Source: Thiobacillus sp.
GTDB lineage: Bacteria > Pseudomonadota > Gammaproteobacteria > Burkholderiales > Thiobacillaceae
Assembly: GCA_020057245.1 (NCBI GenBank)
Contig: JAGVGD010000012.1
Coordinates: forward strand, 34,216-98,215
DNA length: 64,000 bases
Direction of reading: 5' to 3'
Positions 1-64,000 of the stretch are shown here, piece by piece (positions within the stretch are counted from its first letter, which is position 1; every line of letters starts with the position of its first letter). Under the pieces are notes generated by a model. The model was not told the DNA's origin and did no database searches. It saw nothing but the letters and a program-made list of their open reading frames with translations. Both the position numbers and the translations under genes were made by a program.

Positions 1-639
1 TTGCTTGATGATCTGGCACGGCTGGATGCCGCGACGGCGATTGCGGGCGAGCGGCTGGATTGTGCGTGTCTCGACGCGCTGTCGAGGCCGCGCGCGCGCA
101 ACCTGTTGCGCTACTTCATCGAGCAACGCGGCCATCCACAACCCAATATGCGGCAACTCAACGAGGCCCTGCAGCAGTTGCGCGACGCCCGCCAGGATGC
201 CCGCGTATGCGTCAGTCTGGGGCGCGACGCGCTGTGGCGCTATCGCGGCGGCGCCTATCTGGTGCCCGTGGCGCCCGCTTACGCCGGGCCGGTGCGCTGG
301 CAGGGCGAGGCGATTCTGCAGGTTCCCGCAGCCGGTGTGGCTGTCAGTCTGGAGGCGGTCGAGGGCGCCGGCTTGAAACGTATGCTGCTGGATGCGGGCG
401 AGGTGACGCTGGGCGTGCGTCAGGGCGGCGAGCGTCTGCGCCTGCATCCGGGCGGCCCGCACCGCAGCCTGAAAAACCTGCTGCAGGAGCACGCCATCCC
501 ACCCTGGCAGCGCGGTCATTTGCCGCTGCTATGGTGTAACGGACAGCTATTGTGGGCGGCGCATATCGGGCTGGATGCCGATGCGCTTGCTGCGCCTGGC
601 GAAGCCGGGGTTCAGCCGCGGGTTGCCGCGGAGGGGTGA
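1..639 (+). CDS. tilS: tRNA(Ile)-lysidine synthetase, C-terminal part (5' truncated by window edge)
   Basis: Translation resembles the TilS C-terminal substrate-binding region (ERLDCACLDALSRPRARNLLRYFIEQRG...GPHRSLKNLLQEHAIPPWQRGHLPLLW). Confidence 0.85.
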   Translation: MLDDLARLDAATAIAGERLDCACLDALSRPRARNLLRYFIEQRGHPQPNMRQLNEALQQLRDARQDARVCVSLGRDALWRYRGGAYLVPVAPAYAGPVRWQGEAILQVPAAGVAVSLEAVEGAGLKRMLLDAGEVTLGVRQGGERLRLHPGGPHRSLKNLLQEHAIPPWQRGHLPLLWCNGQLLWAAHIGLDADALAAPGEAGVQPRVAAEG

Positions 640-758
640 ATGCGTCACCTAGCCGTTTTGTCGACGATAGATGGGGTCGGCAAGAAGGCCTCGTGCTATG
701 CTAGCGGGCTGATTTACATGGTTTTTTGAACGTTTTATCTAACTTTCTGGAGCATCAC

Positions 759-1184
759 ATGGCTGTCCAACGCACTTTTTCCATTATCAAACCCGATGCC
801 GTCGCCAAGAACGTGATCGGCAAGATCGTCAGCCGCTTTGAGAGCAATGGCCTCAAGGTGGTGGCATCGAAGATGAAGCACCTGTCGCGTCAGGAAGCCG
901 AAGGTTTCTACGGCGTGCATCGCGAGCGCCCTTTCTTCAAGGATCTGGTCGACTTTATGATCTCGGGCCCGGTGGTGTTGCAAGTGCTGGAAGGCGAGGA
1001 TGCAATTGCCAAGAACCGCGAACTGATGGGCGCGACCGATCCGAAGAAGGCCGAAGCCGGCACCATTCGCGCTGATTTCGCCGAGAGCATCGATGCCAAT
1101 GCCGTGCATGGCTCCGACGCGCCGGAAACCGCTGCGCAGGAAATCGCCTACTTCTTCCCCGCGAGCGAAGTGTATAGCCGCTGA
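759..1184 (+). CDS. ndk: Nucleoside diphosphate kinase
   Basis: [23 protein letters not shown]...[18 protein letters not shown]; start trimmed to ATG 759. Confidence 0.97.
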
Positions 1185-1196
1185 TCGGTTGACTGG

Positions 1197-2300
1197 ATGC
1201 CGCAAAACCTGCTCGATTTCGACCTCGAAGGACTGACTGCCTGGTTCACTGAACTCGGCGAGAAGCCCTTTCGCGCCAAACAGGTGTTCCACTGGATACA
1301 CCAGTCCGGCGTGGCCGATTTTGCGCAGATGACGGATATCGCCAAAAGCCTGCGCGAAAAGTTGCAGCTGCATGCGGTGGTGCAGGCGCCTGCAATCAGC
1401 TATGCGCACACCTCAAACGATGGCACACGCAAGTGGCTGTTCGATGTCGGGGTTGCCAACGGTATCGAGACGGTGTTCATCCCGGAAGACGACCGCGGCA
1501 CGCTGTGCGTGTCGTCGCAAGTAGGGTGTGCGCTGGAGTGCACGTTTTGCTCGACCGGGCGGCAGGGTTTCAACCGCAATCTCAGCGTGGCGGAAATCAT
1601 CGGCCAGTTGTGGGTAGCTATCCATAGCCTGCGCGGCGAGGTCAATCGCACCAGTGGCGAGATCGCCGAGCGTCCGGTCAGCAATGTGGTGATGATGGGC
1701 ATGGGCGAGCCGCTGGCGAATTTCGAGAACGTGGTGACGGCGCTCGGCGTCATGCTCGACGACCATGCCTACGGCCTGTCGCGGCGACGCGTGACGGTGT
1801 CGACCTCGGGCATCGTGCCGGCGATGGACCGGCTGGCCGAGCGCTGCCCGGTGGCGCTGGCCGTGTCGCTGCACGCCCCGAACGATGCGCTACGCGACCA
1901 GATTGTGCCGATCAACAGGAAATATCCGTTGTGCGAGCTGATGGCGGCATGCCGGCGCTATCTGGTGCATGCGCCGCGCGATTTCATCACCTTCGAGTAC
2001 GTCATGCTGGCCGGGGTGAACGACCAGCCCGAGCACGCGCGCCAGTTGATCGAACTGACGCGCGACGTGCCGTGCAAGTTCAATCTCATCCCGTTCAATC
2101 CGTTTCCCGATTCGGGTTATGAAAAACCGCGTCACGACACGTTGCGCGCGTTCCGTGAAATATTGCAGGACGCGGGCTATGTCGTCACCACGCGCAAGAC
2201 GCGAGGCGACGACATCGACGCGGCGTGCGGCCAGTTGGCAGGCAAGGTGGCCGACAAGAGCGGACGCGTGATGAAACGCATGAATCAGGAGGCAGCGTGA
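1197..2300 (+). CDS. rlmN: 23S rRNA/tRNA adenine-C2 methyltransferase (radical SAM)
   Basis: Radical SAM CxxxCxxC ([11 protein letters not shown]), MGMGEPL motif, order ndk-rlmN-pilW. Confidence 0.96.
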
Positions 2301-3079
2301 AAAAATGGATGGTGTTGGCCGCGGCCTTGCTTGTTGCCGGTTGTACGACAAGCAAGAAAGCACCTGAACAAAAAACCAGCGGATTCGCCCAGATTAGCAG
2401 TGCCAGCGCGGCAACCCAGCGCGCCCGCACCTTCACTGAACTGGCGGCAGCCTATTACGATCGCGCCCAGTACAAAATTGCGCTCGATGAACTGCGCAAG
2501 GCAATTGCAGCGGAGAGTGATTACGGTCCCGCTTATAACGTCTATGGCCTGGTTTACATGGCGCTGGGGGAGGACAAGCTGGCCGATGACAATTTTCGTC
2601 GCGCCATCGATCTGAACCGGCTGGATTCCAATGCGCGCACCAACTATGGCTGGTTTCTATGCACGCGCGGCCAGTACGAGGCCGGGCAGGCCCAGTTCAC
2701 CGAGGCGCTGAACAATCCGCTGTACGCCCAGCCTGAACGCGCCATGATCAATGCCGGCCTGTGCGCCGAAAAGAAAGGCGACATGTTGCTGGCTGAGCAG
2801 CACATGCTGCAAGCGCTGAAGCTGCAGCCCGACAATCCCAATACCATTCTGAGCCTTGCCGATCTGAATTTCCGCCAGGGGCGCCTGATGGATGCGCGTC
2901 GCTTGCTGGACCGGCATGACGAACTGGCGCAGCCGTCTGCGGCCAGCCTGTGGCTGGGGGTGCGTCTGGAACGCAAACTGGGCGACCGCGCGCAGGAAGC
3001 GGCGTATGGATTGCAATTGCGCAAACGCTTTCCCGATTCAAACGAGGCGCAAATGTTGCAGGCTGGGAAGTACGAATGA
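2297..3079 (+). CDS. pilW: Type IV pilus biogenesis/TPR lipoprotein PilW (PilF)
   Basis: GTG start 2297 overlapping the rlmN stop; lipobox [11 protein letters not shown] repeats. Confidence 0.88.
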
Positions 3080-3930
3080 GCGAACAGGATCAGGCATCGG
3101 TCGGCCAGATATTGCGCGAAGCGCGCGAAGCGCAGGGGCTTGCCCTGGAAAATGCGGCGATTCGTCTGCACTTGATGCAACGTCAGATCGAGGCGATGGA
3201 GGCGGATGATTTTGCCAGCCTCGGGCAGCCCGTGTTTGCGCGTGGCTTTGTGCGCAACTATGCGCGCCTGTTGGGCCTGGCGCCGGAAGGCTTGCTGGCA
3301 CGGATGGAAGGCGCTCCGGCCGAACCAGCAACGGTGAGCCCCTTGCCGACGCCATCGCACCGCTCATGGCTGACTTCGCCCTGGCTGCTCCTGCTGTTGC
3401 TGGGGGTGCTGTTGCTGGGCGCGATCCCGGTCGCCTTGTACTGGTGGCTTAACAGCGAGGTGGAGGAGCCCCGCCCGGCGCCGGCGGCGGTGCTGCAATC
3501 ACGCCCCGCGCCTGTTCCCGCTCCGGCGCCTGCGCCTGTTTCAGCCCCGATCCCGGAATTGCCGCTCGCCGCGCCGCCTGTTGTTTTGCCGGAGGCAACG
3601 CCGACCGCGCCTGCTGCTGTTCCGCCTGCCGCGCCGTCCGCCGAGCCGACCGAAGACGGTGCGCCTGCGGCCGCTGTGCCGGGTGCGGTCAATGGGGCAC
3701 TGCATCTGGAGTTTGGCGCAGACTCCTGGACCGAGATCAAGGACGCCAGTGGCAAAATGATCCTGCGCAAGCTCAACACGGCCGGCAGCAGCGTGGATGT
3801 TTCCGGCATGCCCCCGTTCAATCTGGTGATCGGCAACGCGGCGCAGGCGAAACTGACCTACAACGGCCGGCCAATCGACCTGAAACCTTTTGTCGATGTG
3901 ACGGTTGCCCGATTCACCCTCGAAGAATAG
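3076..3930 (+). CDS. rodZ: RodZ-like helix-turn-helix membrane protein (DUF4115 C-term)
   Basis: N-term Xre-like HTH ([25 protein letters not shown]), TM segment, Pro/Ala linker, C-term beta domain. Confidence 0.88.
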
Positions 3931-3943
3931 CCACGCTGGAAGA

Positions 3944-5164
3944 ATGATGTCTCAGATAGTGCGTCGCAATTCCCGTCAGGTGCGGGTCGGAAACGTGTTG
4001 GTCGGCGGCGATGCGCCCGTCGTGGTGCAGTCGATGACCAATACCGATACCGTTGACATCACCGCCACCGTGCAGCAGGTGCAGGCGCTTGCCGAGGCTG
4101 GCTCGGAGCTGGTACGGATCACCGTCAACACGCTGGAGGCGGCGGCTGCGGTGCCGCGTATCCGCGATCGCCTGGACGCGCTGGGCTGCCGGGTGCCCCT
4201 GATCGGCGACTTTCATTTCAATGGCCACAAGCTGCTGACGCAGGTGCCCGAGTGCGCCGAGGCACTGGCCAAGCTGCGCATCAATCCGGGCAATCTCGGG
4301 CGCGGCAACAAGCGCGACGAGCAGTTCGCGACCCTGATCGAAGTGGCCTGCCGCTACGACAAGCCGGTGCGCATCGGCGTGAACTGGGGCAGCCTCGATC
4401 AGGCGCTGGCGGTGCGCATGATGGACGACAACGCGCGCAAGCCGCAGCCGGAAGACGCCGAGGTGGTGATGCGCCGCGCGATGGTTGCTTCGGCGCTGGA
4501 GTCGGCGCACAAGGCGGAGGAGCTCGGCCTCGGCGGCGACAAGATCATCCTCTCGTGCAAGATGAGCCGGGTGCAGGATCTGATCTCGGTGTATCAGGAC
4601 CTTGCCGCTGCGTGCGACTATCCGCTGCATCTCGGCCTGACCGAAGCAGGGATGGGCAGCAAGGGCATCGTGGCGTCGACCGCCGCCCTGTCGGTGCTGT
4701 TGCAGCAGGGCATCGGCGACACCATCCGGATTTCCCTCACCCCCGAGCCGGGTGGCGAGCGCACCAAGGAAGTACAGGTCGGCCAGGAAATCCTGCAGGC
4801 GCTGGGCTTGCGTGCATTTACGCCGCAAGTCACGGCGTGTCCGGGCTGTGGCCGCACCACCTCGACCGTGTTCCAGGAGCTGGCGCAGGACATCGAGACC
4901 TATCTGCGTACCCAGATGCCCGTGTGGCGCGGCCAGTACGCCGGCGTCGAGTCGATGCAGGTGGCGGTGATGGGTTGCGTGGTCAACGGACCCGGCGAAT
5001 CCAAGCACGCCAACATCGGTATTTCGCTGCCCGGCACCGGCGAAGTGCCGGTCGCACCAGTGTATGTGGATGGCGAAAAAACCGTGACACTGAAAGGCGA
5101 CCGCATCGCTGCGGATTTCCAGGCGATCGTCGAGGACTACGTGCAGCGGCGGTATGGACATTAA
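3944..5164 (+). CDS. ispG: 4-hydroxy-3-methylbut-2-en-1-yl diphosphate synthase
   Basis: [32 protein letters not shown]; Fe-S Cys motifs [17 protein letters not shown]. Confidence 0.97.
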
Positions 5165-5226
5165 AAAACCTTTGTCCTTTTATGCCCTTCAGGGTATTCG
5201 CGGATAAAAAAATTGATTTCTAGAAC

Positions 5227-6486
5227 ATGAGCAACAACAACATTCAATCCGTGCGTGGCATGAACGACTGCCTGCCCGAGATGAGCGATACCTGGCAGAC
5301 ATTCGAGTCCATCGTGCGCGACTGGCTGCGGCGCTACGGCTACCGCGAGATGCGCACGCCGATTCTGGAACAGACGCATTTGTTCAAGCGCGCCATCGGC
5401 GAGGTGACCGACATCGTCGAGAAGGAGATGTATACCTTCGTCGACGAACTCAACGGCGAATCGCTGACCTTGCGTCCGGAAGGCACGGCGTCGGCGGTGC
5501 GTGCGGTGATCCAGCACAATCTGCTGTACGACGGCGGCAAACGGCTGTGGTACGCCGGCCCGATGTTCCGTCACGAGCGCCCGCAAAAAGGCCGCTACCG
5601 GCAGTTCCATCAGGTGGGCGTCGAGGCTTTGGGATTTGCCGGACCGGATACCGACGCCGAACTGATCGTGATGTGCGCCGATTTGTGGCGCAAGCTGGGG
5701 ATCGCCCCCAGCCTGCAGATCAACACCCTGGGCGACCCCGAATCGCGGCAGCGTCACCGCGCGAAACTGATCGCGTATTTCGAGGCGCATCAGGATGCGC
5801 TCGACGAGGATGCCAAACGCCGGCTGCACAGCAATCCGCTGCGCATTCTCGACAGCAAGAATCCTGCGATGCAGGCGCTGAACGACGCCGCGCCCCGGCT
5901 GATGGATGAGATCGACGAGGCTGCGCTGGCACATTTCGATGCTCTGCAGGCCATCCTGCGCGACCATGGCATTGCGTTCGAGATCAACCCGCGCCTGGTG
6001 CGTGGCCTCGATTACTACAACCGCACCGTGTTCGAGTGGGTGACCGACCAGCTCGGCGCGCAGGGAACGGTGTGTGCGGGCGGCCGCTACGACGGCCTGA
6101 TCGAGCAACTGGGCGGCAAGCCCGCACCCGCGGCCGGGTTCGCCATGGGAATCGAGCGCTTGCTGGCGCTGATGGAAACCGGCAGCGTCGCGCTGGCGAC
6201 GCCGGTGCCCGACGCGTATATCGTTCACGCCGGCGAAGCGGCGCAGGCTTACGCCTGGCAAGTGGCCGCCGCACTGCGCGGTGCTGGGCTGGATACCGTG
6301 CTGCATTGCGGCGGCGGCAGTTTCAAGTCGCAGATGAAAAAAGCCGACGCCAGCCGCGCGCGCTACGCGCTGATCATCGGCGACGATGAAGCCGCCGCGC
6401 AGCAGGTCAGCCTCAAGCCCTTGCGCGATGGCGCAGAGCAAACCCGGACCGAGCTGGCGCTCGCAATCGATTTTCTGAAACGCTGA
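5227..6486 (+). CDS. hisS: Histidyl-tRNA synthetase
   Basis: [11 protein letters not shown]...; [15 protein letters not shown] class II motif. Confidence 0.98.
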
Positions 6487-6525
6487 ATTTCCGAATCAAG
6501 CAACAACATTTAAAGGTAGAGCACG

Positions 6526-7167
6526 ATGGCAACTTACGATCTGGACGAGCAGGAACAGCTGGACTCCCTGAAAGCCTGGTGGAAACGCTGGGGCAGCCTG
6601 ACCCTGCTCGCGCTGGCGATCGTCGTCGCGGCTGCAGCAGGCTGGCGCTACTGGCAGAACCGCACCCTGACGCAAAGCCTGGAAGCCGCCAGCGTGTACC
6701 AGAATCTGACCCAGTCGCTGGCGACCAACGACGCCAAGGCAGCACGTGCGGCGGGCGCCATGCTGATCGACAAGTACCAGGACACCGCCTACGCCCCGCG
6801 CGCGGCGCTGCTGCTGGCCAAGCTGAACGTGATGGGCAAGGATCTGAAAAGCGCACAGACCCAGCTGGAATGGGCTGCGAACAACAGCAAGGAACCGTTC
6901 GTCAAGGATCTGGCGCGGCTGCGGCTGGCCGGCGTGCAGCTTGACCAGAAGCAATACGATGCCGCCCTGAAAACCCTGGGTGCAACGCATAGCGATGCCT
7001 ATGCGTTTCGCTTTCTCGACCTGAAAGGCGATGTCCTGCTGGCGCAGGGCAAACCGGCCGAGGCGCGTGCAGCCTACCAGGCGGCGTTCGGCAAGATGGC
7101 GGAAGACAGCGCGTACCGCAGCATTGTCGAGCTGAAGCTGGACGCATTGGGAGGGGCCACCAAGTGA
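6526..7167 (+). CDS. YfgM family membrane-anchored TPR protein (ancillary SecYEG translocon subunit)
   Basis: MATYDLDEQEQLDSLKAWWKRWG-TM-TPR; located between hisS and bamB. Confidence 0.9.
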   Translation: MATYDLDEQEQLDSLKAWWKRWGSLTLLALAIVVAAAAGWRYWQNRTLTQSLEAASVYQNLTQSLATNDAKAARAAGAMLIDKYQDTAYAPRAALLLAKLNVMGKDLKSAQTQLEWAANNSKEPFVKDLARLRLAGVQLDQKQYDAALKTLGATHSDAYAFRFLDLKGDVLLAQGKPAEARAAYQAAFGKMAEDSAYRSIVELKLDALGGATK

Positions 7168-8303
7168 AGAAGCCACTGCTCGCTGCCAGTCTGATACTGG
7201 CTGTTTCGGGGTGCAGCACGGTCAGTGACTGGGTCGGCATGGGGCCCGACAAGCCCAAGCCCGCGGCACTGGTTGAATTCACCGCGGCGGCAGCATTGAG
7301 CCAGGCCTGGAAAGCCGATAGCGGCGAGTCGCAAGGCTATCTGTTCAGCCCGCAGGCCGATGGAGACGCGGTCTATGCGGCGGGAAGCGATCAGGTGGTG
7401 AGCTTGGGCTTGTCGAGCGGGCGCACCAACTGGAAAGTCGAGTCCGAAGCCAGGCTGTCGGCCGGAACCGGCGTCGGGCAGGGGCTGGTGCTGGCGGGCG
7501 GCAGCAAGGGCGAACTGCTCGCGCTCGATCAGAAGACGGGCCAGCAGCGCTGGAAAGTGGCGTTGTCGAGCGAAGTGATCGGACAGATGCTGGTGCAGTC
7601 GGATACGGTCATTGTCCGTACCGGCGATGGCCGGGTGCAGGGACTGGCCATCGCCGACGGCAGCCGCAAATGGCTGTACAGCCGTACTTTGCCGGTGCTG
7701 AGCCTGCGTGGATCGGGCGGCATGGTGGTGCGCGACGACGTGCTCTACGCAGGTTTTCCCGGCGGCAAGCTGGTGGCCCTGAACGCCACCAACGGCGCGC
7801 AGCTGTGGGAAGCCACGGTGGCCTTGCCGCGCGGTGCGACGGAACTGGAGCGGGTGGCCGATGTGATGGGTAATCCGGTCGTCGATATGCGCCAGGTGTG
7901 CGCCGTGGCCTATCAGGGGCGCGTCGCCTGCTTCGACCGTAGCAGCGGTGCACCGCTGTGGGCGCGCGACACTTCCAGCAACAGTGGCCTGGCGATGGAC
8001 GAGCGCAATGTGTATGTCAGCGATGACAAGGACACCGTGACCGCCTACGATAAATCCAGCGGCCGCGCCGGCTGGAAACAGGACAAACTGGCACGCCGCC
8101 AGATCACGGCGCCGCTGGCGCTGGGGGTGTGGGTGGTGGTGGCCGACAGCGAAGGCTACGTGCATGTGCTGTCGGCGGACGATGGCAGTTTTGTGGCGCG
8201 CGCCCAGGCCGGTGGCGTCGTGCGCACCGCGCCGGTCGATATCGGGCCGGGATTCGCAGTGCAGACGGGCAAGGGCGACGTGGTTGCCTTCAAGCTCAAT
8301 TAA
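7164..8303 (+). CDS. bamB: Outer membrane assembly lipoprotein BamB
   Basis: Lipobox LAVSGCST, PQQ-like beta-propeller repeats; yfgM-bamB-der order. Confidence 0.95.
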   Translation: MKKPLLAASLILAVSGCSTVSDWVGMGPDKPKPAALVEFTAAAALSQAWKADSGESQGYLFSPQADGDAVYAAGSDQVVSLGLSSGRTNWKVESEARLSAGTGVGQGLVLAGGSKGELLALDQKTGQQRWKVALSSEVIGQMLVQSDTVIVRTGDGRVQGLAIADGSRKWLYSRTLPVLSLRGSGGMVVRDDVLYAGFPGGKLVALNATNGAQLWEATVALPRGATELERVADVMGNPVVDMRQVCAVAYQGRVACFDRSSGAPLWARDTSSNSGLAMDERNVYVSDDKDTVTAYDKSSGRAGWKQDKLARRQITAPLALGVWVVVADSEGYVHVLSADDGSFVARAQAGGVVRTAPVDIGPGFAVQTGKGDVVAFKLN

Positions 8304-8357
8304 TTACTTCATAAAAACCGGCATGCAGATCGAATCTGCCTGCCAGCAAGGATAAGC

Positions 8358-9767
8358 ATGCTTCCCACCCTGGTACTTGTCGGACGCCCTAACGTCGGCA
8401 AGTCCACGCTATTCAACCGCCTCACCGGGACCCGCGACGCGCTGGTGCACGACCTGCCCGGAATGACGCGCGATCGCCACTATGGCCGCGGCCGCATCGG
8501 CGACAAGCCGTATCTGGTGGTCGACACCGGCGGTCTCGAGCCGGTGGCCAAGGAAGGCATCATGGCCGAAATGGCCCGTCAGACCTTGCAGGCCATCGAC
8601 GAAGCCGACGCCGTCATTTTCATGGTCGATGCGCGCAGCGGCATGACCGCGCAGGACAAGGTGATCGCCGACCGCCTGCGTCGTGCGGCGTGCCCGGTAT
8701 GGCTCGCGGTCAACAAGGCGGAAGGGATGAATTCTGCGGTGATCACGGCAGAGTTTCACGAACTGGCATTGGGCGATCCGCTGGCGATTTCAGGTGCGCA
8801 TGGCGATGGCATTGCCGATCTGGTGAATCTGGCGTTGGAGCCGTTTCCTGTCGACGAAGAAAAATCCGACGATTTCGGCATCCCTAAAATCGCCCTGGTG
8901 GGGCGCCCCAACGTCGGCAAGTCGACGCTGGTCAATGCGCTGGTCGGCGAAGAGCGCGTGATTGCATTCGACCAGCCGGGCACGACGCGCGATTCGATTT
9001 ATGTCGATTTCGAACGCGACGGCAAACCCTACACCCTGATCGACACCGCCGGCGTGCGGCGCCGCGGCAAGGTGTTCGAGACGGTGGAGAAATTTTCGGT
9101 CATCAAGACCCTGCAGGCGATCGAGGATGCCAACGTCGTGGTGCTGGTGCTCGATGCGCGGGAAAACATTTCCGAGCAGGACGCGCATCTGGCGGGCTTC
9201 ATTCTCGAAGCCGGACGTGCGCTGGTGGTGGCGATCAACAAATGGGACGGTCTGTCGCCCGAGCAGCGCGACGACATCAAGCGCGACATCGGGCGCAAGC
9301 TGGCCTTCCTCGACTTCGCGCGTTTCAACTACATTTCCGCGCTGAAAGCCAAGGGGCTGGAAAACCTGCTGAAAGATGTTGAAGCGGCGCACGCCGCCGC
9401 CTTCATCAAGCTCTCCACGCCCAAGCTCACGCGTGTTTTGGAGATGGCGGTGGAGCAGCATGCACCGCCCAAATCCGGCCTGTTCCGCCCGAAACCGCGT
9501 TATGCGCATCAGGGCGGCAAAAACCCGCCCGTGATCATCCTGCACGGCAACGCGCTGGAAGGTCTGCGCGACGACTACAAACGCTATCTGGAAAGCAGTT
9601 TTCGCAAGGCGTTCAAACTGCAGGGCACGCCCTTGCGCATCCAGGTCAAGGAAGACACGGGCAAGAATCCGTATGAAGGCAAGGCACGCGCGCCGCTCAC
9701 CGAAAGCGAAGCGACGCGGATGCGGCGCAAGAAACGGGTGCGCCGCAAAGTTTACGGTTCGGACTGA
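8358..9767 (+). CDS. der: Ribosome biogenesis GTPase Der (EngA)
   Basis: Tandem G domains: [14 protein letters not shown] and [16 protein letters not shown]-like C-term. Confidence 0.98.
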
Positions 9768-9774
9768 GTCGTTC

Positions 9775-11787
9775 GTGCGTCCCCTGTTAGTCAAATTCGG
9801 GCCGGCGCTGCTGGTGCTGGCCGGCGTGCTGTCGGGAATCCTGTTTACCCTGCAGACCCTGGGTGCGGCCGATGCGCACATGCGCGAACAACGGCTGACC
9901 GAAGTCCGTTTGATGGAACGCACGTTCGACTGGACCGCGGTACAGGCGCTGCGTGGCGAGCCGGGCGATGCGACACGGCCCGAATATGTTCGTATCAAAC
10001 AACAGCTCGAAGCCTTGCGCAGCGTGAGCTCGCAGTACCGCTTCGTCTATCTGATGGCCCTGCGGGGCAAGGAGGATGTCCGTTTCCTGGCGGACTCCGA
10101 GCCGCCTGGATCACCTGACTTCTCTCCTGCCGGCATGCCGTATGGCGAGGCCACCCCGCAGCTGGTCGGCCTGTTTTCCGGTGGTCAGGCGCTCGCCGAA
10201 GGGCCGGTCAAGGATCGCTGGGGTATGTGGGTCAGCGCACTGGTGCCGCATGTCGACCCGCAAAGCGGGCGGGTGCTGGCAGTACTGGGGCTCGATGTCG
10301 ATGCCCGTGAATGGCGACGCACGTTATGGCAGGCGGCCCTGCTGCCGCTTGGGGCGACCCTGGCCTTCGTGCTGGTGTCCGGTCTGATGCTGCGCCAGCG
10401 CGCCCGTACCCGCAAGGAGCTTGCGCGGCTCAAGTCGTCCGAAGATCAGCTGTACGAACAGGCGCATCACGACAGCCTCACCGGCCTGCCCAATCAACGC
10501 CTGCTGGCCGATCGCATGCACCAGGTGCTGTCGCATGCGCACCGGATGGAAAGCCGGGCGGCGATCCTGTTTCTCGATCTCGACCGCTTCAAGAACGTCA
10601 ATGATTCGCTCGGCCATGCCATGGGCGACGCTTTGCTGTGCGAGGTGGCCAGGCGCTTGCGTGCGCTGGTACGCGAGGACGACACTGTGGCGCGGCTGGG
10701 GGGCGACGAGTTCGTGATTCTGCTGCCCGAGTATCTGCATGACGATGATGCGCGCCACGTGGCCGAGAAAATCATTGCCGAACTGGCCAAACCGATCACG
10801 GTGGGCGGCCAGACCGTGTCGGTGGGCGTGAGTATCGGTATCGCGCAGTATCCCGACGATGCGCTTGACTCAGCGGGCTGGCTGGCCTGCGCCGACCGCG
10901 CCATGTACGCGGCCAAGGACAGCGGCCGCAACACCTATCAGTTCGCCGACCCGTTGCAGAATGCGCGCGCGCGGGAACGGCTGTCGATCGAAACCGGCCT
11001 GCGCCAGGGGCTCGCCCACGGCGAGTTCGTGCTGTATTACCAGCCGGTATTTTCGCTGGCGCATGGGGGCCTCACCGGAGTCGAGGCGCTGGTGCGCTGG
11101 AATCATCCGGAGTGGGGGCGGGTGGAGCCGGCGCGCTTTATTCCAGTGGCCGAGGATTCCGGCCTGATCGTGCCGCTGGGCGACTGGATCCTCGCCGAGG
11201 CCTGCAGTGCCGCGCAACGATGGAACCGTCAGGGCGCTCCGGCAGTGCCTGTCATGGTGAACGTGTCGGCCTTGCAGTTGCGTCGCCCGGGCTTCGATGG
11301 CCGGGTGGCCGAGGTGTTGCAGGAGACCAGCTTGCCGGCAAACCTGCTGGAACTCGAGTTGACCGAGACGACCATCATGCAGGAAACCCTGGTGGGCTCG
11401 GCCATGCTGGGCCGCCTGGCGGAAGAGGGCGTGCGTCTGGCCATCGACGATTTCGGCACGGGTTATTCCAGTCTCGCCTACCTGCGGCAACTCGACGCCA
11501 CCCGCCTGAAAATCGACCGCAGCTTTGTCGCGGACATGGTCGAGGATGCCGAGGCGCGTGTCATCGTGACCAGCATGATGGGGCTGGCGCGTGCACTGGG
11601 CCTGAAAGTGACCGCTGAAGGCGTGGAAACCGGGGCGCAGCTTGAATTGCTGCGGACCTTGGGATGCGATGACGTGCAGGGGTTTTATTGTGCGCGGCCG
11701 ATGCCGGAAGCGGACTTCCTGGCGCGCCTGCCGGACTGGATGAACGGCGGCTTCAGTCCAGCCAGCGCACCAGATAAAACAGCTTGA
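9775..11787 (+). CDS. Membrane-associated GGDEF-EAL c-di-GMP protein
   Basis: RLGGDEF with RxxD I-site (REDD), GVEALVRW, LELTETTIM, DDFGTGYSS, KIDRSFV, AEGVET; start taken as GTG 9775. Confidence 0.92.
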   Translation: MRPLLVKFGPALLVLAGVLSGILFTLQTLGAADAHMREQRLTEVRLMERTFDWTAVQALRGEPGDATRPEYVRIKQQLEALRSVSSQYRFVYLMALRGKEDVRFLADSEPPGSPDFSPAGMPYGEATPQLVGLFSGGQALAEGPVKDRWGMWVSALVPHVDPQSGRVLAVLGLDVDAREWRRTLWQAALLPLGATLAFVLVSGLMLRQRARTRKELARLKSSEDQLYEQAHHDSLTGLPNQRLLADRMHQVLSHAHRMESRAAILFLDLDRFKNVNDSLGHAMGDALLCEVARRLRALVREDDTVARLGGDEFVILLPEYLHDDDARHVAEKIIAELAKPITVGGQTVSVGVSIGIAQYPDDALDSAGWLACADRAMYAAKDSGRNTYQFADPLQNARARERLSIETGLRQGLAHGEFVLYYQPVFSLAHGGLTGVEALVRWNHPEWGRVEPARFIPVAEDSGLIVPLGDWILAEACSAAQRWNRQGAPAVPVMVNVSALQLRRPGFDGRVAEVLQETSLPANLLELELTETTIMQETLVGSAMLGRLAEEGVRLAIDDFGTGYSSLAYLRQLDATRLKIDRSFVADMVEDAEARVIVTSMMGLARALGLKVTAEGVETGAQLELLRTLGCDDVQGFYCARPMPEADFLARLPDWMNGGFSPASAPDKTA

Positions 11788-12004
11788 AGCCTTCGGACGA
11801 GCGCGACGGCCCGCTGGCGAGCGCGGCGTGGCGGCTCTTTGCCGGGTCGGCATGCGCCAGTGCATCAGCTTCGCTGGGATAAATCTCCACCACGCCTTCG
11901 GGAAAACGATTCCGCTTTTTGCCGGAAGGCGAATAAATCACCACCGCCGAGGTGCCGACGACCTTGGATTCGACATCGGTGAACAGGCTGGTGGCTTGCG
12001 GCAT
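11753..12004 (-). CDS. Conserved-looking small hypothetical protein (83 aa)
   Basis: Intact ORF MPQATSLFTDVESKVVGTSAVVIYSPSGKKRNRFPEGVVEIYPSEADALAHADP...; convergent with upstream EAL gene. Confidence 0.6.
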   Translation of the reverse strand: MPQATSLFTDVESKVVGTSAVVIYSPSGKKRNRFPEGVVEIYPSEADALAHADPAKSRHAALASGPSRSSEGFKLFYLVRWLD

Positions 12005-12016
12005 CTCGTTCTGGGT

Positions 12017-12301
12017 TCAGTGCGACTTTTTGGGAATGCTGCTGATCTTGACGGCGTGGGTGTTCGGCGTGTCGTCGGTGAAGTGCGGGCGCTCGTCCAG
12101 GGTGCGGCCGGTCAGTTGCGACAGTTCGGTTTCGCGGACGGAAATCACCATCAGGCAATCCTTGATGCCGAGCACGGTGGCCTCGGACAGCGGGCTGGGC
12201 TTGCCGTTGCGCGGCGCGGTGTCGCGCACGATGGAAGTCAGCGTCTTGCGCATCATGCGCATCAGGCGCTGTTCGTCGTGCAGGGCTTTTTCATTGTCCA
12301 T
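12017..12301 (-). CDS. Small hypothetical protein (~94 aa)
   Basis: MDNEKALHDEQRLMRMMRKTLTSIVRDTAP...; adjacent to and same strand as the previous small gene. Confidence 0.6.
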   Translation of the reverse strand: MDNEKALHDEQRLMRMMRKTLTSIVRDTAPRNGKPSPLSEATVLGIKDCLMVISVRETELSQLTGRTLDERPHFTDDTPNTHAVKISSIPKKSH

Positions 12302-12472
12302 GGGAAGGGCTCCAGAGTGTCGGCAAAGTTCTGACATTGTCGGTGTCGGTCCGCGCCACGTCAACGCAAGGCCCTGATTGCCGGGGGGATAAAGTGTCCG
12401 AGTGGGGGCATAAGCAGAATGAACTGCCGCCGTCATAAGGCTGTTTTATGCTTGCGGAAGGAGGAAGTGCCC

Positions 12473-13561
12473 ATGTCCGAAATTCAGGCTGACACCCAAG
12501 ATGTCCGCGAAATCCGTATCAACCCGATTGTGCCGAGCGAATCGGTTCTGGTCGCCACCGCGCGCAGCATGCGCCCGAAGAAGGCCGAGGAGCTGGCGCC
12601 GCGCGATACGCGCAAGCACGTCGAAACCTGCCCGTTCTGCCGTGGCAACGAACACAAGACTCCGCCGCAGATCATGGCCTGGCCGGGGGCGGGCGATTGG
12701 GATATCCGCATCGTGGAAAACCTCTATCCGGTACTGGGCGACGACCGCGCGCAGGCCGGCTTCAATTTCGGCTTGCAGCAGACCATCGATGGCTACGGGC
12801 GGCATGAGGTCATCATCGATCACCACGAACACGGCATCGCCGTTCATGAAATGTCCGAATCGCATCTGGCAGGCCTGTTCGGCGTCTATCAGATGCGGAT
12901 GCGGCAGCTGTTCGAGTCGGATGAGCGCTTGAAATACGTGCTGATTTTCAAGAATTTCGGTCCTGCGGCCGGGGCCTCGATCCCGCACACGCATAGCCAG
13001 GTGATCGCCATGCCGGTGGTGCCGGTCAACGTCGATGCCGAGGTGAAAAACAGCGCCGCGCACTATGACAAACACCATCACTGCATTTTCTGCGCGCTGA
13101 TCGACGAGGCGCTGACTTTCGAAGCGACGATCTACGATCGCGCGTCCGGCGCGGTGCGGCGCAAAATAAACGTCGGCCAGTATGTGGTCGAGCGCGGCGA
13201 AAAATTCATCGCGATCAAACCGTTCGCCAGCCGCTACGAATGGGAAGTGCATATTTTGCCGCTCGCCCACCAGGCCGATTTTCTGGACCTGCGTGCAGAA
13301 GATCTGCCTGATCTGGCCCGGGTGCTGAAACGCACCATGGCGCGGCTGGACGCCGTTATCGGCGGGGCGCAATACAACTTCTTTTTGCACACGGTGCCGC
13401 ATGACGGGCAGCAGGGCGCGCACGCGCACAGTTATCACTGGCACCTGGAAATCTGCCCGCGCACCTCGATTCCAACCGGCTTCGAGCTCGGCTCGGGCCT
13501 GTTTGTCAACACCATCAATCCGGAACAGGCCGCCGAACGCTTGCGCGCAATCGCTTTGTAG
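12473..13561 (+). CDS. GalT/HIT-superfamily nucleotidyltransferase (galactose-1-phosphate uridylyltransferase-like)
   Basis: CPFCRGNEHKTPP, NLYPVLGDD, IPHTHSQVIAMP active-site-like motif, YHWHLEICPR. Confidence 0.85.
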   Translation: MSEIQADTQDVREIRINPIVPSESVLVATARSMRPKKAEELAPRDTRKHVETCPFCRGNEHKTPPQIMAWPGAGDWDIRIVENLYPVLGDDRAQAGFNFGLQQTIDGYGRHEVIIDHHEHGIAVHEMSESHLAGLFGVYQMRMRQLFESDERLKYVLIFKNFGPAAGASIPHTHSQVIAMPVVPVNVDAEVKNSAAHYDKHHHCIFCALIDEALTFEATIYDRASGAVRRKINVGQYVVERGEKFIAIKPFASRYEWEVHILPLAHQADFLDLRAEDLPDLARVLKRTMARLDAVIGGAQYNFFLHTVPHDGQQGAHAHSYHWHLEICPRTSIPTGFELGSGLFVNTINPEQAAERLRAIAL

Positions 13562-13611
13562 CAATCGGCTGGGGCTAGAATGGCATTCTGTTAACTGCCG
13601 CAAGGTTTGTC

Positions 13612-15426
13612 ATGCCGACAGATTATCTTCCCCCTCCCGAACAGGCGCTCGTCAGCTATGGTGACGCACACGTCGTGCGTTTGAACGCGCTGTGGAAGCT
13701 GTCCGTGCAACCCGGGCTCAGCGACGCCGAGCGCATCCACGCCATGCTGGACATGGCGGCGGACGTGCTGGACATGGACCTGGTGATGCTGGGCGATTTC
13801 GGCGAGAGCTACACGGCGCGCTATGTCAGCGACCGGCTCGGCGTGCTGCCCGAGGGCACGCAAATGGTGGTGGAGACGGTGCTCTGCCACGCGGTGCACC
13901 TCAGCCGCGAACCCAGCCATATTCCCGACCTGCGCGAACACCCGGTCTACGCCAACCACGCGCTGGTGAACCAGCTTGGGCTGCGGACCTACTCCGGCTT
14001 GCCCGTCACGGCCGGGGACGATGCGCGCTGGGTGCTGGCTTTTTTGCGCCAGCGCTGCGACGCGCCGCCCCTGGCGGTCGATATCGCCTACATGGGATTG
14101 ATTGCGGACTGGCTGGGCAATACGCTGCATCAGGCCGCGCATAAACGATTGCTTGAGCAGATAGCCTTGACCGATCCGCTGACCGGCCTGCCCAACCGGC
14201 GTGCAGCAGAGGAGCGCCTGCAGATGGAGGTCGCGCGATTTTCGCGCGACGGCAACGGCTTCGCGCTGGTGTTGCTGGATATCGATCACTTCAAGATGGT
14301 GAACGACCGTTATGGCCATGCGGTCGGGGATGAGGTGCTGAAGGTCATGGCGCACCGTTTTGAAGCCGGGCAGCGCGAAGGCGACTGGGTTGCGCGTTGG
14401 GGCGGGGAAGAGTTTCTGTTCGTAATGCACGGCAGCCTGGCGGACGACGCGGTCGGCACCATGGGGCGCTTGCTCAATCGGTGCCGTGCAGAACCGGTCC
14501 CAACCAGCATCGGCGGGATTCCCTTGAGTTTTTCGGCGGGGGTGGCTGCGTTTGACCCGCAAGATACCGATATCGAAGTCGTGCTGGAAAGAATCGACCA
14601 TGTCCTGTATCAGGCCAAGGCCAACGGCCGCGACCAGATCCGGTTGGCCGAGCAGCGTGGGGACAAGACGCCCTGGAATGGATCGCTGCTGCGTCAGGCA
14701 CTGGCGGACGGGCGGGTGCGCTACGCCACGCAGGCGATCGTCGATCTGCAGAGCGGCCAGGTGGTGGCCGACGAAGCGCTGGCGCGGATCGAGACGCCAT
14801 CCGGCGACATTGTCGAGGCCAAGGATTTCGTCGAGCTGGCCGAAGGCCTGGGTTTGATGGCCGAAATCGATCGTCAGGTCACGCGCGATGTGATGCGGAC
14901 CTGTGTGGCGCGGATGGAGGGCGGCGGCGCGTCCGGCTTTGCGCATTTCGTGAATGTGTCGCCACAGTTTCTGGCGCGCCATGATCTGGTAGAAGAGCTG
15001 CTTGGCAACGCCATGAATTTTTGCCAGGGCTGCGGCGTGACGCTGGGGCCGGTCAAGCCCATCGTGCTGGAACTGACCGAGCGTCAGCACGTTGTCAGTC
15101 TGGACAAGCTGCGTGCCGATCTGCAGCCCTTCATCGATTTTGGTTTTCGCCTGGCGCTGGACGATTTTGGCAGCGGTTATTCGTCCTATCTGTATCTGGC
15201 GAACCTGCCGGTGAGCTTCCTCAAAATCGAGGGGTGGCTGGTGCAAAACATGAGTAAGGACCGCAAAGTGGCCGGTATCGTCGAGAGTCTGGCAAATTTT
15301 GCGCGCAAGGAAGGGGTGCTGACCGTGGCAGAGCATGTTGAAGATGCAGAAACAGCCCGCATATTGGCTGACATGGGCGTGGATTACGGCCAGGGTTGGC
15401 ATTTCGGCCGCCCGCAACTGGTTTGA
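13612..15426 (+). CDS. GAF-like sensor + GGDEF + EAL protein
   Basis: N-term GAF-like region; WGGEEF with RxxD (REGD); EAL-type motifs DEALARIE, LELTE, ALDDFGSGYSS. Confidence 0.9.
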   Translation: MPTDYLPPPEQALVSYGDAHVVRLNALWKLSVQPGLSDAERIHAMLDMAADVLDMDLVMLGDFGESYTARYVSDRLGVLPEGTQMVVETVLCHAVHLSREPSHIPDLREHPVYANHALVNQLGLRTYSGLPVTAGDDARWVLAFLRQRCDAPPLAVDIAYMGLIADWLGNTLHQAAHKRLLEQIALTDPLTGLPNRRAAEERLQMEVARFSRDGNGFALVLLDIDHFKMVNDRYGHAVGDEVLKVMAHRFEAGQREGDWVARWGGEEFLFVMHGSLADDAVGTMGRLLNRCRAEPVPTSIGGIPLSFSAGVAAFDPQDTDIEVVLERIDHVLYQAKANGRDQIRLAEQRGDKTPWNGSLLRQALADGRVRYATQAIVDLQSGQVVADEALARIETPSGDIVEAKDFVELAEGLGLMAEIDRQVTRDVMRTCVARMEGGGASGFAHFVNVSPQFLARHDLVEELLGNAMNFCQGCGVTLGPVKPIVLELTERQHVVSLDKLRADLQPFIDFGFRLALDDFGSGYSSYLYLANLPVSFLKIEGWLVQNMSKDRKVAGIVESLANFARKEGVLTVAEHVEDAETARILADMGVDYGQGWHFGRPQLV

Positions 15427-15478
15427 TCAAAGGGTGATGGGACGATGGGCGGGATGGCGGATATAAAGGGACGTTCGG

Positions 15479-16633
15479 TTGTTTGACCGCCATCAGGGCG
15501 GCGAACGCGTCATTCTGGTCGCGCTCGATTTCGGCATGCCCGACTTCGCCGAAAGCGTGGCCGAATTGCGGTTGCTGGCGACCGGCGCCGGGCTGGAAAT
15601 CCTCGGGGAGGTACAGGGCAAGCGCAGCCGCCCGGACGCTGCCTTGTTCGCTGGCAGCGGCAAGGCAGACGAAATTGCTGCCCTGGTCGCTGCCGCCGAG
15701 GCCGATGTGGTGATATTCAATCATGAGCTGTCCCCGGCGCAGGAACGCAATCTGGAACGCCGTCTGCAGTGCCGGGTGATCGATCGCACCAGCCTGATCC
15801 TGGATATCTTTGCCAGCCGCGCGAAAAGCGCAGAGGGCAAGTTGCAGGTCGAACTGGCCCAGTTGCAGCACCTGTCCACCCGCCTGGTACGCGGCTGGAC
15901 TCACCTCGAGCGGCAGCGTGGCGGGGTCGGCATGCGGGGACCGGGTGAGAAGCAACTTGAAACTGACCGCCGCCTGCTTGGCGTGCGCGTCAAGGCGCTG
16001 CGCGAACGGCTCGCCAGGCTGGGCAAGCAGCGTCGCACCCAGCGGCGCTCGCGTGATCGCCAGCAGGTGCTGTCGGTGGCGCTGGTGGGCTACACCAATG
16101 CCGGGAAATCCACGCTGTTCAATGCCCTGACGCGTGCCGGCGCCTACGCCGCCGACCAGTTGTTTGCCACGCTGGATACCACCACCCGCAAGCTGTATCT
16201 GCCTGGGCTGGGGGAAATCGTGCTGTCGGATACAGTCGGCTTTATCACGCGCTTGCCGCACGATCTGGTGGCGGCGTTCCGCGCCACGCTCGAGGCGACC
16301 GCCGAAGCCGATTTGCTGCTGCATGTGATTGATGCTTCGAGCCCGGGGCGCGAACGGCAGATCGAGGCTGTCGAAAAAGTGCTGGGCGAGATCGGAGCCG
16401 ATACGGTTCCGCAGCTTCGCGTTTACAACAAGCTCGATTTGACGGGCGTTGCGCCAGGGGTGGGGCGTGACGAATATGGTAAACTGCAGAGCGTTTATGT
16501 GTCCGCGCAAACCGGCGCGGGGCTTGAACTTTTACGTGAGGCGCTGTCAGAAATCCTGAGCGCCAACCGCGTTCAGAACGAGGCTGCAGCACACGACAAA
16601 GCTGCTTTTTCTCCTATGGTTCACACTGCATAA
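15479..16633 (+). CDS. hflX: Ribosome-associated GTPase HflX
   Basis: VELAQLQHLSTRLVRGWTHLERQRGGVGMRGPGEKQLETDRR; GYTNAGKSTLFN; TTG start. Confidence 0.96.
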   Translation: MFDRHQGGERVILVALDFGMPDFAESVAELRLLATGAGLEILGEVQGKRSRPDAALFAGSGKADEIAALVAAAEADVVIFNHELSPAQERNLERRLQCRVIDRTSLILDIFASRAKSAEGKLQVELAQLQHLSTRLVRGWTHLERQRGGVGMRGPGEKQLETDRRLLGVRVKALRERLARLGKQRRTQRRSRDRQQVLSVALVGYTNAGKSTLFNALTRAGAYAADQLFATLDTTTRKLYLPGLGEIVLSDTVGFITRLPHDLVAAFRATLEATAEADLLLHVIDASSPGRERQIEAVEKVLGEIGADTVPQLRVYNKLDLTGVAPGVGRDEYGKLQSVYVSAQTGAGLELLREALSEILSANRVQNEAAAHDKAAFSPMVHTA

Positions 16634-16644
16634 AGTAATCAAAT

Positions 16645-17832
16645 ATGGCCTGGAACGACCCGCAATGGGGCAATAAAGGGGGGGGCGGCAAAAACAGCGG
16701 CCCGCCTGACCTGGATGAAATGTGGCGCCGTATCAACGCGCGGCTGAACGGCATGTTCGGCGGCAAGGGGGGCGGGCCGGAAGGCGGATCCCCTGACGTC
16801 ATGCCGGGTGGCGGCAATCTGGTGGGCTTGCTGGCAGGGCTGGTGGCACTGGTGTGGCTGGCCAGCGGGTTTTACATTGTCGACCAGGGTCAGCGTGGCG
16901 TGGAGTTGCGTTTTGGCAAATACGTCGAAACCACCCAGCCGGGGCCGAACTGGCACATTCCGTGGCCGATCGAATCCCGCGAAGTGGTGAATATCGATCA
17001 AGTTCGCACGGTTGAAATCGGCTATCGCACCAATGTCAAAAACGAGATGCTGCGTGAGTCGCTGATGCTCACCGACGACGAAAACATCGTCGATCTGCAA
17101 TTCGCCGTGCAGTACATCATCAAGGACCCCAAGGATTTCCTGTTTGTTAACCGCGCCACGGAAGAAGCGGTGCGGCAGGTGGCCGAGAGTGCGATGCGCG
17201 AGATCGTCGGCAGAAACAAAATGGACTTCGTGTTGTACGAGGGGCGTGCGGATATCGCAGCACGTGCCAAGTCCCTGACACAACAGATTCTCGACCGCTA
17301 CAAGACCGGTGTCACGGTCAGTCAGCTGACGCTGCAGAACATCCAGCCGCCCGATCAGGTGCAGGCCGCATTCGATGATGCGGTCAAGGCCGGACAGGAC
17401 CGTGAGCGGCTGAAGAACGAGGCCGAGGCTTATGCCAATAACGTGGTGCCGCGTGCGCGTGGTTTCGCTTCACGTCTCAAGGAAGAGGCCCAGGGGTATC
17501 AGCAGTCGGTGATCGCAAACGCCGAGGGCGAAGCGAACCGCTTCTCCCTGGTTGTCACGCAGTATGCGAAGGCGCCGCAGGTGACGCGTGAGCGGATATA
17601 TCTCGACACCATGCAGACCGTGATGAACAACACGACGAAAATCCTCGTCGACCAGAAGGGCAACAGTCTGTTGTATCTGCCGCTCGATAAATTGCAGCAG
17701 ATTGTCGGCCAGCCATCAGCTGCCGAGCCGCTGTCGCAATTGCCTGCTGCCGAGTCGGCATCTGCCGCAACGTCGGCTGACCCGCGCTCGCGCGACGCTT
17801 TCCGCAGCCGTGACCGGGAGGATCGGCCATGA
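16645..17832 (+). CDS. hflK: FtsH protease activity modulator HflK
   Basis: Gly-rich N-term, TM, SPFH/band-7 domain; precedes hflC. Confidence 0.95.
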   Translation: MAWNDPQWGNKGGGGKNSGPPDLDEMWRRINARLNGMFGGKGGGPEGGSPDVMPGGGNLVGLLAGLVALVWLASGFYIVDQGQRGVELRFGKYVETTQPGPNWHIPWPIESREVVNIDQVRTVEIGYRTNVKNEMLRESLMLTDDENIVDLQFAVQYIIKDPKDFLFVNRATEEAVRQVAESAMREIVGRNKMDFVLYEGRADIAARAKSLTQQILDRYKTGVTVSQLTLQNIQPPDQVQAAFDDAVKAGQDRERLKNEAEAYANNVVPRARGFASRLKEEAQGYQQSVIANAEGEANRFSLVVTQYAKAPQVTRERIYLDTMQTVMNNTTKILVDQKGNSLLYLPLDKLQQIVGQPSAAEPLSQLPAAESASAATSADPRSRDAFRSRDREDRP

Positions 17833-18710
17833 AATTCAACTTTGCGCCCGTTTTGATCGGGCTTGTCGTGCTGGCCGTGGTGCTGAGCGGCAGCATGTTT
17901 ACCGTCAACCAGACCCAGAATGCGCTGGTGTTCCAGCTCGGGGAAGTCGTATCGGTCAAAACAAAACCGGGCTTGTATTTCAAGCTGCCGCTGGTGCAGA
18001 ACGTGCGTTTCTTCGACACGCGCATTCTGACCCTCGACGATTCCGATCCGGAGAGCTTCATCACTTCGGAAAAGAAAAACGTGCTGGTGGACTCCTTCAT
18101 CAAGTGGCGCGTCGTCAATGCCAAGCAGTTCTACGTTTCGGTGGGTGGCGACGAGAGCCGTGCGGCCATCCGGCTGAAGCAGACCGTGAATGATGGATTG
18201 CGCGCCGAGTTCGGCAAACGCACGATTAACGATGTGGTGTCGGGCAAGCGCGATGAGGTGATGCAAGCGATTCGGAATCAGGCGGACCGCTTCGCCAGCA
18301 CACTGGGGGTACAGGTGGTCGATGTGCGCATCAAGCGGGTCGAACTGCCGGCGTCGGTTTCCGAAAACGTGTATCGCCGGATGGAAGCTGAACGCAAGAA
18401 GGTGGCCAACGAGTTGCGCTCGACCGGCGCGGCGGAAGCCGAAAAAATCAAGGCCGATGCAGACAAGCAGAAGGAAGTGATCGTTGCCGAGGCTTATCGC
18501 GATGCACAGGGCGTCAAGGGCGAGGGCGATGCCAAAGCATCTGCGGTCTACGCGGCGGCCTATGGCAAGAACCCCGAGTTCTATGCGTTCTATCGCTCGA
18601 TGCAGGCGTATCGCGAAAGCTTCAAGAGCAAGAGCGACATGATGGTGCTCGACCCCAGCGCTGCCTTCTTCAAATACATGAAGAATCCGCGTGCTGCCGG
18701 TGGTCAATGA
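17829..18710 (+). CDS. hflC: Protease modulator HflC
   Basis: SPFH domain; MFTVNQTQNALVFQLGEVV...; ATGA overlap with hflK. Confidence 0.95.
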   Translation: MKFNFAPVLIGLVVLAVVLSGSMFTVNQTQNALVFQLGEVVSVKTKPGLYFKLPLVQNVRFFDTRILTLDDSDPESFITSEKKNVLVDSFIKWRVVNAKQFYVSVGGDESRAAIRLKQTVNDGLRAEFGKRTINDVVSGKRDEVMQAIRNQADRFASTLGVQVVDVRIKRVELPASVSENVYRRMEAERKKVANELRSTGAAEAEKIKADADKQKEVIVAEAYRDAQGVKGEGDAKASAVYAAAYGKNPEFYAFYRSMQAYRESFKSKSDMMVLDPSAAFFKYMKNPRAAGGQ

Positions 18711-18895
18711 CCGGCATTGACTGGCTTGCTGCAATTGGCGTGTTGCTGGTGATCGAAGGGGTGCTGCCATTTGCTGCACCCGCGGTCTGGCGCGATGGCT
18801 TTCGTCGGATGCTGGAACTCAGCGATGGCCAATTGCGTTTCATTGGCGCTGCCTCGATGTTGGGCGGCGTTTTTTTGTTGATTTTGTTGAATTGA
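18707..18895 (+). CDS. DUF2065 (YjeT-like) small membrane protein
   Basis: 62 aa two-TM protein between hflC and hisZ, conserved context. Confidence 0.85.
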   Translation: MTGIDWLAAIGVLLVIEGVLPFAAPAVWRDGFRRMLELSDGQLRFIGAASMLGGVFLLILLN

Positions 18896-18909
18896 ATTGT
18901 TGAACCGCA

Positions 18910-21218
<2,309 letters not shown>

Positions 21219-21243
21219 TGCCGGATATTAAAATCAATCAAAC

Positions 21244-21270
21244 AAAAAGCCGACACGAGGTCGGCTTTTT
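21244..21270. terminator. Bidirectional intrinsic terminator between purA and tRNA-Leu
   Basis: aaaaagccgac-acgag-gtcggcttttt: 11-bp perfect stem with A/T flanks. Confidence 0.88.
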
Positions 21271-21279
21271 GCTTACAAC

Positions 21280-21364
21280 TGGTGCCCAGAAGAGGACTCG
21301 AACCTCCACACCTTGCGGCACACGGACCTGAACCGTGCGCGTCTACCAATTCCGCCATCTGGGC
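21280..21364 (-). tRNA. tRNA-Leu (anticodon CAG), CCA encoded
   Basis: Reverse complement GCCCAGATGGCGGAATTGGTAGACGCGCACGGTTCAGGTCCGTG...GGTTCGAGTCCTCTTCTGGGCACCA; 7-bp acceptor, TTCAGGT anticodon loop, long variable arm. Confidence 0.97.
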
Positions 21365-21398
21365 AATAAGGCGCGCATTCTAGAGAGCAGAGAATAAA

Positions 21399-23678
21399 TT
21401 GTCAACGAACAAATCACGCAGCCGTGCAGCGAAGCACAAAATTCCGGCGATCCGTCTGGCCGATCCGTTTTATGAACGTGAAATCGAACGCTATGAATCG
21501 CCCTTGCCCAGTCGCGAATACATTCTGCAACTGCTGACCGAGGCGGGCTGTCCGGTCGAGGCGGATGCGCTGGCCGAGCAGTTGCACATCACGGATGACG
21601 AACGCGAACTGTTCCAGCGCCGTCTGGGTGCGATGCAGCGCGATGGCCAGCTGATGCTGAACCGCAAGCGCCTGCTTTGCCTGCCCGACAAGCTGGACCT
21701 CATCAAGGGACGCGTCGAAGGCCATCCGGACGGGTTCGGTTTTGTCGCGCCCGATGAAGGCGGCGACGACCTGTTCCTGTCGCCCAAGGAAATGCACCGC
21801 GTGTTGCACGGCGACAAAGTGCTGGTGCGGGTGGCCGGCTTTGACCGGCGTGGGCGGCGCGAAGCCAAGATCGTCGAGGTGCTGGAGCACGTCAACCAGT
21901 TCGTGGTCGGCCGCTATTACCTGGAAGAGGGCATCGGTTTTCTGATCGCGGAAAACCGCCGCATCAACCAGGACATTCTCGTCCCTGCCGGGAACGCGGG
22001 CGCGGCGCAGCCCGGTCAGGTCGTGACGGTGGAAATCGTTGCACAGCCTGGTGCGCATAGCGAAGCGATTGGCCGCGTGACGGAAGTGCTGGGCAGCTAC
22101 ACCGGATCGGGCATGGAAATCGAGATTGCTCTGCGCAAGCACGACCTGCCCTACGTGTTTCCGCCGGAGGTGGAAAAGCAGGCGGCCGCCTTGCCGAACA
22201 AGGTGATGAAAAAAGACATGGCTGGACGCGAAGACATTCGCCACCTGCCGCTGGTCACCATCGACGGCGAAACCGCGCGCGATTTCGACGATGCGGTGTA
22301 TTGCGAGCCGCTCGGCCGCAGCGGCTTCCGCCTGGTCGTCGCGATTGCCGACGTCAGCCATTACGTCAAGCCGCATGATGCGCTCGACACGGAAGGATAC
22401 GAGCGAGGCAACTCGGTGTATTTCCCGCGTCGTGTCATTCCCATGTTGCCCGAGGCGCTGTCCAACGGCCTGTGTTCGCTCAATCCGCAAGTGGACCGCC
22501 TGTCGATGGTGTGCGACATGCAGGTCAGCAGCACGGGCAGCATCAAGGAATACCGCTTCTATCCGGCGGTGATTTTTTCGCACGCTCGCCTGACCTACAA
22601 TCAAGTGTGGGACTGGTTGTCCGGCGCAGTCAAACCGGATGCCCAGCAGGCTGAACTGATGCCGCATTTGCAGGCGCTGGATAAATTGTTCCGCACCTTG
22701 TTGAAAGCACGCGCCAAACGCGGTGCGATCGATTTCGGCTCGACTGAAACGCAGATGCAGTTCGATGACGATGGCAAAATCAAGGCCATCGTGCCGGTGA
22801 TTCGCAACGATGCCCACCGCATCATCGAGGAATGCATGCTGGCGGCCAACGTCTGCGCATCGGATTACCTGCACGTCAATGAGCAGCCTGCACTGTTCCG
22901 TGTCCACGAAGGCCCGACCCCGGAAAAACTCGCCGCGTTGCGTGGATTCATGGCCGAATTCGGCCTGGATCTGCCTGGCGGCGACAAACCGCATGCCAAG
23001 GATTACGCTGCCTTGCTGGAGAAAATCAAGGGCCGCCCCGACCATGGCCTGCTGCAGACCGTGATGCTGCGCTCGTTGAAGCAGGCGGTTTACAGCCCGG
23101 ACAACAAGGGGCACTTCGGCCTGGCTTATGAGGCGTATACCCACTTCACCTCGCCGATCCGTCGCTATCCCGATCTGCTGGTGCATCGTGGCATCAAGGC
23201 CGTGTTGAAAGGCGAGAAGTTGCCCGGAAAAGGACTGGCGGAAGTCGGGGTGCATTGCTCGATGACCGAGCGCCGCGCCGACGACGCCACCCGCGACGTC
23301 GACGCCTGGCTGAAGACCTACTTCATGCAGGACCGCATCGGCGACGAATACGACGGTACGGTGAGCGCGGTGACCAGCTTCGGCATGTTCGTCGCGATCG
23401 ATGACATCTTCATCGAAGGTCTGGTCCACGTCTCCGAACTTGGCCAGGATTATTTCCACTACGACCAGGCCAAGCACATGATGCTGGGCGAGCGCACGGG
23501 CAAGCGGTATCGCCTGGGCGACCGCGTACGCATCAAGGTGATGCGCGCCGACATCGAAACCAGCAAGATTGATTTTGCGCTGGTCGAGACGGTCGAGGCT
23601 ACGGACGATGCGGCTGATGCGTCGTTCACTGCGAAAAAGAAATCGGGCCGGACAAAAGCCGGTGGCCACAGGAAATGA
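21399..23678 (+). CDS. rnr: Ribonuclease R
   Basis: RNB domain (TIDGETARDFDDAVYCE, YTHFTSPIRRYPDLLVHR) and S1 domain; TTG start. Confidence 0.96.
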   Translation: MSTNKSRSRAAKHKIPAIRLADPFYEREIERYESPLPSREYILQLLTEAGCPVEADALAEQLHITDDERELFQRRLGAMQRDGQLMLNRKRLLCLPDKLDLIKGRVEGHPDGFGFVAPDEGGDDLFLSPKEMHRVLHGDKVLVRVAGFDRRGRREAKIVEVLEHVNQFVVGRYYLEEGIGFLIAENRRINQDILVPAGNAGAAQPGQVVTVEIVAQPGAHSEAIGRVTEVLGSYTGSGMEIEIALRKHDLPYVFPPEVEKQAAALPNKVMKKDMAGREDIRHLPLVTIDGETARDFDDAVYCEPLGRSGFRLVVAIADVSHYVKPHDALDTEGYERGNSVYFPRRVIPMLPEALSNGLCSLNPQVDRLSMVCDMQVSSTGSIKEYRFYPAVIFSHARLTYNQVWDWLSGAVKPDAQQAELMPHLQALDKLFRTLLKARAKRGAIDFGSTETQMQFDDDGKIKAIVPVIRNDAHRIIEECMLAANVCASDYLHVNEQPALFRVHEGPTPEKLAALRGFMAEFGLDLPGGDKPHAKDYAALLEKIKGRPDHGLLQTVMLRSLKQAVYSPDNKGHFGLAYEAYTHFTSPIRRYPDLLVHRGIKAVLKGEKLPGKGLAEVGVHCSMTERRADDATRDVDAWLKTYFMQDRIGDEYDGTVSAVTSFGMFVAIDDIFIEGLVHVSELGQDYFHYDQAKHMMLGERTGKRYRLGDRVRIKVMRADIETSKIDFALVETVEATDDAADASFTAKKKSGRTKAGGHRK

Positions 23679-24421
23679 GCGAGAAGTCTCCTGAAAAGCT
23701 GATTTATGGCTTTCATGCCGTGTTGGCGCGCTTGCGTCATGACCCGGCAGGCGTGATCGATATCTACATCGACCTCACTCGCCGTGACGCGCGCGCGCGC
23801 GATCTGGTCGCGCAGGCCAAGACTTGCCAGGTCAACCTCGCGCAAGTCGAACCCGCGCGGCTGGCGCGGCTGGTGGGTAAGGAAATCAAGCATCAAGGCG
23901 TGGTGGCGCGGGTCAAGCCGGTCAAGCTCAGCCAGTCGCTCGATGACATCCTGGAAAACATTCAGGGCGCAGCATTGTTGCTGATCCTTGACGGCGTGAC
24001 TGACCCGCACAATCTGGGTGCGATTTTGCGGTCTGCGGACGCCTTTGGCGTGCATGCGGTGATTGCGCCGAAGGACAACGCGGTCGGTATCAATGCCACT
24101 GTTGAAAAGGTGGCTTCAGGCGCGGCTGAAACAGTGCCTTACATCATGGTCACCAATCTGGCGCGTACCATCGACGACCTTAAGGAACACAACATCTGGG
24201 TGATCGCGGCTGACATGGACGGCGAGCAGACGCTGTCCGGTATCGACGCGAAAGTGGGCATAGCCTGGGTGCTGGGATCGGAAGGCGAGGGGATCCGGCG
24301 TCTGGTCAAAAAAAGTTGCGATCAGGTTGCGCGGATTCCGCTTGGCGGCACGGTCGAGAGCCTCAATGTGTCGGTTTCGGCAGCCCTGTGCCTCTATGAA
24401 ACGGTGCGCCAACGTTCCTGA
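23675..24421 (+). CDS. rlmB: 23S rRNA (guanosine-2'-O-)-methyltransferase RlmB
   Basis: SpoU family: LDGVTDPHNLGAILRSADAFGVHAVI, LGSEGEGIRRLVKKSCD; downstream of rnr. Confidence 0.95.
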   Translation: MSEKSPEKLIYGFHAVLARLRHDPAGVIDIYIDLTRRDARARDLVAQAKTCQVNLAQVEPARLARLVGKEIKHQGVVARVKPVKLSQSLDDILENIQGAALLLILDGVTDPHNLGAILRSADAFGVHAVIAPKDNAVGINATVEKVASGAAETVPYIMVTNLARTIDDLKEHNIWVIAADMDGEQTLSGIDAKVGIAWVLGSEGEGIRRLVKKSCDQVARIPLGGTVESLNVSVSAALCLYETVRQRS

Positions 24422-24643
24422 ACCGCGCTGTTGTTGCCTGGTTTGAGGCTTTTTCTTGCCAAGTGGGCGCATGCCCTGCATACTTATCGACCGGACGGGT
24501 CTTTTGGTTTGCCTTTTTCCTGGCTATCTGTACTGACATCCGCCATTTGGCGCGTTTGCTGCGGTTCGCATGACGAGCCGAAGCATTCTCAGCGCTGGCG
24601 CATGGCTCGCCGCGTTATGGGCTTATCAATTTAGGGACACACT

Positions 24644-24907
24644 ATGGCAAAAGAAGAACTGGTAGAAATCGAAGGGGTAGTCAACGAGGTGTTGCCGCAA
24701 ACGCGCTTTCGCGTGACGCTCGACAATGGGGTTGAAATCATTGCCTACGCATCCGGAAAAATGCGCAAACACCGCATCCGTATTCTGACCGGCGACAAGG
24801 TCACGATTGAAATGTCGCCTTACGACATGACCAAGGGGCGGATCAATTTCCGCCACAAGGACACCCAGGTCCAAATGCCTCCGTCGATGCCAAGAAAATA
24901 CAAGTAA
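24644..24907 (+). CDS. infA: Translation initiation factor IF-1 (paralogue-type, C-terminally extended)
   Basis: [70 protein letters not shown] + [17 protein letters not shown]. Confidence 0.93.
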
Positions 24908-24982
24908 GCGGTTTTTGATCCAGCCTCTTTGCTGAACGTCCTGCACATTCATCAAGCAAAAACGCCAGATCGATTACAAATG

Positions 24983-25019
24983 AAAAAAGCCGGGGTCGCG
25001 TTGCCGCCCCGGCTTTTTT
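24983..25019. terminator. Bidirectional intrinsic terminator between infA and ycaO
   Basis: aaaaaagccgggg-(11 nt)-ccccggctttttt, 13-bp perfect arms. Confidence 0.88.
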
Positions 25020-25022
25020 CAT

Positions 25023-26738
25023 TCAGGCGCGCACCTTGCGGTAAGCCTCCAGCAGGCGTTGATGGATCGCGCTGCCTTCAAAATTGCTGCCGAGTGCAGT
25101 CAGTCCGAAAAACCGCTGGTCCTGATTGAACAAGGCGAATGCCGTCTGCAGGGTTTCGCGGCCGTATAGTAGCGCCAGTGACGATTCGAACGGACTGGGG
25201 TCAGCCAGTCGTGCAAGATCGGCGATGCAACGGTAGACCTTCAGTCGCGCTTCGCTGCGCTGGCCGTACTGCGCGATCCAGGTGCAGCCTTCGAGGATGG
25301 CGTCATCGTCGCCGATCGCCAGCGCCAGCAGCAATTTGATTTCGCCCACACGGATATCGGTCCACGCCGAGCCGGGGTCGGGCGCCAGCCCGATCAGCAC
25401 CGTCACCAAGCGGTCGTCCGCCAGTTCCAGTTCATCCATCAGATCAAGCAGATCGGCGCATTCGTCGTCGCTGAGCTCGGGCAGGCGCGACAGGGCCGGG
25501 CGGATGAGATTGCCGACGCTGTTGTTTTCGAACTCGAGTTCTTCGACCGGATAGATCTCGGAGACGCCCGGCACCAGGATGCGGCAGGCGTAGACGCCGA
25601 GATGGGTGAAATCGGCGATATAGAGTTCATATCCGGCTTCGTGCAGGGCGTTCACCGACCACGTGTAGTCCTCCTCGGTCGTGGTGCCGAAATTCCAGTC
25701 GACGAATTCGAAATCGGGGGTGTCGCGCAGGAACTGCCAGCTGATGACGCCGCTGGAATCGACGAAATGGATCTCCAGGTTTTGCGGATCGGCGATTTCG
25801 GCCTGGTCGAAGCCGGGTGCGGGAAAGCCAGCCAGCGAATCAAGTGCGCGCCCCTGCAGCAGTTCGGTCAGCGCGCGCTCCAGCGCCACCTCGAAGCGCG
25901 GATGCGCGCCGAAGCTGGCAAAGCAGCCTTGATCGTCCGGATGCAGCAGGGTGACGTTCATCACCGGATACCTGCCGCCGAGCGAGGCGTCCTTCACCAG
26001 GATGCCGAAGCCCGCTTCGCGCAGACCGTGAATGCCGGCGGCGATGTGCGGGTAGCGGTTGATCACGGCCTCGGGTACGTCAGGCAGGCACAGGCCTTCT
26101 TCGATGATGCGGAACTTGATGTGGCGCTCGAATATTTCGGCCAGCGCCTGGGTACGCGCTTCCATCAGCGTATTGCCGGCCGACATGCCGTTGCTGACGT
26201 AGAGATTGCCGATCAGGTTGACCGGGAAATACGCAGTCTTGCCGTCGCGCAGGCGCTGATAGGGGATGGCGCAGATGCCGCGCTCGGCATTGCCGGAATT
26301 GAGGTCGATCAGCTGATCGGCGCTCACGCTGTCATCCGGGTTGTAGAACGCGTGCAATTCCGGGGTCAGCAAACCGGCTGGCCAGGCATCGCCATCATTC
26401 ACGTCAAACCAGCGCTCGTCTGGATGGTGAACGTAGCTGCGCTGGGCGATGGTTTCGCCCAGATAGAAATGGGTCCAGAAGTAGTTGGTCGACAGCCGCT
26501 CGAAATACTCGCCCAGTGCGCTTGCCCGCGCGGCCAGTTCTGACGCGCCCTTGCCATTGGTAAACAGCAGCGGGCAGTCGCGATCGCGGATGTGCACCGA
26601 CCATACGCCTTCCACCGGGTTGAGCCAGGAGCGCTCCTCGATATGAAATCCCAGCGCGTCGAGTTTGGATTGCAGGGTGGCGATGGAGGCTTCGAGCGAA
26701 GCGTCCTTGCCGGGGATGAAGTGCTCGGTGGCTGACAT
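25023..26738 (-). CDS. ycaO: YcaO-domain protein, E. coli YcaO type (YcaO + C-terminal TPR-like region)
   Basis: MSATEHFIPGKDASLEASIATLQSKLDALGFHIEERSWLNPVEGVWSVHIRD...; start trimmed to ATG at 26738. Confidence 0.9.
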   Translation of the reverse strand: MSATEHFIPGKDASLEASIATLQSKLDALGFHIEERSWLNPVEGVWSVHIRDRDCPLLFTNGKGASELAARASALGEYFERLSTNYFWTHFYLGETIAQRSYVHHPDERWFDVNDGDAWPAGLLTPELHAFYNPDDSVSADQLIDLNSGNAERGICAIPYQRLRDGKTAYFPVNLIGNLYVSNGMSAGNTLMEARTQALAEIFERHIKFRIIEEGLCLPDVPEAVINRYPHIAAGIHGLREAGFGILVKDASLGGRYPVMNVTLLHPDDQGCFASFGAHPRFEVALERALTELLQGRALDSLAGFPAPGFDQAEIADPQNLEIHFVDSSGVISWQFLRDTPDFEFVDWNFGTTTEEDYTWSVNALHEAGYELYIADFTHLGVYACRILVPGVSEIYPVEELEFENNSVGNLIRPALSRLPELSDDECADLLDLMDELELADDRLVTVLIGLAPDPGSAWTDIRVGEIKLLLALAIGDDDAILEGCTWIAQYGQRSEARLKVYRCIADLARLADPSPFESSLALLYGRETLQTAFALFNQDQRFFGLTALGSNFEGSAIHQRLLEAYRKVRA

Positions 26739-27103
26739 GGGGGAGGACCGGATTGTGAACTGCCGACAGCATAAGCCATGCGTCAAGTGTGGCGTCAAAT
26801 GATGGGCGTCCGCCCTTTTCCGGATGGCCATCCCGCGCCATGTTCAGCCACTTTGCGCGGCGTATGGACTTGCCGAAAATTGCCTTCTACGGACCTGCAC
26901 ATGCAGTGCGCAGACCTTTGTTCTGTACGCGGTGTGATGCAATCAGCCGGAAGATTTTGCAGTGACGCGCAATACCCGTGTGGCGCGTGAACGCTGTGTG
27001 GGTGCGACAAAATGCCTAATTGATGTCTTGGCGCAGCGGAATAAGATGCGCCGGCGTGAACGAGTTACACCCATAAACCAATCGCCCTCAGGGAGAATAA
27101 ATA

Positions 27104-27808
27104 ATGTCGATTGCAATATCCAGGCTGGCGCGCCGCGCCGTATTCCTGTCCACAGGCGCCGTGGCAATATTTGCTGGCGCGCCGGCCCTTGCCCATGAAG
27201 TGACCTACAGCGTGACGCAGATGTACAACCAGGTTGTGTATGACGCTTCCAATCCGACCTGGGACACGTACTTTACCGGCACCTTCGATTTCAACGAACA
27301 CACCGGCACCGTCTCGAATCTGCAGGGATCGCTGAGCCAGGCCATGACCGGCAACACCGCGTTCCGGGCGCTGGATTACCAGCTGTCCTCGGTCTATGAC
27401 GCCACGCTCGGCGGTCTGTTGGTGTCGGTGTTTCATCAGAACACGACGGACGTTTTTCAGGGTGGCGGTTTCGTTACGGGCGGCATGAAGGAGTATGGCA
27501 ACCAGAACGCCTACGCCACGATTTTCGTGAACACACTCGACCCTACGGCTGCGCTGACCACGGCACAGGTCGCCAAACTGGCCTACGGCGACTGCACAAC
27601 GGGCAGCCTGATGGGCATGGGAATGGGCGCCAAGACCTGCATGACCGGCTGGGTGGGCACGGCGGCCGACCTGTCGGGCGGCACGATGCAGGGCACCTAT
27701 CCCATCAGCCAGACCATCGCCGCCGTGCCGGAAGCCGACACCTGGGCCATGTTGCTGGCTGGTTTGGGGCTGGTTGGCTTTGCTGCACGTCGTCGCGAAC
27801 TTGTCTGA
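27104..27808 (+). CDS. Secreted PEP-CTERM-type protein 1, mature N-terminal His
   Basis: Signal peptide APALA|HEVTYSV; C-term VPEADTWAMLLAGLGLVGFAARRR; paralogue of next gene. Confidence 0.88.
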   Translation: MSIAISRLARRAVFLSTGAVAIFAGAPALAHEVTYSVTQMYNQVVYDASNPTWDTYFTGTFDFNEHTGTVSNLQGSLSQAMTGNTAFRALDYQLSSVYDATLGGLLVSVFHQNTTDVFQGGGFVTGGMKEYGNQNAYATIFVNTLDPTAALTTAQVAKLAYGDCTTGSLMGMGMGAKTCMTGWVGTAADLSGGTMQGTYPISQTIAAVPEADTWAMLLAGLGLVGFAARRRELV

Positions 27809-27829
27809 TATTCCTCAAAGGAGCTTGAA

Positions 27830-28549
27830 ATGAAAACATCCCTGTATGCATTCACTGCCTTGGCCATGATCGGCACTGCACCGGCGTTTGCGCATGTCGA
27901 AACCTATAACGTCGCGCTGACTTTCTTCGAGCCCGACACCCAGCCGCGCGACACAATCTTTAACGGATCCTTCGATTACGACGAGCACACGCACACAGTG
28001 TCCAATCTGCAGGGCATGCTGTCGGAATCGATGACTGGTGATCCCGGCGTGCCCGGCCCCGATGGCGATTACGGCATGACCTGGCTGATGCTCGGCAATC
28101 AACTGGTGTCGTGGTACGACGCAGCGCTGGGCGGCACCTTCGCCGCGACCTTCAAGAACGCCAACACCAACACATTCACGACCCTATTCGGGGGCGACGG
28201 CTGGTCTCCGGCGGCAGGCATTGCGGCAGGCGGTGTCTACTCCGGCTTCCCCGTCTCGGGGTCTAATCCAGGCAACGCTTATGCCCTGATCTTCGTCCCC
28301 GATGATCCGCTGGCTGCGCTCAACCAGACGCAGATCGACAAGCTCGCCTACGCCGACTGCGCGCCAGGCGGCATGATGGGCGCAGTGTGCATGACCGGTA
28401 CGACCGTCGCAGGCTACGGCGCGATCGGCACGATGAGCGGTTATCCGGTGTCGCAGCTCATCACCGCCGTTCCCGAGCCCGAATCGTATGCCATGCTGCT
28501 CGCCGGCCTGGGTCTGGTGGGCTGGGCGACACGCCGTCGCAAGATTTGA
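27830..28549 (+). CDS. Secreted PEP-CTERM protein 2, mature N-terminal His
   Basis: Signal peptide APAFA|HVETYNV; C-term VPEPESYAMLLAGLGLVGWATRRR; blocks shared with protein 1. Confidence 0.9.
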   Translation: MKTSLYAFTALAMIGTAPAFAHVETYNVALTFFEPDTQPRDTIFNGSFDYDEHTHTVSNLQGMLSESMTGDPGVPGPDGDYGMTWLMLGNQLVSWYDAALGGTFAATFKNANTNTFTTLFGGDGWSPAAGIAAGGVYSGFPVSGSNPGNAYALIFVPDDPLAALNQTQIDKLAYADCAPGGMMGAVCMTGTTVAGYGAIGTMSGYPVSQLITAVPEPESYAMLLAGLGLVGWATRRRKI

Positions 28550-30855
28550 ATCCCCGCGTTCTGCTGCTGCGAACGCTTGCCGGCTGGCTTGCGTTCGCAT
28601 GCGCATGTCCCGCCGCTGCGGAGGCGCCGGTCGATCAACCGCTCCTGTTCAACTCGACACCGTTGATGACGGTGATCGTGACCGGGACGCCGGTGGACGA
28701 TGATCCTGTCGGCGGCACCCGTCTGGGGCGTAAGGAACTGGCCCCGCTACGCGCACGCAGCAGCGATAGCACGCAACTGCTGCATGACGTGCCAGGCGTG
28801 AGCGTTTACAGCGCGGGCGCTATTTCAGGTCTTCCGGTTATCCATGGACTGGCGGACGACCGTCTGCGCGTCCAGGTCGACGGGATGGATTTGATGTCGG
28901 CGTGCCCCAATCACATGAATTCGGTGCTCTCCTACATCGACCCGTCGCGGGTCGCCGCTATCGAGGTGTTTGCGGGCATCGCGCCCGTGAGCGTGGGGGG
29001 CGACAGCATCGGCGGGGCGATCCAGATGAAATCCGCGCCGCTGAAATTCGCCCGGGCCGACGAAGGCCTGCGTGTCGAAGGCCAGGCAGGCGCGTTCTAT
29101 CGCAGCAATGGCAATGCCCTTGGCTATCAATTCGGGGTCGCGCTCGCAGGCGAGCAAGTGGCGGCTTCCTATTCCGAATCGAACTCGCAATCAGACAATT
29201 ACGAGGCAGCGGGGAATTTCAAACTGCCCGGCTTGTGGCAGAACTTCGGCGAGGTCCCCGTGGCGCCGGAGGAGGTGGGTTCCAGCGCATACAAGGGGGC
29301 GCAGAATCGGGCGCTCGACCTGGCGTTCAGCCAGTCGAACCATCTGGTCGAGCTTGGGGTGAGCGAGCAGAAGCTCGACTACGAGGGGTTTCCCAACCAG
29401 CGCATGGATATGGTTTCCAGCGCGCCCGATCCGGCCGACCCAACCGTGCCCGGCAACTACCTTATCGACAAGAACGAGCCCGCCAACGTGAACCGTCTGG
29501 TCAATCTTCGCTACACCGGACAATACGACTGGGGCCAGCTGGAAGCGCAGGTTTTCAGGCAGAGCTTGCAGCATCACATGGACATGCTGCCGGACCGGTT
29601 CAACGGCATGCTGATGCCGATGGATACGGAATCCACGACACTGGGCGGGCAGGTCAAGGGCAGCATCGAATTGTCCGAAACCGATACGCTGCGGGTCGGC
29701 GGCGATTTCCAGAAGTACCGATTGGACGACTGGTGGCCACCCATTGGAGGACCCTTCCCGGGTTCGATGTGCTGCCAGGACTTTTGGAACATCAACGATG
29801 GCGAGCGGGACCGCCTCGGCCTGTTTGCCGAATGGGAGGCGCGCTGGAATCCGGAATGGTTGACACTGGCGGGCATCCGCAGCGACACCGTGGAGGCGAA
29901 CACCGGGCCGGTTCAGGGATACAGCAGCGGGAGCTACCAGGGCGACGCGAACCGCTTCAACGCGCTCGATCATCAACGGGTCTATCACAACTGGGACTGG
30001 ACGCTGCTGACACGTTACACCCCGAGCCAGACGCAGACCTACGAGGCCGGTCTCGCACGAAAAACCCGTGCGCCGAATCTGTATGAGCTCTATCCGTGGT
30101 CGACCTTCGCCATGGCGGCGTTGATGAACAATTTTGTTGGCGACGGCAACGGCTACATTGGCAATCTCGATCTGAAACCCGAAGTCGCCCACACGATCAG
30201 CGCAACCGCCGACTGGCACGATGCCGAGGAGACAGAATGGAGCTTCAAGGCAACGGGCTATGCGACCTGGGTCGAGGATTTCATCAATGCAAAACGCTGT
30301 GGCCCGCCCGTGTGCAATACCAATGCCTATCTGACGACGACCAATGCCTACGTGCTGCTGCAATACGACAATCAATCGGCGCGGCTGTACGGTTTCGACC
30401 TGTCAGGCCATCTCCGCCTCGGGAGGAGCGAGGCGCTTGGCAGCTTTACCGCAATCGGCCTCGTGAACTACGTGCGAGGCGAGAGCCGCAGCACCGGCGA
30501 CAACCTGTATCACATGATGCCGCTCAATGCGAAGCTGGGGCTGGAGCAGCGCCTCGGGCGCTGGACCAATGCCGCGGAAGTGCAGGGCGTGGCTGCCAAG
30601 ACGCGTATCTCCCAGGTAAGGAACGAAGTGACGACGCCGGGGTATGCGCTGTTCAATCTGCGCAGCAGTTACGAGTGGAAGCACGTGCGTCTCGACGTCG
30701 ATGTCGAAAACGTTTTCGACACGCTCTATCTACTGCCGCTTGGCGGCGCCTATCTCGGCCAGGGCAATTCGATGACGACCGGCGGCGTGCCCTGGGGCAT
30801 GAGTCTTCCGGGCCGGGCGCGCTCCCTCAACGTTGCGCTGAACATGCGTTTTTGA
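28546..30855 (+). CDS. TonB-dependent receptor, OprC-like (putative copper receptor)
   Basis: Plug and barrel domains; MSACPNHMNSVLSYID (CxxxM) and LQHHMDMLPDRF (HxM); TTG start overlapping the upstream TGA. Confidence 0.88.
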   Translation: MNPRVLLLRTLAGWLAFACACPAAAEAPVDQPLLFNSTPLMTVIVTGTPVDDDPVGGTRLGRKELAPLRARSSDSTQLLHDVPGVSVYSAGAISGLPVIHGLADDRLRVQVDGMDLMSACPNHMNSVLSYIDPSRVAAIEVFAGIAPVSVGGDSIGGAIQMKSAPLKFARADEGLRVEGQAGAFYRSNGNALGYQFGVALAGEQVAASYSESNSQSDNYEAAGNFKLPGLWQNFGEVPVAPEEVGSSAYKGAQNRALDLAFSQSNHLVELGVSEQKLDYEGFPNQRMDMVSSAPDPADPTVPGNYLIDKNEPANVNRLVNLRYTGQYDWGQLEAQVFRQSLQHHMDMLPDRFNGMLMPMDTESTTLGGQVKGSIELSETDTLRVGGDFQKYRLDDWWPPIGGPFPGSMCCQDFWNINDGERDRLGLFAEWEARWNPEWLTLAGIRSDTVEANTGPVQGYSSGSYQGDANRFNALDHQRVYHNWDWTLLTRYTPSQTQTYEAGLARKTRAPNLYELYPWSTFAMAALMNNFVGDGNGYIGNLDLKPEVAHTISATADWHDAEETEWSFKATGYATWVEDFINAKRCGPPVCNTNAYLTTTNAYVLLQYDNQSARLYGFDLSGHLRLGRSEALGSFTAIGLVNYVRGESRSTGDNLYHMMPLNAKLGLEQRLGRWTNAAEVQGVAAKTRISQVRNEVTTPGYALFNLRSSYEWKHVRLDVDVENVFDTLYLLPLGGAYLGQGNSMTTGGVPWGMSLPGRARSLNVALNMRF

Positions 30856-30862
30856 ACGCGGC

Positions 30863-31822
30863 TCAAACCGGCGTCTGCTCGAATTCCGCGACGACCTGCC
30901 GCAGCCGGCTGGCTTCCTGCTCGGGCCGCATCAGCGCGCGGCGCGTGCGGGCGTGCAGCAACAGCTCGGCATAAAAATCGGGATCGCGCTCGGCCATCGA
31001 GAGCAACCCGGCCAGTTGCCGCTCGTCGCCCACCGGGAAGTAACCGGGATAGTCTTCGCCCAGCATGCCGATGTTGCCGGGCATGTGCGAGGCCAGCACC
31101 GGCACGTCGGCCGCCAGCGCTTCGCAGATGACATTGGCGCCGCCTTCCATGACCGAGCTGATGACCATCAGTCGCGCGCGCGCCAGCCGGTTCAGCACCG
31201 TTTTGTGCGGCACATCGCCTGCCCAGTGCCAGCGTGGCAGCTTGCCTTGCGCCAGTTCGGCGGTGGCGGCCATGTCCTCGCTCAGGGCGCCGCCCAGGTG
31301 CGTCACCTGGATATGCGAGGCCTCGGGCAGATAGGCGGTCGCCAGCGCTGCGCGGAACGGATCTTTTTCTGCGCGCAGGTGGCCGATGACCAGGACCTCG
31401 AAGACTTTGGCGCGCGCGGATTTGCGTGTGGTGTCGGGCGAGGACTGGTAAATTACCCGTGTCCTGGCGGCCAGATCGTCGGCGAGTTCGTCAGCGCCGC
31501 ATTCCTGCAGCACGATGATCCGGTGTGCGAATTCCAGCGCCTGCTGGGCATTGACGTCTTCATGGATGTCGCGATACAGGTCTGTGCCGGTCAACGCCAG
31601 CAGCAGCGGCCGGCTGGGAAAGCGCTCGGCGAAGGCGCGGATCGAAGCAAAGCTGCGTCGTGCATGCAGCGCCAGCATCAGGTCGGCTGGACGGCCGTCC
31701 CATTCAGTCTGTACCCGAACCGTGTGCCCCGCCTCGCGCAAGAAGCGCGCCCAGCGTGCGGCCGTGTGCCAGTTGCCGTTGCGATGAGCCGCGCCATACG
31801 GGGTGATGAGTGCAATGCGCAT
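30863..31822 (-). CDS. SenB-like (former TIGR04348) glycosyltransferase, putative selenosugar synthase family
   Basis: MRIALITPYGAAHRNGNWHTAARWARFLREAGHTVRV...LMLALHARRSFASIRAF...LLLALTGTDLYRDIH...AHRIIVLQ. Confidence 0.75.
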   Translation of the reverse strand: MRIALITPYGAAHRNGNWHTAARWARFLREAGHTVRVQTEWDGRPADLMLALHARRSFASIRAFAERFPSRPLLLALTGTDLYRDIHEDVNAQQALEFAHRIIVLQECGADELADDLAARTRVIYQSSPDTTRKSARAKVFEVLVIGHLRAEKDPFRAALATAYLPEASHIQVTHLGGALSEDMAATAELAQGKLPRWHWAGDVPHKTVLNRLARARLMVISSVMEGGANVICEALAADVPVLASHMPGNIGMLGEDYPGYFPVGDERQLAGLLSMAERDPDFYAELLLHARTRRALMRPEQEASRLRQVVAEFEQTPV

Positions 31823-31869
31823 AGGCGCGAGTTTACGCCGGGCGAGGCGATTCGCGGATAATTGGGCCG

Positions 31870-32649
31870 ATGACAGAAACCGCCATTTCTTCGCACGACA
31901 ACCCGATTTTCAAGCGGCTGAAGAAGCTCGCTGAGTCCGCGCGCGCGCGGCGCGAGGCAAGAATGACCCTGCTCGACGGCGAGCATCTGCTGGCGGCGTA
32001 TCTCGACGCCGGCGGCCAGCCGCATACCCTGGTGCGTGCGGCTTCGTTCGATGCCGTTTCTTTTGAAGCGTTGGCTGCGCGTTGTCTGCAGGCCAAGCGC
32101 ATCGTGCTGCCCGACGCGCTGTTCGCCGCGCTCTCTCCGGTTGCCACGCCGACCGGCATGCTGGTCGAGGCCGCCTGGCTTGCGCCGCCTGCGATCGACG
32201 TCACGCCGCTCGTCATCGTGCTGGAAGACATCCAGGATCCTGGCAACATCGGTTCCATGCTGCGTACCGGTGCGGCGGCCGGGGTGACGCTTGCCGTGCT
32301 GTCGAAAGGCTGCCACGACCCATGGTCACCCAAGGCGCTGCGCGGCGGGCAGGGCGCGCAGTTCGTGCTGCCGCTGATCAGCGGGGTCGATATCGTGGAA
32401 TGGCTGGCAGGTTTTGAAGGGGAAAGCCTCGCCCTTGCCCTGGCTGAAGACAACAGCCTGTATGCGCGCAAGCTCGCCGGATCGCTGGCGTTGATTGTGG
32501 GCAACGAAGGTGCGGGATTGTCGCAAGCGGTGTGCGAAGCCGCGAGCGCGACCATCCGCATCCCGATGCCCGGCAGGATTGAATCCCTGAATGCAGCTGC
32601 GGCACTGGCCGTGGCGGTGTTCGAAGCAGCCCGCCAGCGAGCGGTTTGA
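31870..32649 (+). CDS. TrmH/SpoU-family RNA 2'-O-methyltransferase
   Basis: LEDIQDPGNIGSMLRTGAAAGVTLAVL, LIVGNEGAGLSQAV, RIPMPGRIESLNAAAALAV knot motifs. Confidence 0.93.
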   Translation: MTETAISSHDNPIFKRLKKLAESARARREARMTLLDGEHLLAAYLDAGGQPHTLVRAASFDAVSFEALAARCLQAKRIVLPDALFAALSPVATPTGMLVEAAWLAPPAIDVTPLVIVLEDIQDPGNIGSMLRTGAAAGVTLAVLSKGCHDPWSPKALRGGQGAQFVLPLISGVDIVEWLAGFEGESLALALAEDNSLYARKLAGSLALIVGNEGAGLSQAVCEAASATIRIPMPGRIESLNAAAALAVAVFEAARQRAV

Positions 32650-32750
32650 TCCGCCGTGACGCAGGTAAATCGGTTGGCTGGAAAACTTGAGTATGCGAGC
32701 GGCACCAGGCAGCTCGCTGGGCGGAGGGGGACTACTTCAGAAGCGGAGAG

Positions 32751-34772
32751 TCAAGCGGGGACGGCGAGCGCCTGCGACCAGTCGCGCTCAAGCAACGGGA
32801 TAATCTCCTCGGCAGGAACGGGGCGGCTGATGAAATACCCCTGCACGTTCTGACAACCGAGCTCACGCAAGGTTTCGAGTTGCTCCCGCGTTTCCACGCC
32901 TTCGGCGATGATGCCCAGCCCCAGCCCTTTGCAGAGGGCAAGAATCGAGTTGAAGATGGCAGCGTTGACCGGCGCGTACTGAATGTCCTTGACGAAGTAA
33001 CGGTCGACTTTCAGAACGTCGAGCGGGAAACGCTTTAAATGGGCCAGTGACGAGAAACCCGTGCCAAAGTCGTCGATGGCAATCGTGATGCCCAATGCTT
33101 TCAATTCATGGGTCCGGTTGATAGCCGCTTCCATGTCCTCCATGAAAATCCCCTCGGTCAGTTCGAGTTGCAGCGCACGCGCTGGCAGCCCGGAATGACT
33201 CAATGCGCTTTTGACGGTCTGGACCAGGTCCTCATTCCAAAATTCCTTGCCCGACACGTTGATGGCGACGCGCAGGTCTGGAAACCCGGCGGCATGCCAG
33301 TCGGCTGCCTGGGAGCAGGCGACTTTCATCAATGCGCTACCGACGCTGACGATGACGCCACTTTCCTCGAGTATCTGCAGGAATGCAGCCGGACTGAGCA
33401 ATCCCTTCTCCGGGTGACGCCAGCGGATCAAGGCCTCGAGGGATTGGATCCTTCCGCTCTCCAGGTTGAGTTTTGGCTGGTAGTGGAAGACAAACTCATT
33501 GCGCTCCAGTGCGTAATGCAGGTCGGTTTCCAGTTGCAGCCGTTCTTCCGCCATGGCGTTCATTGCCTTGTCGTAAAGCTGGAACCGGTTGCGGCCGTGT
33601 TGCTTGGCGTGATACATCGCCGTGTCGGCGTGTTTGAGCAGGCTGGTGGATGTTTCCCCGTCATTTGGGTAAACCGTTATCCCGATGCTGCAACTGCAGA
33701 AAACCTCGCGGCCGGCGAGGCGGTAGGGCTGGGTGATAACGTCCAGCATCTTTTCCGCTACCCGGATGATGTGACTGATCTCGGCTGTGTCGCTGATGAT
33801 GACGACGAACTCGTCCCCCCCCAGGCGTGCCACGGTATCTTCGGCGCGCGCGACCTGGCGGAGGCGTTCGGCTACTTCGCGGATCAGCATGTCGCCGCTG
33901 GTATGCCCAAGCGTGTCGTTGATGAGCTTGAACCGGTCAAGGTCGATGAACATGAGGCCCACCAGGGTTTTGCGGCGCTGCGCACGCACGATGGCTTGCT
34001 CCAGTCGATCCAGGAACAATCTGCGGTTGGGCAGATTGGTCAGGACGTCCTGGGTGGCGAGCAGTTCGCGTTCGCGGCTGATGCGGCTGGTGAAGTAAAA
34101 CACGACGGCAGCGACGAAAAGCCCTACCAGCAAGGCGGCGCCGGATAACGAGTACATCCATAAACGCGCCGCTTCATGGGCCTTGCGCGCCTCGCTGCTG
34201 GCGGCCAGGGCAACCTGCTGGGTCTCGGTGTCCAGTTGCGACAACACCTCCATGACATTGTTTTGCGCCGGAATGACTTTGCTCAAGACGAGGTCTTCCG
34301 CATCCCGGATGGCGCCCCGGCTGATCAGGTCGATGACTTGTTCCTGTATCGGTTGAGCGTATCGAACCAAATGGCCTTGCCGGGCGATCAGGTTCTGTTC
34401 CCGCTGGTTCAGTGGCATGTTCATGAGCGCCTGCCGCGCGGTGACAAACACGGAACCCTTATTGTTGAATTGCATCAACAATTCATCCCGATCAAACGGG
34501 TCTTCGATCTTGGTGAGCATGAACATCACCAGCGTTCGCTCGCGTGCGGCGATGACCATGTCTTTCGTAAGGTTTTGCTTGCGCATGTGAACGTCGACTA
34601 CCGCATTGAGTTTGTCGGTGGTCATGCCCAATTGCCGCAGGCCGAATGTGGTGACCAGAACGATCAGCAACAGTTGCGTGACAAAGCCTGCAAGCAGCGC
34701 CAGTTTCCAGGCTGTGGGGCGCGTGATCCGCCGCTGGGTGGATGTCTGGGTCAGGTCAACATCAGCTTTCAT
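32751..34772 (-). CDS. Membrane GGDEF-EAL protein with periplasmic helical sensor
   Basis: Two TM segments around a helical region containing DPFDRD; RLGGDEF, SLEALIRW, LELTEGIFM, DDFGTGFSS, KVDRYFV, AEGVET. Confidence 0.92.
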   Translation of the reverse strand: MKADVDLTQTSTQRRITRPTAWKLALLAGFVTQLLLIVLVTTFGLRQLGMTTDKLNAVVDVHMRKQNLTKDMVIAARERTLVMFMLTKIEDPFDRDELLMQFNNKGSVFVTARQALMNMPLNQREQNLIARQGHLVRYAQPIQEQVIDLISRGAIRDAEDLVLSKVIPAQNNVMEVLSQLDTETQQVALAASSEARKAHEAARLWMYSLSGAALLVGLFVAAVVFYFTSRISRERELLATQDVLTNLPNRRLFLDRLEQAIVRAQRRKTLVGLMFIDLDRFKLINDTLGHTSGDMLIREVAERLRQVARAEDTVARLGGDEFVVIISDTAEISHIIRVAEKMLDVITQPYRLAGREVFCSCSIGITVYPNDGETSTSLLKHADTAMYHAKQHGRNRFQLYDKAMNAMAEERLQLETDLHYALERNEFVFHYQPKLNLESGRIQSLEALIRWRHPEKGLLSPAAFLQILEESGVIVSVGSALMKVACSQAADWHAAGFPDLRVAINVSGKEFWNEDLVQTVKSALSHSGLPARALQLELTEGIFMEDMEAAINRTHELKALGITIAIDDFGTGFSSLAHLKRFPLDVLKVDRYFVKDIQYAPVNAAIFNSILALCKGLGLGIIAEGVETREQLETLRELGCQNVQGYFISRPVPAEEIIPLLERDWSQALAVPA

Positions 34773-35004
34773 GGTGGATGTCTAACGGGCAGCGCTCCTG
34801 TGGTAGAAAAGGAATGGACGTGGCTGGATTGCACGTCAGAAAGTCCTGCCCATGGCACGCTGGTAATGCGTATGTACTCAAACAAGTAACGGCATTTACA
34901 CCACGAAATTTAACCGTAATACAAATTGCGGAATTTGCTAAAGGATTGTGGGCAGCAATCGTCTGGACCGCCCTTCTTGAAGGCGCATGGCGCGCGAGGC
35001 CTGG

Positions 35005-35814
35005 TTAGGCTTGGGGGTCCATGCTGACGCGGTCTTCGGGCGGATTCCTCAGGCGTGCGGCGATTTCCTCCACCGACATGCGGGTGGTGTCGATGACGCC
35101 AAGCGCATGCTGCTTGAACAGCCGCTCGGCAGCGGCGAGTTCTGCCCGGCATTGTTCCAGGCTGGCATAGCGGCTGTCAGGGTAGCGTGCCTGGCGGATC
35201 GCGGCCAAGCGTTCCGCCGCCAGGGTCAGGGCGCGCACCCGGGGCAGATGGGCCAGCAGGATGTCGGGCAGGCTGGCATGTTCCAGGTCGTCCGGGGTGA
35301 GCGGATAGTTGGCGACGCGCAGGCCGTATTGCAGGGCCAGGTAGAGCGCGGTGGGGGTTTTGCCGACACGTGATACGCCCACCAGGATCAGGTCGGCCTG
35401 ATCAAGTCGCTGCGGCTGCAGGCCATCGTCCAGCGCCAGGCTGAAATTCACTGCGTCCATGCGCGATTCGTAGTTGTTGGCCATGCTGTGGATGCGCCCC
35501 GGGCTGGGGGTGATGGTTTGCCCCAGCGCGATTTCCACAGCGGGAGCGATGCGGTCGAAGAGATCGAACAGCTGGGGACAGCTTGCGCGCAGGATCGCGC
35601 GCAGGGCGGGATCGGTCAGGGTGGAAAACACCAGCGCGTCGGACGTGGCGGCTATGCGCGCAGCGGCGGCATGGGCCTTCTCCGCGCTGTCGACGAAAGG
35701 CAGTGCAATCAGGCTAAACTCGAAATCAGGAAACTGCGACAGCACGCTCTTGGCCACCGCCTCGACGGTGACGCCCGTGTGATCGGATACGCAGTATGCA
35801 ATGCGCTTTTTCAT
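35005..35814 (-). CDS. ppsR: Phosphoenolpyruvate synthase regulatory protein (bifunctional kinase/phosphorylase)
   Basis: [17 protein letters not shown]...[32 protein letters not shown]; divergent from ppsA. Confidence 0.95.
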
Positions 35815-35824
35815 GGAGTGGATT

Positions 35825-38170
35825 ATGCAGGCCTCGAATCACTATATCGTTCCACTGGATGCGCTGTCGATGGCTGATGTGCCGCGCGTGGGCGGCAAGA
35901 ACGCGTCGCTGGGCGAAATGATCCGCAACCTGTCCGGCGCAGGGGTCAAGGTACCGGGCGGCTTCGCCACTACGTCGCAGGCGTTCTGGGATTTTCTCGA
36001 CCACAACGATTTGCGCGCACGCATCCATGCGCGACTGTCGGCATTGAACGTGGCGGACGTGACGGCGCTGGCCCAGGCGGGCCAGGAGATTCGTACCTGG
36101 GTGGAAGCGGCCGCCTTGCCCGCTGATCTGGAGCAGGGCTTGCGCGACGCCTACCGTGCCTTGGGCGCGAACGTGTCGGTGGCGGTGCGCTCGTCCGCCA
36201 CCGCGGAAGACCTGCCCGACGCTTCGTTTGCCGGCCAGCAGGAAACCTATCTGCATGTGCAGGGCGAGGCCGACTTGCTGCTTTATGTGAAGAAGGTGTT
36301 CGCTTCGCTCTACAACGACCGTGCCATTGCCTATCGCGTGCATCACGGCTTTGCCCATGCCGAGGTGGCGCTGTCGGCCGGGGTGCAGCGCATGGTGCGT
36401 TCCGACATCGCGTGTTCGGGTGTGCTGTTCACCCTGGATACCGAATCGGGTTTTCGCGACGTGGTGTTCATCACGGCGGCATACGGCCTGGGCGAAACCG
36501 TGGTGCAAGGATCGGTCAACCCGGACGAGTTCTATGTACACAAACCCAAACTCGCCGCGGGCTTTCCCGCCGTGGTGCGGCGCGAGCTGGGCGGGAAGGC
36601 CACCCGCATGGTGTGGCGCGCTGGGGAAACCGTCATCGAGGACACGCCGCTCGAACTGCGCAGGCATTTTTCGCTGACGGATGGCGAAGTGCTGGAACTG
36701 GCGCGCCAGGCGATGGCGATCGAAACCCACTACGGCCGTCCGATGGACGTCGAGTGGGCGAAGGATGGCGAGACCGGTGAGCTGTTCATCGTGCAGGCGC
36801 GGCCGGAAACGGTGAAGGCGCGCGCCAGCGGTGGGGGCGAACGCTACGTGCTGGAAGCCACGGGCGAAGTGCGCATCACCGGGCGCGCCATCGGCCAGAA
36901 AATCGGCGCCGGCGAAGTGCGGCTGATCGCCAGCCCGGCGGAAATGAACCGGGTGCAGCCGGGCGACATCCTGGTCACCGACATGACCGACCCCGACTGG
37001 GAGCCGGTGATGAAGCGCGCGGCGGCGATCGTCACCAACCGCGGCGGGCGCACCTGTCATGCAGCCATCGTCGCGCGCGAGCTGGGCATCCCGGCCGTGG
37101 TGGGCACCGGCGAGGCGACCCGGGTGCTCAAGGAGGGCGAGACGGTGACGGTGTCGTGCGCCGAGGGCGACACCGGCACGGTATACGCCGGCAAGCTGGC
37201 GTACACGGTGGAGACGCTGGCGAGCGAGCGGCTGCCGGAACCTCCGGTGAAACTGATGATGAACGTCGGTAATCCCGAGCGTGCTTTCGAGTTTGCGCAG
37301 ATACCCAATCACGGTGTCGGCCTCGCGCGGCTGGAATTCATCATCGCGCGCATGATCGGCATCCATCCGCTGGCGCTGCTGGACTATGCCAGCCAGACGC
37401 CCGGAGTGCGCGACGAAATCGATCTGCGCATCGCCGGCTATGCCGATCCGGTGTCGTTCTATGTGGACAAGCTGGCCGAGGGCATTGCCACGCTGGCGGC
37501 GGCGTTCTGGCCGCAGCCGGTAATCGTGCGGCTGTCGGATTTCAAGTCCAACGAATATGCCAACCTGGTGGGCGGCGAGCGCTACGAACCGAAGGAGGAA
37601 AACCCCATGCTCGGCCTGCGCGGCGCAGCGCGATATGTGTCGGTGCTGTTTCGCCCGGCGTTCGTGCTGGAGTGCCGCGCGCTGAAGCAGGTGCGCGAGA
37701 CCATGGGATTCGACAACGTCGAAGTCATGATTCCCTTCGTGCGCACGCTGGAGGAATGCGCGGCCGTGGTCGAGTTGCTGGCGGCCAACGGCCTCAAGCG
37801 CGGCGAAAACGGCCTGCGCCTGATCATGATGTGCGAGATCCCCTCCAACGTGTTGCTGGCCGATGACTTCCTGCAGTACGTCGACGGTTTCTCTATCGGC
37901 AGCAACGATCTGACGCAGTTGACTTTGGGCATCGACCGCGATTCCGGTCTGGTGGCAGCAGGCTTCGACGAACGCAACCCGGCGGTGAAAAAACTGCTGG
38001 CTGAAGCGATCGCCGCCTGCAGGCGGCATGGCAAATACATCGGCATTTGCGGCCAGGGGCCGAGCGATCACCCCGATCTGGCCGACTGGCTGGTGGCCCA
38101 GGGAATCGGTTCGCTCTCGCTCAATCCGGATACCGTGGTGGCAACCTGGCAACGCCTCGCGCAGGCGTGA
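35825..38170 (+). CDS. ppsA: Phosphoenolpyruvate synthase
   Basis: [37 protein letters not shown] phospho-His motif, [12 protein letters not shown]. Confidence 0.97.
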
Positions 38171-38199
38171 TATTTTGTCGGTCTTATCAGGGAGATGAC

Positions 38200-38637
38200 A
38201 TGCAGGCACCGACAACGGCCTCGCGCAAGAGCGGACTGAAATGGATTGTGTGGCTGGCCGTGCTGCCATTGCTGCTTTTTGCGCTTTATCTGGCGTTTGT
38301 ACTGAACTGGTCGTATTCCGAAGGCGAGCGTGCCGGGTATCTGCAACGCTTCTCGCACAAGGGCTGGTTGTGCAAGACCTACGAAGGTGAACTGGCCATG
38401 ACCACTGTGCCGGGGGTGGCGCCGGTACTGTGGAATTTTACGGTCAAGGACGCGGCGGTGGCCAGGCAGCTGAATGCGCTGGCGGGCAAGCGGGTCGTCG
38501 TTTACTACGAAGAGCACCGCGGCATTCCCACCACCTGCTACGGTGAAACCAACCATTTTGTCAGCAGCGTGCGCGAGATCGAAGACATCGGCGTGCACAC
38601 CAACCCGGTCAAACCGCTGCCGCAGATTCCGCAATAA
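38200..38637 (+). CDS. Conserved hypothetical membrane-anchored protein (~145 aa)
   Basis: ATG with GGAG RBS; single N-terminal TM; downstream of ppsA. Confidence 0.8.
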   Translation: MQAPTTASRKSGLKWIVWLAVLPLLLFALYLAFVLNWSYSEGERAGYLQRFSHKGWLCKTYEGELAMTTVPGVAPVLWNFTVKDAAVARQLNALAGKRVVVYYEEHRGIPTTCYGETNHFVSSVREIEDIGVHTNPVKPLPQIPQ

Positions 38638-38690
38638 ATCGCTTCCACGTCGACCGTTCAACTGCATCGTCATTGAGCCATCATGGGTGA

Positions 38691-41236
<2,546 letters not shown>

Positions 41237-41288
41237 ACGGAGGAACGGGGGTCGCGTGACCGCCATCGTTCTCATATCTGGAATCTAA

Positions 41289-46176
<4,888 letters not shown>

Positions 46177-46199
46177 AACCAGAAACACAGGGAAGAGTC

Positions 46200-47069
46200 A
46201 TGCAAAAAGTCAGAAAAGCCGTATTTCCCGTAGCCGGTCTGGGCACGCGATTTTTGCCCGCCACCAAGGCCAGCCCCAAGGAAATGCTGCCCATCGTCGA
46301 CAAGCCGCTGATCCAGTATGCTGTCGAAGAGGCCATGGATGCGGGTATCACCGACATCATTTTCATCAGCAGCCGTACCAAGCGTACGGTGGAAGATCAC
46401 TTCGACAAGGCCTACGAACTCGAAACCGAGCTCGAAGCGCGCGGCAAGAAGCGCGTGCTGGAACTGGTGCAGTCGATCCGTCCCGCGGGCATAAACTTCA
46501 TCTACATCCGCCAGGCGGAAGCCCTGGGGTTGGGGCATGCCGTGCTGTGCGCCCAGCCGGTGGTGGGGAACGAGCCCTTTGCGGTCATCCTGGCCGACGA
46601 CCTGCTCGACGGCACCCCGGCGGTGATGAAGCAGATGGTCGATCAATATGGCTATTACCAGTGCTCGGTGCTCGGCGTGCAGAGCGTGGCGCCCGAAGAG
46701 ACGGCGGCCTATGGCATCGTGGATGCGACCCCGATGGCCGAGCGCGTCTCGCGCGTCAATGCCATCGTCGAGAAACCCAAGCCCGAAGATGCCCCTTCCA
46801 ATCTGGGCGTGGTTGGGCGCTACATCCTGACGCCGCGCATTTTTCACCATATCCAGCAGCTCAAGCCCGGTGCCGGCGGCGAACTGCAGCTTACCGACGC
46901 CATTGCAGCCCTGTTGAAAGAGCAGCAGGTGTTGGCTTACGCGTTCGACGGCATTCGTTACGACTGCGGCAGCAAGTTCGGCTATCTGCAGGCCACGGTC
47001 GAATATGCGCTGAAGCACGCTGAAGTCAGCGAAGAGTTTGCCGCATATCTGAAAAAGCGGATGTGCTGA
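46200..47069 (+). CDS. galU: UTP-glucose-1-phosphate uridylyltransferase
   Basis: [40 protein letters not shown]. Confidence 0.97.
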
Positions 47070-47097
47070 GTCTGGCGGGCTGAGTCGCCGCAGCGGT

Positions 47098-49092
47098 TCA
47101 AGCTGCGGGTTCGGGTTGCGCTGAAGTGGCGGGCTGCGACCAGCCGGATTCCTGCAGCCAGGCCGCGAGCTTGTCTGCCGGCATGGCCCGGCCCATCAAA
47201 TAGCCTTGGGAAAAATCGCAGCCGAGGATGCTGAGGATGTCCCAGATCGCCTGGGTTTCCACGCCTTCAGCCGTGACCTTGAGGCCCAGGTTGTGCGCGA
47301 GATCGATGGTGGAACGCACGATCACCGCGTCATTTTCGCGCTCTTCAAGCTCCATCACGAAAGACTTGTCGATCTTGAGTTCGTCCACCGGCAGCCGCTT
47401 CAGGTACGCCAGCGACGAGTAACCGGTGCCGAAGTCGTCGATGGCAAGCGTCACCCCCATCCGGTCCAGTTCACTGAGGATGGAAAGGCCATCCTTGGGA
47501 TTGGCCATGATGGCGCTTTCGGTGATTTCGAGTTTGAGCTTGCCGGGGTCGATGCCGGTGTCGGCCAGCAGGGTGGAGACCATGGCGGGTAGATTCAGGT
47601 CGTGCAGGTTGCGCGCAGAGAGGTTGACCGACATCGACAGGCGGTGACCCTGCCTGTCCAGTGCGGCCAGGTGGGTCAGCGCCTGATCGAGCACCCAGTG
47701 CGTCAGGGTGTCGATCAGGCCGGCCTCTTCCGCCAGCGGGATGAAGGTATCCGGGCCGAGGAAACCGCGCGTGGGATGATTCCAGCGCACCAGCGCTTCC
47801 AGGCCAACGATGCATGCGTGTTGATGGTCGATTTGCGGCTGGAAATACAGGCTCAGCTGGTTCGAACTGATGGCTTCGCGCAGCTCGCTCTTGAATGAAA
47901 GTTCGTTGCGGCTGTGCTCCTGGTCGGGCGTATACAGCGCGTAGCCCTTGCTTGAACGCTTCGCAATATACATCGCGATATCGGCCTGGCGGATGAGTTC
48001 GCTGGGGTCTTCAAGGTCCGTCTGGAATAAGGCCACGCCCAGGCTCGCATCGATGTCGATGCTCTGGTTCTTCCAGTGAAAGGGCTTGTCCAGAACCAGG
48101 CGGATGCCTTCGGCGATAGCCGGGATGCCCGCTGCATCGAGGTCCTGCAGCACCAGTACATATTCGTCCCCGCCCAGGCGTGCCACCATGTCTTCGGCCC
48201 TGACCGTGTTTTTCAGGCGATGTGCGACCTCGCGCAGCAACTCGTCGCCGACCTCGTGACCGAGGGTGTCGTTGACTTCCTTGAAGCGGTCCAGATCCAT
48301 CAATGCCACGCCGAAAGTCGATTGGGTGCGCCTGGCGCGCGCGATTTCGTGTCCGAGCCGGTCGAGCAGCAGCGAGCGGTTGGCCAGGCCGGTCAGCTCG
48401 TCGAACAAAGCCTGGTCGGTAAGCAGTCTGGCCTGTCGCGCGACCTGCCGGCTGACGAACCAGGCGATGGTCGCGCCCGATAACAGGGCCGCCAGACCCA
48501 GTCCGACCATCAGGTTGCGCATGTTTGTGTACGAAACTTCGGCAGCATGCACCGCTGCAGCGGTCTGCCTGCGCTGCAGGTCGAGCAGGGCGCTGACTTG
48601 CCCGATGATGCGCTGCTGCTTGGGCATTGCCGTGTGGCGGATCATGTCGACCAGATGTGCGCGGTCGGTATCGAGAATGGCCATTTCCACCAGGGCTTGC
48701 ACTTCGGGCTGGGATTGCCGGGTCAGTTCGCGGATCTGCACGAGGATGTCGCTTTCTGCCGGGCTCAGCGCCATGGCCTCGATGCGATGCCGCGCCTGCA
48801 GGTAAAGATTGCCCTGTTCGCTGAAGCGCTGCACTTCCGTATCGCGATCGAAGGGGTCGGGGTAGAGGGGCAGGGCGCGGATGGACAGCGCGCGTTCAAG
48901 CAGCGCGGTGTGCATTTCCGTGGCAAGCTCGATCTTGACGTTGTTGTTTTCAGTGATCTGTTTCAGGCGCTGGTTGGTTTCGCTTACATAGCGCAATCCG
49001 ATCATGCTGAGTGCCAGCATCAGAACCAGCACGACCACAAAGCCCACGCCAATCTGTATACCCATGCCCCGGTGCGAGTTGTTTCGATTCAT
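47098..49092 (-). CDS. Membrane GGDEF(GGDEY)-EAL protein with periplasmic helical sensor
   Basis: Two TM, DPFDRD-containing helical sensor; RLGGDEY, GLEALVRW, LEITESAIM, DDFGTGYSS, KIDKSFV, AEGVET. Confidence 0.92.
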   Translation of the reverse strand: MNRNNSHRGMGIQIGVGFVVVLVLMLALSMIGLRYVSETNQRLKQITENNNVKIELATEMHTALLERALSIRALPLYPDPFDRDTEVQRFSEQGNLYLQARHRIEAMALSPAESDILVQIRELTRQSQPEVQALVEMAILDTDRAHLVDMIRHTAMPKQQRIIGQVSALLDLQRRQTAAAVHAAEVSYTNMRNLMVGLGLAALLSGATIAWFVSRQVARQARLLTDQALFDELTGLANRSLLLDRLGHEIARARRTQSTFGVALMDLDRFKEVNDTLGHEVGDELLREVAHRLKNTVRAEDMVARLGGDEYVLVLQDLDAAGIPAIAEGIRLVLDKPFHWKNQSIDIDASLGVALFQTDLEDPSELIRQADIAMYIAKRSSKGYALYTPDQEHSRNELSFKSELREAISSNQLSLYFQPQIDHQHACIVGLEALVRWNHPTRGFLGPDTFIPLAEEAGLIDTLTHWVLDQALTHLAALDRQGHRLSMSVNLSARNLHDLNLPAMVSTLLADTGIDPGKLKLEITESAIMANPKDGLSILSELDRMGVTLAIDDFGTGYSSLAYLKRLPVDELKIDKSFVMELEERENDAVIVRSTIDLAHNLGLKVTAEGVETQAIWDILSILGCDFSQGYLMGRAMPADKLAAWLQESGWSQPATSAQPEPAA

Positions 49093-49251
49093 TTGTGCTG
49101 CAGGGTCCTGATGGCGTGGGCTGGGCTAAATAAGGAGGATTCAATCCTGTTGGCGGGTCCGGTCGACTTGAGCGGATTGCAGCTGGCTTGCAAGCCAAGG
49201 GCGAGAATCTACACTAAGTAGCATGTGTTTCAATGCCGGAAGGAGTCTCCC

Positions 49252-49467
49252 ATGGATACACGTCATCGCACCCCGGCAGGCGGCCTTATGATGCAATGCG
49301 CCGACGAAGAGGCCTGCACGGTCTTCAGTTGCGAGGTCTGCCTCAAGGATGTCCCGGCAGACTCGGTCAAAGTGAGCGACGCGCAGGATTACGTTCACCA
49401 TTTTTGCGGGCTGGATTGCCTCTCGGTCTGGCAAAGGCGAGCCGCGCTCGCCAACAAGCGGGTCTGA
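49252..49467 (+). CDS. DUF3330-like small Cys-rich protein
   Basis: CEVCLKDVPADSVKVSDAQDYVHHFCGLDCLSVW zinc-ribbon-like spacing. Confidence 0.75.
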   Translation: MDTRHRTPAGGLMMQCADEEACTVFSCEVCLKDVPADSVKVSDAQDYVHHFCGLDCLSVWQRRAALANKRV

Positions 49468-49520
49468 CAGGCCGCGTCGTTCAGCTAAAATAGCGTCTTT
49501 GCCCATTTGCAAAGACGCTC

Positions 49521-52500
49521 ATGTCTTCTTTTGTTTCGCTCCCCGGCAGTGCCGCGCTGTCCTTTTTCCGACTCGACAAAATCCGCCAGGAAGCGGCCCG
49601 TTCAGGGATCGTGCTGGGTGAACTGAGCGCGCGCTACTGGCATTTTCTGGAGATCGACGGGGAGCTGGACGCCGCCGCCATGCAGGTGCTCGGGCAGGCG
49701 CTCGACTACGGTACGCCGACCGATGCGCCGGCGGCGCATGCCGTGCAGTGCCTGGTGACGCCGCGTCCGGGCACGATCTCGCCGTGGTCGTCGAAGGCGA
49801 CGGACATTCTCAGGAACAGCGGGCTGGCTGCGGTACAGCGGATTGAGCGCGGGGTGGCTTGGCGCGTGTGCGATGTGCAGGGTGCGACCTTGTCGGCGCA
49901 GGTGCTGACGGCCTTGCTGCCGCTGTTGCACGACCGCATGACGGAAACCGTGCTGGCCTCGCTCGAAGATGCAAAGGCTTTGTTCCAGCATGTGCCGCCG
50001 CGTGAACTGGCGACGGTGGATGTGCTGGCCGGCGGCCGTGCCGCGCTGGAAGGGGCCAACCGCGACCTTGGCCTGGCGCTGTCGGACGACGAGCTGGATT
50101 ATCTGGTCGACAATTTCACCCGTATCGGACGCAACCCGACGGACGTCGAACTGATGATGTTCGCGCAGGCCAACTCCGAGCATTGCCGCCACAAGATTTT
50201 CAATGCCGCCTGGGTGATCGACGGTGAGGCGCAGGCCAAATCCCTGTTCGGCATGATCCGCGACACCCACGCAGCCCACCCGGCCGGCACGGTGGTGGCG
50301 TATTCGGACAACTCGTCTGTGATTGAAGGCGCGCAGATCGAGCGCTTCTATCCGCGCGCCGACGGCAGCTATGCCTACAGCAGCGAACTCACCCACGTGT
50401 TGATGAAGGTGGAGACGCACAACCACCCGACCGCTATTTCACCGTTTGCGGGCGCAGCCACCGGCAGCGGCGGCGAAATCCGCGACGAGGGTGCGACTGG
50501 CACCGGATCCAAGCCCAAGGCCGGCCTGTGCGGCTTCTCGGTGTCGAACCTGAATATTCCCGGCGCTACCCAGGCCTGGGAGGTCGACGCCTACGGCAAG
50601 CCCGAGCGCATCGTGTCGCCGCTCGCCATCATGCTCGAAGGCCCGATCGGCGCAGCGGCGTTCAACAACGAATTCGGCCGTCCCAATCTGGCCGGCTATT
50701 TCCGCACCTTCGAAGAAACCGTCGCCGGACAGCGGCGCGGCTACCACAAGCCCATCATGCTGGCGGGCGGCGTCGGCAGCATTCGCGACGATCATGTGAA
50801 CAAGAAGCTGCTGCCGACCGGCACCCTGCTGATCCAGCTGGGCGGCCCCGGCATGCTGATCGGCCTGGGCGGCGGCGCGGCGTCCAGCATGGATACCGGC
50901 AGCAACGCGGCGAATCTGGATTTCGATTCGGTGCAGCGCGGCAACCCCGAAATGGAGCGGCGCGCGCAGGAAGTCATCGACCGTTGCTGGCAGCTCGGCG
51001 ACAACAACCCCATCCTGTCGATCCACGACGTCGGTGCCGGCGGCCTGTCGAACGCGCTACCCGAACTGGTGCATGGCGGCGGCCGCGGCGGCCGCTTCGA
51101 GTTGCGTGCCGTGCCGTCGGAAGAGTCCGGCATGTCGCCGCGCGAAATCTGGTGCAACGAGGCGCAGGAACGTTATGTCCTGGCGATTCCGCCGGATCGA
51201 ATCGGCGAATTCCGCGCCATCTGCGAGCGCGAGCGCTGCCCGTTTGCGGTGCTGGGCGAAGCGGTCGAAGACAACCACCTGCAAGTGACCGATGCGCATT
51301 TCCAGAATGCGCCGGTGGATATTTCGCTCGACGTGATTCTCGGCAAGCCACCGAAAATGACGCGCGAGGTGCTGCATCAGTCAGCCGTTCCTGCGCCGCT
51401 GGCGCTCGAAGGCATTGTGCTGAAAGAGGCGGCTTACCGGGTGCTGGCGCTGCCCGGCGTGGCGTCGAAGATGTTCCTGATCTCCATCGGCGACCGTACG
51501 GTCGGCGGCCTCACCGCGCGCGATCAGTGCGTGGGACCGTGGCAGGTGCCGGTTGCGGATTGCGCGATCACGCTGGCGGGTTACCAGACTACGCAGGGCG
51601 AAGTATTTTCCATCGGCGAGAAAGCGCCGCTGGCACTGATTCATGCCCCCGCCTCGGGGCGCATGGCGATCGTCGAGGCCATCACCAACCTGGCGGCGGC
51701 GCGGGTCGAGGGCTTGCACCAGGTCAAGCTGTCGGCCAACTGGATGGCGCCGGCCGGTCATCCGGGGGAAGACGCCGCCTTGTTCGATACCGTCGCGGCG
51801 GTATCGGCCTACTGCCAGGCGCTGGGCATTTCAATCCCGGTCGGCAAGGATTCAATGAGCATGAAAACGGTGTGGGAGGCCGACGGTGCGAAGCAAGCCG
51901 TGACCTCGCCGATTTCGCTGGTGATTTCGGCCTTCGCCAATACCCCCGATGCGACGCAGCACCTGACGCCGCAACTGCGTACCGATTGCGGCGACACCGA
52001 CCTGATCCTGATCGACTTCGGCCTGGGTAAAAACCGCCTCGGTGCATCGAGCTTTGCCCAGGCCTACAAGCAGGTGGGCGACCGCTGCCCTGACGCGCCG
52101 CCGCCCCGGGCGCTGGCTGCGTTCTTCGACACGGTGCAGGCGCTCAACGCCAACGGCAAGCTGCTGGCCTACCACGACCGCAGCGACGGCGGCCTGTTCG
52201 TTGCGCTGGCCGAAATGGCGTTTGCCGGGCATTGCGGGGTGGATCTCGACGTCGACGAGTTGTGCCTGGAGCAGATCCGCCATGAGGTCGAAGACGAAGG
52301 CCTGCCGGAACCCGAATTGCTGACTGAAGGCGATGTCTCGCAGCGCATCTTCAACGTGCTGTTCAACGAGGAGGCGGGCGCGGTGTTGCAGGTGCGTCGC
52401 GCCGACACGCAGGCCGTGATGCAAGCCTTCATGGAAGTTGATTTGCGCGGCGAATTCCATGTCATCGGGCAACTGAATACAGATGACCGGGTGCGCATCC

Positions 52501-53477
52501 AGCGCGGCAGTCAGGCCTTCTTCGACGAGGCGCGCACCGATCTGCAGGCCGCCTGGGCGCGCACCAGCTACGAGATGGCGAAGCTGCGCGACAACCCGGC
52601 CTGCGCGGAGCAGGAGTTTGCAGCGCAGGCGGATGCGGCCGATCCGGGGCTGGGCTTCAAGCTTGGCTTCGATATCGAGGCCGATGTTGCCGCCCCCTTC
52701 ATCGCCACCGGCAAGCGTCCGCGTATCGCGGTGCTGCGCGAACAGGGCGTCAACGGCCAGGTCGAGATGGCGGCCGCCTTCGATGCTGCTGGATTTGCTG
52801 CGGTCGACGTGCACATGAGCGACATCCTGTCCGGACGGGTGAGTCTGGGCGATTTCACCGGTTTGGCGGCCTGCGGCGGCTTCAGTTATGGCGATGTGCT
52901 GGGCGCCGGCGGCGGCTGGGCCAAGTCGATCCTGTTCAATTTGCGTGCACGCGACCAGTTCGCTGCATTCTTTCAGCGCACCGACAGCTTTGCCCTGGGG
53001 GTCTGCAACGGCTGCCAGATGATGAGTCAGCTGCATGAACTGATTCCCGGCGCCGAGGCGTGGCCGCGTTTCGAGCGCAACCTGTCGGAGCAGTTCGAGG
53101 CCCGTTTCGCCCAGGTCGAAGTACTGGATTCGCCATCACTGTTCTTTGCCGGCATGGCCGGTTCGACGATGCCGATCGCGGTGTCGCACGGCGAGGGCCG
53201 CGTGGTTTTCCGCGATTCCGCGCATGCCGCACAGGCGCTGGCCAGTGTGCGCTACGTCGATCATCACGGCGCCCCCACCGAAACCTATCCGCTCAATCCC
53301 AACGGTTCGGCCGGCGGCTTGACCGGCTTCACCACGCGCGATGGCCGCTTCAGCATCCTGATGCCGCACCCTGAACGCGTGTTCCGCGCCGCGCAGTTGT
53401 CGTGGAAGCCAATTGGCATGGCGCATGCTAGTCCATGGATGCGGATGTTCCGCAATGCCCGCCTCGCGGTTGGGTGA
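49521..53477 (+). CDS. purL: Phosphoribosylformylglycinamidine synthase
   Basis: 1318 aa; [27 protein letters not shown]-term glutaminase [12 protein letters not shown]. Confidence 0.98.
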
Positions 53478-53543
53478 TGCCTCTCGATATGAGAAAATCC
53501 GCCCTGCTCGACCATCCCGTCACGCTTAATTGAATCGATTCCC

Positions 53544-56359
<2,816 letters not shown>

Positions 56360-56363
<4 letters not shown>

Positions 56364-56932
56364 CGCCCGACACGCAAGCGAACGATCCCGCGTTGCCGCG
56401 GCGGCGTGGGCTGGTTGTTTCGATCACGCTCAATGCCGTGTTGTTCATGCTGGTATGCGGCTTGGCGCTGTATGGCTTCATGCTCAAGGTGGACCTCGAC
56501 GACGGCAAGCGGCGTCTCGCCAAGGAAGTCGAAGTCCGTCAGCAGGCCGAACGCTATCTGATCGAGACGCGCAACCTGCTGACCAACAGCCTGCGCGAAA
56601 TCGAGCAGCTGAAAGCGCAACTGGCCTGGAAGGAAAGTGATTATCAGGCGGTCGTTTCGGCCAAGCCGGCCTTGCCGGTGGTGGTCGATTTCCGGACCTC
56701 TTTTCTTGGGCAAGGCCTGGTGGCCGAAATCCGCAATACGAGCGACCGCCATCTGGCCCTGTCGCTGGTGGTGCGTAATCCCGCTTCGTCGACGGCCAAG
56801 CGCTTCACGCTTGAACTGAACCCGAAATCCAGCATCGATTTCGGTCATCTGGAAGGCTGGCAATTTGCATCGGGCGACGAAGTCGGGCTGTTCAACGACG
56901 CGTTCGGCGCGCTCAGGCTCACTGTGCCGTGA
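56360..56932 (+). CDS. Hypothetical single-TM coiled-coil protein
   Basis: ATGA overlap with the ppc stop; N-term TM; helical then beta C-term. Confidence 0.8.
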
Positions 56933-59207
56933 GGGGTTTTTCCGGCTTGCGAAGTCGCAGGCCGAGCAGGGCCGGCATCAGCAGCAACTCGAACACCTGA
57001 CCCGCAAACAGGCCGACCGCACAGAGGATGCCGAAGTGCGCGGTAGGGCGGAAGTCGGACAGGCCCAGCAGGATGAACTGGGCAATCAGCACCATCGAAA
57101 TCGCGATCACGGCGCGCCCCGAGCTTTCCATGCTGCGGATGATGGCGAACGCCGGGCTGATGCCGCGGCGCAGCCGGTGCTGGTAGCCGTGATAGAGATG
57201 GATGGTGTCGTCCACCGTGATGCCGAGGATGATGCTGGCGATCAGTACGGTGGCGACGTCGAGCGAAATGCCGACTGCGCCCATGACCACGAAAATGAAA
57301 AACAGCGGTGCCAGATTGGGCACCATGCAGATCAGTGCGCCGCGGAACGAGCGGAACAGCAGGGCGAGCAGCAGGAAGATCTGCAGGAAGGCGGCGCCGA
57401 AGCTTTTCACCTGACCGTCGACGATGCGGTCTTCCTGGTCCGAGAAAATGCGGCCGAATCCGGCCAGTTCGACCGACATGCCCTTGACCGGCTGCTCGGC
57501 GACATGGGCGCGGATCCGCTCGATCACCCGGCTGATTTCATTGGCGCCGTGCACGTTGAGGCTCAGGGTGATGCGGCCGCGCTGAAACTCGCGATTGACC
57601 AGCTCGTATAAATCCTTGCCGTCGTAAATCAGCATCAGCTGTTCTATCAGCTTGCGTTCGGCAGGCAGGGCGTCGGGGCCCACGTCGCCGCCGTTGAACG
57701 CGCGGTTCATTTCTTCCAACACGTCGACCATCGAGAAGCTGCGGTCGATCTCGGGTTGCTGTTCCAGCCAGGTTTGCAGCGCCTTGATCTGGGCCAGCGT
57801 GACGGGGTCTTTCAGGCTGTCACGGGCGCTGCCGGTCAGCACGACTTCCAGTCCGGTGACGCCGACGAGCGCGCTTTCGACGCGTTCGGTGCTGCGGCTG
57901 ATGCTGTGCTCGGGCGCGAAAAATTCGAGCAGGTTGGATTCGACCTTGACCTGTAAAACCAGCGGAATCGCCGCAGCCAGCACCAGGGCCGTCGTGATCA
58001 GGACGGCTCTTGCATGGCGCAGGCTGAACACCGATACGGCGACTGCAATATGGCGTGCGTGGGCCATGCCGGAGTTGCGGCGCGGCCAGCGCGGGGTGTC
58101 CCATTTGAGCAGGATGGGCGGCACCAGCACGAACACCACTATGAATACGATGAGCGTGCCGATGGCGCCCGACAGGCCGAATGCCTGCACTGGTGGGATA
58201 TCCACCAGCAGCAGGCTCAGCATGCCGGCGCCGGTGGTCAGCACGTTGAACAGGCCCGGCACCAGCGTTTCCTTCAGCGCGCGCTCGATGCGTTGCGGCC
58301 GTGCCAGCAGGGCGATGCGGGCACGCTGGATGGCGGCGTAGAAATGCAGCAGGGTGGCCGTGGTGTAGGCCGCCATCAGGGTGGGGATCATGGCGGTGAT
58401 CGGCGTGTAGGGCTGCCCGGCCGCCACCAGCCCTGCTACGCTGGCGGCGACCACCGCGCCCATCGCGACGCCGCCGACCACCATGGGGCGTATCCGGCCG
58501 ACCACCCACCACATCAGGGCCATGCCGATCACCACCGTGAGCGGGATGAAGATCGCGCTGTCGCGCCAGATCGAGCGCAGTTCCTCGACCGTCTGCGCGA
58601 TGGTGCCGGCGGTCGCGGTGCGCGCCTGCTCGAGGTTCTCAGCGGCGATGGCCTTGTCGAGCTCGATCTGGATGTCGCGGCGGGTCAGGCTTTCCTTGAG
58701 AAACTTGGGGCGCACCACCAGCGCGACCGCACGGCCATCGCGCGAGGCGATCAAGCCCGGTGCAAAGGCGTCGCCCAGCACGCGCGCCTTCCATTGCGCA
58801 GGGGTGCGTGCTTCCAGATTGTCCGGGTCGATCAGCATGGAAACCGCGAAGCCGTCGTCGGTGGCATCGATGTGCTCGGCGGTGGTGAGCGTCAGCACCC
58901 GGTCCACCGCCGGGTGTTTTTCCATTCGTAGCGCGGTGCGGTGCAGCGCGGCGAGAAACGCGGGGGTGTAGAGCTGGTCGCCCTCGAACAGCGCGATCAA
59001 CGCCTCATCGTTGGGGAATTCCTTGAACAGCGATTCGCGCAGCTGGATGATGGGGGCGTCGGGCGGCGAGTAAATGTCGCCCGCGTTGTTGAAGTGCAGT
59101 TTGAAAACCAGGGGCAGCGATCCCAGCAGGATGAACAGCAGGATGCCCAGCGCCAGCCAGGGCGGTAGCATGCGGCTGCCATTGAGCCAGGATTTCAGGA
59201 AGTTCAC
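56919..59207 (-). CDS. MMPL/RND-superfamily transporter
   Basis: About 12 TM segments in duplicated architecture, two large periplasmic loops; GTG start 59207. Confidence 0.9.
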   Translation of the reverse strand: MNFLKSWLNGSRMLPPWLALGILLFILLGSLPLVFKLHFNNAGDIYSPPDAPIIQLRESLFKEFPNDEALIALFEGDQLYTPAFLAALHRTALRMEKHPAVDRVLTLTTAEHIDATDDGFAVSMLIDPDNLEARTPAQWKARVLGDAFAPGLIASRDGRAVALVVRPKFLKESLTRRDIQIELDKAIAAENLEQARTATAGTIAQTVEELRSIWRDSAIFIPLTVVIGMALMWWVVGRIRPMVVGGVAMGAVVAASVAGLVAAGQPYTPITAMIPTLMAAYTTATLLHFYAAIQRARIALLARPQRIERALKETLVPGLFNVLTTGAGMLSLLLVDIPPVQAFGLSGAIGTLIVFIVVFVLVPPILLKWDTPRWPRRNSGMAHARHIAVAVSVFSLRHARAVLITTALVLAAAIPLVLQVKVESNLLEFFAPEHSISRSTERVESALVGVTGLEVVLTGSARDSLKDPVTLAQIKALQTWLEQQPEIDRSFSMVDVLEEMNRAFNGGDVGPDALPAERKLIEQLMLIYDGKDLYELVNREFQRGRITLSLNVHGANEISRVIERIRAHVAEQPVKGMSVELAGFGRIFSDQEDRIVDGQVKSFGAAFLQIFLLLALLFRSFRGALICMVPNLAPLFFIFVVMGAVGISLDVATVLIASIILGITVDDTIHLYHGYQHRLRRGISPAFAIIRSMESSGRAVIAISMVLIAQFILLGLSDFRPTAHFGILCAVGLFAGQVFELLLMPALLGLRLRKPEKPLTAQ

Positions 59208-59220
59208 GTCGTCACGGAAT

Positions 59221-60678
59221 TCAGAACTGGCCGCGGATGCCCAGCACGCCCATCGAGTGGTCTTCTTGGAAGCCGGCCAGGGTGCGGTCGTCGCCGTTGA
59301 AGTAGTGGTAACCCGCATACACCGCGAAGGGCTCCCAGGCGACGTAACTGATTTCGGGGTTGAGGTAGACGTTCTTCACGTTGAGGCCGCCGAAGAAGCG
59401 CAGGCCGGCGGTCCAGCGACCCTGACCGAAAGTCGTTTCGATTTCGCCGTTGGCACCGTAGTACTCGGACAGTTGCAGAATGCTTTTATCGGTTTGCAGG
59501 GCCTGGGCGACCAGCTGCAGATTGATGCGCGTGTCTGCGCCACCGGGGAAAAACTCGATGCCGCCTACCCAGTCGAGCGATGGCACGTAGGTGGTGGCAG
59601 CGGTGGGCAAGGTGACGGGAATGTTGTCGGTGTAGCCCAGCTCCATGCGCCAGGTGATGCCGTTGCTTTCCAACTCCATGTCGGCGCCGGCAAAATTGTT
59701 GAACGGATGGATGGCGGTGAGCGTGGGCGCCAAGGGGGTGCCGCCGATCAGGTAATACGGTTGCGACTGCCGGCTGCGGGCCAGCGTGACGCCGTAATCG
59801 ACGGCGCCGCCGGTTTTGGTCAGGCGCACGCCGCCACCGCCGCTGCCGTGTTCGTCCTCGCTGATGACGGCGTTTTGCACCAGCGCGGCAACTGCCGGGC
59901 TGGGGGCAATGCCGACGATTTCGCCGGTGGTGAGATTGATCGGGCTCCAGACGCTGGAGGCGTCGGGCAGTTCGGCGGCGTTGAAGACCGGCAGCCACAC
60001 GGCATCCAGTTTGAAGTCGCCCACGGTTTGTTCCCAGCGGGCCGCCAGTTCGGCGCGGCGGCGCTCGGGCAGCTCGTCCAGCGTAAAGCGCGTGAGGTCG
60101 GCACGGCTGACGCGGTCGGCCAGCGGAATCTCGTCGACGCGCCCCCAGATGATGGTTTGTGCGCCCAGGGTCAGCCGCGTGTCGCCGCTGCGGTAACGCA
60201 CGTAGGTGTCGGTGAAGTCGGCCGACAGGTCGTTGAAATCGGCTACGCCGCCGTTCTGCATGGCGCCATCCACCCGCGCGCCTGCGCGCAGTTCCCATTC
60301 GCGATTCGGTTGCCACAGCACATAGGCCTTGGCACGTAGGGTGGAATAGGTGTCGGCCTCGGTGGCGTCGGGCAGGCCGCCGACTTCCAGCAGCAGGTCG
60401 TCGACCCCGTATTTGAGCGTCGGCTGCGCGCTGCGTGTCGTGGCTTTTTTGGTGGTGGGGGGCGGCAGATCGTCTGCGGCTTCAAGCGGTACGGCCGTTT
60501 GGGTGGTCGCTGCAGCGGGCGGCTTGCGGGTGGACGTGCGCGGAGGGGGCAGGTCGTCTGCGCTGCCCGCTTCGGCGGCGCGTGGCGGCGGCAGATCGTC
60601 GGCAGCCGAGGCGTGTGCGGGCAGCAGCGACGGCAGGGTGGCGAGGGAGAGCGTCAGATTCAGCAGCAGTTTTTTCAT
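59221..60678 (-). CDS. DUF1302-like putative outer-membrane beta-barrel protein
   Basis: Signal peptide, ADDLPPP repeats, amphipathic beta-rich region ending in aromatic Phe (GVLGIRGQF). Confidence 0.78.
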   Translation of the reverse strand: MKKLLLNLTLSLATLPSLLPAHASAADDLPPPRAAEAGSADDLPPPRTSTRKPPAAATTQTAVPLEAADDLPPPTTKKATTRSAQPTLKYGVDDLLLEVGGLPDATEADTYSTLRAKAYVLWQPNREWELRAGARVDGAMQNGGVADFNDLSADFTDTYVRYRSGDTRLTLGAQTIIWGRVDEIPLADRVSRADLTRFTLDELPERRRAELAARWEQTVGDFKLDAVWLPVFNAAELPDASSVWSPINLTTGEIVGIAPSPAVAALVQNAVISEDEHGSGGGGVRLTKTGGAVDYGVTLARSRQSQPYYLIGGTPLAPTLTAIHPFNNFAGADMELESNGITWRMELGYTDNIPVTLPTAATTYVPSLDWVGGIEFFPGGADTRINLQLVAQALQTDKSILQLSEYYGANGEIETTFGQGRWTAGLRFFGGLNVKNVYLNPEISYVAWEPFAVYAGYHYFNGDDRTLAGFQEDHSMGVLGIRGQF

Positions 60679-61487
60679 GGGCGGTATTCCGATTCCAGGT
60701 TTTCGTCGGCGAGGGCTTGCGAGGTGAAGAGTTTGGCGGGCAGTTTCTGGTCATACAGCGCAGAGTCGATCACCATGCGGGTTTCGTGGCCGCTGGCCAG
60801 ATCGATCACGCGGCTGTCGGTGAGCGTCCAGTAGCCCTGATTGCGCTTCTTGCCGCGCAGCAGCCAGCGCTTGCTGGGGGCGTCGGGGTCTTTCTCGAAA
60901 TAGTCGGTGCGCTGGACGATGGCGGTAGCGGGGTCGACCCAGAGAATGCGCTTGCGATAGACCGAGTTGTCGGGATCGACCGGCACGCTTTCCAGCACCT
61001 CGCACAGGATGCCGTTCTCGGTCTGCTTGCCGAGCAGGCGGTGGCGATCTTCGCTGGGCTTGCGTTCCTGCAGATCCTCGAAATACAGGTCGGAACCGAC
61101 AAAGCGCCCGCCCTTGCGGTCGCTCGAAATGCGCCGCACCCGGTCCAGCGCAGGCAGATACAGCCACTGGTCGGTGCTGCCATCAGCCTGGTCTATGCTG
61201 AGCAGACCGGTGCCGGCAATGTCTTCCGGGTCGAGAAAGCGGATCAGGTTGGCGGTTTCGCCGTTCGCCTTGTCGAGCCGGTAAGTGACGAGTTCGCGGA
61301 TACGCGGTGCGTGGCCCTTTTCGGTCAGCACCATGCGCCCCAGGGTCACCAGATCGCGGCCATTGGGCCGGTCGAAGACCTTTTGCGCGAGCGTCGACGC
61401 TTCGTCGGCATGCGCGGCCGACGCCGCCAGCAACAGGCCAAGGGCCAGCGTGCGGATCAGGCGAGGCAGGAAAAAGGGACGGGACAT
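60675..61487 (-). CDS. LolA-like outer membrane lipoprotein-sorting protein family
   Basis: Signal peptide, LQERKPSEDRHRLLG...; ATGA overlap with downstream gene. Confidence 0.82.
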   Translation of the reverse strand: MSRPFFLPRLIRTLALGLLLAASAAHADEASTLAQKVFDRPNGRDLVTLGRMVLTEKGHAPRIRELVTYRLDKANGETANLIRFLDPEDIAGTGLLSIDQADGSTDQWLYLPALDRVRRISSDRKGGRFVGSDLYFEDLQERKPSEDRHRLLGKQTENGILCEVLESVPVDPDNSVYRKRILWVDPATAIVQRTDYFEKDPDAPSKRWLLRGKKRNQGYWTLTDSRVIDLASGHETRMVIDSALYDQKLPAKLFTSQALADENLESEYRP

Positions 61488-61642
61488 ATATAAGGTATCC
61501 GGGGCGCGTGTGTGAGGAGACAACGGCTTTCCAGCACCGAACTTTACCGCAAAAGCGGGCGGGCACCTTGAGGCTGGCTTGCCCGGGTTTTGATTGAAAC
61601 GATATAATAAAAAGATAAATATATCCTTATAAGGACGCCGCA

Positions 61643-63010
61643 ATGACGACGACTCTGGAGTTGCTGCAGAAATACAGCGTAGCCGGCCCGCGCTACACCT
61701 CGTACCCCACTGCGCCGTATTTCCATACCGGTTTCGGCGAGGCGGACTGGCTCGAAGCGCTGGCTCAACCCGCGCCCGATCGCGGGCTCTCCCTGTACGC
61801 CCACATCCCATTTTGCGACTCACTTTGCTACTACTGTGGCTGCAACATGGTAGCGACCCACGATTACAGCAAAACCCAGCCTTATCTCGCCACGCTCGAT
61901 CAGGAAATGGCGCGTACCGCGCAGCAGGTCGATACCCGTCGCCCGGTACGCCAGCTGCACTGGGGCGGCGGCACCCCGACCTATCTCAATCCCGACGACA
62001 TTCGCCGCCTGATGGCGATGATGCGCACGCATTTCACCCTGGCCGACGATGCCGAAGTCAGCTGCGAAGTCGATCCGCGCGAACTGACGCGGGCGCATCT
62101 GGAGGCCCTGCGCGAATCCGGCTTCAACCGGCTGTCGTTCGGCGTGCAGGACATGGACCCGGCAGTGCAGCAGGCGGTCAACCGCATCCAGTCCGAGGCC
62201 CTGATCCAGCAGGTGCTCGACTGGTCGCGCGAACTGGGTTTTTCCAGCATCAACCTGGACCTGATCGTCGGCTTGCCGAAGCAGACCGTGGAGAGTTTCA
62301 GCCGTACCCTGGAACGCATTACCGAATGGGCGCCCGACCGCCTGGCGGTGTTTGGCTACGCCCATGTGCCGTGGCTGAAAAAACACCAGAACCTGATTAT
62401 CCAGTCCGACCTGCCCGATCCGGCCACGCGCCTGGGCTTGCAGCAGGCGGTGAATGAAGCGCTGGGCGCCGCGGGTTACGTCAACATCGGCCTCGACCAC
62501 TTTGCGCTGCCCGACGACGAACTGGTGCGCGCCCAGCAAAACAAGACCCTGTGGCGCAACTTTCAGGGCTACACCACCCGCAAGGACTGCGACATTCTCG
62601 CCTTTGGTGCGTCCAGCATCAGCCAGACGGCGGACGTCTACATGCAGAACGAGAAGAGCATCAAGCGCTATCAGGATCGCGTCGCCGCTACCGGCTTCGC
62701 CGTCGAGCGCGGCTTGAAACTCACCCGCGACGACCAGATCCAGCGCGAAGCGATCACCCGCGTCATGTGCGACCTGGGGCTCGATTTCGCCTCCTTCGGC
62801 AGCGAATGGGGCATCGCCTTTACCGACTACTTCGCCGACGCCCTGAGCGATCTGCGCCCGCTGGCCGACGACGGTCTGGTGGAACTCACCCCCGGCAAAA
62901 TCAGCGTCACCCCCACTGGCCGCCTGTTTCTGCGCAACATCGGCATGTGCTTCGACCGCTATCTGAAACAGGCCGCCAGCGATCAGCCGCGATACTCGCG
63001 CACCGCGTGA
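61643..63010 (+). CDS. hemN: Oxygen-independent coproporphyrinogen III oxidase
   Basis: YTSYPTAPYF, radical SAM CDSLCYYCGCN, HWGGGTPTYL. Confidence 0.97.
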   Translation: MTTTLELLQKYSVAGPRYTSYPTAPYFHTGFGEADWLEALAQPAPDRGLSLYAHIPFCDSLCYYCGCNMVATHDYSKTQPYLATLDQEMARTAQQVDTRRPVRQLHWGGGTPTYLNPDDIRRLMAMMRTHFTLADDAEVSCEVDPRELTRAHLEALRESGFNRLSFGVQDMDPAVQQAVNRIQSEALIQQVLDWSRELGFSSINLDLIVGLPKQTVESFSRTLERITEWAPDRLAVFGYAHVPWLKKHQNLIIQSDLPDPATRLGLQQAVNEALGAAGYVNIGLDHFALPDDELVRAQQNKTLWRNFQGYTTRKDCDILAFGASSISQTADVYMQNEKSIKRYQDRVAATGFAVERGLKLTRDDQIQREAITRVMCDLGLDFASFGSEWGIAFTDYFADALSDLRPLADDGLVELTPGKISVTPTGRLFLRNIGMCFDRYLKQAASDQPRYSRTA

Positions 63011-63084
63011 TCGGGCAGCCGCCTGGATGAGTCCGGCAGCGTGCATCCTGCGAAGCAGGCGCACTGCAAGACGCGTAGAGCCGG

Positions 63085-63119
63085 AAAGGCCGCTTCCCGA
63101 AATGGAAGCGGCCTTTTTT
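63085..63119 (+). terminator. Intrinsic terminator downstream of hemN
   Basis: aaaggccgcttcc-cgaaat-ggaagcggccttt followed by T run. Confidence 0.88.
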
Positions 63120-63496
63120 ATTGCCACGCGAGCGTGGGCGGCTCACAGGCATTGCAACATCGCTGCGATTGACGAATCCGGCTAGGCTCGATTAGAGTCC
63201 GGCCACTATCACGGCACGCGCAACGTACGCTCGCCGATCATGCGGAAGAATCCAAAGCAAACATTGCTGCCTGGGGAGGCCGTATGAACCACTTTTTTTT
63301 TGCCATCAGTTTTGTGCGTGTTGTTGCCGATTGATGGGCTTGCAACCACAACAGACTCCCCTGCGGGTGCAGTCGTCAGTCTCCGAGAATGCGATAACGA
63401 AAGACCTGACCCCCGCTTTACGCTGGTGGTCCTGTGAATGGAGTAGCTCCACCTTCGCCAGGAATTGGGTATCGTTTTTGATTGAGGTTTTAACCC

Positions 63497-63802
63497 ATGG
63501 TGTCTGTCGTAATTTTCATTGCAGTATCGGTGATGCTTGGTGCGTATAGTTTTTTTGTACACACAGAGTTTTTGTTTAAGCTAAGGTTGATTGATCCGAA
63601 AACAGCCGAACACTTAAACTTCGAATTTGTTGATGGATGGAGCAAGCATAATCAAGCAGTATCAAGTTTTTTCTTCCATAGGGATTTCAAAAAATTTGGG
63701 AATAGTGAATTGAATTTACTTGGTAATAAATTGCTTGGACTATGGATTTCAAGTGCTTCTTTTGCTTTTGCTGGTGTAACGATTGCTGCGGTATGGGGAT
63801 AG
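63497..63802 (+). CDS. AT-rich hypothetical small membrane protein (101 aa)
   Basis: MVSVVIFIAVSVMLGAYSFFVHTEFLFKLRLIDPKTAEH...; two hydrophobic segments; composition differs from the rest of the window. Confidence 0.6.
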   Translation: MVSVVIFIAVSVMLGAYSFFVHTEFLFKLRLIDPKTAEHLNFEFVDGWSKHNQAVSSFFFHRDFKKFGNSELNLLGNKLLGLWISSASFAFAGVTIAAVWG

Positions 63803-63833
63803 GCAGAACAAAAGCTGGGGTCATAAGAGCCTA

Positions 63834-63869
63834 AAGAGCCGGGGTCAGGTCAAGAGCCGGGGTCAGGTC
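63834..63869. repeat. Tandem 18-bp direct repeat (aagagccggggtcaggtc x2), REP-like
   Basis: Two exact adjacent copies immediately upstream of the transposase start. Confidence 0.93.
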
Positions 63870-63904
63870 TTTCATTATCACATCCCTAACACCATACTCT
63901 GCCC

Positions 63905-64000
63905 ATGGCGCGCCCTTTAAGACTTGAACTGGCCGGTGGTCTTTACCACATCACCTCGCGCGGCGACGGTCGGGAAGACATTTACCGAACCGATGCGGAC
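63905..64000 (+). mobile_element. REP-associated tyrosine transposase (Y1_Tnp/IS200-like), N-terminal fragment, truncated by window end
   Basis: MARPLRLELAGGLYHITSRGDGREDIYRTDAD, typical RAYT N-terminus. Confidence 0.85.

Follow-up and report, generated by a model that had tools for sequence, protein, structure and literature searches.

The window analysed here, a stretch of 64,000 nucleotides of Thiobacillus DNA, contains a tight operon on the + strand that runs from PEP-CTERM protein A through PEP-CTERM protein B to an OprC-like TonB-dependent receptor. We find it reasonably probable that this is a protein-assisted copper-acquisition operon, in which the secreted proteins capture copper and feed the receptor for the benefit of respiratory copper enzymes. 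The computational basis of this reading is the operon itself, the type of receptor and its ligands, the association of the genes, their conserved residues and the copper context. The open reading frames and coordinates agree with the initial annotation, which had described three same-strand genes with short or overlapping junctions. The gap between A and B is 21 bases, and the TTG at 28546, most likely the receptor start, overlaps the TGA stop of B (28547-28549). The source genome is an incomplete metagenome-assembled genome (MAG), 82% complete. The three genes are:

27104..27808, +, PEP-CTERM protein A, 234 aa, predicted secreted with mature N-terminus His31 (open reading frame; PF07589; A-type homologues in many related loci)
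27830..28549, +, PEP-CTERM protein B, 239 aa, predicted secreted with mature N-terminus His22 (open reading frame; PF07589)
28546..30855, +, OprC-like TonB-dependent receptor, 769 aa (PF07715 plug and PF00593 barrel; OprC best in the PDB by sequence and fold)

The receptor is likely a copper receptor; copper binding and import are inferred without binding or transport data. OprC was the best PDB match both in a single-sequence search (5.5e-19, then PhuR at 3e-9) and in a search with a profile of 72 relatives (1.1e-35, next PhuR at 3.6e-18). All 28 top PDB Foldseek matches of the AF2 model (pLDDT 90.5) were likewise OprC (TMt 0.83-0.86), followed by PhuR. In the structural sense, an OprC-type copper receptor should have the plug motif CxxxM and the barrel motif HxM at OprC positions 143, 147, 323 and 325, have OprC as its nearest solved structure, and bind and import copper. 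The window receptor satisfies the first two points, and the third is inferred. The relevant features are:

28903..28917, +, CPNHM, plug copper ligands by alignment with OprC C143/M147 (invariant in 37/37)
29404..29412, +, conserved MDM that may belong to a methionine track (its first Met does not vary among 72 aligned receptors)
29572..29580, +, HHM, barrel copper ligands by alignment with OprC H323xM325 (first His and Met invariant in 37/37, second His variable)
29614..29622, +, MPM, counterpart by alignment of MPM in the methionine-track segment of OprC (neither Met varies among 72 aligned receptors)

The initial annotation had likened CPNHM and HHM to the OprC copper site, and the comparison holds at the level of alignment. 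CPNHM aligns on CPNRM of OprC (C143, M147) in both the single-sequence and the profile alignments, and in the single-sequence alignment HHM places its first His on H323 and its Met on M325. These four OprC residues have been shown to bind copper (PMC8610252). We aligned 122 receptors and asked which carry all four residues of C-M-H-M. Every PEP-CTERM-linked receptor does (35/35), as do 39/41 others of the clade and 30/30 of TIGR01778 type, but none of the heme or ZnuD-like receptors (0/15). Judged from sequence, the motifs are not chance occurrences, given the column-for-column alignment with OprC and the invariance among homologues. Juxtaposition of the Cys, Met and His residues is inferred from the OprC alignment, and atomic distances were not read. 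A putative methionine track is suggested by further invariant methionines, among them those of the MPM aligned with the OprC track segment.

Alignment, tree, PDB profile and fold all group the receptor with OprC and not with heme or ZnuD-like receptors, in keeping with the copper assignment of the initial annotation. The membership in TIGR01778 (TonB-copper) that it had put forward as a check fails on score, at 126.5 bits against a curated cut-off of 472, and TIGR01786 and TIGR01785 score the receptor slightly higher (143 bits). In a tree of 78 receptors, rooted on a heme/ZnuD-like outgroup chosen for this purpose, the receptor clade stands apart from TIGR01778 with support 100, and a branch with support 98 splits both from the outgroup. 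On this phylogeny, the receptor is placed in a sister clade separate from TIGR01778. Its nearest relatives among named records are Thiobacillaceae or close to them.

Proteins A and B are paralogues that share 43% identity across their mature domains (E 3e-49), and both exceed the PF07589 (Pfam PEP-CTERM) cut-off of 20.7 bits, with 33.3 bits for A and 36.9 bits for B. The initial annotation had described them as paralogous secreted PEP-CTERM proteins; paralogy and the sorting signal are borne out, and secretion is inferred. Both have the signal peptide and the PEP-TM-basic tail that define an exosortase substrate, the signal peptides being recognized by inspection only. The same genome encodes an exosortase (PF09721, 241 bits, G000:C7:5438-6214). 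The features of the two proteins are:

27194..27196, +, codon of His31, with which mature A begins (cleavage predicted by inspection to follow APALA; co-varies with the EH His)
27590..27649, +, Cys/Met motif of A, DCTTGSLMGMGMGAKTCMTG (corresponds by alignment to the motif that is invariant in the family)
27725..27796, +, PEP-CTERM sorting signal of A (NF035944, 37.3 bits, cut-off 35; PF07589)
27893..28465, +, mature domain of B (without Pfam family, PDB sequence match or confident PDB fold match)
28355..28399, +, Cys/Met motif of B, DCAPGGMMGAVCMTG, with C177, M183, C187 and M188 (family conservation)
28433..28435, +, Met202 of B, invariant (72/72)
28469..28540, +, PEP-CTERM sorting signal of B (TIGR02595, 22.5 bits, cut-off 16; PF07589)

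Searches with 66 mature domains returned only isolated weak matches in Pfam, one member each at E 0.011 or worse, and no sequence match in the PDB. AF2 predicts a beta-rich fold for the mature domain of B (pLDDT 96.5, pTM 0.91), for which a PDB fold search gave nothing below E 0.2. Four methionines (Met68, Met183, Met188 and Met202 in B numbering) are invariant in 72/72 family members, and Met accounts for 4/19 invariant columns of the domain (hypergeometric p 0.004). Cys177 and Cys187 are present in 70/72. The same two proteins lack both, and this joint loss suggests a possible disulfide. Copper binding by the domain is inferred without binding data.

Histidines follow a different pattern, with none invariant among the 72 members. 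The initial annotation had singled out an N-terminal His in the two proteins. By inspection, mature A and B do both start with His, after an ALA/AFA cleavage site, but the residue is not general and occurs in 17/63 family members. On this count, we rejected a His-brace mechanism common to all family members. His53 is found only alongside the N-terminal His (14 with both, none with His53 alone; p ~2e-11, not corrected for relatedness), and because the two residues co-vary we retain a His-brace-like site for a subset. Three proteins have the starting His without His53, and in 2/3 that His seems to lie inside the signal peptide, by inspection. In a 90% identical relative (L032), protein B lacks both histidines. 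Such co-variation is what one would expect of a facultative two-His metal site in the subset, a site that is putative in both geometry and metal binding. Clustering in the fold has not been demonstrated for the four Met or for the two His.

The family is closely tied to the receptor. Scanning genome contigs with protein B yielded 35 loci with long matches over the domain, and the receptor is in the same locus in 34 of them. A gene-order survey of 399 genomes found the receptor clade in 70 and the B family in 6, adjoining the receptor in 6/6. The co-occurrence that the initial annotation had named as a check is seen, and none of its three refuting conditions holds, the one on juxtaposition being judged from alignment. 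On the receptor tree, linkage to PEP-CTERM genes requires one change, compared with a mean of 24 for shuffled labels. In the only locus without a receptor (L052), the PEP-CTERM gene is preceded by an MbnH-like-cluster gene and followed, 31 bp downstream, by a gene from the cluster of the copper chaperone PCuAC. Several genomes carry the domain without PEP-CTERM and fused to Ig/Fn3-like repeats, in some directly 3' of the receptor. Receptors of the wider clade are mostly without a PEP-CTERM partner (6/70 genomes have one), so the receptor apparently works without one.

Copper genes recur around these receptors. A second clade receptor in the same genome (G000:C159) is divergent from PCuAC (PF04314, 130 bits), and RiPP metallophore genes of the HvfB/HvfA type lie near it. 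In L057 and L178, the receptor has MbnP and MbnH as neighbours (TIGR04052 and TIGR04039, both above cut-off). PCuAC lies at most about 6 kb from the receptor in 6/37 genomes, at about 1.2 PCuAC copies per genome. DUF2946, the copper-responsive uORF CruR (PMC9426467), was confirmed by Pfam in L039, L046, L058 and L060, and open reading frames with CxxC and RAPP motifs occur in L040, L043 and L048, and downstream of the receptor in L057. No DUF2946-like open reading frame was seen upstream of the window operon when the list of open reading frames was inspected, and the operon does not count as CruR-headed. nosZ (TIGR04244) was not found in the 82% complete genome.

The window operon is preceded by a different candidate regulatory element:

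27003..27019, +, candidate RegA/ActR/PrrA-type box TGCGACAAAATGCCTAA, 101 bp upstream of the gene A start (12/14 match to TGYGRCANNNTGYCRCA)

This imperfect box is identical in L032, L033 and L066. The palindrome TGYGRCA-N3-TGYCRCA occurs with at least 12/14 matches within 350 bp upstream of 41/73 receptor operons, compared with 3.3% of random windows. The p-value of this enrichment is overstated because the consensus was read from the same loci and many of the loci are related. In 15 genomes, the same palindrome precedes nosZ, PCuAC and RegB/RegA-like two-component genes. It fits the RegR-type consensus GNGRCRTTNNGNCGC. Tentative assignment of the TGCGACA-N3-TGTCGCA-type box to RegA rests on these RegB/A-like neighbours and on that consensus. 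The RegB/A-like proteins score below the curated cut-offs of their family and so may be a paralogous pair. Among PEP-CTERM loci, 18/33 have the box, and none of about nine DUF2946-like loci does (Fisher p 0.005 against all 33). The absence of the box from DUF2946-like loci suggests that the RegA-type box and CruR are two alternative controls. The direction of regulation is inferred. Scans for sigma-70 promoters and terminators gave nothing above chance, and literature searches for the palindrome half-site with copper returned only unrelated matches.

We suggest the following mechanism, in which the secretion, processing and copper binding of A and B and the transfer to the receptor are inferred. 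A and B would be exported and processed by the exosortase of the genome. Retained in the matrix or on the cell surface, they would bind copper outside the cell. The four invariant methionines around the disulfide-like Cys pair could form a Cu(I) site, and the added His-brace-like pair of N-terminal His and loop His could provide a Cu(II) site in A, B and some relatives. The loaded proteins would then pass copper to the CxxxM-HxM site of the adjacent OprC-like receptor, which would import it with TonB energy for respiratory copper enzymes. Expression might be set by the RegA-type redox box in the window and many relatives, or by CruR in other relatives. A narrower version of this proposal is a dedicated protein "cuprophore", that is, an undescribed exosortase-sorted family with a Met thioether site, and in some members a His-brace-like site, that hands copper over by direct contact to a matched OprC-like receptor for the same enzymes. 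We regard this version as evenly balanced between right and wrong.

The same genes might serve copper defence or buffering. The PEP-CTERM proteins would then trap surplus copper in the matrix, and their linkage to the receptor would reflect coordinated homeostasis rather than delivery. Met-rich secreted proteins with PCuAC and MbnP neighbours suit copper handling of either sign. The constant partner is however an importer-type receptor, no efflux genes were seen recurring in the neighbourhoods, and CruR, found at the head of some of these operons, reduces expression in the presence of copper (PMC9426467). We consider defence unlikely. The receptor could also import a copper-loaded small chelate such as an Hvf-like peptide, with the PEP-CTERM proteins binding the chelate and not free copper. 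HvfA/HvfB near the second OprC-like receptor of the genome lend this idea some weight, but the PEP-CTERM operon showed no linked RiPP genes and the receptor retains the ionic-copper site of OprC, which leaves a metallophore distinctly unlikely.

Least plausible, and in our view very improbable, is a different metal or ligand, be it zinc, silver or a non-metal matrix role of the PEP-CTERM proteins. The PEP-CTERM exoprotein ZepA serves zinc (PMC10957091), and PEP-CTERM proteins are often tied to biofilm or matrix habitats. Homology to ZepA was rejected, as its motif H-X2-9-H-F/Y-H (PMC10957091) is absent and A and B contain neither HFH nor HYH. The count of invariant residues, four Met and no His, speaks against another metal as well, as do the copper genes in the neighbourhood and the pairing of the family with PCuAC in L052 in the absence of any receptor.

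Little is understood of how Gram-negative bacteria capture scarce copper, and a function is known for few PEP-CTERM proteins. If copper acquisition by this operon holds true, an undescribed exosortase-substrate family of many betaproteobacteria would gain a function, and OprC biology would widen to take in a large sister clade that the curated model leaves out. The operon would also offer a testable case of copper transfer from a secreted protein to an outer-membrane importer, and a true "cuprophore" would be to copper what delivery proteins such as HasA are to heme. An operator common to nosZ and copper chaperones would link the capture of copper from the environment with respiration and N2O reduction. 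OprC-type import, exosortase substrates and metal-delivery exoproteins such as ZepA are known kinds. In the literature searched, there appears to be no description of the domain family, of its constant pairing with an OprC-like receptor or of the shared regulation. Judged from titles, abstracts and the ZepA paper, the papers found that combine PEP-CTERM, copper and TonB-dependent receptors do not describe the system, and no work combining DUF2946 with PEP-CTERM was found in the literature searched. To this extent, the remark in the initial annotation that the composition was not known from a described system stands.

Among known systems, OprC/NosA (TIGR01778; PMC8610252) shares the fold, the CxxxM-HxM ligands and a conserved Met segment with the window receptor, which differs by an identity of only 18-20% in the fold alignment, a score below the TIGR01778 cut-off and a separate clade. 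Unlike the window receptor, OprC has no described PEP-CTERM partner. ZepA (PMC10957091) resembles A and B as a secreted PEP-CTERM protein linked to metal acquisition with a beta-rich model. ZepA differs in its use of zinc, a three-His motif, Zur control and the lack of a fixed cognate receptor, whereas A and B have conserved Met and Cys residues and a constant OprC-like receptor. In the CruR-BfrG operon of Bordetella pertussis (PMC9426467), a DUF2946 uORF heads a copper-repressed TonB receptor operon, as in L039, L040, L046 and others. That operon lacks PEP-CTERM proteins, and the window lacks a DUF2946 gene. The MbnP/MbnH pair is shared context, adjoining the receptor in the two loci given above, but its families differ from A and B and it was not seen in the window operon. 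Azurin and OprC of Pseudomonas aeruginosa (PMC6907878; discussed in PMC8610252) share the idea of a secreted copper protein loading OprC. The interaction of T6SS-secreted azurin with OprC was not reproduced by SEC (PMC8610252), and without such a complex, delivery from a protein to OprC has no confirmed precedent. Azurin is a different protein, and the secreted proteins of the window are encoded in the receptor's own operon.

The palindrome TGYGRCA-N3-TGYCRCA, a candidate RegA/ActR/PrrA-type box, was detected upstream of nosZ (both TAT and Sec types), the copper chaperone PCuAC, OprC-like receptors and RegB/RegA-like pairs in loci of 15 genomes (L251-L290). The genes behind this palindrome are a candidate respiratory copper regulon under a RegBA paralogue.

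The genome of the window encodes a second OprC-like receptor (L148, contig G000:C159, 6163-11068), from which a PCuAC gene is divergently oriented. The intergenic region at this receptor contains RegA-like boxes, and a RegA-like regulator gene as well as the RiPP metallophore genes HvfB (MNIO) and HvfA are located in the vicinity. One Gallionellaceae genome (L045) carries near-perfect boxes at positions 3891, 6872 and 11252. They lie ahead of a TIGR01778-like OprC gene, of the PEP-CTERM/OprC-like operon and of a further TonB receptor gene, after which comes a DUF4198-like gene.

In four loci the operon is adjoined by genes for PEP-CTERM proteins that contain a DUF2202 domain, which was assigned by a Pfam check in L055 (7272-7931) and by gene similarity only in L038, L041 and L045. 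The Met/Cys domain of the PEP-CTERM A/B family also occurs without PEP-CTERM (L035, L053, L054, L056-L058, L060, L061, L063, L176, L178), as the C-terminus of longer proteins bearing Ig/Fn3-like repeats, which in several loci are encoded immediately 3' of the receptor. One family member (L054, 8528-10330) retains the Met residues, lacks both Cys and is followed by apparent SLH-like repeats. Among the receptors of the OprC-like clade, one (L186, 6209-8386) lacks the plug Met and the barrel His (CTTM), and its ligand has possibly changed.
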